A DNA stretch of 64,000 nt from Ulota crispa. Taxonomy: Eukaryota; Streptophyta; Bryopsida; Orthotrichales; Orthotrichaceae. The notes under the pieces are model-generated. The model searched no databases, was not told the DNA's origin, and saw only the letters and a program-made list of their open reading frames with translations. Both the position numbers and the translations under genes were made by a program. Positions 1 to 64,000 of the stretch are shown piece after piece (within the stretch, counting starts at the first letter, position 1; the number at the start of each line of letters is the position of its first letter). The stretch lies in NCBI GenBank assembly GCA_963920765.1, contig OY987245.1, positions 24,320,727-24,384,726 of the forward strand, read 5' to 3'.

Positions 1-2410
1 GCAAAGATGAACCAACAAAGGTCCAGAAGATTCAGAGCAGCTAAAGATGCTGCGGATGAGGCAGCGGAAGAGGAGAAATTAACAGCCGAATTTGAAGCAG
101 AAGGGAGAAATATTGCGCCCAAGGTCGTGAAAGATACTGTTGATTCAAATGTCATCACGCCTGGGACTCCCTTTATGGCAGCCGTTGCAACCGCCCTCCA
201 ATATTACGCCCACCTGCGCCTGAACCATGATGCTGGTTGGCAGGGCATTAAGGTCATTTTATCTGATTCAAATGTTCCTGGAGAAGGAGAACATAAAATA
301 ATGTCATACATTTGCCTTCAGAGGAATTTGCCTGGTTATGACCCTGATACGCGCCATTGTTTATATGGTTTGGATGCGGATCTGATTATGCTAGCATTGG
401 CTACTCATGAACTTCACTTTTCTATTTTACGAGAGGTCGTGTTTACTCCCGGGCAACAGGACAAGTGTTTTTTGTGTGGACAGGTTGGTCACCTTGCAGC
501 GGAGTGTGAAGGGAAAGCCAAGAAGAGGAAGAGGGTCGAGTTTGATGAGAAAGGTGGCAAGGATGAAGTTCCAAAGAAGCCGTATCAGTTTTTGCACATA
601 TGGACGCTGCGAGAGTATTTGGAGGTCGATTTGGCAATTCAAAATCCACCATTTGAGATAGATTTTGAACGTCTAGTGGATGATTTCGTCTTCATGTGTT
701 TTTTTGTGGGTAACGATTTTCTTCCCCACATGCCGACGCTGGAGATCAGGGAGGGTGCTATTAATTTGCTGATGTCAAATTATAAGAAAAACTTTAGGAC
801 ATTTGGCGGCTATCTCACAAAGGATGGCGAGGTGATTTTTGCACGGGTAGAAAAGTTTATTCAGTACATTGGTTCAATGGAGGACGCCATTTTTCAGAAA
901 CGAGCTCGCATACATCAGCGTCAAGCAAATAGGCGTAAAAGAGATCAGCAAAACAAGTAAAGACAGCAACTTGGAAGAGGGGATGATTTGCAGCCTACCA
1001 CAAAGCCAGATACTTTATATGCTGTGGAGCGCAACACTTCTGCACGGCTTGCTAATGCTCCTCAAGCACCTTCACAGATTCAACAAAAGCCCTCCAGTGC
1101 CCCACCAGCTATTGGCACCAACAATAGCCAGGCTGCTCAGCTGCTGGGCGCTTCTCTTCAGAAAAACAAGAACCAAACAAATATGAAAAGTGATCACCTA
1201 GTTGTTGTAGATTATGGTCCAAAATCAAAGCTTGCACGAGTGAGTGGTGCTGACGGTAATGTTGGTTCTGTTGTTGTTGCAAACAAAGACGATCTGGTGG
1301 TTCCTGAGAGAAATCCAGAAGAGGATGAGACTGATAATGCCGAAGCTTTAAAGATGAAGCTCAAAACTGTGCTTCGAGATAAAGCAGATACGCTGAGTGG
1401 TGGTGGTAAAAGATTCTGTGAGGTTGGGCGAGCCTGGATGGAAGGAGCGTTATTACAAGGAAAAATTTGAGTGTAAAACTGCAGAAGAGATGGATTTTGT
1501 CCGGAGGGATGTGGCATTGAAATTTGCAGAGGGTTTATGCTGGGTGATGCGTTATTATTATCAGGGCGTCTGCTCATGGAACTGGTACTACCCATACCAT
1601 TATGCTCCATTTGCCTCCCCCTGGAAAACCATTCAAGCCTTTTGACCAGCTCATGGGAGTTCTTCTAGCAGCTAGTTCGAGGGCTCTTCCAGAGCATTAT
1701 AGAGCGTTGATGACTGATCCAGATTCACCTATTATTGACTTCTATCCTGGAGATTTTGTGGTTGACATGAATGGGAAGCGTTTTGCTTGGCAGGGTATTG
1801 CCAAATTGCCATTCATCGAGGAAGATCGCCTTTTAGCAGAGATAAAAGAAGTTGAAGGAACTCTTACCGAGGAAGAAAAGCGACGAAATTCTGTGCCAAC
1901 GGACGTATTATTCATATCTTGCAGCCACACTTTAGCACCCTCGGTCTTCTCATTTTATGACAGGTGAATTTGACTGGGCCAGAGCGTGCTGAAATGAACG
2001 AGGATATCGATCCCGTGGCCAGTGGAGGCATGAATGGGAATATGCATTTGTGTGAAGGCGAGGCCTGTCCATTGATGTTCACATCACCAGTAGATGGCAT
2101 GCCTAACATAATAAGCAACCAAGTTTTATCGTTTATCTTCAAGATTCCCTTGTACCATCAGCATATTTGTCAGCCTCTATCTGGTGTGACAGTGCCAAAA
2201 AATACCATATCTGAACAGGATGTAAACTTACAACCATTCTGGCACGAAGACAATGGACAAGGCCATAGGAATCATGGTGGAGATAGGCAACAAGGTTACA
2301 ACAGAAATCAAGGTGGAGACAGACAACACATTAGGAGGAGAATGAAGATACTAGAGGACCGCTTGTTCTCGTCGGATGTTCCCGTGGATTGGCTTGCATG
2401 CAAGGTCGTA
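1..2410 (+). pseudogene. Intronless broken copy of a 5'-3' exoribonuclease (XRN2/3/4-like) gene
   Basis: The frame from position 7 reads as the plant nuclear/cytoplasmic XRN family, the exonucleases that degrade uncapped RNA 5' to 3'. Visible landmarks are [10 protein letters not shown] and GLDADLIML (acidic active-site region), a CCHC zinc knuckle [14 protein letters not shown], and [15 protein letters not shown]. Downstream come [47 protein letters not shown] and [15 protein letters not shown]. The family order is kept over about 2.4 kb without any intron, which suggests a processed retrocopy. It is broken: an in-frame TAA at 958-960, a frameshift near 1,390-1,430, a short deletion plus frameshift near 1,600-1,625, and another frameshift near 1,915-1,965. 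The 5' part lies left of the window. The 3' end stops at a MITE (2,411). No poly(A) tract is visible. Confidence 0.87.
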
Positions 2411-2724
2411 AGGTAGGAACACGCATAAGAGTCATTGTCCCCATAACCGTCATCTCTGAAATCTTCAAAAATCTGTGTAAGTAAATAGATGTAATGACAA
2501 GGATGTACAACTTGTGAACATGAAATCTTAAAAATGGTTATGGGTGCAATGGCAATTTGCTCTTTATAAATTCACAGCTTATTCTCACAGTATCAAAATA
2601 ATACATTTGAAAGTGCAAACTCATTTTTTTTCTATTCCTAATAAGACCCTATAATTTGTTAATTGTTTATTAATAGTCATCATGTTCAAAACCCTTAGTT
2701 TGACGCTTATGGGTGCTCCTACCT
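2411..2724. mobile_element. TA-flanked MITE, AGGTAGG family A (314 bp)
   Basis: Both ends carry the terminal inverted repeat AGGTAGGA(A/G)CACCCATAAGC with one or two changes, and both are flanked by TA (2,409-2,410 and 2,725-2,726). The inside matches, in inverted orientation, the copies at 52,180-52,490 and 63,609-63,910. There is no coding capacity. It abuts the end of the XRN retrocopy and probably inserted into it. TA duplications fit Tc1/mariner-like elements, but the family is not proven. Confidence 0.8.
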
Positions 2725-2842
2725 TACAGCGTGGCCAGATTCAAGAAGGGTTGTGCCAACTATATGTAGGCCATGCAAAGGCGCATGCTCAATTTCTTTT
2801 TTAGCGCGCTAAGTTTGTGTGCTGTTGGCTTTGTTCTCAACC

Positions 2843-2984
2843 CACTAGAAGAAATCTTGTCCTAAACAACTGGTTCACGATGATTGCAAATGTCCTAAAC
2901 GACTATAATGGAGTCATTGTATAGTCGTTTAGGACATTTGAGTTGTTGTGAACCAGTCGTTTAGGACAATTTTTGCTTCTAGTG
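2843..2984. mobile_element. CACTA-derived hairpin MITE (142 bp)
   Basis: The element begins CACTAGAAGAAAT and ends with the inverted counterpart TTGCTTCTAGTG, close to the CACTACAAGAAA termini of plant CACTA (En/Spm) transposons. It is flanked by the 3-bp direct repeat ACC on both sides (2,840-2,842, 2,985-2,987), the expected CACTA duplication size. The arms contain GTCCTAAACAACTGGTTCAC and its inverse and fold into one long hairpin. It sits inside a short degenerate array whose units contain TTTGGCTTTGTTCT (about 2,825-3,075). The element at 31,472-31,704 is a relative. Confidence 0.8.
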
Positions 2985-2987
2985 ACC

Positions 2988-3075
2988 GCACTTTGGCTTT
3001 GTTCTCGCGCACACTCTAGCTTTGTTCTTGCGTGCACTTTGGCTTTGTTCTTGCACACACTGTGGGTCTTGCGCA
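2988..3075. repeat. Short degenerate tandem array (about 26-bp unit)
   Basis: About three imperfect units of CACTTTGGCTTTGTTCT followed by a CGCGCACA-like tail. A related unit lies just left of the CACTA MITE at about 2,825-2,840, so the MITE probably landed inside the array. Confidence 0.5.
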
Positions 3076-3396
3076 CTAACACAAAACCAAGGATATTTTT
3101 TATATTTCAAATAAGATAGGGGTGTATTTGATAATTTGAAAGAATTGAGAGTCATTTTAGATATTTTCTCTTTTTAATATACTAATTATTGAAAACAAAC
3201 CACTAATTGCTAATGGACAAAATCAAATGATATTTTCCATCCATAAAATTTAGTAATAACTAAATTCCCTTGCTTGCAAAGCCCGGTGTGGTTTGTTACA
3301 TCATGTAGTACAGAGTAGATGATGTATGTTTTGCAAGCTTGCTAGGTAAAAATAAATATACCAAATTAAACAACTATTCAAGTCCTACATGCAAGA

Positions 3397-3631
3397 TTAA
3401 CCCCTAAAGGACTGAGCATGCCATTGCAACCAGTACAATACAAGGTATTTTTTCTTGTATTTGGAATGGATCCACACCTCTACTACATTTGAGATCAACA
3501 AAGAAGTTGAAGAATAGATCAAGGCGGTTCTAGTGAGGTACTTGAGATCCCAAATTCAAACTTTTTACTTGTAACAAATACCAATTATACGGCAGTGTAT
3601 ATACTATGCCTTATGGTCCTTTAGGGGTTAA
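3397..3631. mobile_element. TTAA-flanked MITE, family T1 (235 bp)
   Basis: Begins TTAACCCCTAAAGGAC and ends GTCCTTTAGGGGTTAA with small differences, so the inverted repeats directly follow TTAA. Internal sequence (ACCAGTACAATACAAGG, TTGTATTTGGAATGGATCC) is shared with 59,172-59,429. A TTAA duplication with CC(C/T)-starting ends is the piggyBac pattern. That assignment is inference, since no transposase is present. Confidence 0.72.
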
Positions 3632-3846
3632 CCCATGAAGGGCCCTTGGGCTCTAGAGATACAGTACCAAATATGATTGCAACCAATATTCAGAAGTTTG
3701 AATTAGTTGGAAATTAAGTGTTACAATCACACATATTGAAGGATTGTACAATGGTGGGTGCATTTTTTTTTTGGAAAGCCCTCAAAGCAGCTCAAATGCG
3801 GTTGTACATATGGCCAAAGATGGCTGATGGGCCGTTCAAGGGTTAA
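3628..3846. mobile_element. TTAA-flanked MITE, family T2 (219 bp), back to back with T1
   Basis: Begins TTAACCCATGAAGGGCC and ends GGCCGTTCAAGGGTTAA. It shares the TTAA at 3,628-3,631 with the T1 element on its left. A second copy at 26,158-26,390 has the same interior, including GGGCTCTAGAG and TACATATGGCC. Confidence 0.7.
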
Positions 3847-4289
3847 TGTCATACAAAGAAGAATATAATTTGCAAAGATTTTACAAAATAAACTTCGTCT
3901 ACAAAAGTCTATTTTAACTAAGGTTAGCACTAAGAAAAGTTGTCAAATTGTTTTGAAGCCCAATTATTATAATGTTATTCAGTTAACCTTGCTGAAATGC
4001 AGAAGGCAATCCATGAGGCTATATGTTTAGTATGTATGAGGTGCTCAAAATTCAACAAAAAATACTAAAGCATTTACAAGTAAATACATCACAATCACAC
4101 AAAGAGAGGAGCAAGAAGTGCCAGTCTAAAATTAAGATGTCAAAAGAATTAGCTGAGTTATATTCAGTTTACTACACATGTTCAAATATACCCCAACTAT
4201 TGTTAAATCATGTTAAACAAGCTCGAGTTGTGTACACAACACTCATTTTACTGCAACGTAGTTACAAGAACCCTGCCCAATATACCATA

Positions 4290-4420
4290 ATTATTACTAA
4301 CAACTCGTCTATTGGCCTTTCATTAGCAAGTTGGACACAACCATGACTCGACTTGACTGAATGTCTATGGCCACTAATCAATTACCTTTGAAAAAAAAAT
4401 GAAGTGGTATACTTTCCCTT
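4290..4420. repeat. Dispersed repeat, copy C (partial)
   Basis: Contains ATTAGCAAGTTG followed by a stretch ending GTCTATGGCC, which aligns with two longer copies in MSL introns (about 8,070-8,400 and 11,090-11,400). It lies in the 3' flank of the MSL gene. The class is unknown. Confidence 0.5.
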
Positions 4421-4568
4421 AAATTCTGTTGAAAAATCTCCTATCTTGAAAGATCAAAATCAAACTCCTAAAATATGAATTAAAATAGCAACTACCTCAC
4501 AAGCATTTAAAAGCGAATAAAGAAGAGTACTGGCTATAGAGGAAATGTTTCATGAAACTCAACAACAC

Positions 4569-7500
4569 CTAATTGGATGAGAACTCCAACGGGTGGGATG
4601 GAAATCTCAGTGGCAACTTTGTAAGCAGGGCTTGACCCGGAGGCAATTCATAGCCTATTTGCAACTCATTCATCGATGCTTGAATATGTACAAGCATATC
4701 ACTTCGCCGTTGTGTCCTTTCTCCTGCATCCTGCATTTTACAATGACGTACATGAAAAAAGTCAAACCAAATAATCGAGCTAAAATCATATCCTATGTAT
4801 AGTGCAATTCAGATAGTTTTAAATCCCACATCCTTGAGCACTCCTGCAAGTATAACTAGATTGTTACAAAAACCTCCCTTTCAGACAGCAAAATAAGTAA
4901 GAAGACTTTTCCATGAATTATAGTATGAGGGGTTCTCCTTATGGTGCTATCTTAAAGACTGGGAATAGTGTCATTTTGACAAAAATCCAGTCTTTACAAG
5001 TACAGTGATGAAAACATATCTTTCATTTTTGGCAAACTTTAGTACAGTTGTGCAGAAATAAAATCTAGACTTCTCCTATATGACAGGAAAACATGCTTGC
5101 ACATCTCACTATTGGCACTTGGAAAATTGCTATTGTCAGTAGAATTATGTTAGAAGTACTGAAAAACTTATCAATGTTGACTAACCTGAAAATTGATGTG
5201 ATGTTGAGTTGTCATCACTAGTCTGAGTCTGTTGGTATCTTCAATGTCCTTCACGATGAGGCGCCATCGAGGATACCAAATTTGAGGAAGACCCAGGACG
5301 TATTTGTCAATTCGGTTCCTGAGAATGGATAACTTCTCAATGGAAGTATTGGCTAGAATTTGAAACTCAATAGCATCCCATTGGTCTGGACTCCGATGGA
5401 TATTTGCAATTGGCTTGTTGATTAGAATAAAATTGGGATACGTAATATGTTCACTGGAGTTACTGCAGGTGCAAAAAACTATTATCACTTTGCCAGAGAG
5501 CTCCTGTTTCTAACAATAGGGAGTTGGAGAGGTTTGAGCAGCAACAAACAGAACCATGAGTATTCTATAATGTATGTAGTTAAACATCTAATTCATGTTA
5601 ATTGATAACAATTAAAGGGTTAGTTTCTTTTTGAGAGAGTGAGTATGTTTGCAAAGTGGAGAAATGTAATATAAGTTCAATGAGAAGCAAGGCGAGCAGT
5701 AACGTCAGACTTACTTGAGAAACATTGTTGACATGATTTTCATTTCCTGCAACCATAGTCCAATTCATTTGCAACAAGTTAGTCAAGAATTTTGCACCTC
5801 CGACTAGAAATTAGCATTCAGTACATAGCTCAAAGGCAAGCAAACAGTATCCTCTCTACCTTCGTAAAATTTCAATCTAAGTTGAGTGTAAAGAATTGCA
5901 CTAAAATTAAGGAGTGCGAACCTCGACCATCAAAGGCACTCCCTCGACGGAAACCCGGTCGCCGACGTCAAAGGGGTGCACAATAAACAAGAAAACAATG
6001 GATTCAAAGGTATTCCGAAGCAGGTTGCCGAAAATGCTAACAGCTGGAGATAATAGAATGCTAGTGCACACCAGCAAAGCTTGATTGTTGAAGCTCATGA
6101 TGAGAAAGCTTATAGCAAGGATTACGGCAATCAAAACCTGCGCAAAACTAAGAGACTCGAGCTGAAACTCTTCTTCTCTGTCTACCTCAATTGTAATACC
6201 TCGACGTCACAGCCCAAGTTCCTAGCAAGACCGAGCCTAAATGGAATTAAACTTACAAACTAAGTTTCTACTCTTTTAGTTCAGGCATTAAGAGGTTGAA
6301 AGGTTTTCATACCCCATCAAGGAGCAGGTTAATCTGGTATACAACAGTGCGATTGTCGTTTAAGGTGAGGGACAAAGACTTTCGCTCCTTATACACGTCA
6401 AGCACCCATTTGAGTAGTCCCTTTTTTGTAATGGTCCCATCCACGGTCACTTCAAAGGTTGAGAATGCTTGTGCTGCTTTGTTTGGGGGAAAGAATTTCA
6501 CGAAATTCTTGAGAAGCAATTCCTGTTGGCCTGGCTCCACAACATTCTTGAAAATCTGAGCATGCCAAATTACCCTGCTTGAGAAAGTAGAGAAACTACC
6601 CTTACGCATCCACTCAGCCTGTAAATAAACACCAGTTTCGCATTACTAATTCTGCTCGGGTCACCTCAGTAATGATGTTGGAGGGAGAACAGAACATCTG
6701 TAAACCCATTCTTCTAGGATTGATGCTTGGATTAAAATGAACAGTTCTGATTGATCATGTCATGAACGATGTCACTCAGATGGAATCAAACACCAGAATC
6801 GGGGAAGAGTAGTACATGCATTGACCAAAAAACACAACAAAAGTGGACTAAAAGAAGTCCTCATATGACCGATTCAAAACTGCTAAAAAAAAGGCCCAAT
6901 TTGGGCTTCTTCATCCAAACAGAACAAGGCGAATGTCATAGAAGGGGTGAGAGACAACGAACATGTTTAGCAGCAAGTGTGGCCATGGGGATGCTATCGA
7001 TTTCCCAATCCGGTTCCACTAACGACGCCTTGGAATACATGTGCAAATTGCAAGTGCGCACCACCTTCATTAACCTCATCAAAGTCCACGCTGACACTGA
7101 CTGAGCCAATCCCCCAACCACATGAGCGATGGTCACTTCTTCTCGTTTCATAGCTACAAAATATTAATGCAATCATGAACCATAGCTTCGATTTGTGCAA
7201 CATACTTCAGCTATTGAAAATGAAAGAAATTTCCATACAAAGACAAATTACGTAGCTTTGCAACCAAATGTACTTCCAATGAAATTCCATCATCATTTAG
7301 CAAACAACCAATTGTGAAAAAAGAAGTGATGGAATACTCACATCCTTGGTAAGAATTTGAATCTTGTCTTGAGCCAGCGTGGTTTGTTGCTCATGTCCCG
7401 CTTCGTCTTCTAACTCGCCCTCCTCCATCTCGATGTCCGGTTCCACAAAAAGAGGTGGTTTCTCGACTGCGGGAACGACCAATGAAGCAGCAGGAACGGC

Positions 7501-10500
7501 TTCGACAGACACTGTAGGAGCTGCAGACTCAGGAGAGGCATACGGGAGGAGAGCAGCTGCTTCACCAGGGGCTGCTGCAGCAGCAGCAACTGAGCCCAAT
7601 GTCTGCTCTAGCGGAGTCACCAATGGCAGCACCAGCGGCTGTACCAGTAGTGGAGCTTGCTCGCCCATCAGCGTAGCTTGGGTGTTTTCCTGTTCTTGCA
7701 CGCTTGTCTTGGGCTGAATGAGTATTTCTTCTTTTGCCTGAAGATCCGTGTTGAGTTCAATATCCACTTGTCCTGCAAGCCATTGGGATGTTTCTTGCTC
7801 CAACACATCTGGGTACAGAAGACATTTGAATCACAAAGCGCTCTTGAAGCAACAGTGCTAAATTGTTACTAAGTTTCTACTCTCCTATGGAGCTAACCAA
7901 ATTATTGTTGGTTCTCTTCATTCTCTATTTTCCATAGCTAATTGATAGAGCTCACAGTACAATCATATTTATCTGAAGCTGCATTTACTAGTGATGAATG
8001 CCTTTGTTGGTGAGATCAACTACCTGGTGGAAGAGGGTATTAATACCATTAGGAACCTGATCCCGTCTCCTATTGACTGGCCTCTGTTACCGAAAGCAAC
8101 TCATCACTTCCAATACGCTAGGTTGGCACTCAATTAGCAAGTTGAATGTGAGTGTAACTGGGGTAAGCATCTATGGTCACTCATCTTAAGAATGGGAATG
8201 GGTAGTCTATAATCCCTTCAATAGTGCTCTAATACCTCCCACTTTAAGTGAGGACACAAGAACTTCATACATGGAGAGAAAAATTTGATCTCAAGTGAGT
8301 TTGGCTCTCGTACTCAACGTGATTTCTCTGAGGAGCTTGATGGTGATCTTTCAATGAAAGCACTCCTTAAATATGTTGAAGTGATCATATGTAGAAAACA
8401 GTATCGATTACCTTGGAGGGTGAGGATTACAAGCGGAGAAGACTGACATACCATTCTCATGCTCCAGAATTAGTGCAGCCGGTGGAGGTGATGATTCCAC
8501 GACACCCTCTGCAGGAGTTTGTTCCTCCACTAACTCCTGCATGAAGAGATGGCTGATTAGACATTCAACCAAAACAAAGAAGCAAACACTCATGGTAATA
8601 GTTTCATGTTTTAGATAGCCATAGTACGGTAGGGAAATCCAAAATTGCCAGAGATCTACGACTTGATCAGTCGTTTAGCTGGTGTATAATCTCTCAAGCA
8701 ACATGTACATGTCATCTAAGAAGCAAAAAAAACCTTTAACACTTCTTAACTTTGAGCAGACTGTTATCCACATGCCGCATTCTTTGGTGCGTTGAAAACC
8801 TCTTTCATTTACCAACAAGACAGACGAAAATTTGACCAGTCTAATAGGAAATGTAATCAGCAGTAAAAGAGGCGATTTTGGGTCTCAACATCTTGTGATA
8901 TATCACTCACCTGAAATGCAACCTTTAGCTGTGAAAATCTTTCAACGTGAGAATCACCAGCAGACTTTTCCAAACTGGATTTTCTTTCAAGACTCGCTGC
9001 CAGCAGGTTCGAGCCGCCCTTCAAGTTGGACGGCATCCCCATAGCAGGAGAATCCACTTGTGGAGGTACAGTGTTTGTTGGAGGCTGAGGTCGAAAACCA
9101 GAAAGATTGGGTGAGCGTGGAGGAGAGCCTGAGCTTGAGCTTGTGACCAATCCAAATGGGAAAATGGAAGGTATTTTCGAAGCCCAGGAAGTGAGTATAT
9201 TGTCGTCGGTGTCGTGATATTTGCCCCAAGCCGGTGCACGGGGCTCCAATTTCTTGTCATCCCTGAGACGTGACTTGGCGGAGATAGGTGAGTACTGCCG
9301 TTCGATGCGCCCTTGCTTCTTTGCATCCCGAGGAGCCACTTTCTTTTGCGAGGGAGCCATCCTGAGCTGTGACATTGCAGGCGTCTCGTTAGCAAAATTC
9401 TTTTCTAAATTTGTAAGAATCAATTTAACGGTAAGAAGAAGCAGAGACCACTTAACACCTCACAATTTGAAGCAAGAAAACATGAAATCCTACTCCTTAG
9501 TTTATGCAAAAATCAACTTGTTATTAGTAATTCCTTAATTTGTTCAATGTCGACTTCACACTGGTCCAATAACAAGAACGAGGTAATGCTTACATGGCTC
9601 TTGTGTGGAATGCTAAGATCTGATTTGAAGCCTTTAATTGCACCTGTAATTGCAGATGATGTTGATTCAAAATTTAAGCTTGTTGGTTCGACCTGTGCAA
9701 TCTAAAGTGAACCTGATATTACATTTGCAGTAGTTGTAGACCACCTTGAAGACAGGGCCAGCCCGTCTCTTGACGTCGATGCCTCTTCCGTGAAAAGATC
9801 TGTGGCCCCGTGACTCCGAGAGCACCTCCAGCACATACTGGTGAAACAAAGAGTCTTGGATTCTGTCAAAATAGGCCGTCCGGTGAAACGTGTTGGCCAG
9901 AATCTTCACCAGCAGCACCTTGATCACCCACAAGGTCGACGCTGTGAAAGCGCACATGAGGAGCTGCCACATTAGCCCCTCTCGTTTGGTTAGAACTAGA
10001 CAACCACTCTTCCAAGACATTAGAGGATCCAGTTCTAATGTATACAAGACACACATGAAGCAGATCGAGTGGCCCCAGATAAATACCCTTAAAAGGGAGC
10101 AAGCATTCATGGTCATTAAGCAACCAATCTGATTGATCATATTATGACGAATACAACTCGGATGAGGCCAAAGTTCACACCAGAATTAGTGAAGTACATT
10201 GCGTTTGTTGGTCAAAGAACGAACAGAATTGGACAAACCAAGGCCTTCATATGTTATACTCAAAACCGCATAAGAAATTTGAAGCCAAATCTGAGCCTCT
10301 TCGTCCATCAGAGCTTCAGGTTAGCAAAGTCGCGTACCTTTGTGACGGTAGGGATGGTGCCGGATACATCGGGAGTGTGTTGCACCACGAGAGTCCATGT
10401 GAGAAGAACGAAGCCCAGCCACAGGTTATTCTTCACAGGACGACGGAGCCCAAAAACGAAGTAGAGAATGCGCTTCTTCAAAAGGAAGTTGTATTCGATT

Positions 10501-12627
10501 AATATCACCATCAGCTACGCTGACAATTGCACCACCCTCCAGTCAGTGGAAAACCATTTGGAGATGGACGCTGGCACTGTCTGTACTACAATAAGACCTC
10601 TTTATTCTTTAATGTTACCCCTCTGGGGTCCCAATGTTATCACTATGATGAGAATGCTATAGACCATGTGCAGATTATCCTGGAATGTCATTTAGAGGTC
10701 ATATGAAGAAGTTCAAGCATTTCCAATAGATCAACTCCGGCGCCGATGCAACAGATACACATGAGGGGGTGAGCCTGAGTTTGATCCAAATACCTTAACG
10801 CACCAACCAGAAACAAGGCGTCCAGCGAGGCCAACAAAGCCCAGAGCGAGCCATTGCCAGAACTCAAATTTCCACCACTTGATCTCACGCATCTTCTCAA
10901 TGTGAATAGCACATATGAGCAGAATACATGCTGTGATCAGAAATGACCACTGTGCATTGTGCACATTCTTGTTCTTGATCTTCTTCCACTTCTGGTACTG
11001 AGGTATCATTGATTCGTCCAAAGGATCGTGCTACAAAAGGCCATCACAAACAACATGGTCTTGAGACTTCCCTAGCTAGACGATATAAAACTGCTAGGAC
11101 CTAATCCCGACTCCAGTCATCTAGTCTAATATGTTGGCCATGAATTAGCAAGTTGAATGTAAACATGACTTGGATGAATATCTATGGCCTCTTGAATGAG
11201 AATGGGATCGTCTATTCTCCCTTCGATAGTGCTTTACAACCTCGCGATTTGAACAAATGCATAAGAATTCATCACATAGACAGAGAAATTTTAATCTAAA
11301 GAGTTCAACCCTTGTACCCACAGAGATCTCTCCAATGAGCTCAACAGTAACGAGAGCACGCTCCTAAGTATTGGTCATAGGTCCTCAATTTGAAGTAGAG
11401 GATACTATTTGCGTCCAATTTTGTGTGTTACAAAATTCGACAGAATGTGTGCAAATGCACAGGAGCCAGAAAGTGATATATTAGTTACCTCAATCTCAGC
11501 AACCACCTTCTTCGCTGCGCGACCTCCTAGAATAGAAACCAGAGACCGCTTACGCGGGCCGTTGGAAGTCAACAGAGCAGCAACAGGCGTTGGCAACAAA
11601 TCTCTGAGGTTTCTCAAAAGCACTGAAGTTCTTAGATCCCGAGAGAGTTGCCCTGTGGGGATCTCCCCCTCAAAGGTTTGCTTTGGGACAAGAGATGAAG
11701 GACTGAGAACCGAAACTTGATCTGCAAATGCAGCCACCAGTGGAGGCTGGTCTTGTAAACGTGACTTCACACGAGCATACGTTGCCAACGGAGTCCTTGC
11801 ATAATGCCGAGGTTCAGGCTCTTTCTTCACCTCCTTTGGGATGACAGACTGCAGGCTTGGAACAGAAGTTAACAGCTTCAAAGTGGGGAGCCTCATTACA
11901 GGTAGCTTCCATCCAGGTAGCCTCAAAGATGGCAGCTTCAATTTCGGGACAGGAAATTTAGCCAGAAGTGATCGAATGTTGGTAAACAGTCTCGGACGTG
12001 GCGGTGGAGGTGGAGCAGCGACAGGCTCTGAAATCTCTGCAGCAAAGGAGAAGTTGATTCAATGGCAGTTTCCCAATCAGTTCGTTGTAACAAAACTAGG
12101 ACAATTCTAGATTTTATTTTGGTACAATTGTACAAACTTTGCCAAAATCACTAAAAAAATGCCAATGTAGAATACATACCCGTAGAAGTTGATTCAGGAG
12201 GAGTTGCTGCTAGCTCAGGTAATGCCAAGGCCAGCTCTGTCTCAAGTATAGTACTCAGCTTTGCAATTGATGATCTCAGATCTTCTCCAATTGAATCGTC
12301 AGACGGGCTTGCAGCATTCTCTGCAGCAGCAAGAGCATCAAGCTCATCTCTCCTTTTAATGTCGGACGTACTTTCCTCTTCCAGGAGGCAGTCAATCAAG
12401 CCTTGCGTGGCATCTTCTCGTGGAAACTCCAGCTCAAGATCAGGAGGTGGCTCGTCCAGTGGACCGTTTGGGTGCGTGACCCAGAACAGATCCCAGTTGC
12501 GAGGATCCACAGGGACTCCAACTTCTTCGGGTGATGGGCCAAAATACTCATCATACCCCACCGCGTCGTAAAACACGTCTTCCTCCTCAAATAGTTTCGC
12601 CACTTGATTCCGAATGAACTCCATCAT
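4569..12627 (-). CDS. MSL: MscS-like mechanosensitive ion channel (MSL family), 14 exons
   Basis: A plant MSL channel, which gates ions in response to membrane tension. The domain order resembles the plasma-membrane MSL4-10 group. Exons on the minus strand: 12627-12180, 12036-11489, 11030-10794, 10514-10338, 9978-9745, 9399-8911, 8536-8452, 7808-7338, 7153-6963, 6555-6313, 6161-5922, about 5805-5715, about 5462-5186, 4730-4569; predicted length about 1,295 residues. The first 11 exons join in frame with GT-AG sites. Residues 1-332 form an acidic then Pro/Leu-rich cytosolic region. TM1-TM4 lie in exons 3-5 (GLAGRLVSGW, RILYFVFGLRRPV, FDRIQDSLFHQYVLE). Exons 6-8 are a long variable loop, and exons 9-10 hold SAWTLMRLM and LSLTLNDNRTVV. 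Exon 11 carries TM5, the pore helix TM6 (FGNLLRNTFESIVFLF) and the MscS signature HPFDVGDRV. Exon 13 has YPNFILINKPIANIHRSPD. I could not join exons 11-12 and 12-13 in frame with canonical sites, so those borders are uncertain and the 3' part may be damaged. The start is an ATG-ATG pair at 12,627; an upstream exon is possible. Confidence 0.88.
8070..8400. repeat. Dispersed repeat, copy A, in MSL intron 7
   Basis: About 330 bp aligning along its length with 11,090-11,400. Shared blocks include ATTAGCAAGTTGAATGT, CTATGG(T/C)C, GAGAATGGGA-like, CCCTTC(A/G)ATAGTGCT and TTGAA-rich tails. No inverted termini, poly(A) or coding frame were seen. It could be an old SINE or a fragment of a larger element. 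Confidence 0.6.
11090..11400. repeat. Dispersed repeat, copy B, in MSL intron 2
   Basis: Partner of the copy at about 8,070-8,400 in the same orientation. The common start resembles CCTAATCCCGACTCC against CCTGATCCCGTCTCC. Divergence looks substantial, so the insertions are old. Confidence 0.6.
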
Positions 12628-14775
12628 GGTCGGATGAGGTACCAACAAACCTTCGCTGATTACTATCAAAGCGTGACCTCTAAATTACCTCCTAAATGAC
12701 CGGGATTTATGGTTCTAAAAAATACCCATGCAATTAATCATATCGTGGCAAACGTAACTCACGCAGGGCAGAATTTCTGTGCCTAGAAACATTGGACACT
12801 TTGGTCAAACAACAAGTAAAACAATCAATAGTCCCAGTTGACAAAATTATATGCTAACAAACGCTAGACCAAATTAGGGCATCTTAGGGTAAAACACAAC
12901 AGATGGTCCTCGCAATTCCAGCAATCGTCAAGTTGCAGTTTCCAGAGATTGCCTGCTCATAAGATACTGACTGCTTCTGGAAATCATCCTGTGGAAACAC
13001 CTGGTCTCCGTATCAACACATCGAATGCCATCCTCAGCAGCAATGTATTCCCAATTCACGTTCTTGTAGCTTCACCGGTAGAAAGCGAAAACCGAATCAC
13101 ATTGGAGCACGTTCGGTGTTCAAAAATCTAAACACCAATTCCTGTAATTTTGGATTTTAAACCAGTCCACAACCCATCCAAGCACTCGATCGATGCCCAG
13201 GAAGCGGAAGTGCCAGGCACTAAAACCACAGCCTGATGACGCATCAGCAGTTGCCATTCAAAGGATCATCCGATTGCACACCCCAGATACACGAAAGCTA
13301 CATCCCTACATATCTTTTCAAGGTTCAAATTCGGACATGGTTGCGCCAGGGTTCGCACGCAAACCACAAGACGCTCATCAAATCATTCAGGGCTCGTCAT
13401 CGCTGGAATTGAATGTCCTTCACCACCATCAGAGAAAAGTAGGATTCGAACAGAAACGATATGAAGAGCTCCAACAAGAATCGGGTGGTCAACCCAAGAA
13501 CATCTCCGGTGCCAGCTGGAGGATCATTCGAACTTCAATCCCAAGTTGAGGTAAGAGCAGTACGTGGTTGCTCCAACCGACTCCAACAGACAGATGGAAT
13601 TATATGATGAGTCTGAGTAAAGGGACCTCGAGGTTGAAAATAACGGATCAAGGGACTAACTTCCGACACCCTACTCATATCATAACCAACGTTTAAAAAA
13701 GGTCTGTGTAATTGACCTTTCAAACTCAACCCCTGCTAATGACACTGTCTCGAAGGGACGAAAGGACTTCAAGATGCACGCACAACATGACGTTTGGGAG
13801 TTTTCTAATCATATGTGTATACAACATGACAGCTTCTGAGAGCGAATAAGACGGGATGTGTAGTTTGACATTATAGAGGGTTGAGTGTAGAAGAGTTCAC
13901 GTAAGAAACTGGCCTTGGAGAATCCATTGCAAGTGTCGCTTCGTCTGTTCATGCCTCCATGCGTCCCGTTCTAATTAGAGGTTCAGCACGTTGGTGCTGA
14001 TCGGTTCCCTTACCTACACAACTTGGACAGCTATATCATCACAAAGGTCTCTTCGAGCACAAGTTCAGGCATACTTACCTATCTAAGGACGTGTAGCCCT
14101 ATACCTCTTTGACAAAGAGAATTGCACCAATAATTCAAATCGGATGATTGTTTACAGAAAAAAATTCCATCAGTCGCAACTGTTCGAACCACTTGGCTCC
14201 GAAATTCATGAAGAAAGTTTTCCTTGTTTGTTTTCTAATGCATACAATATCGGCTTGACACGTGCTTACGCTACTGGATTTATACAGATGTTATGTGTGG
14301 ACGTGAGATTAGAAAAAGAACGGCACAGACAAGCAGATCGCTTCAATCGGTAGAGCTTGCATTGAAATCAAAACGATGATGCAAACTAAGAGACGCTGTC
14401 ACTGGTGGCTGCTAGAAATACCATTGAATGTTCCAATGACTTTGGCATTAATCAGGGAAAAAATACTTGAGACACCAATAAAGGAACCAATAAAGAGTGG
14501 GGAAGACGTACTTTAGTGAGAGCCATTGCGGCCAATATAAAATTAATGTTCTAACAACATAACCCACATAATAACTGCCGCGGAGCATGAAGGTGGCTTC
14601 GCCATCTTCTGCCTCTCCTCTCTGCCAAATTTTCCAACCTGTTAGAAGTATCAAACAGTTACTGGTGAGAGCGATGACGTACCCAGAGAGAGGCCATCTG
14701 AGCAGAAAACCACGACCTCTCTGAAAAGACTCACGGAGACCTTAAGTACCATCAATGAACCTCCAAGGTTCACTA
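12628..14775. other. Intergenic region between hydrolase 3' end and MSL start
   Basis: Holds the promoter and 5' leader of MSL and the 3' flank of the upstream hydrolase gene, both on the minus strand. Open frames here are short and unrecognisable. No MITE with clear ends was seen. Confidence 0.5.
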
Positions 14776-17700
14776 TTAATCAGCAAAGAAGGCAAATGAA
14801 ACGCAACATAATTCGGCAACATCAAGTCCAACTGGTCTCAAGCCAGTATGTACAGAGGTTAAAAGAGCAGCTTCACCTTTCCCTTGTGAGGGTTCATCGC
14901 TGGTGTATTGGGAATACACCGGAGGGAACTCATCTTTAATGCCAGCCAATAACACTTCATTAACCTGTATCATTCACCAACACGTCTATAACAAGGATTA
15001 TGCTGTAATCTCAAGCACGTAACAACATAGATAGTCACTTGATTCACAATTCAGTTGTTAAGAGCACGTTTTTGCATTATGTTTTTTGCACAGGAAACAT
15101 AATCTAGACGAATGAGAAGACCTCTGGCGTGAATCAGGGATCTGTCTATCCTAAGCCCCAAACCGAAAGCTCAGAGAAACTAGATAGACACTCTTTTGCT
15201 AGAGATCCTTTCTTGATAGAAATCCACGATGCATGATTCATACTTTCAACATCGCTAATTTCGAACGTTAAGGCCGAACAACAACATAAACCAACATCTA
15301 CATACAGGAGAGACGGAAACAGATGATCACCTCTTTGGTGTACTGATGCGTGATCATGTGCCCGCCTGGGAATTCCACCATGCGAGACACAGGCTGTAGT
15401 TTCTGGGCAATATTACGAGCGTGTCTCACTTGAGCAACTATATCACCACTGAGCAACAGAAACGCCCATCACAATACTCGAGGTGTCAAGTACGTCCCAA
15501 AAGCATTTTAACGATGTATGCGTGTTCTTCAAAGGCCTCAATGGTTTACACCAATGAACTTTACGTCAGGATCCCATGTAACATTCATGACAAGAGACCC
15601 ATATATTTGAGTGAAACGTGTCTAAATTTGCTATAAGAAGTTATTTGAACAGGCGTAAAAGAAGGATTACTCGTACTATGTATCACTCAGTTACCTTCCG
15701 TGAATGACAGTAACCCTGACACCAGCAGATCTTATTGTGTTGATTTCACGAGTTGAAACCCCGTGAGTCCAACAAGCGTGAAATTGTCCATCCAGCCCGT
15801 GCTTGGGTTGTAGTCCACTGGATGACAGATTCTTCACGTAGTCCTGTAAACCAAAGTGTAGGGTAAGTGAGTGCCAAAATACACACCATGAACATGGATG
15901 GCAAGACTCACAACAGAGGCTTCTCTGGAGAAATACTTGGCACTTGTGTGCAAAGATTGCTCCGGTGGAGCGGACGGTTGTGAAGAGTTCCCTATAAAGA
16001 CATCATAATCCAACGTTACCTTATACAGTATAGCCCTCCTGTACTCCTCACCAACTAACGTGTCCAAATAGTCCTGCACCACAATCACGAAACCTCAGCC
16101 ACTGTTCGATTCATGCCATGTGTGCCAACAAGGCAGGTAGTATTCGTCTCCAAGCTCTTAGAGCTACCCCTCAGGTTAATTCGTTTTATCACCTGCGTGT
16201 AATGGGTATCAAGATCAACATGAGCACGTTCCTCGGGAGTCTTTGCGCGCATAAAACGGTATGCAAGTTTTAACATAGTCTTGTCAACCTGCCAAGCCAA
16301 TGCAGAAGTCAAATATTAGCCAAAGGTGGACATATGCCTATCATCATAGCTGACTCAGGAATCTTTCTCCTCAACTGTTGTGATTTTCCTCGTGTCTGGC
16401 ATGGGATTTCATGGTTAGAACGAACCTTTGGCAGACACTGGTATCCTCCTCCTGTCGTACTAAGCATGGCCAAGGAAATTACGCGCTCAGGAGCAATGCT
16501 AGCCAACTTACATGCAATCATACCCCCTGCTCTGACAAATGCACAGAAAATGATCTTAAATCGAAGGGAAAAATAGATGCAGAGAGTTCGGAGGAATCTC
16601 ATGTCAAACTGATAATTCGACGCTCTTTGATGGAACTCAGGGATAATTGTGATTTTTTATCATAAGTTCAATAGCTCATTTTTAAAGTTTGACAATTTAT
16701 TTGGTAATGAAAGGCAAAACCGTAGATAAGTAACACCTAACATCATGATCCAAAGAAAAAGGGACGCTGCGACAGGCCTCTCCGAACTACATGTTGTAGC
16801 ACCAGGGATATAAAAGAAAGAACAGAAAGAAAGAGAAAACAGGTCTGAGGGTACCCATAGAATGTCCAACTATATGCGCTCTTTCCCATCCAAGATGATC
16901 CATCAGTGCCAAAGCATCCCTGGCCATTATTGACGTGCTGCAAAACACAGAACCGAATGCGTAAGAATCTCATATCCTGACCTCATGATCAATGTGACAA
17001 TAGTAAGACTCCCACGAATCATGGCAGAGCGTCACCTTCTGATGTTGCCAAAAAGTTCCTGAAACGACATAACTTCACTGAAAACATTGTCCAAAGAAGC
17101 TAAAATTCTAATACATACACCAATACTAGTTTCTAACATCAAACTTGAACAGTTTCGCTTCCAGCTCAATTAACATCGGAAATAATGAAAAGCAATTATG
17201 CAAAATCGGATTATGCACAAACGATGTAAGGAAAAAAAAAAACCTATCATATTCTTTTTTTTTGACACAAATGATTGCAAAAAAACTATCACTTCAAAAG
17301 GCATATTTGATATAGCAATTGCAAACACTAGCCTGTAATTTTTTTTGTGCTCTGGCATTGAACTTCGACCTACACCTCGATTATCGAACGCACAAACTTG
17401 AATTCCATTCCCTGATACTCCTGCCTTTCCTCCTACTTCCTCGCCATTGTCCGACCTCATTCCTTCCTCCTGATTCGGCACATCGGTCCCACATAAGTCC
17501 ACCAGCTGAGGTCCCCAAGCTGCATGATTCGCTGCCACACCTGAAGCATTCCGATCACAAGTTCAACATCCAAAACCCTAAAAAAACATATCACAGCAAT
17601 GCCGCGTACAGGCTCACCAATCTAGTATACAGTGTTTGAAATAACCTTAAATTAAGATGTCACGATTATTCCTCGTCCTGTCAAGTCTCTAGTTGTAGAA

Positions 17701-18074
17701 ACCACTAAGCTTACTAAGAAAAATAATTGAATCTTCCAGTTTCGAGAATTATTGGACTACGATTTTCATAAATAGTATTGCGATTTGCTCTGTTCTTCTC
17801 AGTATCCGGTAATAGTAAGCTACAACTTTTCAGATGAAATTCAAAAATATTTAAAAAATGTTCAAATTCAAACTGAGCCAAAAAAGCAAGAACGTCCTCC
17901 AATGCCATAAAAAATCTGTCATACAAAGATAAGACTAGAGAGAGGTGAGACAATACCAGGAATGAGCAACACCTTAGTGTCGCCATGGCCGTAAAGTTGG
18001 TAGAAAATCTCCACCGGCGAGGATTGCACACCTTGATGTTCAATTGCGAAATTGTTCACCGCAAAGAACGGCAT
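14776..18074 (-). CDS. Alpha/beta-hydrolase fold protein, 9 exons, 371 residues
   Basis: Exons on the minus strand: 18074-17957, 17540-17333, 16937-16855, 16526-16426, 16288-16193, 16073-16020, 15843-15695, 15448-15331, 14964-14776. All phases agree, giving 1,116 bp including the stop. The protein starts MPFFAVNNFAIEHQGVQSS. It has an oxyanion region LLIPGVAANHAAWGPQL, VCAFDNRGVGRSS, a nucleophile elbow GHSMGG (Ser135, codon split over exons 3-4), RVTVIHGSGDIVAQ (Asp272) and FPGGHMITH (His300). The triad is therefore complete. Also visible are ACKLASIAPERVISLAML, VDLDTHYTQ and GLDGQFHACWTHGV, typical of an uncharacterised plant hydrolase group. The substrate is unknown. Intron 2 appears to use a GC donor (AG|GCTAGT), because only that site keeps the frame into TSIMARDALALMDHLGW. 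Confidence 0.9.
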
Positions 18075-20000
18075 TTCTTGAATTCCTCTTCAAACCCTAC
18101 TTCGGAGCTCGATCCTACTACAAGTGCAAAATCGACAAATTGCTAAATGCGATCCCGCGATTACAAATTGAAAGAGCAAAACACGCACAGCTTGCGCATT
18201 TGAGGTGACGATTGCGTGCGTAAGAAATGACTCGAGCGCAGAACAACGAATTGGATTCGAATGCTTTGACCGCAAACTGCGGTGCGAGATTTACTTTTTC
18301 ATGATAATTTGCTATTTGCGGCCATCCAAAGATTGCCAGATGTCCAGAAACGTGCGAAAAGGCTTGTGATTCGATTGACGGTTTCATGGGCAGCAACGAT
18401 CGAGCGAGCCAGTGCGGCCACACGCAGAATCCACACTCTTGCGTTCTGCAGGATTCGACGTTTGTTTGGTACCGGATGTGGATGAATAGTTATTGATTCC
18501 GTCCATCCAGTTCAGATTGGATGAACCTATCAATGATTCTGTTTGACAAATGAATGATTATTCGAAGATGAACAAGAGTCCGACTTGGCGTGGTTGCTGT
18601 CAAAGGCATGGGTGACGTGGAAGCCATCTAGGTGCTGTGAAGATAGCTTATTTGTGCCCTACTATGTAAAGGCCCATTCCCACATGTACTTAAAAGTTTC
18701 GAAATACCGGTTCTGGGATGGTGATAATTTCGTGTGTTCTCACTTGAGGCGTTATTTGGCATCCGATCCTGTGTGGCAGCTTCGGTAAGAGGGTTGACAG
18801 AACGGTTATTACTTAAAGCAGAGGATAAGAAGGCGGAAATCTCGGGATATTAAGCAAACGTTTTTTTAGCAGTCAATCTTCTGGAAATGGAGATTCGAGA
18901 GTTTGGCGGAAAGGGAAAGGTGGTTTTTTGTATTGTTGTTTCAACAGCTCAATTACAAAGGAGTGGTAGCTAAAACTTCCAAGATTTTTGCTACGCCAAG
19001 CTGCGCCCAGTTCAAACTATTATGCCGCCTCCATCCCAACTCCTCCCCTACCCCTTCCCTCCCTAGCGGTTCCTACATAAATTCTTGAAGATCTGAAGGC
19101 TCTCTCTCTCACACACACAGCTTTGGTTTCTACTTGGGCTCATCGTTTCCAGCATTCTCAGGTTCGTTGATTTTGCTCACCCTCATGGCTTGTTACCGTA
19201 TGATTTTTTGAAAATCACAAGTGCTGACCATCATGTTGTATGAATTCTTGCACTTCTTCCTTGTATAGCAGAGCAGACTCTCCCCAAAAACGCAAAAGTG
19301 TTCTAATTTTTTTTTCTGAGACAGATTCAAATGTTCACAGTTCCGACTCTGAACTTCCTTTGCGTGAGGTCCCACAATGTGCTTTTTCTTGAAGTTTCAG
19401 ACATTCAGGCAACATAGAGAATCACTTGTAGGCCAATCAGTGTGGCTCACCCATCCGCCCAAATCTAGTGCCTACACATTCTCTCAGAATATCTGCAAAT
19501 GGTCAATACCCCCAAAAGCTGCTTTTTTCCAAGTAGAATAGCATGCATGAAAGATTTCTTCACATGTCACGTTAGTTTAGCAACTTCAAAAGTCCGTGAA
19601 GTAGGGCGGCTAGGAAGCAACACATGCAGTTGTCACGTTTCATAGGTCATGAAAGTAAACATGATGGACTCGAATAGATGTAAGTCATGCCTTATCCAAT
19701 AAAAGGAATTGTAGTGTATGTGGCAAACTTGCTGCTTGCAGTAGCGTCTTCTTTTTGAGATGATAACCTGCACAGCACAAGAAAGGGCTCCAATGCCTCA
19801 ATGAGTTTTTTTTTTAATTTAAATATTCTTCTCAGTTACAGTGACAGAATTCCTCACCTTTTTGTTTGCCTTCATGCTGTAGTTCTTGCCTTTCGAAGTT
19901 TCTCAATCATCGAGGATTCCTCAGGCAACTTGATTCACCATTGCGCCCCCTCTTGTGTTTGGATTCATTGTTGTAGTACGTCTTTTGGCTACTAAGTTAT
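18075..20000. other. Upstream region of the hydrolase gene and left flank of a Harbinger element
   Basis: No gene supported. Contains the hydrolase promoter and a CT/CA-rich microsatellite at about 19,100-19,130. The left terminus of the Harbinger element may lie in this stretch, but I could not find a matching inverted repeat. Confidence 0.4.
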
Positions 20001-20439
20001 TGTCTTGTTTGTTTGCAGCTAGTATTCCAAGCGTAGGAACATTTAACCGCCCGCCGCGACCTGTACGGGCACCCTCCCATAACCATTGACAAACACGTCC
20101 TGCCTCTTGGAGCACTGACATGGCTCCAAGAAGTGCCGCCACCTTTGGCAGGTGTGCACCATCATTCAGCCACATGCCTGTGCATCCGGTCAGCGGTTTT
20201 GGCAGCCTTGCACATGTGCCACTGTCGACTCTAACGGCCATCCATAGTAATAGCCCCCGATGTTCACATCCCGACCCTAACAGCAGCAGTCCTGCGCATG
20301 CACATGCAAGAACAGCGTTGCCCACCTAGGATAGTGTTTCACCAGCTTCAAATGCCAGGCCTAGTAGCAGCAACCACCCGTTGCTTGCACCTACCACAAC
20401 ACCAGAACCAATTTGCAACAACAATTAATGTCCTAAGAA

Positions 20440-21432
20440 GGATAGATGCCCAAATTGGGTCCAGCATGAAGTATTGGCTTTTATATCAGTGAAGAAGGAC
20501 CAGCACTTGGATGAAACAGATATGGTGGATGGCGAGGAGCTAATGATCATCGAGTCCAGGAAGTGGATGAGGATATTTGAGGGACTCATGCGCCTAAATG
20601 TCTCATCGTGTGTACGTGATGCAGCCTCCTACAAAGCAAAATGGAATTTAATTATTCTTGATTAAAAAAAATTGCTGACTACTTCAACAGAACTGGCAGG
20701 AACGTTCAGGATTTCTAGGAACTGACTTTGACTCAGCGAAAGGCAGAAGGCTTACCAAAGAATTTTCCTGAAGAGATCTACCAAGCCATTCACGGTTGGT
20801 TCGGCACTCGTCCCCAAATTATGCCACTTCATGTCCGCGATTTGCTGTCACCAAACGACAACAACAACAGACCAAGACATGCAGCAAAGGATCTAGGGTT
20901 CGAAGATAGTAGCCAGCAGGGATCTCATGACCATGTGGACAAGATTGGGTTTGACAGAGTTGGCTCTGTTCTACACAGCACACCGCCTAGGTCTGCGAGC
21001 ACCTCCGCTTCCCCCCAGCAAAGTTTCGAGTCCACTCCTAGTGGAACCTTGATTCCTACACCTTCTGTGCTTGCAATACTAGCAATGCCAACACATGAGA
21101 ATGGCGTTCTAGTAGGCATGAACCCGCAAGTTATAGGCTTCTCCGACACGTCTTCTTTCTCCGCAGGAAGACACCTTGGCAACACTGGGGAGAGAAAGAA
21201 GTCCCCCTTTGGGCACCATGTCATTGCTGACACCACCAGAGATGCTGGTCACACCATGGCAAAACAAATGCAACACGTAGCTACCTTAAACCACAAAGTG
21301 GAGCGATCCAAGTTGGACGTCCAAATTCAATTATTTGACCGCAACATGGAATTCCTTCGCCAAGGAGATGAACGGATAAATGCCCACGCAATTGGGGTGA
21401 ATCTAACAACCCAATTAGCCATCCAGAAGTAA
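20440..21432 (+). pseudogene. Harbinger ORF1: Myb/SANT-like DNA-binding protein remnant
   Basis: The first part reads CPNWVQHEVLAFISVKK, then a region with SRKWMRIFEGLM and ASYKAKWNLI, matching the trihelix domain of Harbinger ORF1 proteins. After a frameshift in the A-run at about 20,664-20,673 it continues KKIADYFNRTGRNVQDF, an in-frame TAG, then ELTLTQRKAEGLPKNFPEEI. The C-terminal part (about 20,760-21,432) is a Ser/Pro-rich linker and a short coiled segment ending QLAIQK. In active relatives this protein helps deliver the transposase to DNA ends. Confidence 0.75.
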
Positions 21433-22488
21433 GTAGAGATTGTAAATTGTCTTTCTCAGCTTTCAAATGTTTTAAGTGAAGCTTTTGGGAGGACACTCCC
21501 TCAAGGTTGGCCTCTTTCACCGCAACTCCAGTCAGAAGATCAGAGTACAGGGCTCTCACTCGAGAGCATGCAAAAGAACTGTATGGAGCACGGAACTGTG
21601 GGTGCATCGTAAGATCAACGTTCAAGATCTGCCACACCTTCCACTCCACACCTACATACGCGTGAGGGCCTCAATCAATCTACGCATGCAGTCGCTACCG
21701 GCTATGTCAATCAGCGCCCAAACTTGGAGAATCGGCAAATCCCCAACACACCGCCAGTGACAATGTGCACAGCGCAGCAAGGAGAGAGCAGCATCCAGGT
21801 AGACCAAACCCAAAATTTGGCTCTTTGGTACATAGTTTCCGCAAGATCATCCGGGGTTGCCGCTTTCTGAAACGATCACAACGACAACTTGGCATTTTGT
21901 GAAGTTACTACTTGGATTGAAGAGACTCAAGAGTTGCCGCCATCAAGGGCAATATGATGGAAGTCACGGTAGCTAATCGTGCCCGTTGTAGTATGTGGTG
22001 AAGCCACCTGCTTTCAAGAAGGAATCAAGAAAAGACATGTTAGTGCATCAAAGGAAATTGTAGAAGGAAATTTAGAGTTACGCCAGAAAAATTAAAAACC
22101 AATTGAAAGAAACAAAAAAAAACCTTCTTTTTAGTAAACTGCTGTGTTTTTAAGTTCCTAATGCCAGTAGTAGGATAGGTATACTTCCCTTTGCATAGGA
22201 GGACGTGTATTACTCCATGTTCCTTTAGTTATGAGTGAATAGACTGCCTCATGGCTAACATTTTTAATATTGTATACATGATGTGTTGTTACAGCTTTCT
22301 ATTACCATGTGAATGTAAACTTGCCTATCCTTCAATTGAAGTTCAATAATTGAAAACCGTAAGTTCTTAATGGAAAAGGAAAACCACATGAAGGCACATG
22401 CATCCACTGCACTTGAACATAAAGAAAGCAAACACAACTTCAGTACCGCATTGAATAAAATAAGGTTGACATTGACATACTTGATTGT

Positions 22489-23880
22489 TTAATGTACATT
22501 TGGACGTTGATTCGTTAGGTGCATCCCCAAGAGTTCCCGTTTCTGAGCGACTGCTGCGACGGTTTCCCAAATTTTAGGTATTGCCTCCGCTTCTTCATGA
22601 CCAAGTGCGGCATCATCGTCCCCTGCAATGTTTCCTATGGACTGGGGTCCCAGCCGCGGATTCCCTATAACACCAAGCAGATTGTCTACATCCTCTCTAG
22701 ATTGAGCAAGTAGAGTATTATGCAGTATAGCATAGCATATGATGACATCAGGAAGGAAAGAGACTTGGAGATCGGTTTTTTTAGAGAACTCCCTGAAAGT
22801 CTATTTTAAGCTTCCAAATGCATTTTTGACGACGCATAGTCCCTTGCAAAGCCTGCGGTTGATAAAAGTTTCCGCCAACAATAAGTGGATGTTGCCTCAG
22901 TGAGAGACTATTAGCCACAACATCAAAGGGTATCCGAGGTCACCCAACAGATATGGGGAAAATCCATGTGTCTCCATTTGATTGCTGTGTATGTTGTCAT
23001 GTGTGGCAAGATCAAACAGAGTAGACCTACATAACACCCTTGCATCATTTGTGGAGCCAGGCATCCCGAGATACAAGTCGAGGAACCTCTTCTCAGTATC
23101 TACCACTGCTTGACAATTCAAGGAATACCCCCTTAACTTGAAGTAAAAGTAGTCCATTGGGCCATGTTGAGGCTTTGCAATTGCAACATGTGTGCCATCA
23201 ATGGCCCCAACGACTGAAGGTAGCCCATAGAGGTTTGAAAATTTCTCTTCTGTCATACAAAGACGATCACCAGTGGGCCATGTAATTTGGTACCTCATGG
23301 TGTCGTTGATGACGTGTACAACGTCACAAAGCACAACGCACACAGTACTTGTCCCAATTGTGAACAGCTCTGAGCAAGCAGAGAAAGGGACTTTGTGACT
23401 GAGCTTGTACAACATGCACGCCACTCGAATGATTATATAGATGGCCGCCCTGTACTTGGTGTCTTTTCTATAGACTAGAGGAGCCACAATGTCAGAAAGT
23501 CAACGAACATCACTTTTCTTCATTCTGAAAAGTTCAACCCATCTCTGATCATCATACTCCTTCATTAGAAACTAGGAGAACCATGTTGTTGACTTGGGTT
23601 TAACCCAAAAACCAAGCTCCTCATTCACAACAAACGAAGAAGTGCATAAACGAAACGAGTGTAGGCAAGATTGCATGGATGAAAGGGGATCGGCAATGGA
23701 GTCTGCAACGGCTTCAAGTATAGCGTGTACAGTAGTTTTGTCTACATCTTGGTTTTCAAGAGCAGGAAGTAACGATACGAGCGTGTCTTCTTCACTTAAA
23801 ATTTGAATCAGCACCCACAACCCCAACATGATTGCCAAATGGGATTCGGAAGGGCCATCCATAGCGAATGAACCTGCCAT
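22489..23880 (-). pseudogene. Harbinger transposase (HARBI1/ALP1-type DDE) remnant
   Basis: A single minus-strand frame runs from ATG at 23,880 to TAA at 22,489, interrupted by four in-frame stops but no frameshift that I could find. Motifs in order: DDQRWVELFRM, VIVDxxY-like helix region, VVGAIDGTHVAI (first catalytic Asp), PGSTNDARVL (second Asp), LLGDLGYPLMLWL, then CVVKNAFGSLK where the family normally has VVENAFG. The third catalytic acid thus appears to be Lys. The C-terminus has FLPDVIICYAILHNTLL. Stops are at about 23,572, 23,510, 22,897 and 22,810. It is clearly inactive. Confidence 0.85.
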
Positions 23881-24857
23881 AACCCACCAAACATTAGTGC
23901 TTCAACATACCCTAAACCCTCCCATATCGTCCACCAAAAATGCCAGAGAAGACAAAAACCAAAAGAAAAGAATCAAAAGGAAATCTAATTTCTGTCGATG
24001 CATTTATAGAAATTTATAGCAATTTGTGAGGTTTCGTTGAAAATGCAAGCAAGTCAGTTCATAATGAAGAAGACCATGCAAAGACCCCTTCCAAAACACT
24101 TTCTGGAAACTGACCGTGAACAAAACAAAAACTCAAACAATCTATCTAGAATTCTAGAAACGAAATCACCATCGCTAAAAGAATATGTACCTTAAGAACG
24201 TCAAAGCCCTCCTAATGCAGCTACCGGGCAACAAAGGAGACTGAACCAATTCTGACAGGGCACCAAGTATCAAAGCGCAAGCTATCACTCCCAGAACCGC
24301 GACTCCAAAACGGCGTGACCACCAGAATTTTGTATCAACAGTATTTCATTGCAATTCACACTCAATACGCAACAACAACAACAACAATCGTGAAACAGAA
24401 ACAAACCACCGCTCCTCCAAAATCCTAATGAACAGGCAAAAATTGAGAACGAGATTATGAGGAAGAGGCGCACGCAAGGCAACAGGCCATGAAGCTGCAA
24501 GAGAGAATATTAAAGAAGACAACTCACAAAGAAGACAGAGTAGACAAGTGAAGAGCAAGTGAAAGCAACGCCGGATTGTTAGTTTTACAAAGGAACAAGA
24601 AGAGGTTTAGAAAACAACAACAGGAGGTGTGAACCCCTATCAATTTAATGAGTGCCCCTTGCCAGCTGGCACTAAAAAACGAACAAGGTAATTTGTAAAG
24701 TTCCCAGGTGAGAACATCCCTTCCATAACAACCCCTTCTATTTTTAATTGTTTTTGACCTGGTGGGGCCACGTTTGCAAAACCACTTTAATGGGACAGTG
24801 AAATTTTTTAAGCTATAAAATCGCTTCTTTGTAGAGTTGGGTGGGAATGGGGCATAA

Positions 24858-26019
24858 GGGTATGTTCACAGTTGGTGTTAGGATGGGTACTAGCAAAATG
24901 AATGTAGTTTAATGGTGTGTTCAAATGCATCTATTTTTCTTTGACTACTGCCACTCTTAATCCTTGAACATTTAGGCCAAAACATGCGGACTCTTGCCTT
25001 CTTGGGAGTCTGTCCCAAAAAAATGATGTTGCTTACTCAAAAACAAAATCCTGTCAACTTCACTGCTAAAAAACAGAGATAGGTAAGGTCTATGCCAAAT
25101 AGAAGAAAAATCAAAATGATCCATAGTATGGATTGAAACTTTATAGCAGTCAATGCCGCATTGAACAAAGGGGTCTAAGCATTTTTTGGGGAGGGATTGC
25201 ACTTCAATTAGCTGCCATAGGCAGAGAAGAGAAAAAAATGAGTTGAAATTACAGTAGGGCATGGGGTCCGCAGGCTTGTGTGGCCCTGCCAATTTGCAAG
25301 ACTTCTTGACACATCATTCAAATTCTCTGGAGCATTCAGTTTGGGATGCTCACAACAAACAAACAGGAGACCGGGAGGACTATGGGAACGACCCAACACG
25401 TCCCCGGAGTCCCATGTGAACCCAGACGTACTCTCATAGCACAACCTGACACCTCAGACTTCTCTTGCGCAGCAACGATCTACCACCGGCTACTTCTACT
25501 GGTTCTCATGGTCCCCTTCCACTTAGTGAATTCCTTGAAAAGTAAATTTCACTATTCCCTACTCCACATTGGTCCCCACTCGCGTGGTACAATAATCTAG
25601 ACCCCCAAAACCAATTTGGTGTTTGAGTACTCCATATCCTAACCCCCATGTCTCATTTTTTTGAAAGTACCAACCGGATCTAGACTTATTTTGGCAATAA
25701 TTCAATTCTAGGCGCCCCATTTTTCGCCTGTGGGGCGCTCAAGGGTTAACTCTTGATTGAGTGTCCAAAGGTGGAAAGGACAAGAGCCTAACTTGCGTGC
25801 AATCAAAGAGCTCATGTGGATTGAAAAATACGATTCATAGGATCAGACCATACAAATTGTTAGCGGAAAGCATCTCCATCATGCTGGGCTTGATTAGAGG
25901 TGGTTTCATTGAACGTGCAATGAGATTATATTGATCAAAATTGAGTTGACCTAGCTTTTTGAGAGACAGGATGCTATCTCTTGAGCGCTCTAGGATTAAC
26001 ACCAAGTGTGAACATACCC
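24858..26019. mobile_element. Tourist-like MITE (family H) split by a TTAA-flanked insertion
   Basis: The ends are GGGTATGTTCACAGTTGGTG at left and CACCAAGTGTGAACATACCC at right, flanked by TAA direct repeats (24,855-24,857 and 26,020-26,022), the TWA signature of PIF/Harbinger. The first 99 bp and last 20 bp together match the 119-bp copy at 31,558-31,676. Everything between is an insertion bounded by TTAA. Confidence 0.85.
24957..25999. mobile_element. TTAA-flanked insertion inside the Tourist MITE (one or two elements)
   Basis: Starts TTAATCCTTGAACATTT and ends GCGCTCTAGGATTAA, with another TTAA junction at 25,746-25,749 (CGCTCAAGGGTTAACTCTTG). It may be one element of 1,043 bp or two back-to-back elements (24,957-25,749 and 25,746-25,999). 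Removing it leaves CTCTTAACACC, matching CTCCTAACACC in the intact relative at 31,558-31,676. Open frames inside are short and resemble nothing I know. Confidence 0.75.
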
Positions 26020-26157
26020 TAATTTTGTATGAAAAAATAGAGTATAATTTTTAAATATTCTATAAGTATCCAAAATCAAGACTATACTAGGACTGAGCAT
26101 TTCACGAGTATGTTTGTTTCCCTTTCTAATAAATAAGATATTTTTGAAATATTGGTT

Positions 26158-26390
26158 CCTAACCCCTGAAGGTCTCTTGGGCTCTAGAGCTACGGTACCA
26201 AATACGGTCACAATCAATATTTAGAAGTTTGAATCTGCTTGAAATTAAATGTTACAACCATACATATTGAAGGGTTATATGATGGCGGGTGCATAAAAAA
26301 ATTTGGAAAGCCCTTAGAGCAACTCAAATGCAATTGTACATATGGCCATACATACGGCCGCAAAGGGCTTTCATGACATTTAGGGGTTAA
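26158..26390. mobile_element. TTAA-type MITE, family T2, second copy
   Basis: Begins (T)TAACCCCTGAAGGTCTC (first base changed) and ends TTTAGGGGTTAA at 26,390. The interior matches 3,628-3,846, including TTGGGCTCTAGAG, CATACATATTGAAGG and TACATATGGCC. Confidence 0.7.
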
Positions 26391-28340
26391 TTGTGTAGCC
26401 ACATTTTTTTGTGGTCTTGCCTTTTCATTTGCAAACTACGAAGTAGTAGAAAGACCATTTCATTTCAAACAAGTAGACATCTTCAAACAAGCTTTATCCA
26501 AGAAGTTTTATCTTTATAGTGGAGTTTTGTTACTTTTCTTGACTAAGAGAATTTCCTCTTGGTACTATGAAAGAAGATTTTTTCAATGTTCTTTTTTTTT
26601 TTTTGATACGCGTGCTCCACTCAAGATATGGTACCTTGGATTTGCAAAAGAGAAAATTTTGTGGAGTGTAACAAGAAGAATTATATAAGTTGGCAAACTT
26701 TAGGCAATGGTCAAGATTGAACCAGCTCTTGCTCCCAAGCCACTTGAGTAGACAAAAAGCAAAAGGTCAACCATTGATATGGGTGGCTCTTGATGTCAAC
26801 AACACAAGGGCTTCTCAAAGTTGAAGTTTGCAATCACCTCATATGTATTTGATGACCCATTTGATGAAGTCCTAAAGTAATCATTGAACCTACAATTATG
26901 CTTTGTGAGAGTAGAGATGCATTAAGGTCCTATTCATCACATGCAGTTTTTGCTAATACAAAGCCTCTTTTCTTTTGAGCTAGTGTTAATAATCTTTGTA
27001 CTCAAACAATTTTTGAAGAATAAACTTCTTCTTTTTATCCTTCAATATGTCATAAAAAAAATTTTATTGTCATCTTACACACTATATTTTCAATAGTGTA
27101 TGATAGGTTTAAGACAAGTATGAATTACAAAGATCAATTTGTTGCACAAACTCAAGATGTATATACATTGTTGAGTTTAAACTATGATTTTGTGTGTACA
27201 ATCTTTAGTGAACCACTAACATATATTTGTTTAAGAAACTTTACAAAATTTTATACATTTATATAAAACAATGTGTTTATGCCACATTTAAAAAATATAA
27301 ATTATTCATATAATTATGGACTTTCCCTATCTTTGAACATTGAAAATTTCTCAATGTTTTGCGTTTGGTTTTTCCAAAATTTTGTGTTTTTTTTTTTTTT
27401 GAATAAATCTTCAAATATTTTATAAGTCTCCTTGACAATTTAAAAACTAAAGCAATTTCTAAACTATTATTCATGGACTTTGGATAGTTCACATTTAATT
27501 AAATGTAGTATATTGATTGTGTAATACTACTAGTCTCATAAATCAACAAAAGTGCATAAATGATTTTTGTACAAATCTTGATGTACATTGTTTCCTTGCC
27601 TTATGATCTAACAATTCTTTTTTAAAAGTCACAAAAAACTTGCTTTATAGTAAAGGTCAAGAACATAGGATAAATAGTTGTACTTGCTTCTTTTCTTATT
27701 TGCTAAAGTTGATTTTGTTTTTGGTTGAGACCATTTCAAACATTGTCATAGTTATATGATTTCTGTCAATATAGCTTCTTTCTTTTAAAACTAAAGCAAA
27801 TAACTTAGATGAATAATATGTGTCTCATAAAATGGAAACAAATTCACTGCATCAAAATGAGATGAAGTTGACAATATCATGTCCTTTGGAACAATGTTTA
27901 GCCTTTCATTAAAATGAACTAAACTTGTTATGTATGTTTTATGATGTACAAGTATGCCTTGCACGCCCTTTGATGCCTTCGCTATGATAAATTGTAGTCA
28001 ATACACACTAACTCAAAAAGGTTTGATTTAAATTATCATAGAACTATCTCTTCTTCTACTCTCTATCAAAAATATTTCCAAATTGCAAAATTGGCTTGAT
28101 TTTTCCATAGATGTCCTCTCTTCCTTAGAAGCTCTTTCCTTTAGATGGTCCATTCATGAGCCTCCTACCTTAGTGCATTTTTATTTACTACCATAACTAG
28201 ACATTTTCTAAAAACTAGGTCACTTTATATTTGAAAATTTCAAATTTCAACAAGTCAATTTTGCCATTTAATTGCCCAAGTGCCCAACCTTAGTTCTGAA
28301 TCCTCCCAACACGTGCACTTTCATCTCTACTTCTTCTACA
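26391..28340. other. AT-rich stretch without recognisable gene
   Basis: About 2 kb, strongly AT-rich, with poly(A/T) runs and no frame longer than about 70 codons. It is likely old repeat debris. A right end of the AGGTAGG family B (GAGCCTCCTACCT before TA) lies at about 28,150-28,170 without a matching left end. Confidence 0.4.
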
Positions 28341-29045
28341 CTGAATATTGCATTTAGGTTGCCTACACAATTAGGTTGCCTTACCCTAATAAGTTATCTC
28401 ATGACTCATCACTCGGCCATTTGGAGGCACATGTAACTCTCTAAATACTTGCATTTCACATTGTTTATAACTTGGACGTTGTTAATTTTTTAAATTTTTA
28501 ACCTAACTTAGTTGCTATTGTCAAGTCCTTTAAAAAATGTTTGTTGCAATAATTTTTGGGAGCGACTAGGTGGACACCCCCCAATTGCTACGTAGACATC
28601 CCCCATAGCCAAAACTATTAAATTTGAGATTATTATTACATTAAAATATGAGGTAAAATCAAAGAATTCTTTAGCGTACATTTGCATTTACTGGTGCTAC
28701 GAACATACAACAAATATGCCTAATTTGTGACACAGTCAAGAGTCAAACCAATAAATGCAGGGAGCAACTGGTTAGACTCCTAACCATGTCACAAATGAGA
28801 CATATTTGTTGTGTATTTGCAATGATTGTAAATGTATGCTACAATATTTCTTTGATTTTATTTCATATTTCTATGCAATAATAATCTCAAATTTAATAAA
28901 GTTGACTATAGGGGGTGTCCCCGTAGCAATTGGGGGGTGTTCACCTAGTTACTCCCTAATCTTTTACTAAGATTACTGTAGCAGCACCAAGTATTTATAT
29001 TGTGTAGAATGTCAAGAAAATAGTATGGGGCAACCTAAACGCAAT
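28340..29045. repeat. Dispersed repeat, copy 1 (interrupted by a MITE)
   Basis: Flanks of the foldback at 28,558-28,956 align with 56,290-56,580. Shared blocks include TTGCCTTACCCTA, a TTGGAGG..CATG.AACT stretch, CACAT..TTTATA(A/G)CTTGGA and ATGTCAAGAAA. The 56-kb copy lacks the foldback. Confidence 0.6.
28558..28956. mobile_element. Foldback MITE, GGGAG family (399 bp)
   Basis: The ends GGGAGCGACTAGGTGGACAC and GGTGTTCACCTAGTTACTCCC are long inverted repeats that continue as CCCCCCAATTGCTACG and inverse, and arm matching extends further in. The empty site is visible in the related repeat at about 56,480-56,500. The element at 36,266-36,648 has similar ends. Confidence 0.75.
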
Positions 29046-30029
29046 TTTCAGTGTACAGAAATGCTTATTCGGAAGAATTCTGACAGCCCCGTGTCGCCGG
29101 CATTATGCATCGGTCCCTCACCCACAACTTGCTTCTACATAACGCAACCACGTGGCAAACCGGCAGTGGTAGAAGTCGGTGGTCAACACGGCGTCCACTC
29201 CGGTCAATGCCTCTCTTTCTCTTTGCAATTTGGAAAGAACTCTCCCAAATTATCTCTTGGGATTCTGATGCCAGCACCACGTAAGCCAGAGCAATCGTTT
29301 TGGAACAGATAAAGATAAAGGAGTGAATTATATTTTTGGAGTATTGGGGAACAATCAGTTTACCTGCATGGTTCTACTACAGACGATTTTCCCACCATTC
29401 AAGTACAGTACTGCAGTTTGGAGAGGACAACTTGTAAACACTACGAATTGCCAATTGGTTTGGAACAGACTTGAAAAATGAGTATAAATATTTGAGTTGA
29501 ATTATTCTTAAATCAACAAATAAGTACCACCAGTTACCTTTTACAAAACTCCGTTTTGAAAGGTCAGTTTGTCTTGGTGTGACTGTGACCTGGCCTTGAC
29601 TTGGTTTGCCAAAACAGAACTGTTTCCTGTCAGGTGAAGGACTCAGTCTTGTGAAACCTTGGACAGTGATCCCAGATGTGATTTTCATATTCAACTCATG
29701 TGACTAAAAACATTATTATATGTGCTACTGACTTGCATGTAACCCAGGCTTTCAAAATGAAAAACTTCTTGTAGCTATAAAACTTTGAAAATTTATAAAG
29801 AAAACATTCAACTTGGACATGCTGCATCTTTTCTTTACATCAGCCTGCTTTTTGACGATTCAGAGAGCATAGATCTTGGAAAATGTATAAATTCAAGTTA
29901 TACAGACTTACTGAAATCCGGAAAAACATCACCGTGTGAAGAGGTTGTGGAGAACAAATACAAACTGGAGGGCTGTATACCACTGTAAGTGACACTAAAC
30001 AACCCCATCGTCATCCAAATATGACCATA
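29046..30029. other. Unassigned moderately GC-rich stretch
   Basis: A GC-richer block at about 29,040-29,330 contains open frames on both strands. A 105-codon minus-strand frame covers 29,377-29,694. None matches a family I recognise and no consistent exon chain emerged. It may be a decayed gene fragment. Confidence 0.3.
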
Positions 30030-30355
30030 AGGTAAGAGGCTCGTAAACCGACCATCTAAGAACTGAAACTGAATTTTGGGGAGGTGGAACTTCTAAATAT
30101 GTTTTTCAGTAAAATTTCCTTGAAAGACAAGAAGAATTGGCATCTAATTCAAGTTATTTTGTATTTTTCAGAGTAATGTGGAATTAGTTATGAAATTTTG
30201 AAGTGGAAAAGTCATAAGGCTCTAAAATGGTACACCTCCTCAAATGTACATTCACTGCACATTATGAAAAGGTTATGAATAAGCCATGTACTGACGGAGA
30301 TCATTTGGGGAGGTGAGCAGAATTAGTGCCCTAACGCAATTTGAGCCTCTTACCT
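30030..30355. mobile_element. TA-flanked MITE, AGGTAGG family B (326 bp)
   Basis: Begins AGGTAAGAGGCTCGTAAAC and ends GAGCCTCTTACCT, flanked by TA on both sides. The interior is homologous, in inverted orientation, to 44,408-44,724 (shared ACCGACCATCTAA, TTTGGGGAGG, GAATTAGTTATGAAATTTTG). It shares only the outer 8 bp and the TA target with family A. Confidence 0.8.
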
Positions 30356-30923
30356 TAATCATGTCACCGCCACTTGCAAATAAGCAAACTGAAAAAAAAT
30401 GCTTAACAAAAGAGCTGAGTATAAGTTGAGTCCCCAATTAATACTTTCAGTACCTTCCACGTTGGTTTGGTCAAATTGTGCACACACCAACGAAAACGGC
30501 TCCTCTGCAGCCTAATGAATAACAGCCCAAGCAACAAACCAACGCATGAAACTTAGCTACATTCGTGCACTTCATGTGGGCAAGGAAGCAGAACCTTTGC
30601 AAACATCTTAATTTACCAACATTAACAGCTAATTAATCTTCTTCTGCAAAGTCCTCAAGGAACCATAACATTAAAATGATGCAGGTCTCCAAAAACTAAG
30701 CTTCTACTTCGGGAATACACAGAGATCAATCTATCAAAACTGGTAAAGGGCATATACATATGATACAGGTGGCTTAACAGTGGGCTGTGAAAATATTACT
30801 TTTGGCGATTACACAGACGTTATTTGGATTCTAGCTCTCTCAAGGCTTTTCTTAGGAGGAACAGGTTAAATTTATTTTTTGTGTTCCTGCCCTTCGGTGA
30901 AAGCGAAACCTGAATGATCCAGT

Positions 30924-32811
30924 TTAATAGTGGATGGCTTGGGTTCCGTCGGCATCCGGATTGCAAGAGTCTTGCACCCAAAACTTGTGCAACATCTTGA
31001 GCAGCTGCGACGCCTTCCGCTTCGCCCGCGCCGTGCAGTCGCTCTGGATGAGCAGCAACAGCTTCGTGGGCGCGCATTGCGCCACCGCAGCCTCGCACAT
31101 GGCCGTGGAGTCGCTGCACATGGCGCTCAGCGTGCCTGCTGCGTACTCCGTTCCGCGGTCCGACACTTTGAGGATGAGCTCCACCAGCACTGGCACCGCC
31201 AATGCGTGCTCGATCATGGCCGCTTTGCCTTCCTCCGTGGTGCCTAAAAGCTCCAGCGTCGCCAGCGCTTTCTCCGCCGAGGCCGAACGCGCCCTGGGCA
31301 GCATCTCCAGCAGCGACGCCACCGCTCCCACCTCCACAGCCCTGCACCACACACGCAGATGCTTAGATCCTCATGTAACATACAACATTGTTTCAGATGC
31401 ATCCCGACGACAACATTCTAATACCATAGTGACATTCTAGAATTAGCTAAAACCCAGTTGATGTGAGCAATCACCACAAGAAAAACATGTCCTAAACAAC
31501 TAATTTACAACAACTACACATGTCCTACACAACTATACAATGACTCAATTACAGTTGGGGTATGTTCACACTTGGTGTTAGGGGTATTAGCAATATGAAT
31601 AGAGTATGAAGGTGTGTCCAAATGTATCTAATTTTCCTCCGCTAATACCCTCCTAACACCAGGTGTAAACATACCCTTGTTTAGGACACGCTTTTCTTAT
31701 AGTAAATTGGTTGGAAAGCATGTCGAATGTTTGGTCAGCTATGGAAGAGCGCAAAAATGGGCAATTGAATTGGCAAATATGACCTCTACATTACGATCTG
31801 AGATTAGAATTTCGTGCTCGCTCATTAAGAGATTATGGACTTGTGACGAATTCAAGAGGAGATTTAGAGAGGATGGGTTAGGGAGATTGAAGAGGATTGA
31901 GTGTGTGAGGATACGTACAGGTAGCGGTTCTCGCGGTGTAAGCAGAGGGCAAGTAACGTCCTCGTCGCTAGTTTCACAAGCTTGAGGTGCTTCTCGTCGC
32001 ACAGCATCGAATTAAGCGCGTCCATCACGCCCGTTGCGCTATCCCCCATCGTCCCCTTGAAGCTCTCCTCCAGCGACAGCTTCTCAAGCAGCAAGAACGC
32101 GCTTTCTCGCGCATCTTTTCTTCCTTTGCGCACATACCACATCACCACCGACAGAAACGCCGGGGTGGCCATCTCCCGCACCGCAGCCTCGTCGAATTCC
32201 GATAACGCAGCGAGCGCGGACAAGCTGTCCTCCAGGACGTGAGGCACGTGCCGTTCGTCAACCGAGTCGCGGGCACCCGAGCTGTCCGTCACCGCGAGAT
32301 CACTGGACAGTAACAGCGTGATCAACGAGGACGCCACCCCGGAGGAGCAGATCAGCTCTCTCGAGCCGTGGTTGCTACTCAGCTTGTTGTTCAAGCTGCT
32401 GATCGTCATCTTCGTCACATTACCAGCATTGATTTCGGCCAAAAGCTCCTCCAAGTCAGTGGACGCGTCCGACGCGACGGACGACCTAGCGTCCGTATTG
32501 GCAAAGCTGGAGCTTGCGTCGCCACCGTCACTAGCGGAGGTGGACGGGGAGTCCGGCACGGGGCAGGGCAACGGAATGTCGTCGATCTCCGACGTCGCCA
32601 TGTCGCAATGGCGAACCGTATTAGCATGGCTTAGCAGAAGCTCACTTGGGTTCATCATCTGCTGCTGATCGACGAACTCCGGAACACCCCCTGGCGGCGT
32701 GCGCGGGCTCAACACCGAGCTCGCACAATTCCCGAATATGCCGCAGATGAAGAGCTGCCCTCGCGCTTGCTGCAGCCTCGCATTTTGCTTCTGGTTGCGC
32801 ATCCCGACCAT
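30924..32811 (-). CDS. ARM-repeat protein related to plant U-box (PUB) proteins but lacking the U-box, 436 residues
   Basis: Two exons on the minus strand, 32811-31919 and 31341-30924, join in frame (1,311 bp with stop). The N-terminus MVGMRNQKQNARLQQARGQL is followed by a Ser/Asp-rich low-complexity region. Armadillo-type helical repeats fill residues about 120-420: DLEELLAEINAGN, VLEDSLSALAALSEFDEAA, SAFLLLEKLSLEE, AEKALATLELLGTTEEGKAA, YAAGTLSAMCSDS and KRKASQLLKMLHKFW. The tail motif resembles PUB E3 ligases of the ARM class, but no U-box precedes the repeats. An in-frame TAA lies eight codons upstream of the ATG, so the U-box is not simply missed in this exon. Function could be scaffold or competitor of PUB ligases (inference). 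The intron carries two nested MITEs. Confidence 0.85.
31472..31704. mobile_element. CACTA-derived MITE in the ARM-gene intron, host of a nested MITE
   Basis: Left end CACCACAAGAAAAACATG and right end ACGCTTTTCTTATAGTA are imperfect inverted repeats of the CACTACAAGAAA type. Flanks are AAT on both sides (31,469-31,471 and 31,705-31,707). Internal GTCCTAAACAACTAATTTAC matches the CACTA MITE at 2,843-2,984. Confidence 0.75.
31558..31676. mobile_element. Tourist-like MITE (family H), 119 bp, nested in the CACTA MITE
   Basis: Ends GGGTATGTTCACACTTGGTG and CACCAGGTGTAAACATACCC form 25-bp inverted repeats. The flank is TTG on both sides (31,555-31,557 and 31,677-31,679), a 3-bp duplication. This is the uninterrupted relative of the element at 24,858-26,019. 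Confidence 0.88.
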
Positions 32812-34492
32812 GAAGATCTCCCTAAATCCCCCTCCTTACACACAATTCGAAATCACCCAACAAGGCGAACACCAAAACAATCCCCTACGATCACGAATTC
32901 ACCCACCAATTTAAACGAGATTTCTCCGAGCTACTGATCTGGCATCAGCGCTTCTCCACCATAGCCACCGGCTCTCAGCATCACTGCACCGTTCAGCATT
33001 GTCACGTCATACCTGCTGCAGCTAATTGCAAATACTAGCAGACTCAACCTAAAACTGCGGCCTTTAAGTCTCAATGACGTCGAGATTCAAAATGTGGAGA
33101 AGGCCTGGAATGAGCGGGATGTGCAGCAGCACTTGCGAGTGTTGCGCAGTCACAGCTGCAGTTAAGTCTAGTACTACTACAAGGGGAGTAAGTGAAGTGC
33201 GGCGCCAGTGATGAAGCTCCGATGAGAGGAGAAGATCTTATGAGACTGAGATGCCAAGCTTGCAAGGGAGAGAGAATGGTAAATTTTTGGAGGCTGTAAG
33301 TTAGTAAATGCTTGGAAACATAATTAAAGAAGTGGGGGATTTTCATTCAAAGTGGCAAAGTGATGAAGGCGAACGCGTGAGTACGGCGCGCGGTGGCCTC
33401 GGGGCGAGGGATATTTGGGTCTCGATTGCCTGTTGACTGACTTGACTGACTAGCCCTGCTCTGCTGCCGGAGTCGCCTGACTGACTGGCAGGCTGACTGA
33501 CTGCGACGGCGTTGTTCTGCGTGTCTGCCTCGCCCTTGCCTCGCTCCTCTTCAGAATTCAGACTTCAGAGTTCAGTCCCCCCTTTGAGCCCTTTGAAGCA
33601 TGGCAACGCTGGCATGCCAGTGCCTTTTGTTGTAATTGCCTCCCGCCGCAGGCGCCGCACGGCAGTGCCCCCAATTTTACTAACGGGTCAATATTAAATG
33701 TTCTTGCTTTATTTTAGTGATGATATATCAGTACTCAATCAGTAGTGGTTTACTCCAGGGTCTGGGAAATATTTGAGATTTTTCAGTTCCTGTATTGAAC
33801 CGGTTTATCAAGGAGCTCTTGCTGTTATTTTCTCTATTTCATACTATAAGTAATATTTTAAAGATTTTTGACCAGTTTTTAACCAAAGTTTGTGAATTGT
33901 AGATGGTATTTTCTCATTTCAATTGGCTAGCATTGAACTAGCGGTTGGTTCTTCCCGGGCCTTGAGTAACTTTACTCTTGCAAAAAAGTTACACCAAAGA
34001 TACTTTTGTTGCTGTAAAACATATGGATACCAAATTGGTGAATTTGAGTTTGTAGCCCCTTCAACTAATTACAGAAGTGCCAATCTTTTCTTTCATATAT
34101 AAAAAATATAACCTTTTCTATATATAGAAAAATACAACCAATAATACTATCTTTTTTCTATATATAAAAGAATCTTTGTATATTTACATTAAATAATAAA
34201 AGGTCGTATGTTTATGTGTAATTGTGTATGTGTGTATGTGTATATGTAGCCCCTTGAGGTATAAATAAAAGTGCCAATCTTTCTTTAATTATATAATAGA
34301 ATACAACCTTTTCTCTATATATATAGAAGAATACAACCAATAATACAACCTTTTTCTATATGTAAAAGAATAATTATATATCTACGATAAATTTAAAAAA
34401 GGTTGTGTGTGTATGTGTGTAATTGTGTATGTACATATGTGTGTTGTTTGATGAATCCATTTTTAGTTTGTTATTCACTTAAAAATAGAGTA
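32812..34492. other. Upstream region of the ARM gene
   Basis: Promoter and 5' leader of the ARM gene. It is GC-richer up to about 33,700, with TGAC-type simple repeats at 33,430-33,510, then AT-rich with two similar TATA-containing simple blocks (about 34,080-34,240 and 34,265-34,440). No gene was recognised. Confidence 0.45.
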
Positions 34493-35046
34493 AAGTAGGA
34501 ACACCCATAAGCGTGAGTTTAAGCATTATCGGGTATATACCCTAATCAAACAAGCCTGAGAATAATATTGCTAGATTAGCAAGAAAGAATGAAAAATATT
34601 GGGATCAATTTCAAATTCCCAATTGCAAGCATTTGTTCACAAAGATTTTTCAAAGTCCAAAATCACTGAGAATTCATGGCTGTGAGTAGGAGATGCTAAA
34701 AACAACAGGATGGGGTTCTCTAAACCATCATGCAAGTCACCTACAACCATCACTTTGTCACCCATAACCATCACTTTGTCACCCATAACCATCACTTTGT
34801 CACCCATAACCATCACTTTGTCACCCATAACCATCACTTTGTCACCCATAACCATCACTTTGTCACCCATAACCATCACTTTGTCACCCATAACCATCAC
34901 TTTGTCACCCATAACCATCACTTTGTCACCCAACCATCACTTAAGTTCCAAAAACCACCAAATTTACTAATTTCAAATGACTGACACAAGCTGTTAGATG
35001 TAGGTCACAGTCACGGGTATACTCACGGTTATGAGTGTTTCTACCT
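34493..35046. mobile_element. TA-flanked MITE, AGGTAGG family A, with internal minisatellite (554 bp)
   Basis: Begins AAGTAGGAACACCCATAAGC and ends GTTATGAGTGTTTCTACCT, flanked by TA. It contains a 21-bp tandem array at 34,738-34,940. Sister copies with fewer units are at 39,735-40,052 and 54,748-54,890. Non-repeat parts (AATTTCAA, CCACAAAGATTTTTCAAAGTCC) match the 39.7-kb copy. Confidence 0.75.
34738..34940. repeat. Minisatellite, 21-bp unit, nine near-perfect copies
   Basis: The unit contains CACCCATAACCATCAC and repeats nine times with almost no variation, then a broken copy. Because 21 is divisible by three, it produces repetitive open frames on both strands, which are not genes. The low divergence points to recent expansion inside the host MITE. 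Confidence 0.95.
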
Positions 35047-35319
35047 TAGTGTCCAAGTTTAACCAAAGTAAAGTATGAGTTTAACCAAAGTAAAAATAGA
35101 GTACAATAGAAAAGTAAAAGTGCATAAACTATAAATGAAATTTTTATTTATATAAATCTACCTATGCTAAATGGAGTTTTTTTATACAAATCTTACCCTA
35201 TGTTGAATGGAGTAAAAATAAATTATATAAATCTTAACCCATACTAAGTGGAGTCACCAATATTCATTTAACTTTGCTAAACGGGTGTACAAACTAGTTT
35301 TTATACATACATATATATA

Positions 35320-36240
35320 TATATAAAGTTTACTCTACTCATCGATTGTACAAACAGGTTGTTCATTGTGCCCCTATTCCCATGACTTTTATTCCAGTGC
35401 CCCTTAAATGTACTTTATTCCATTTATAAATTTAGTTGAACTTGTACTCTTACTACTCTATTTTTAAGTGGAACTAAAGATGAACTTTGCGGAATCAACC
35501 TCCTCACCTATAGAGCCGTTGAGTTTGACCACCACCTGATATTCAATTATTATATAGAATATATATATATGAGTTTACGCACCCGTCGTACCAACAGGAT
35601 TATGCTCCCACCTCTTAATCCCGTGCCTCCCTATCTCCGTGAGTTGTGGTGCAATTGCCAATGATGATGCAATTGCTAGTAACATGTTGTTAACATCTAT
35701 TAAAGAGTTGTAGGTGATTTTACTTTATTCCATTTATAAATTTAGTTGAACTTGTACTCCATTCTATTTTTAAGTGGAACTTAAGATGGGCTTTGCAGAA
35801 TCATCCTCCTCACCTATGAAATTGTTGAGCTCGACTGTTGCACAATATTCTATTATAATATACAAGTTTACACACCCATTGTACCAATGCGTTGATAGGT
35901 TTATGCATCAACTCTATGCCACAACAACCCCTATGTTACATCACCCCCTATCCATTATTCCACATCATCCTCTATTCCCGTGCCCCTTATCCCCATGTCC
36001 CCATTCTATATGCCCCTCTATCCATGTGCTCCGTATCCCCATGCCTCTCAAATTTTACTTTATTCTATTTATAACTTTAGTTAAACTTGAACTCTACTCT
36101 ATTTTGAAATGGAACTAAAGATGGACTTTGCGGAATTGCCCTCTTCACCTATGGAACCGTTGAGTGCAACCACCGCATGATATTCTATTATAATATAGAT
36201 ACATACATATATATCTATATATATTTATATATATCTATAT
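35320..36240. repeat. Three direct copies of a roughly 300-bp unit (left arm of a large inverted cluster)
   Basis: Each copy has a block with TTTACTTTATTCCATTTATA, then a CTATTTTTAAGTGGAACT stretch, GACTTTGCGGAAT-like text, GTTGAG..(C/T)GACC, and a TATTCTATTATAATATA tail. Between copies lie CCCC..ATGCC-rich minisatellite pieces. The same unit occurs inverted at 36,885-37,660. No coding capacity. Confidence 0.7.
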
Positions 36241-36265
36241 ATATCTATATATATACATATATATA

Positions 36266-36648
36266 GGGAATTACTACAGCGACATCCTAAATTGCTAATG
36301 GGATACCCCTTTTAAGCATGAAATTTCATAATTCAGTGCTATTTTTTATTTATTAAATGGTCCATCATTCATTCCATCACAAAATCATCACCTTCTTGAA
36401 AGAAAACATGACAAATACCAAAAATAATGAAATATTATTGCTCCAATACTTCTTTTTCATATATCTTTGCTTTAAGTAAATCAAAAGTTTTATGTTTTTA
36501 GTTTGAGATTTAAGTACATCTATTTTTTTAATATAGCCTTAGAGTGATAAAGGTGAAACAAATCTTTGGATCCAAATTAAAAAACAGCATAATCAACATT
36601 AAAAATCACATTTTCATGCTTAGAGGGGATGTCCGGTTAGCAATTCCC
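36266..36648. mobile_element. Foldback MITE, GGGAATT type (383 bp)
   Basis: Ends GGGAATTACTACAGCGACAT and GGATGTCCGGTTAGCAATTCCC with inner pair CCCCTTTTAAGCATGAAA and inverse, flanked by TATA microsatellite on both sides. The arrangement resembles the GGGAG family at 28,558-28,956. Confidence 0.65.
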
Positions 36649-36689
36649 TATATAAATATATAAAAATAAAAGAATAGCATTCAGTTAGT

Positions 36690-36870
36690 TTTTAATCAGT
36701 TAAGGTCGGGCATGACTAGGAGAGGTTTGGGCATGACTAGTATCAAAAAATTACAAATGGAATCTATATTAATAAAAAAATAGCATTCAGTCAGTTAGGG
36801 CTTGTCATATAATAATGTTCAATCAATTAGGGTCGGCCATAAGTTAGGTTTGGGCATGACTAGGATCGAA
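36690..36870. repeat. Short duplicated block with GGGCATGACTAG
   Basis: AATAGCATTCAGT followed by GGTCGG(C/G)CAT and GGTTTGGGCATGACTAG occurs twice within about 180 bp, forming an imperfect tandem pair near the centre of the inverted cluster. Confidence 0.55.
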
Positions 36871-36884
36871 AAGGTATAAATGGA

Positions 36885-37656
36885 TAAAGTAAAATCACTT
36901 ATGACTCTCTTTTATCTGCTTCGCTAGACGTTAACAACAAGTTACTAGCAGTTGCACCGTCATTACTAGTTGCACCACAACTTTCAAAGAGGGCACAGAG
37001 ATAAGGGAGCACGGGAAGAAGGGGCACGAGGATAAGGGGGCACAGGGATAAAGAGACAACGAGATAAGGGGGCACGGCGATAGGAGGACACAGGGATAAA
37101 GAGGCACAAAGATACGAGGGCATGGGGATAGAGGACACAGAGATAATGGGGCACAAGGATAAGGGGCACGGGGATAGAGGGCACAACGATATGGGGGCAC
37201 GGGGATAGAGGGCACAACGATATGGGGGCACGGGGATAGAGGGCACAACGATATGGGGGCACGGGGATAGAGGGCACAACGATATGGGGGCACAAGGATC
37301 ATGGAGCATGGGGATAGGGGGTGGGGGGCATAAACCCGTCGATATGATGGGTAGTATATATATATGTCTCTATATTATAATAGAATATTGTGCGGTGGTG
37401 GTGATGGTCAAACTCAACAATTTCGTAGGTGGAGAGGACAATTCCGCAAAATCCATCTTTAGTTCCACTTAAAAAATAGAGTAGAGTACAAGTTTAACTA
37501 AAGTTATAAATGGAATAAAGTAAAATCACCTACAACTCTTTATTAGACGTTAACAACATGTCACTGGCAATTGCACCACAACTCATAGAGATAGGGGGGC
37601 ATGGGATTAGGATGTGGGAGCATAATCTTATCGATACGATGGGTGCGTAAACTCTA

Positions 37657-37660
<4 letters not shown>
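36885..37660. repeat. Inverted counterparts of the 300-bp unit plus 31-bp minisatellite
   Basis: Two inverted copies of the 35,320-36,240 unit surround a (G)GGGCAC-rich array. Four almost perfect 31-bp units containing GGGGATAGAGGGCACAACG occupy 37,169-37,292, and degenerate 15-16-bp relatives extend from about 36,990. Long frames here are Pro/Cys/Leu-rich translations of the repeat and are not genes. A (TA)n run follows at 37,658-37,692. Confidence 0.8.
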
Positions 37661-37704
<44 letters not shown>

Positions 37705-37907
37705 CATTTATATACATATATATAGAAGCAAACATTATTTTTAGCTGCCTGTTCTGATTGGTTGTGAAAAATTGTTATGATGTAACTTCCAATGACCCAT
37801 TAGACTTTATTGTTGACCACCAGATGAATCATGGAGCTACTTGCTTTGATGGGCTAAAAGAGAATGTAAAAGGTGTGACTTCTAATAATCTGCTACTTTG
37901 AGAATGT

Positions 37908-38629
37908 TTAACCCCTAAAGGACCAAGCCTCCTTTTGGGAGATAAATGAGATTTTGGGCATGTACCTATGGCTAAACTACTTTGTGTAATTTTTTGAAAA
38001 TTTTATGGAAGATGGGGAATTCAAAGATCTACGTGGGCGTCTAATTTTTTCTTCATTTTGACATTTATTGAAGAAGTTAAAAATGAATTTCTAGAAAAAG
38101 ATTCAAATTGGGTAGCCCAAAAAATTCTGAAAATTTGCATTAAAAAAGAGTAATAATATGAAGTAGGTTCTTTAGACTTATATATAGGTGGGGACCTTTG
38201 AATTATTCAATTTTCATTGATGAGATGAAAGTTATAAGAAGTATTTGTTTGCTAGTAGGTGTGATTTTGAGAGAAACAATACCTACCCACAAAGAAAAAC
38301 TTCTCATACTTTATCTCATCAACAAAAATTGAATAATTCAAAACTCCCCACCTACATATAAATCTAAAGAACCTATTTCATATATTATTATTTTTAATGC
38401 AATTTTTCAGAATTTTTTGGACTGCCCAATCTAGGCCTTTTTCCATAAATTCATTTTTAACTTCCTCAATAAATGTCAAAACGAAGAAAAAATTAGACAC
38501 CCACGTAGATCTTTGAATTCCCCATTGTCCATAAAAGTTTCAAAATATCACGCAAAGTAGTATAGCCATAGGTACATGCCCAGAATCCCATTTGTCCCCC
38601 AAGGGGACAGTTGGTCCTTTAGGAATTAA
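37908..38629. mobile_element. Large TTAA-flanked foldback element, family T3 (722 bp)
   Basis: Starts TTAACCCCTAAAGGACCAA and ends TTGGTCCTTTAGGAATTAA. The whole element is two arms of about 340 bp in inverted orientation around a short spacer near 38,245-38,275. Arm matches include CATGTACCTATGGCTA, GATCTACGTGGG and GAATTATTCAATTTT with their inverses. A degenerate relative is at 40,202-41,139. Confidence 0.85.
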
Positions 38630-39734
38630 CGCATTGAACTTTGATGAGGAAGAAGAGAGCTTGTTTATTTGGGATGCAAGCCAAGCAACTGCTTTGCTAC
38701 CTCCTCTAAGAAACTATGTCTTCTAGTGGTATTCAACCGCAACAAGGTGATCTTGATCCTTGGTTGTTAATTAGGATTTATGGGTTTTAGAGTTGGAGAT
38801 CTAGCCTAAAACTCATGCATATACACGTAAACAATAGTTATGGATAAGTCATTGACATTGTACCCACATGACAATTGGAATTGTTGACAATATTTTTGCT
38901 AGCGTTTGTGGATGAATTGATTTGATTTTTTGTTTTCATTGGCCACTTTTTTTGATTAGATTGCTATTGCATCATTTGTTTGTTGCAAAGATGTTCTTAT
39001 TGCTTGCATTGGTACAATAGGTACCTATACTAGTATATCCCTAATGTTATACAAGAAATTGAATTGCCACTCCAACATGTCCATCCAATTTGTTACCAGC
39101 ACACAAATTATTTAAGAACAAGTATGCTTTGCACATGATTCTTCCCATGTCTTTTTAATTTCTTATGACTTTTCAAGTGACTTTTTATATTCCTCTTCCT
39201 TGCCAATTTCTCTACTTCCCCTCCTCAAATTTCTTGTGACTTTTCACCCACCCTCCCTTTCCCTACCTCTTCCTTTCCCGCTTCCCTTGAATTTCAAATC
39301 TTGGGTGATTGAGAAACACTCAATGGTTGACACTTGATAATTTATAAAAGAGAGTTTGAAGAATTTTTTTTAATGACTATTCACCCTCCGTTTGGATGCC
39401 TTTTCTTCTCCCTTCATCCCTCTCTAATCGAACTTGTGATGTTAATAGTAAATTTTATCATGAGACCAGAGGATAATTCGCTCTTTATAACATCAACATT
39501 TGATTAAATTTAAAACATTCAAGCATAGATATTAGGTATATTTTTCTACCAAAAAAAAAAAAAATCTGTTCAATCCTATTGGGTGGTTTATTTGTCAAAT
39601 TACCCCAACTCGCCCTATCTTAAACTTGATCATCGCGTCTACACAGGTTGCTCAATTTAGCAATAAGCTTACCTTTACCACATGAAAATGTGGATCATAC
39701 TTGGTAAAATGTCTATTCTCCAGATTTTTATGTA

Positions 39735-40052
39735 AGGTAGGCGCACTCATAAGAGTGGAAATAAGGGTTTTGGAGTAGGTAAAACAATTGACTAATTTTG
39801 AAAAAAATACTGTATGCTAGGAAATGGAAGTCAAAAGTATTGGCATCAATTTCAAGGTTCCAACTACAAGAATTTGTCCACAAAGATTTTTCAAAGTCCA
39901 AAATCATTGAAATTGTAAGAACCATGTGTAAGAGATACTAAAAACAAGGCTTGTTGGTACTTAAATAGTGAAATGGGTACTCAAAACCTCATGCTAGTCA
40001 CCCACAACCATCACTTCATCACCCATAACCAGCACTCAATCACCCACAACCG
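39735..40052. mobile_element. AGGTAGG family A copy, right end missing
   Basis: Left end AGGTAGGCGCACTCATAAG after TA. The interior matches 34,493-35,046, including ACAAAGATTTTTCAAAGTCC, and carries about three diverged units of the 21-bp minisatellite. The right inverted repeat was not found. Confidence 0.6.
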
Positions 40053-40201
40053 TTTGTTTTTTTATTGATTAGCCCTGCCACTGTACCTTATCAACGTGGA
40101 GTCATGGACTGTTGACAAAAATAACATTAATGTTGAAATTACAAATTATCACAACATACATGAATTGTCATGGTCAAAAACTGAAGTCCCAAATATGAAA
40201 T

Positions 40202-41139
40202 TCAACCCCTAAAGGTCCAACTATCCCCTCAAGGGACAAATGGATTTTGGGCAATTAATTATAACTAAACTAGTTTGTGTGATTTTTGAAACTTTAATTG
40301 AAGATAGGGAATCCATGATCTAGATGGGCATCTAATGTTTTCTTCAATTCCGACATTTATTGAAGAAGTTATGCATGAAATTCTGAAAAACAAGGGAAGG
40401 CAAGCAATCCGGGTAGCCCAACAATATTCTTCAAAAATTGCATTTAAAAAAAATAAAAATCTGAAATTGGTTCTTTACATTTACATATATGTGGGAAGCT
40501 TTGAATCATTCAATTTTGACTGATGAGTTAGAAGGTTTAGTTTGTGGGTAGGTCCGGGACTCCCAAACCTCCATTCCTTTTGTCCCTTGTAGCATTTGGT
40601 GCTTTACTTTTTTGAGCTCTTTGTGTAAATTTTTTTTATTAGTTTTTCTTGCAAGTTTTAGTAAGCTAAGAACCCTTTTTTTTCACCATTTGGATCAATC
40701 TGATATGAATTTTTGAGTTTGACATAAAACCTTAACTAGGCCCTAGTGTATATGCAAGTTTCATGACCTTCCAGAATTGCAAGATTTTAAAAATTATGAT
40801 CCACACCTCCAATTCATTTGAAAACTCTTCCACACATACCTAACTTAGTCTTCTACTTGGAAAAAATAAACCTCAACTTTGAGTAGAGCATTTTTTATTT
40901 ATTTAGGAGTGGTCAACGGCTTCTAAAAAAAACTTTTTTTTTCACTTTGGATGTCAATATCTCACTCCTCTATTTCTAGAATGAGCTAGTTTTTTTCCAT
41001 GTGTACCTCTCATAGTCTAGGGCAAGATCTTATGGTTGGATTTATTAAAAAAATAACCCTTTTTCCTACTTTTCTACTCATTCCTACAAAAGTGACATTG
41101 GCTTTCACGGAAAAAGGGGCTTTGGCCTTTAAGGGGTAA
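40202..41139. mobile_element. TTAA-type element related to family T3, degenerate
   Basis: Begins (T)CAACCCCTAAAGGTCCAA and ends GGCCTTTAAGGGGTAA. The left 300 bp aligns with the left arm of 37,908-38,629 (TGTGTGATTTTTGAAA, GACATTTATTGAAGAAGTTA). The remainder is unrelated, so it may hold an insertion or be a longer form. Confidence 0.6.
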
Positions 41140-41373
41140 TCATACTGCTATTTGATGGCAAATTCCATTACCATCATTCTTAGGAATTTTACGTGAGAAA
41201 ATGAAAATCTAGCCTAGAAATTAACATACTTACAAGAAATTATGCACTACTCTAGGTGTAGAGTTTGTATAATACTTTGCATTCCTCTTGAACTTGATTA
41301 CTGACTGTTAAAATGATATGGATATTGTCCTAAGTTGTAATTTGTCTCCAATCAAAAGTGCACAATTTCAATA

Positions 41374-41776
41374 AGGGGATTGATAGGTCTACCAAACCCT
41401 TTCAGCTATTCTACCACCCCCAGGTAAATTTTAGATTTCTACCATCAAATAGTTGAATTTGAGAATTTGAAATTCAATTTGGACTTAGAGATCTTGATTT
41501 TGTCTAGAACCATAAGAAAAAGGTTGTAATTGTACAACACCCAATGAAAAAGCTTAGCTTGGGAGAAAATCATTAAGTTTTTACTTTTGTTTTTAAAAAA
41601 GATAAGCTTTTTCATTAGGTGTTGTTCAATTAGAACCTTTTTATGATTCTAAACTAAATCTAAGTCCAAATTTGAATTCCAAATTCTCAAATTCAGCTTT
41701 TTGATGGTAGAAATCTAAAATTTACCTGGGGGGTGGTAGAATAGCTGAAAGGGTTTGGTAGACATATCAATCCCCT
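41374..41776. mobile_element. Foldback MITE with 7-bp flanking repeats (403 bp)
   Basis: Ends AGGGGATTGATAGGTCTACC and GGTAGACATATCAATCCCCT. The arms run about 170 bp with high identity, including CAGCTATTCTACCACCCCC and inverse. Both sides are flanked by TTCAATA (41,367-41,373 and 41,777-41,783), a clean 7-bp direct repeat. The superfamily is not assigned. Confidence 0.8.
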
Positions 41777-41905
41777 TTCAATAATTAGTAAATAAAGGTA
41801 TTACTACCAGGTCACCAATTATCAGTGCTCACAAATTATAACAGCACCAAGTAGAACCTCCTAAAAAAAATAAGAACATAATAGTTGGAAAAATTTAAGA
41901 TGTTA

Positions 41906-42323
41906 AGGCATCCCCAATCCAGCCGAGAAACAAGCTTAGGAAAACTTGTCAACCAATGTTTGACGCCAGCTCTCTTACAAAGCAGGACCATTTCCCTATC
42001 CACCACCTTCCAATGCACATACATTATGACACTCACTAAACACAGTATTTTAATAGTTTATGTTTTTTTAAGTGCTTATTTGTGGCTGATTCATGTCAGA
42101 AGTATCTAAAATTCCCTGAAATTGCATTAGAGTCATAGTTGAAGTGGTATGCAGGACTCTCCAAATAGTAAAAATTTGCTGGAGAGGGACTCTTATGTGA
42201 GGAGCCCTAAAAAATGTAGTATGATTTACCTGCTGCATTGGAGCCCATGTTTTTGCTCAAGTCTAATTTAAAGCACTGCACAAGCTTTTGCCTGCCTCTC
42301 TTACAGCTGCATTGGAGATGCCC
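41906..42323. mobile_element. Tourist/hAT-like MITE with GGCATCTCCAAT ends (418 bp)
   Basis: Left end AGGCATCCCCAATCCAGC and right end GCTGCATTGGAGATGCCC form the GGCATCTCCAATGCAGC type of inverted repeat widely seen in plant MITEs. TTA occurs on both sides (41,903-41,905 and 42,324-42,326), consistent with a TWA duplication. Confidence 0.7.
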
Positions 42324-42326
42324 TTA

Positions 42327-43519
42327 GCAAAAACTACTTTTTGTTTTTACAAAATGGAGCTACTTATAGGCCATAATTAACTAATTAAAGACTATGAAGA
42401 AAATTCTACATTGTCAAGAGCAATAGTAAGCTTAATGCATTCAAGAGGAGCTGTAGTTCAGCGGCATTCAGATCCTCTAAAACTACATTGGATTGGCTCC
42501 ATTAGCGAGAGAGAAGAAAATAACCTTCCGAAGTGAAGGTTCCGAAAACATTAAAAATTTCCAATTGCTCTTTGCCTCATGGTATGGTTCTTATATATTG
42601 GACTTTTAATTGTGCAAAATCTTTTTAAATAACAAAAATCTTTTTAAATATGGTCGTAATGGGAATCAGTCACATTTGGATAAATTGGTTTACATTTTGT
42701 ACATGTTTTTGCATAAATTAGGTGTCCTCAATCTAGTTGGGATGAGGGTATTGTGTCAATATAGTGGAAGTGGGTCCAAGTGTAACAAGAGAAAATTGTT
42801 TCCAATTTTGATGTAAAGCCAAAACAAGAAGCATAAGGTGCTTAACATACGAATGGTCTTGGCCCACACTTAGAGGAAACTTGCAAAGTCCAACTAGTTG
42901 GTTGTCGATGTAGTTGGTGTTGGCGCTTGATTCTTTAATAAATTCCTCTGCGGTGTTTCCATCCCTCTTGCAATCAACCTTCTTGTTATACCTTGCAATT
43001 CCAAACCTAATTGAGCATGAGTCTCCAAACTATTTTGAGAAGCGGCTACAAGAATTGCACACATATTAAGGCCCTCCTTTTGTTGTTTCTAGGGTTTTTA
43101 CCCAAGTTCTTACCTTCCGCCTTGATTAAGGATGCCCTTATTGACTTGACCTCTTAAATACTAAAATATTTGTTTTTTGCTTGATGGATGACAAATAATA
43201 GGACAATTTGCTCACTATTGGATGCAAAAAAGCTAATTTTCATCCCTTTTTCAAAAGTGTGATCATGAAAACATGGTCCATCATGGAAGGCAAAAATTAA
43301 CCTCACCAAATGCACTCATTTTTTAGGCATCCTAAATTGTGAAAAGATTCTCAAAAACAATATTAGGCCCCTTGTTGCCCTTCTTACAACTTCCATGAAA
43401 GCAGCATCATATACCAACTCATGTAACATTTGACAAGAGCATTAATTTTTGTGGGCACTCACTCAACCACACCATTGTAAAACCACTATAACAAGCAACC
43501 ACAATGACCAACCCATAGT
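42327..43519. other. Gene-free stretch
   Basis: AT-rich with short frames only. A segment at 42,440-42,520 again reads CTGTAGTTCAGCGGCATTC, faintly like the preceding MITE interior. Nothing else recognised. Confidence 0.35.
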
Positions 43520-43602
43520 TTAACCCCTCATTGCTAGCAATTCTCAAAAGACATTGAAATTGAGCTGCATTTTGTCTGGTTAAGTAGAGAGGGGTTAAGG
43601 AC

Positions 43603-44408
43603 TTAACCCCTCATCACCCAAGGCTCAAAGAGGGTTCAGGGCATCCTTGCTTTTCAAGTGTTGTAAGTCTCAATGCTAGTTAAGTGTGAAAATCTTAACT
43701 GTACAATCTTGTAGTGTGTATGTTGTAGATGATGTGGAACAAATTTGGGGTTATTTGACCACATAGATTGGAAGATTATAATGTTTTAGTGCTAATGAAA
43801 GATGCTAAAATTTTCCTAAAAATACATTTGGAGGCAGAATTTCATTTCTTAACCTACTCAAATGAAAAAAATGAAAATGTAAAGTGATTCATACCAATTT
43901 ACAAACACATTGGTGAAAGAAAACATCAATCAACATACTTATTTTGTTTGCAAAATTGTTTTGAAACTTAAAAAAAAGTGAAAAAAATAGCAAAAAATCA
44001 CATCTATGGCTAAACCTCCCTCTACTAAAATGCTTCTCATTCACTCATAACGTCTTGGATTGACATGAGGATCTTATCACAATTACTAGACTGTAAGGGG
44101 AACAAAACCTAACAAATTTTTGTTGAAAACAAACATTTGATGAAAAAGATACAAGCCCCCAAAGTTGTAGCCATTAGAATGTTGTGTGGTGAACTCAAAT
44201 TGACCCTATGAACTTTGAATGGCTTTCACAAACTCAATGTGTATTATAATGATTTGAAAATCCTATCATAGAAACTAGACTAGTATGCGCAACTTTGACA
44301 ACAAATTTTACTAAATTTGATCAATATACGCAAAAGTTACAACATTTCAAATTGCAAAAATGGATTGCTAGAGGATAGAAAGTGTCTCCTTAGGCGATGA
44401 GGGGTTAA
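43603..44408. mobile_element. TTAA-flanked element, family T4 (806 bp)
   Basis: Starts TTAACCCCTCATCACCCAAG and ends CTTAGGCGATGAGGGGTTAA, inverted repeats matching at nearly all of 17 positions after TTAA. A further TTAACCCCTCAT end lies at 43,520 and GAGGGGTTAA at 43,598, possibly a tiny related element or an outer boundary. No coding frame. Confidence 0.72.
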
Positions 44409-44724
44409 GGTAGGAGGCTCATAAACTTTCCGGGCTCTAAAACCGTCCACCTTCTCAAATATACTCCTTTTGTACATGTTATTTTTCATAAATTTCAACA
44501 ATGTACAAACAATGTACATTAGGAGATAGACAGTTTTAGAGCCCTATGCCACTTCAAGTTCAAAATTTCATAACTAATTCTACAAAGCTCCAAAAAATAC
44601 GAAACAGCTTGGGTTAGATGCTAATGCCTCTCGTCAGTTGAAGGAAAATGCATTGGAAACTAAATGAAGAAGTTTCGCCTCCCCAAATTTAAGATTAGAT
44701 GGTCGGTTTATGAGCATCCTTCCT
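44408..44724. mobile_element. TA-flanked MITE, AGGTAGG family B, second copy (317 bp)
   Basis: Begins AGGTAGGAGGCTCATAAAC and ends GAGCATCCTTCCT with TA on both sides. The interior is the inverse of 30,030-30,355. It starts within the TTAA that closes the neighbouring T4 element. Confidence 0.78.
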
Positions 44725-45350
44725 TAGGGGTTAATGTGATGGTGAGATTGATTCCTCACAGCAGCAGGGGATGCAATGACGTCCTCTGTCAGGAGTATTT
44801 AGAGATACTGGGGGCTGCGAAGTGGTCAAGTGATTTGTCGTTGCAAGGAGTTTTTTTATTGCCTGGTCAAACCTGGAATGGGGAGCAAGAGGAGCTGGTC
44901 GTAAAGGAGAAGGAAGCCTGGAAACTGCAAGCGGTTGGTTGATCATTATTGGCCTTCCTTTTTGGGTGTGATTTCGAGTTGGGGCTCAAGTTGTCGCTGT
45001 ATGCGGCCATGGAACTTCTTGCATTGCAGGCCTTGTTGGAGTCTTGGACAGTTGGACCCAAGGGGGTTGGACCCTGTGGTCAAAGGTCCAGGTCAGAGCG
45101 CGTCAACGCAAAGTCATGGGTGTAGCCCGACTGGGGCCCAGGCCTTGTCCATTTCTGCTGCACTGATTTGGTGCGCGCCACTCAAGAGTGGCCATCTTTC
45201 TAGAAATGCCCTCACATCAAAGTGGTTGTTGTTGTACACTTTGTAACAAACATCCCTCCCCTGAGTCCCCTCTCTCCTACTACCACTTTGACCCCTCCCA
45301 GAAAGACACCCAATAACAGCCAGCCACGCTTTGTTCGGCATTTGTTGTTG
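44725..45350. other. GC-rich island of unknown origin
   Basis: About 600 bp distinctly richer in G and C than its surroundings, with frames of 64-103 codons on both strands and no recognisable motif. It could be a captured or decayed host gene fragment. Confidence 0.35.
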
Positions 45351-45793
45351 GAAAGAATATCAAATACTATTCAAAAGCAGTTATAAGGTAGACAGATCCA
45401 TACCCGACCGTTTAAGGGTTTACGGTACCTCAAGGTCTCAGAAAATTCAGGAAAAATATCCTTAGGGTTTGCCTTTCAACAAGCTATCATGGAATGTGAT
45501 TTTTATGGGAAAAAGTATTGTAGATTAAATTATATTGTAGGACAAAGTTGCAGCTCATAGGGTCTCTACTAGCAACTCTAAACTAACCTTGAAGTTGTTT
45601 GAATGTGTTCTTATACCTGCACTAGACGGTCCCAATCTCAACCGTCCCAAAGTAGCTTAGCAACTAACATGTAGCAAAATTGGCTTGTGCAAGTAGAGTT
45701 CACTAATCCATTATGGTTCAACAATGTGTGGTGAAACCCTCAAAAATAGGGTGCAGAATTGCGAACCAATTGGGAATGGATATGTCTACCTTA

Positions 45794-45981
45794 GTGCATG
45801 ACATTTATTACCAACAACTGTTATCACTAGAAGAAATACAAAGGCACAACACCCTATTAGCTCAAAAGTAATCCCCTTAGCAAGAAAACAAAATCTAGGC
45901 TTCATCTTGGTGGTTTTGGATTTTTGATATCATAGATTGAACCCTCAAATTTGGGAGTTGTTGATTATAAGTGTCATGCAC
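45794..45981. mobile_element. MITE of the GTGCATGACA family, copy 1
   Basis: Ends GTGCATGACATTTATTACCA and ATTATAAGTGTCATGCAC are inverted repeats. The interior has CTTCATCTTGGTGGT, shared with the copies at 51,379-51,587 and 58,424-58,633. Confidence 0.7.
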
Positions 45982-46611
45982 CATATAGTTGTTAGCTTCA
46001 CCAATTTTAAGAAATCCCCTTCTTGGAAAGCACAAAAGTTAGTTATGATACTTGAAAGTTCTTGGGGAACAACAACATAATAATTATCCACTAAAATGGT
46101 TGCTGAAGCAATTGTAGTTAGAATGTGTTGAAAAAGTAGGCTAATAATATTATATTATTGTCTTAAATTGGGTAAATCTTGATATCAAGCTAAAGAAGAT
46201 TCTACATTCTTTAATTGTATAATTCTTAGATATACTGTGCAGTGTGTGCGTTAGTGTACGATCTACCATATTTGTAAACCCTAATCCCGTGTTAACCCAA
46301 AATTGATTTTGAGTAGGCTCCAATGTTGAGAAGCTGAGCGTCTGCTCTCGGCAAGAGCCTGGAGGTTGGTGTTGCAAATTGGTGTTAGTGGTAGTTTCCT
46401 TCTATGTTGTGCACATTGCTTGAACAAAATTCTTTACATTTTTGGTTACCTTTATATTTGTGGACACAATGACAAAAATTGCATAGTGGTGTCACATTGG
46501 GTAACATCATTCATACCAGGGACTTGTGATAGTATTTTCTTCAAACAGCATTTACACAAAATAAGAACCTCACACATTGAGAATCTCAAGTTTGCGCCAC
46601 TGGTTACAACT

Positions 46612-47640
46612 GAAGCTCCGCCCTTGTTTGAGTGGCTTAAATGTGAGAATGCCCTTGCATAAGGCACTTAACTTACCTTAAACAAAGTGACCTTGAGTTA
46701 ATTACCACAAGCAGTATACATGATCATGTCGCAGGGGAAGTGAGACGGGGAGTCAGAATTATCCATGCACTGCAACCACCACCGCGGGGGGTTATGGAGG
46801 GGCTAGTCATACAAAGTCCACACGCTTAACTTAGTCAAGTCAAACCACACAGCAAACTTGTGCGCTGAGTGCAGAGGAGGAATTTTCTAAAGCTTATACA
46901 ATAAATCTCATTTAAGTTGGGGCATAACTTAGTATTGTTGTACCCTCCTCAATCAATCCATTCCTTGTGAATTTGGAGAATTCCAGTTTCCAAGCCTGTA
47001 AAGAGGTGACTGGCCTGCCAAGTTCAAACATGGGCAAGGCCTGGGCCTGCAAGGCTGCTGCCGCTGCAATTGAAAATCCCAGTCCACTAATGACTCCAGA
47101 CTGCAAGTTGGATACTCATAACTTGCGTACCCTGCAAAGATCAAGGCATGGATTTGTGGTATTTCACAGGTTCCAACTCTTGTTTGATGGACAGTATCTG
47201 CCTCAACTGACAAATCCGTCCATGTTGGTTGTAGTGTTGAGCTGTAAGCCGGTCCTTAATATGCCCTTGAAAATACCCTTTGCAATGATCAGGAAGAGCA
47301 GTCATGTGTAAAAAGTAAACCGGTGAAAATGGTTCAATATTTTATTGAAATGGAAAATTCCAGCTAGCTCACTTTTGAGTAAAATGTGTAGGATAAGAGC
47401 CTCAAGCAAGGGCATTTTCACATTTAAGCCACTAGGAACAAGGGCAGAGCCCAAGTAATTAGTGGTGCACACATGAGATTGCCCATGGTCTTGCGCATGA
47501 GGTCCTTAACCTGCATAAACACTACTTGCACAAAATATTGTGAACAAGGGCAGAGCCCAAGCAACTTGTGGAACAAATGTAAGGTTGCTTGTGTGTGAGG
47601 TCCTTAGCTTGCATGAATGTTGCTTGCACAATATATTGCC
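46612..47640. repeat. Inverted pair plus 107-bp tandem duplication
   Basis: 46,612-46,665 (CTCCGCCCTTGTTTGAGTGG onward) is the inverse of 47,400-47,452. The right copy leads into two tandem units of about 107 bp (47,435-47,541 and 47,542-47,640) starting GAACAAGGGCAGAGCCCAAG. A moderately GC-rich interior at 46,730-47,310 has no recognisable gene. Subterminal repeats of this sort occur in DNA transposons, but termini were not found. Confidence 0.5.
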
Positions 47641-48820
47641 GTGTGTTCTTTATGTTGGCAAGAGTGATGTTGCGCAACGTGACACCACTCCATAGTTTTT
47701 GTTGTGACATTCACTAGTATAAGGGCAACCAAAGATGCAAAGGATTTTGTAAGAGCATCGTATATGGATGTGTGGAGATTACATAAAAATTGTCTTGTCA
47801 TATAGCCAAAATAACCTTGAGTTTGAGCTTTGTTTTATTTAATCTAGTGAAATTCTTTTCTTATCGATTTCATTCAAGTCTATCTCAAATGGGATAGCAA
47901 GGTTTTTATGTTTTCATATGGTGAAGGGTTACGCAAGGCCAAGTACTTGCCATGATTGCAAGAACATGAGTACCTTAGATTCCTAAATGAGCAAATATAT
48001 GACATGTCAAGCATTGGTTTTGTGCAAAGACTATTGTAGGTTTGAAATACTCTCATATGGAAGATGGGAAAACACACCCATGGATGGTATTCTAACATGC
48101 TTTGAAGTTTTGAAAAAAACATTTGTTTGGCAGTATAAGCAAATTGGCTCTGTGCTTCCTATAAGTATACTTTGTTTACTTTGTTTTATCATCAATATGA
48201 AAAAGGCATTGAAACAAAGCTTGCTAATAAAAAACACCATTTGCACTAGCACTCTTTCATTATAGAGACTTTTCTCTAATACATGATGCTGTGTTTCATT
48301 TCTTCTTAAAGTGTCCATAAAAATTTGAGCTTCTAATAATTGCAAAACATATAGTTTCTAGTCATTTAAGTTAGAGAAACTTTTGACTTGGCAAATTGTT
48401 AGGGAAGTGTGTGCCCTCACATTCAAAGATTCATAAAATAAGCATATGTCATGATAAAGTTGAAGGGTTTAGGTATTTTTGGAGGATTAGCAAACAAAGA
48501 TATATATTTTTTAACACATGTCAATTATGTCTCTAATCACAAGATTCTAGGTTATTAGCTTTGTACAAATTGATTATAGGTACAATTATTTGTTGGAAAT
48601 AGGTGTTTCCACCTTATAACTTGAAAAAAAGCTTTAAAACACAAAGCTATTGTGTATGTGTTTGCAATGCAAGTTATATGAATTATGGATTGGTAGTGTG
48701 CATAATGTAAACTTAAAAGATTCAACTTGTTTCAAAATTGAGATGAAATTTTGGTATGAAAAACTTGGTGAAATTGAATTAGTAGTTGTTTTCTGATTTC
48801 ATAATTATGATACAATAGCA
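47641..48820. other. Gene-free stretch with an old dispersed repeat
   Basis: 48,000-48,200 aligns loosely with 53,250-53,470 (GTGAAGGGTTA(C/T)GC, GATTGCAA..A(A/G)CATGAGTA, TATGACAT), suggesting copies of a decayed element. No frame above about 100 codons and no motif. Confidence 0.4.
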
Positions 48821-48997
48821 TTTGACCCACGCACATGTGACTCTAAACTAAAATTTAGGGTCTTGATCCAGGATTATGGGGAGCATGTATGTGAGAGAGG
48901 GCTCTCTCACGTACGGGCCCTCAGCCCCAAAAAGGCTCCCCATAATCCTGGATCAAGACCCTACGTTTTAGTTTAGGGTTGCATGTGCATGGGTCAA
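48821..48997. repeat. Compact hairpin with nested inner palindrome (177 bp)
   Basis: The outer arms start TTTGACCCACGCACATGTGA and end with the inverse. Inside, GGGTCTTGATCCAGGATTAT is repeated inverted with complete identity. The loop contains a second palindrome, GTATGTGAGAGAG then CTCTCTCACGTAC. No coding frame. It could be a MITE or a small-RNA precursor. Confidence 0.8.
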
Positions 48998-51378
48998 TTG
49001 GTGTGGAGTGGTGTAGTTTGCCTTGACATTTAGAGAATATTTGATTGTAATACACTTTTCAAATGCATAAAATTGTATTGAATACTTCATATTTGAATGT
49101 TACTTTCAAAAAATAATGGAATTTTCACATTTTTGTTTTAATTCAAGATCAAATAAAAATAGTATGTGTACCAAAAGCTTAGGTTTTGAAGTAGAATACC
49201 TTTTTGTTGTTCTAGTAATATTTTCGCACTTCAATATATATAAGCCACCAAAACAGCTTTGTTACAAAAATCTATAACATGTTTTTCCTTTCCAAATTTA
49301 TACTTGGATTATAAAGATGTTATTAGACAAATGATTTTTTTGAAATGAACCTTACAAGCATTGCAATGATGTTTGTAGTTAAAATATTAGATTTAGTAGG
49401 GTGTCATAGAATATCTTGACTCTAATTGTGTTTTCAATTCAAAACATTCAACATCTTTTAGACCATGTGCCCAAGGAGTCAAATTTCAATATATGCAAAC
49501 AATTCATACAAACAATAATAGAAACCTCAAACATTATGTTCAAACAACAAAATAAAACAACATTTAATATTCAAATAGGATAAATTTAATCATTGCTTTT
49601 TCAATCATACAAAACATAAGGTGCATCATGGAATTTTTAATGTATAATTGTTAACATTTCAAAACAAGTATGTTTTTAGATCCCACTCTAACTATAAACC
49701 TATAACTAGTGTAAAAGGTATCTACAAAATATGAACAAAAAAGGTTTGATGCCACTTCTCCATGCCCTTCAAGAAGTTTTGATTGAAAACATGTTGATGT
49801 GTGGCACTCCATAGAAAATTCAAATCAACAACTAAATGCTACCTTATAAACACTCATCCTTACTTGAGCAAACCCAAGTTGGAAGACATTACTTATTAAT
49901 TTAAAAATCTTCACTTTTCAAAAAAAATTGAATAAATTTTTTCTTTGATATTCAAGATTGTTCAAGTGTTGAAGAATTATATCAATTAGTCTCCAAAGGA
50001 AGAATCCTTTGATACACAAAGATGGTTGCTTATGTATATGTGCTCCAAGCAACCCTCTTCTAGAATAATTGTTCATTAACTTACATTTGCTGACTTACTC
50101 TCTTAGTTTTAGAAATAATGCTAGCCAAAAGAAGCTAGTCCACAAGGTGTCTCTAGCTTCTCCTAAAATGCTCACTAAAGACTATTCTTAAACCTTATAA
50201 GCGCCAACATCCAAAATGTAAACCACAAACAATTTCAAACACTTATTATAAGAGATGTGTGAAATGCTTGAGGTTAGTGTGTAAAAAAACTAAGGGGATA
50301 GGTGCAAACACCACATATTTTTTAGGAGGGTATTACTTTAAAAAAAAAATTAACACGCTATCATTATATATATATTTTTCTTAGGGTTATTAGAGAAGGG
50401 GCTTGCATTATTTATAATTCTAAAATGATATGAATAAATGATATGGTAATTTAGATGTAAAAAAATTCTACTACAATTTTTGTCCTACATTAAAATTCTT
50501 TCAAACTTTTTTTCCCCACTGATGACTACTTACAATCAGAATTTAATAGAAAAGTGTAGTTGATACTAATATTCTATCTTCAATAAAAAATGTCAACGAC
50601 ACTCATTGATTTACTAGGAAGGTATAAAATTATGAAACACTTTGAATATGCCACTCACAAGGCAACATCATTTAGTACTTTTGGCCAAAAAAAAGAATAA
50701 AAAGGAGGGTATCCTAAGTCTATTTTTTTCCTAATTGGATTTTTTTTCTATACATTATAGTAGTTTGAAGACATGTCATGGCATTTTTGTACCCAATAAT
50801 ATAAAAATGCAAATTAGAATTTTTATCTCAAATATTTTTTAGGCACCTTATCATTTTTTTGCACATAATTTTCTACTGCTACCTCTCATTGCCCTCCCCA
50901 AGGTGAAATGGATGAAGTACATCATAGTATGTTTAAAAAGCCATTTTTTAATTCTTCACTTACATGACTGGTTTGATCTGTAGATACTTCATGTTTTTTT
51001 GTTGAAAGACTGTAAGTCTTTCCACATAAGATGGAAGAAAAAAACTTCCAAAAATGAAGCTGCTTTAAAATATTTGTACACATTAGTTTGTTTTTGCCTA
51101 GAAAATTGTAGATCTCATGTTGCCCACCCCATGCACTTTCAATAGTTGACACCAAGTAAGGAGAAAACGAATCAATTATATCCATTGAGGAGTGCAAGAG
51201 TACTTGCTCTTGGAAATATGGGTGCAAATTTTATAGGCAAGTGATCAAACCAATGAGCAAGGAGGGCCAAAAAACAATAGAAAGTCAACCAAATGAAATG
51301 TAAAAAGATCAATTAAAAATTGAAAAAATTGGATAAAAGACGGCTAGATTTTTGGGAAACTTTTCTAATTGCAATATA
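48998..51378. other. Gene-free AT-rich stretch
   Basis: Only short frames, several T-rich tracts, and no clear transposon termini. Confidence 0.4.
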
Positions 51379-51587
51379 GTGCATGACACTTATAACAAAC
51401 TAAATTGCAGCTACAAGAAATATTAAAGCACAACACAGACATCCATTAGTTCAATAGCAATTCCACTAGTTAGAAGTACAAAACTTGATCTTCATCTTGG
51501 TGGTCTCAAATTTTTTATGGGTTTTTTCTAACAAACCATGAAATGGCCGCTCAAATTCGAGAGGTGTTGGTTACAAGTGTTATGCAC
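51379..51587. mobile_element. MITE of the GTGCATGACA family, copy 2
   Basis: Ends GTGCATGACACTTATAACAA and TTACAAGTGTTATGCAC. The interior matches copy 1 (GATCTTCATCTTGGTGGT). Length 209 bp. Confidence 0.7.
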
Positions 51588-52179
51588 AATGTTGGTATGT
51601 AGGCAATTTCCAATGCATGCACTAACAAAAAAAATTAACAGACAGTTTGAAGATGAGAACTGTAGATTTTTACCGGGGAAGATCTTGACTTGACCAAAGA
51701 AGAAAACTTTTGATGAAAAGAAAAAGGAAGCCAAGTAATGAAAGGAGGAGAAGATTATTGAGCTTTATGACAGCAGGTGTGCCAAAAGAATGAGAATGTT
51801 TTACTGCAATAATAGCATCAGCTTCCAAACAGGCCCCACAGCCTTCGTACAAAATGGTCATAAGTATCCGAAGATTACCATGCCATTCAAATATAGTCAT
51901 ACCCCCCCTGACCAAGGGTATTTAGAAATTATAACAAGTGCTGTGGTACTAGAAACGTTGAATATCAGGCTCTTGCCCATTGATTTTTATTGACTTGGCT
52001 TTTACCGGTAGAGACAAGGTTTGGCTTCAATTCTTTATAAAAAATTAGGGGTTGCAAAAGAGGCAAAAAAGAAAACATTTGTGAAGCCCTTGTCAGTACA
52101 GGCAATAATGTGCTCTAAGGAGGCCTTATTCAAAGTCTTTGCTGGGATTTTAGTTTGACCTCGTGCCACCCATCATTTA

Positions 52180-52490
52180 AGGTAGCAGCACCCATAACCG
52201 CCAAATTAAGCATTTTGAGCATGATTATTAATACATATCTAGCAAATTATAGGATCTTATTACAAGAGAAAAATGATGAGTTTGCACTGTTGAATGTATT
52301 ATTTGGATATTGCGAGAGTAAGTTCTGAATTTTTAAAGAGCCCATTGCAATTGCACCTAATATCAACATTAAAGTTTCATGTTCACAAGTTGTACATCCT
52401 TGTAATTAAATCTATTCACTTCCATAGATTTATCAATATTTTAGAGGTGATGGTTATGAGGACACTGGCGCTTATGGGTGCTGCTACCGT
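52180..52490. mobile_element. TA-flanked MITE, AGGTAGG family A (311 bp)
   Basis: Begins AGGTAGCAGCACCCATAA and ends TTATGGGTGCTGCTACCGT, flanked by TA. The interior is colinear with 63,609-63,910 (TAGCAAATTATAGGATCTT, GAGTTTGCACT, CATCCTTGTAATTA). Confidence 0.78.
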
Positions 52491-52573
52491 TAATCCCTAA
52501 ATGTCCAAGGCACCCAATTTGGGTGTTCAAGAAACTTTGAAACCCTCCTAAAGGTAGAGTTTTTAATGCTTTA

Positions 52574-52575
<2 letters not shown>

Positions 52576-52614
<39 letters not shown>
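52576..52614. repeat. Poly(T) run of 39 bases
   Basis: An uninterrupted T tract, unusually long for the window. On the minus strand it would be a poly(A) tail for a retroposon whose body lies at 52,615 onward. No such body is recognisable. Confidence 0.9.
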
Positions 52615-52615
<1 letters not shown>

Positions 52616-53750
52616 AAGAAATAGCAGGTTGAAGTTAGTTTTAGAGTTCATTTTTGATGTCCTCTATACTTTATTCCAATTTTTTTTGGTGGAAGCAAAA
52701 TTGCAAGGATACCTCTTGCGCATCAAAAAGTGTGATGAATAGCAATTCTAAAGAGCTTATGACAAGATGCCACATGGAAAAGATGGGCAACAAGTTGAGA
52801 ATAAAGTGCAAATTTCCCTTGGGCACTCCCCCTAGTAGTGAGGGCCCTTTTATCAAAATTTTGTCATTTATCAATATCTAAATGTGTTTTTGTGCTAATT
52901 TCACTTTAAATGTTTTTGTTACACAAATTAGAATTCACTCACCATTTAATTAATTTTCATTAATTAATTTTTGGTTAACAATTGGAGTTTAAAAATTTCT
53001 TTGTGCTAGGTGGTAGCTCTTTGATTGTTGCATTGCAAGCTCATTTATGACATTGTGATCATGAATTTGGAAGGGAAGTCATTAGCTTTGAAGAAATAAA
53101 AACAAACCTTAAATCATAATAAGTGATTGTTTCCCATTTCTATACACAAAAAGTTGCCATTTGGGCAGCCAAAAAATCCAAAAAATTCCATTTAATTTTG
53201 TGCAAAACAAAATTCATTACCAAATTTTAAATCATTATTTTGTAGCTTGAGAGGATTCTATACATTCATGTTGTGAAGGGTTATGCTAGGTTAACTTTTA
53301 GCCAAGGTTGCAATAAGAATGAGTATTTTAGGTTCATAAGCTAGAAATTCTATGACATTTAAGATTCAAACCAATGAATTTTTGTTTGAAGGCAATTTGC
53401 TACCACAAAATTGGATTTGGAGAAAAGTAATATATTCATTATTGAGTAAAGTGGTGTATGAAAGTAGAATGTTGCATTAAAGGTGCTCTTACAATGTCCA
53501 TGCATCAGAGGGTTTTTCAATTATCATTCATGTCTTCACTCTACAAGTCCCACCTCAATGCCAATATCTAATTTTGTTGAAATGTAAAAGGAATACATAA
53601 TCATTAAACCTAAGATTGTAAGATTTTAAGCAAAAATTAATGTCGGGACTTGGCTTCCAAGTGCAAAAGTCCACTTCATAGAATCCAAAACTTTCAAAGA
53701 ATGAGCCCAAGTTTGTGTGTAATGAACCAAGACTTGAAAGTTGAGATACA
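52615..53750. other. Gene-free stretch
   Basis: Contains the 53,250-53,470 partner of the decayed repeat seen near 48,000-48,200. No gene or clear terminus seen. Confidence 0.35.
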
Positions 53751-53887
53751 AGGTAGGAGGCTCTAAGAGTGACCATATTATAATTGTGTTCTCTATCAAG
53801 GAATGAGTGACATGTTCCTTTAGATATCTGTTACTATCGTTGATGAGTTAGGTAAGCTTTAAAGGTCAGTTTATGGACCTCCTACCT
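53751..53887. mobile_element. Short AGGTAGG family B MITE (137 bp)
   Basis: Ends AGGTAGGAGGCTCTAAGAG and TTATGGACCTCCTACCT, right flank TA. It is an internally deleted relative of 30,030-30,355 and 44,408-44,724. Confidence 0.65.
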
Positions 53888-54747
53888 TACTGTGGAACTA
53901 TAAGTACAGGTACTTTACCCTATTATCATTGGGCCTTAGACAAAAAATCAATAAAAAAATAGTTATAATATATCAAATGACATGGTTATGGTCTCATCTG
54001 AAAGATAATCAAGCCAAGGTTTTGTATCAAGTTCCAAATTCCTAAATGAGTGGAGTATGAAATAGTTATCAAGGTTACAATAAGGTAAGGTCAAGGTTCA
54101 ACTCAAATTTGAAATTGCCCTATTATCACTTCCTTACCACTTCCTTAGAGATTTTCATTGTCATAAATGATAATATTATGTCATTTTCATTTTTGAATTT
54201 CTTCTTCCTTTCCTTGACCTCTATGGTCATCCATAAGTGTTAACTTAGTTGACAATTTTCATTTATTTTTATATTCTGCAGCTATCATTGCTTTAGCTAA
54301 GGTGCGGGGGCAATAAATTGTATATCTAACTAAGGTCTTCATAACTAATACGCTATATTTTTGCAAATTTTGGTCAAATGGAACAAAAATTTCAAGAGTA
54401 GTAAAAGACTCTAAGACCTTTCTTACAATACTTGTAAATTTGGATTTGAAACTAGAATTTTTGAAGATAAAAAAGTGATAATAGAAGCGGAGTGATAATA
54501 GGATAAACTACATGTACTAATTTTCAACTCTCCACCGATCTTAGGATGAATTTCCCCTCACTAAAAAATATTGCAGAGCCACCGTAATACTAGCAAGCTT
54601 TTTTATTTCTGGTTTTTATTTTATTTCTCTAGTCTGTGCCAATGTTTAAAAATGTGGTAAATTTAGAAAAAACTCTCAAGTAAGGTATTTTATGGTTACA
54701 ATAAATGTGATCACTAAAATGTCAAATTTGAATATTCAGCACTCATA

Positions 54748-54890
54748 AGGTAGCCACACCCATCAGCGTGACCGTCCCCATGGGCGTCAGTGACATCATT
54801 ATTAAAAAAGTAAATGTTTGTGAGTGAACAAAGTGATAGTTATGGGTGACAAAGTGATGGTTGTGGGTGACTTTATGACAGTTTTGAGTA
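54748..54890. mobile_element. AGGTAGG family A fragment with two minisatellite units
   Basis: Left end AGGTAGCCACACCCATCAGC after TA. It then has two units of the 21-bp repeat in the opposite orientation (TATGGGTGACAAAGTGATGG). The right end is absent where the next foldback begins. Confidence 0.6.
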
Positions 54891-54893
54891 CCA

Positions 54894-55177
54894 GATACTC
54901 TTGAAGTTTGCAACATTTGTACAAATGCTCATGGTTTTTCAAAAATTGCACAAATACCCTTGGACCATAGTTTTCAAACTTTTGTTTTGTCATGTATGTC
55001 ACTTCTTCCTCCCTTTATACTCATGTAAATACAAGAAAGAAGTAGCATGCATACAAAGGGAGAAAGAAGTGACATACACAACAAAACAAATGCTTGAAAA
55101 CTTTGATACAAGGGTATTTGTGCAATTTCTGAAAAACCAAGAACATTTATACAAATATCACAAACTTCAGGGGTATC
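54894..55177. mobile_element. Foldback MITE, GATACCCCTGAAGTTTG type (284 bp)
   Basis: Two arms of about 130 bp: GATACTCTTGAAGTTTGC at left against GATACCCCTGAAGTTTGTGA (inverse of the right end). Inner matches include TTGCACAAATACCCTTG and GTATGTCACTTCTT with inverses. No coding capacity. Confidence 0.8.
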
Positions 55178-55998
55178 CATCAAATATTCCCTAATTTCAT
55201 AATTTCAAATATGGTGGATCTAAGGATACAATTTTGAATAGAACTTATGTTTACTTTCACACTCACAAAGTAAAAAAGAGACAAATAAGGGCTTTAAAAA
55301 CATCTCCAAGGAATACAAGGTTTCACCATAAATTTGGGGTTTTGGGTGAATCAAATTGAACTTTGACAATATTATGGATGAAAGTAAACAAGTAATGAAT
55401 GGGTATGTAAAAAAGGATCGAGGATGCCTTGACCTTGCCTTGATTGCCTTGTAGCCAAATAAACAAATTCGGGCCACACCTAAAAATTATAACAATTAGC
55501 ATAGAAAAACTAGATTTTTTCCAAAAGTTCTTGGAACTCCAATATCAATGTAAATTTTTGATGAGACCCATTTTCTGATACTCTTCATAGTTTGCAAAAA
55601 CCAATATGTTAGAGAATTCTATGGTGGAAATTTGTTTACAATGTTCAAGGATTGTAAACATTCATACGTTTATACCATAACAATTTTGTCATCTGTAGGA
55701 CAAAGAAAATATGTAGAATTTTTTCACACCAATCTTGGATACATGAAGTATTCATGAATTAGAAGATTTTGTTGTACATTCGACAACTATGAAACAAAAA
55801 AAAGTTATTGAGGTAATACCAAATAGTATTATAATTTGGGATCTCCTAAATACAATTTTGTTCTTAAACAAACAAATGCCAAATTAAGAAAATGACGATC
55901 GAAGGTATTTTCTATTGTTTGTATAGAATGTGTCAATATGTGGTTAAGTCATGGACCTACAGCTTAGCATTGTTATCATATTATTTTTGTGGCCTTTC

Positions 55999-56236
55999 TT
56001 TTACCCTTAAGCGCCCCAGCGACAAGATTCTGTCGTTGGAGCTCACAACTTGATCTCATTTTTTCTCTTAATTTGTATAGTGAAAACAACCGTGGCTAGT
56101 CCCCATTAGCAAAAACAATAGTCATTTTTCAAATCCTACGGTCACTTTTTCTGGATGTAATTTTCCGAGTTCTGGTGGCCATAAAACCCCCCATTCTTTC
56201 CTAAACCCTAAAACAACTCCAAGCGCTTAGGTGTTA
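55999..56236. mobile_element. TTAA-type MITE with CCTTAAGCGC ends (238 bp)
   Basis: Left TTTACCCTTAAGCGCCCC and right GCGCTTAGGTGTTAAGGG are imperfect inverted repeats next to TTA(A). This is the least certain member of the TTAA group. Confidence 0.5.
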
Positions 56237-56289
56237 AGGGCATATAAGTTTTTTTAACCCACAAAAGTTGACTACATTAAATTATGTTT

Positions 56290-56580
56290 TTAGAATGTCT
56301 CAACAATTAAATTGTCTTACCCTAGAGAATTACTACATAACTCATTGCTTGGCTACTTGGAGGAGCATGCAACTTTTTAGATAATAAGATTTCACATAAT
56401 TTATAGCTTGGATGAGGTTAATTTTTTCAATAGAATTTTTTTTGTTGTTGCCAAGTCTTATTGTTATTAAAAATTGTTTACTCTAATAATAACTGATGAA
56501 ATTTATTGTAGTAATAGTAAGTGCTTAGATAGTGTAAAATGTCAAGAAACTGGTGTGGGGCAATCTAAATGCAATGTTTA
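56290..56580. repeat. Dispersed repeat, copy 2 (empty site for the GGGAG foldback)
   Basis: Aligns with 28,340-28,557 plus 28,957-29,045. At about 56,480-56,500 it runs through uninterrupted where the 28-kb copy has the 399-bp foldback. Confidence 0.6.
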
Positions 56581-58423
56581 GTTTAGATTAGTTCTAAAAC
56601 ATATATGATTCTCTCAATATAGCAAGTGCTGTATCAAATGTGCTATAAATTCAAATTGAAAACAACCTATAATTACAGTTTTTGTTATTGAAGATTCACA
56701 ATACGTAGTACTTACAAAAAAACCTATATCTGAAGTACAATTTGAACGAAAAAACCTGTAAATATTATCATGATGTTTTTAAGCTTTGCATAAATGACCA
56801 GTTCAATTGTCAACCCTACACTTTATGAAGTAATTATATGAACTTCTAGCTTTTAAAGACTACAGTATTATAGGCAAACCTAAAACTTTCTCAAAAAGAT
56901 TCTAAAACATGAGTGACAAAATTGTTGGAAATATAATTTCAAAACCGAACTTTTTCCCACAGAAGAAACAAGAGTTAAAGGAAAATTCAAATTGGTGTAA
57001 CTTGATATTTCAAAAACCCTAATTATTTGTTTTAGAAGAGGTGAAAGTCCTATTCACCTCTAGTGTGGCCAAATATGGAAACATTATTTCTAAGTTCATC
57101 TTGGACTTTCAAGTTTTTTACAAGTAATTTTCAAGTTTCAATTATAACGTATATTTTTGCTCTATGAAACAATGTGTTCTTGATCTTTGTGAAATATGTC
57201 GTTGGTACTGCAAAAAAAAAAAAAGGTTGATAGGTTTTTACACAAAAGATTGACATAAACTGATACATGTAATCCAAGAAATTTCATATAAGGGCAAAAT
57301 TGGAAATGATAAATTTTAAGCTTTTGTAAAACAAAAATAAACTTCATTGATGCTCCTCCTTTCCCATCAAATATTTAGATACTTGAAGATTTGAAGGTAA
57401 TGTGCAAGCAATTATCATTCTTACAAAAAAATAATAGTCAAGTGTCAAGCTCATGTATCACTATTGATTTCTATTTTTTAATTAGATTATTTTGAAAGAA
57501 AGGTAATGAATTAAAAGGTTTTGTTAGTGAGCTTTAGAATCAATATTGGTTTAGGTTTTCTTATGCCAAATTTTGAATAGTTTTATAGTGACACTTTTGA
57601 GAAAAGTAGTGTTTGTTTAAAGAACCAAGGTTCAAAAGTTTGGCATCTTAAAAGGTCCAAATGCAAAGAACACAATTGGAGGAGGTACTAGTAAAAAATC
57701 CACACAAAAGAAAGATAACAAGTTATTGACGATGCTCAACATCTAGTGTCCTTGCTTGATTTAGTGAAACCAAAAAAAATGCTTGTAAGATAGCCTTTCA
57801 TATAGATTTTTTGAATTCATAGCATTTTGGAAACCCATACTACTATCCGATTTTGACACCTAACTTTACAAAATCTTGACACTATTGTAATTTACAACAA
57901 TTTGAATTTTGGCAAATATCTTGACTAGTGAGTTTGGCTTAATAAGAGCATCCTTAAAACCATTTACTATTGACTTTAAAAAATAAATCAATAGTGGACA
58001 TTCATTGCAAGTAGCATTGGGTGGTTTAGAATTTTCACCACTAATTTTCTATAGAAATCAATTATATTGGGTTGCACAATTGATGCTCTAAAACCAACAA
58101 GCTACTATCCTATTATTTGTAAAATCAAACCCTAACCACCCCTTGTTTTCTTAATACATTTCAAGCATTTTCATAATAAATCTTCTACTCTAGATTATGA
58201 TTATGTTAAGAGTATGTTAGGTTTGTTGAACTTAAATTTTAATGAAATAAAGTGAATGACAAGCAACTCTTCTCCTTTCAACAAATTGTACTTGGTTCCT
58301 TACTTGACCAAAGTATTAGAAAAATCTGCCCAAATACACAATATTGTTCACCTCTAATTACTTGAGGACACTAGACTAGTCATAAGGACCTTGGGTAATA
58401 GCATCCAATCTTTAACAAATACA
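56581..58423. other. Gene-free AT-rich stretch
   Basis: No frame of note, no paired termini seen, several A/T runs. Confidence 0.4.
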
Positions 58424-58633
58424 ATGCATGACACTTATAACCAACAATTTACAAATTTGAGTAGCCAATTTACTGCTCAATAATAAAAAAGCTACAAGAA
58501 TCCAAGAATCCAAGACCATCAAGATGAAGCCTAGATTTTATTCTTCTTACTAGTGGAATTGCTTTTAAGCTAATGGGTGTGTGTCGTGCTTTAATATTTT
58601 GCTGTAAATTAGTTAATTATAGGTGTCATGCAC
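58424..58633. mobile_element. MITE of the GTGCATGACA family, copy 3 (inverted)
   Basis: Ends ATGCATGACACTTATAACCA and TTATAGGTGTCATGCAC. The interior contains ACCATCAAGATGAAG, the inverse of the other two copies. Length 210 bp. Confidence 0.7.
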
Positions 58634-59024
58634 TATACAATAATTAGAAACCATATCCAACACACCTGCTTAGAACAAATTAGAATGAGAAAAAAACATG
58701 AGAAGATTGAGACGTCATATAAAAGAAACTCAAATAGAATTCCAGTTCTACAATTCATCATAATATATTCATGGTAAACAAAACAAAAGATAAGAAAGAC
58801 AAGCTACTGCAGAGAAGTCAAAACCCTTTATCGCTATGATACAATGTCGTCAAAGATGTTGAAAAATCCCTCAAATTTCTCACGAAAAGGATCATCACTT
58901 CCCTTGTCAGTAGTGCACTAAATTGATGGACTCAAGTTCAATCCAGAGATACGCAAAAGCAGCAGCAGCAGCAACTCTCAAGCTTATTAACAGACGATTC
59001 AGAAATGGTTCAAAAAACAAGCGG

Positions 59025-62000
59025 TTAGAGTGCATTTGCTTCCAACTTTTCAGCCTCCAAAGCTTCCATGATGCTCTCCACCCATCTGCACAAATGACAA
59101 CAACAATACTTTTGATAACGTGAGGTTCAATTATATAAAAGTAACAAGATAAAATACGCTTGCAAAGCCTCTTAACCCTTAAACGTCTAAAAGGCCCATT
59201 GCGACCAGTACAATACAAGGTATTGTTCTTGTATTTGGAATGGATCCACATCATTGCTACATTTGAGACCAACAAAGAAGTTGGAATATAGATCACTGCA
59301 ATTCTAGTGAGCTATTTGAGATCCCTAAATTAAACCTTCTTGCTGGTAGCAAATGCCAATTATACGGCAACGTGTCTACTATCTATCACCTATCCACATG
59401 GGACGTTTAATGGAACGTTTAAGGGTCAATTATTCCTTCATCTGTAATTGATTTTCTTAGACCTAAGGAAGCTTAGAGCTTAGGTTTTCAATCATTTGTA
59501 TCTTAGATTGCTGTAATACAGGTGAAGGGATGAGCAAGAATGTAGAGAAGTCTGTACGCAGTTACGCACCCGTCTATTCCAGGGCTCTCTGGATGATAAA
59601 TTTTCTGCAAGCCTGCTTTGGAAGCAGCATTCGCTGATGTGCTCCCTATACATGCAGCTGCTCCATCCCAATTCCTTCGTCCCGCGACAAGTTCCATCCA
59701 GGCTCTGGATGAACACAAAACTTGCACTATCAAACATTTTCACAAAAGTGCTAAAAAAACGCTACCAGATACTCCTTGCATTACTTCGTATCATGCCAAT
59801 CTCCAAACTGGTCAAAATATTTAGAGAAAAAAGCAAAGAGAGACTAACAGCAGATACCTCACAGCGGTAGGAGACGCAAATGTAGCTACAGGAGCTGAGG
59901 CAGCAGCAACAACGGCATCTTCATCCAGATTCCTTACAGTTTCCTGCACGACAAATACACTATTACATCACTATTTACATACAAAAAACGGATGATAAGC
60001 ATCGCTACTCTCCTACAAGACTAACATACCCAAACTGTGCTTCAAGTTTATTCACCATTTTTGCGTTAGAGCGTAATTATATAGTTGTCATTTTTTTTTG
60101 ACAACCAGTTGAAATATTCTTAGCAGAATTCTGGTGATATAAAACGTGGCCCTGTTCTGAAATACATTTTTCACAAAAGGACCAGTTTTCAAGCAAGAAT
60201 CTCAGCCCTCGATAGGTGGATTGCATACGGCGATCATGTTTAGGGAATAAAAAGAGCTGTACCGTAGAGTATGTGTTCATCCGCAACACACGAAAACCTC
60301 GCTCCGTAAGCCCAGTCGCTGCACGAAGTTCGAAAAAACCGTTGATCAGGATTATCGGGAACACATGTTTTTGTATAGAGCAGTGGTATTCATAAGCCAT
60401 GGTGCTGCTTGAGCTTGAGAGATTGGACTGTTACCTAAATCATCGCCAGCTTTAAGGGATGCAGGATACAACACATGGTTTTCACGGTCACCTATTTTGG
60501 GGAGCTCACTTGCTAAGACCTTCGCAGTTGCTGTTGACATAAAAACAGATTAGAATGACATAATCCTGGCCGTATATACGAAAGCCTATCAACTTCAACA
60601 CAAACCTGAGAAAAGACTGCAGATCACAGCAGGGAGAGGGGGGAAAATAAACACCAAAAAAGTTGCAAGATACAAACCTTTTGAAGGTGTGAACGCAATT
60701 TCTAAGCGATCTGACCCTTCCTTCACGTTCTGGAAGAGCTCACCCGTGCCAGCACCAACCACAGAGATGCGTACTTTTGGACATCCTGCTTTTCTGCTCA
60801 AGATCTTGGCAAAAATTAGAACTACACAAACACGATATGCCACCAAAACCAAATTCAAGCAACGTTCAACAATTTAGTTACAAAAAGTGAGCTTTCTATT
60901 TTTAGGACAGAAACCACAAATGGAGGGATTGTAATATGTAGAATAGGTCAGGGTTGCAAGAACCTACCTCCACGCTCCCAGAAAAACTGTAGCAGCTTCT
61001 GGGGAGGTTACAATGATCCACTCAAATTCCACCTCTGCCACACAATATTTTATTAAGCTGTGCCTCTGGAAATTTTTGTAACTGAAGGAAATGCATTAAC
61101 AAACGAGCATAAATCAAAATTTAGTTAGAGTAAAAGTGCTGAAGTACCACGGAGGGTCTGAACAAGCTGGGGTAGGTCTGGGCCATCCCTATGCTCTATC
61201 AAAGGTAGCTCTACGCATTGAATCCCTCGCTTTTCCTGCACTCAACAAAAACACCCGACGTTAACTATTTTTCCACCCCAATCACGAGCATCCTACATGA
61301 CTGTCAAAATTGGTAATTGGAATGTATAACAAAACACAACACATCCTGCGTTTCCAATGGCTTAACAACTTCAAACATGTGTTACAACTCTTGACAGGTG
61401 TGTCTTAAACCCCTCTACAAGAAAAGAAAGAATTCAAAAATCATCTACATCTTGTAATTTATGACGCATTTCGCGGAACACATCTAAAAGCAAGGTCTAT
61501 CTTTCTACATGATATAGTTATCGTCACTTGCTAAAAGAAAACAAGTTAGTCAAACAACAAAATTTCTTGCAATCGGTGCATATAGATTTCATGCATCAGC
61601 ATTAAAAAGGAAGGTCAAGGGAGCGCACTAAAGCTTTCATAAGTTTCCCATTCTTTCCATGCTCCCTCGTTACCACGACTCTCGCACTTGCCTGTACACA
61701 CAAACACCATTGCACAAGACACATTTAGTCTCATATCTGCGAAGATTCATACAAAACCCTTCCATGCAAGAGAAGCAATGGAATAATGATCTGACGATGC
61801 ATGATGGAAACCCTAAAAAGTTGTAACATGAAAGAATCCAGATCCTTGATGTTGACGATGACTTGAAATATTTTGCTGCTGGAAATTCTTACTCTGGAGC
61901 TTCACATTGACAGCATAAAACCAGTTTTCAAGCATGTAGTTTAAAATTACAGTAAAAATCCAAGGAAGAGCTCGGATTCTCACCTCGGCCATGAGCACAG

Positions 62001-62163
62001 CGCGCACAGCATTTCGGCTCCGCAACGCCACAAAGCTCTTCGTCACCGCATTGCCGAAGAAGCAAGAATCCTTTGACGACGATGACGACCCCGCGGCGGA
62101 CAACGCTTCCACCATCGCACCTGCTACGCCAATTGTCCCCGCTCTCCCGCCGACGGACGCCAT
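59025..62163 (-). CDS. UROS: Uroporphyrinogen-III synthase, 10 exons, 315 residues
   Basis: Catalyses closure and D-ring inversion of hydroxymethylbilane to uroporphyrinogen III in heme, chlorophyll and siroheme synthesis, in plastids. Exons on the minus strand: 62163-61984, 61691-61629, 61235-61148, 61034-60968, 60793-60678, 60530-60435, 60318-60263, 59943-59858, 59704-59570, 59085-59025. All junctions are GT-AG and in frame, 948 bp with stop. Family landmarks in order: VVVTREHGKNGKLMKAL, CVELPLIEHRDGPDL, FEWIIVTSPEAATVFL, ISVVGAGTGELF, AFTPSKATAKVLASELP, VLYPASLKAGDDL, GFRVLRMNTYST, PVATFASPTAVRAWMEL, ACIGSTSANAASKAGL and GWVESIMEALEAEKL. Residues 1-60 are Ala/Ser/Gly-rich with few acids, like a plastid transit peptide. 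The last intron holds a TTAA-type MITE. Nothing suggests inactivation. Confidence 0.95.
59172..59429. mobile_element. TTAA-flanked MITE, family T1, inside UROS intron 9 (258 bp)
   Basis: Begins TTAACCCTTAAACGTC and ends AACGTTTAAGGGTCAA (TTAA changed to TCAA). The interior is colinear with 3,397-3,631. It occupies most of the 484-bp intron between the last two UROS exons. Confidence 0.75.
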
Positions 62164-62830
62164 AGCTGAGGCACTCACTGCAACAACACTACTACCGATT
62201 CACCGCAACACGGCAACACAAGTCGGACACTGCCCTGCGGCGATCGACGCCATCGATCGAGAGGATGTTGATGTGGATAAAAGGAATGAGGATTTTTCGG
62301 GGTGGATATAGCAAGGCGACAAGATGGAGACGGATGGCAATTAGGTCTGTTCACACTGACACCCGAGAATCTATGAATCTGTGAATCTGCGAATGTACTC
62401 TTGCAGTTCTCCACCATCGGATCCTGCATCTCGCTGCTATCATAAAGCCACGTGAGCAGCCGAACCACGAAGATGAGGCTCGGATCAGTGGACTAGCCCT
62501 GAGCTTGATCCCCTCTCAGTCTCAGATTCTCAGATTCTATGACGACCAAATTAGGTGATAAAATTTGAATCTCCCGGCGGCTTGCGGCTCACAGAGTCAC
62601 AGAGTCGCAAAATTTGCACCTGTGAGAGTGCTGCAGTCACACACTGCCTGCTTGCTGTTGTTGTTGTTGTTGTTGGGTGTGCTCTGTTCGGCGTTGTGCT
62701 TGTTGGGAAAATTGTGAGATGAGTGGAAGGGAGACGGGGTTGAGAGGAGCCAAAATTTGAGCTGCCTGCTTGTGTTGGGGGAAGCTCGGAATCCATGCAG
62801 TGGTTGTCAGTTTGAGGATTGCTGTGAACG
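62164..62830. promoter_or_regulatory. Shared upstream region of divergent UROS and membrane-protein genes
   Basis: 667 bp separate the two start codons, which face away from each other. The region is GC-richer than the transposon zone and includes a (TTG)n microsatellite at about 62,653-62,676. It probably acts as a bidirectional promoter. No specific transcription-factor site is claimed. Confidence 0.55.
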
Positions 62831-64000
62831 ATGGGGTCACTTGCGTACAACCCCTTGACATTCCAGCAACATTTCGGCACTAAGCTTAATTCTCAGACCA
62901 CTACTACTTCGTCTCTCCGGTGGTTCAGAAACCCTAATCCCGCTGCCAGCACTTGTCGATTCCGTTCGCGAGCAATTCTTTCCACATCGCCATCGCACGG
63001 TCGAATCAATCCCAAATTTGAATGTGAAAGGATTCTCGACAATGCAACCATTTCGTCGCTTGTTTCTACGTCTGTTAGTAATTATAACAGAGCGCGTGAC
63101 TTCCAATGTCGAGCTCGGCCGGATTCGAGTGTCAACGAGACCGGGGCGGAGATTGGTGGGGAGCCTGGCGAGTTGATGAACATGGACATCGTCGTCAGGG
63201 ATGGGTGGCAATGGACCAAAACCAACCAAGAGCTGGTAAACCTCTGGTGTTTTATCGTCTCTCTTTGTCTGTTCGTGCCACCTAAAACCTTACTTGATGC
63301 CACATCTTTTTAGGATCTTCTTGTGTTACAGCTTTTCATGTATTTTATTGTTTGTTGTTCGCTAATTCTTTTGGTGATATAAACTTTTGACTTCATTTGA
63401 GGGTGTTGGCTTGGATTTGAACGCAGATAGCGTACTCGCTTTTGCTTGCAGCGGTGCCAATTGGGAGCATTTTGCCGCTGGGCGGTTATCAGTGGTCGGG
63501 TGCAATCTACTTTCTGTTTCTGGCTGTGTGGACCGTCTACGTTGGCAGCCATCGCAGGTACTCCACTCCCCAGTGCTTGTCCATTTCAAGCTTCAAAGCA
63601 ACCCTAAAAGGTAGGAACACCCATAAGCGTTAGTTTAAGGGTTTTGAACATGATGACTATTAATAAACATCTAGCAAATTATAGGATCTTGTTAACAACA
63701 GAAAAATAATGAGTTTGCACTATTTGGATATTGTGAGAATAAGTTGTGAATTTTTAAAGAGCAAACTGCCATTGTACCCATAACCAACACTAAGGCTTCA
63801 TGTTCACATATTGTATATCCTTGTAATTACATCTATTTATTTCTACCGATTTTCCAAGATTTTAGAGGTGACGGTTATGGGGACACTAACGCTTATGGGT
63901 GTTCCTGCCTAACATCAGAAACAGAGATATTTCACGATGTCGATTGTAAGCTCTTCAAACCCTAATTGTGAAATGTAATATTTGAGCAGTTCTGATCAGT
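62831..64000 (+). CDS. Probable organelle-targeted membrane protein, first two exons (partial)
   Basis: Exon 1 is 62,831-63,235 (135 codons, ending NQEL before GTAAAC). Exon 2 is 63,427-63,557 after AACGCAG, and the frame is kept. The gene continues past the window. Residues 1-60 are Ser/Thr/Arg-rich with no early acids (transit-peptide-like), then a Glu/Gly-rich stretch (VNETGAEIGGEPGELM) and VVRDGWQWTKTNQEL. Exon 2 encodes two hydrophobic segments, AYSLLLAAVPIGSILPL and AIYFLFLAVWTVYVG, joined by GGYQWSG. Plastid localisation is inference and I cannot name the family. The second intron contains the family A MITE at 63,609-63,910. Confidence 0.7.
63609..63910. mobile_element. AGGTAGG family A MITE in an intron (302 bp)
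   Basis: Ends AGGTAGGAACACCCATAAGC and CTTATGGGTGTTCCTGCCT form 26-bp inverted repeats with one or two mismatches, the best preserved pair in the window. Flanks are AA on both sides, probably an altered TA. It lies 51 bp downstream of a splice donor. Confidence 0.85.

Follow-up and report, generated by a model that had tools for sequence, protein, structure and literature searches.

The window, by which we mean the whole stretch of 64,000 nucleotides of Ulota crispa that was analysed, begins with exons that encode an XRN 5'-3' exonuclease carrying a CCHC zinc knuckle (7-2413). A PIF/Harbinger transposase fragment (DDE_Tnp_4, E 3.9e-12) lies on the minus strand at 22897-23487, and it is possibly a relative of the source of the Tourist-like MITE that starts at 24858. 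The locus described here consists of this MITE and the DNA inserted in it, and it reads in order TAA, left part of the MITE, TTAA, element A, TTAA, element B, TTAA, right part of the MITE and TAA.

The interrupted MITE and its insert

The left and right parts of the host MITE occupy 24858-24956 and 26000-26019 (both plus strand), the left part being recognised from the inverted arms and from matches to the joined form, and the right part from the sequence and the inverted arms. Its outer arms are 27 bases long and 93% complementary, its terminal inverted repeats (TIRs) read GGGTATG, and a 3-bp TAA duplication stands on both sides (24855-24857 and 26020-26022), as in Tourist-like elements of the PIF/Harbinger type. 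TAA is also found beside many of its relatives in the alignment, in a number that was not counted. A reading of the sequence alone had described a Tourist-like MITE with TAA flanks interrupted exactly at a TTAA, and the parts, arms and borders are as it described. Copies of the tetramer stand at 24957-24960 and 25996-25999.

When both parts were fused at one TTAA and the resulting 129 bases were used as the query for a genome search, at least 39 other places matched nearly the full length at 87-90%. The possibility that the middle segment belongs to a longer ancestral Tourist element, which the sequence-only reading had named as a threat to its own interpretation, was thus rejected. We aligned 21 uninterrupted relatives, that is, 19 fetched of the 39, one in locus L050 and one in the window. 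TTAA stands at the site in 17 of the 21 and a variant with one changed base in the other four (TCAA, ATAA, TAAA and CTAA); L063 and L064 are identical, and counting them once gives TTAA in 16 of 20. The sequence before insertion was therefore most likely TTAA. A TTAA near the right end of a Tourist-like MITE is now occupied by the insert, with the tetramer on either side. The relative in the window (31558-31676, plus strand) had been proposed as the uninterrupted form, and uninterrupted it is, but its site reads CTAA instead of TTAA. TTG stands on either flank of this copy, not TAA.

The insert adds 1039 bases. It had been taken for one insertion, a reading that we rejected, since the sequence falls into two parts that match different repeat families and meet at a TTAA: elements A and B lie in tandem with a third TTAA between them. 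Element A, a non-coding piggyBac-type element delimited by local alignment, occupies 24961-25745 and has the ends TTAATCCTTGAAC and TTAACCCTTGAGCGCCCC. It is followed by the common TTAA (25746-25749) and by element B (25750-25995), which was aligned as a diverged and apparently old copy of a MITE family of about 249 bp with the ends TTAACCCYTGAGCGCC. With the TTAAs counted, A extends over 24957-25749 and B over 25746-25999, the borders being set by local alignment.

A query of 1162 bases (A, B and the MITE) was searched against the genome of 275 Mb in 157 contigs, and the best 40 of 1,098 candidates were scored. Besides the query itself, these held one whole relative of A at 71% identity (L002) and one partial relative of A (L031); the remaining 37 match the query over roughly its last 240 bases, which is B. 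Apart from the window copy, the A family is thus represented by one whole and one partial copy among 40 scored places, and the query used for them contained B as well. We fetched 27 relatives together with at least some hundred bases of flanking sequence. The body of B is present in 25 of them and that of A in two (L002 and L031), and no relative holds both. Because the query with which the first B matches were found included the end of A, the set is biased to B copies that have another end next to them (L008 and L018). TTAA is found at both ends in 20 of the 25 B loci, 19 of them 245-259 bp long and one, L026, 447 bp. The longest stop-free run of B in the window is 57 codons. B is a MITE, being short, non-coding and present in many copies of similar length. 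The ends of the B family and of L002 are TTAACCCYTGAGCGCC, with a TIR starting CCC, and three of the four ends of A and B in the window read TCC or CTC instead of CCC.

Empty sites and the abundance of TTAA-bounded ends

The joined flanks of ten other elements were searched together, and the best 40 of 3,244 candidates were scored. Paralogs spanning the join were found for three of the ten loci (L005, L017 and L026), all of them copies of B. The empty site reads TTAA in the one fetched paralog of L005, in five of seven paralogs of L026 (with one-base changes in the other two), where B has its greatest length, and in all eight paralogs of L017. The filled copy of L017 (641-889, compared with paralogs L079-L086) is without 14 bases directly beside the TTAA, a deletion that could have occurred either during the insertion or afterwards. 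No spanning paralog of L002, L003, L007, L020, L027, L034 or L035 was among the best 40 of 3,244, and as scoring covered these 40, the seven loci are no evidence against TTAA insertion. One of the seven, L002, is the whole relative of A, and its joined flanks gave no separate empty site for A alone among the same best 40. A TTAA target duplication is thus seen at the window locus, for A and B together, and at three further B loci, in all cases from paralogous empty sites within one genome. The 3-bp TWA duplication of PIF/Harbinger elements is not what flanks A and B; the duplication is TTAA. A target duplication of another kind at such sites would, according to the sequence-only reading, have spoken against piggyBac, and none of the examined sites, paralogous ones from one genome, shows it.

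The ends themselves are abundant. TTAACCCYTGAGCGCC occurs 2,479 times genome-wide and its reversed control not once, which excludes chance for the end motif. The same 12-mer without TTAA, CCCYTGAGCGCC, occurs 2,810 times (reversed control 6), so that 88% of its occurrences (2,479 of 2,810) follow directly after a TTAA. A general end motif, TTAACCCYTNANNGNCC, has 31,318 occurrences in 275 Mb, compared with nine for its reversed control; it was drawn from the ends of coding loci and is strict, so that ends which have decayed, as three of the four in the window have, escape it. If each match is an end, the genome would hold about 15,600 elements or more at two ends each. Strict end pairs spaced 214-244 bases apart number 633.

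Two strict ends have a TTAA in common at 491 places in the genome. Sampled DNA has 3.9-5.6 TTAAs per kb, from which we estimate that chance would give 160-230 such places, and the excess is two- to threefold. A special targeting of element ends was considered and set aside, as clustering of repeats could explain an excess of this size. At L018 (363-1088) three TTAA-bounded elements follow one another with common TTAAs.

Transposases in the genome and a probable source of the elements

A profile search with PF13843 (DDE_Tnp_1_7, the piggyBac DDD family), in which 116 of 528 candidates were scored, gave at least 120 matches above the cut-off, the best at E 1.3e-73. The profile had no match in any of 14 control genomes, from which the family may simply be absent. 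The coding source had been reported as absent, which stands for the window, where none of the listed matches lies, but does not stand for the genome, where transposases are present elsewhere and are mostly broken in the copies scored. In the PDB, L047 and L042 match piggyBac of Trichoplusia ni (T. ni) and piggyBat, at E values from 4.4e-26 to 1.5e-18; D268 and D346 are aligned between L047 and T. ni piggyBac, and all three acidic positions between L042 and piggyBat. A motif scan recovered the full catalytic triad in six of 20 loci (L039, L040, L042, L045, L048 and L056). Judged by their sequences, the predicted transposases fit the catalytic triad D268/D346/D447 of the piggyBac superfamily. 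Most transposase copies scored hold stops. L052 has a stop and an N in place of the second catalytic aspartate, and a search with the domain of L047 showed that the close relatives scored carry stops, L047 itself being stop-free and truncated. A long tandem array of a 4-base unit, extending over hundreds of bases (about 5860-6530 in L039; IHTY... in translation), adjoins the transposase domain there.

The ends of the coding loci were studied in 20 fetched loci of 9.9 kb, by taking the best inverted repeat that adjoins a given tetramer on either side of the gene. With TTAA, 11 of the 20 loci reached a score of at least 8, compared with 0-3 of 20 for each of 11 control tetramers, among which AATT gave one score of 14. 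All 11 TTAA repeats start with CC or CT (that of L039 by a tie with a non-CC pair), and none of the control repeats does. The other nine loci, L047 and L054 among these, gave no TTAA TIR pair at score 8. Given the density of TTAA ends in this genome, single end pairs may be borrowed from neighbouring MITEs, and the left end of L052, at 707, also borders another element. In both L037 and L042 the domain match begins 2,524 bases from the left end, and this identical spacing argues for ends that belong to these loci themselves.

Piggybac-superfamily membership of A and B is well supported by these findings. The proposal of a piggyBac-type TTAA duplication was borne out by empty sites for the insert in the window and for three other B copies, together with the DDD transposases that the genome encodes. 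We consider it very likely that A and B at the TTAA of the MITE are, as a whole, piggyBac-type elements moved by such a transposase. A DDD transposase encoded elsewhere in the genome would have bound the elements at their TTAACCCYTGAGCGCC ends, excised them and inserted them at TTAA sites. Either A or B would have entered the MITE first, and the other would then have gone into a border TTAA, in either order.

As to the source, a piggyBac DDD transposase with matching ends was sought, as the sequence-only reading had advised, and was found in the same genome at L052 and L038, where neighbouring ends are dense; the assignment to an exact clade is of moderate strength. In domain identity to L047, L038, L052 and L054 stand at 62-66%, followed by L042 and L037 at 50-51%. 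Ends of the AGCGCC or AGCACC type adjoin L038, L047, L052 and L054, those of L047 and L054 having been selected by searching for a motif of exactly this type, which favours the answer. Other types are found at L042 and L037 (CACCGCC/CATYGCC) and elsewhere (AAATGCC or AAGGACC). Within the clade, L052 (GAGCGCC) and L038 (AAGCGCC/AAGCACC) pass the paired-end test, and L047 and L054 fail.

Likeness of the ends beyond the TIR was compared with the first 20 bases left out, in 168 comparisons with 300 shuffles. The right end of A and the left end of L052 gave the highest value of the 168 (z 6.7), and none of the 300 shuffles was as high. The next-best likenesses (z 4.0-4.9) include other clades, so that the value for L047 (z 4.4) is not distinct from noise. 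A likeness of the L047 left end obtained with 60 shuffles (z 4.8) was dropped, as in the wider comparison the pair of A and L052 alone stood out, and the odds on the source clade were lowered for the same reason. B showed no subterminal likeness to any clade end in the 168 comparisons. With two of four loci passing the paired-end test and B without likeness to the clade, the link is moderate, and we think it somewhat probable that the clade of L038, L047, L052 and L054, with AGCGCC-type ends, is the source of A and B.

It could well be instead that a piggyBac transposase of another clade moved the two elements, and we take this seriously while holding it rather doubtful. Many clades coexist, and the loci retrieved with long flanks were 20 of those matched; the missing likeness of B and the two failures in the paired-end test also point in this direction. 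Against another clade, the AGCGCC ends belong, among the loci read, to that of L038, L047, L052 and L054, and the right end of A resembles the left end of L052. That A and B moved as a unit, as one composite and not in two insertions, seems quite unlikely. They are in direct contact at a common TTAA, and the window alone gives no separation of them, but the two bodies do not occur together in any of the 27 fetched relatives, and back-to-back ends are common in this genome, as the shared TTAAs and the three elements in a row at L018 illustrate. The DDE_Tnp_4 fragment in the window and the type of the host MITE would suit A and B being PIF/Harbinger elements that duplicate 3 bp (TTA/TAA), have the fourth base within the TIR and were moved by PIF transposases, but this is less probable still, given the full TTAA at the empty sites, ends of A and B that begin CCC compared with GGG in the host MITE, and the same kind of ends flanking 11 of 20 piggyBac-family loci.

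Decay of the family and relation to known transposons

The age of the B family was approached by comparing 19 fetched copies and the window copy, with L008, L022, L024, L026, L028 and L032 left out because of their length or a missing TTAA end. Identity to the majority sequence of these 20 copies is 90-97% in the fetched copies and 84% in the window copy, which looks old. There are 373 substitutions, of which 278 are transitions. Changes from C to T, on either strand, affect 25% of CG sites (61/240), 23% of CHG sites (51/218) and 5% of CHH sites (88/1,618), a pattern that is likely to be the footprint of CG and CHG methylation, as in plants. The piggyBac-type family looks old, as most scored transposases hold stops and B decays from C to T at CG and CHG, and with most scored copies broken it is probably no longer mobile.

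The genome has one clear copy of the LEAFY SAM-domain gene (L057/L077), with the DNA-binding part NKPKMRDYVHCYALHCLD, and five weaker SAM_LFY matches elsewhere that are also above the cut-off. Its aspartate at the position called 312 is presumably of the moss type; aspartate at LEAFY 312 was reportedly described as the moss type by Sayou and colleagues in 2014. A flowering plant had been considered as the host, but this residue suggests a land plant that is probably a moss and possibly another bryophyte.

According to PMC7351741, the catalytic residues of piggyBac are D268, D346 and D447, and it is the only eukaryotic DNA transposon known for TTAA-specific integration together with scarless exit. 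Its use in genome engineering includes plants (PMC10905368), and a methods paper on Physcomitrella names it (PMC5505980). The group is little described in plants. A review names PiggyBac among the MITE superfamilies of angiosperms (PMC10004981), and a table in a fern genome paper gives 1,230 PiggyBac fragments amounting to 122 kb (PMC6890710). A survey from 2025 covers the MITEs of 207 plant genomes, including four from bryophytes; it recognises five superfamilies and one special group, and neither 'piggy' nor 'TTAA' occurs in its main text (PMC12550479). Among the matches listed, judged by title and the start of the abstract, we found no study of native moss piggyBac elements, in a search that left subscription journals and supplements outside; in one moss genome paper (PMC10619864) the apparent mention of 'piggyBac' was the word 'piggybacking'.

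PiggyBac itself is known; what is new is the land-plant host and the scale, on which the main text of the 207-genome survey is silent. It seems probable that piggyBac-type TTAA elements make up one of the main transposon classes of this genome and have long resided in it, that their clades and end classes have diverged together and decayed under CG and CHG methylation, and that they form a MITE superfamily outside the current plant classification. Colonisation to this extent would make a land plant a source of native piggyBac ends and transposases for study, and the results suggest that a whole class can be missed when MITEs of plants are surveyed with five superfamilies, as the main text of PMC12550479 presents them.

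The elements resemble T. ni piggyBac and piggyBat in the TTAA target, in short TIRs starting CCC and in a DDD transposase whose acidic residues align. They differ in their land-plant host, in ends that form a separate class (CCCYTGAGCGCC), in the stops held by most scored copies and in the distance of the transposase domain, which matches the T. ni and piggyBat proteins at the E values given above. The MITEs derived from piggyBac in animals, as accounts of Pokey mPok in Daphnia and of coral elements describe them, are likewise short, non-coding and tied to piggyBac and TTAA, whereas the host here is a land plant with 31,318 matches of the general motif in 275 Mb. With the plant Tourist-like MITEs of the PIF/Harbinger type, the interrupted host shares the 3-bp TAA duplication and the GGGTATG TIRs, but at this locus that element is the target of the insertion and not the element inserted.
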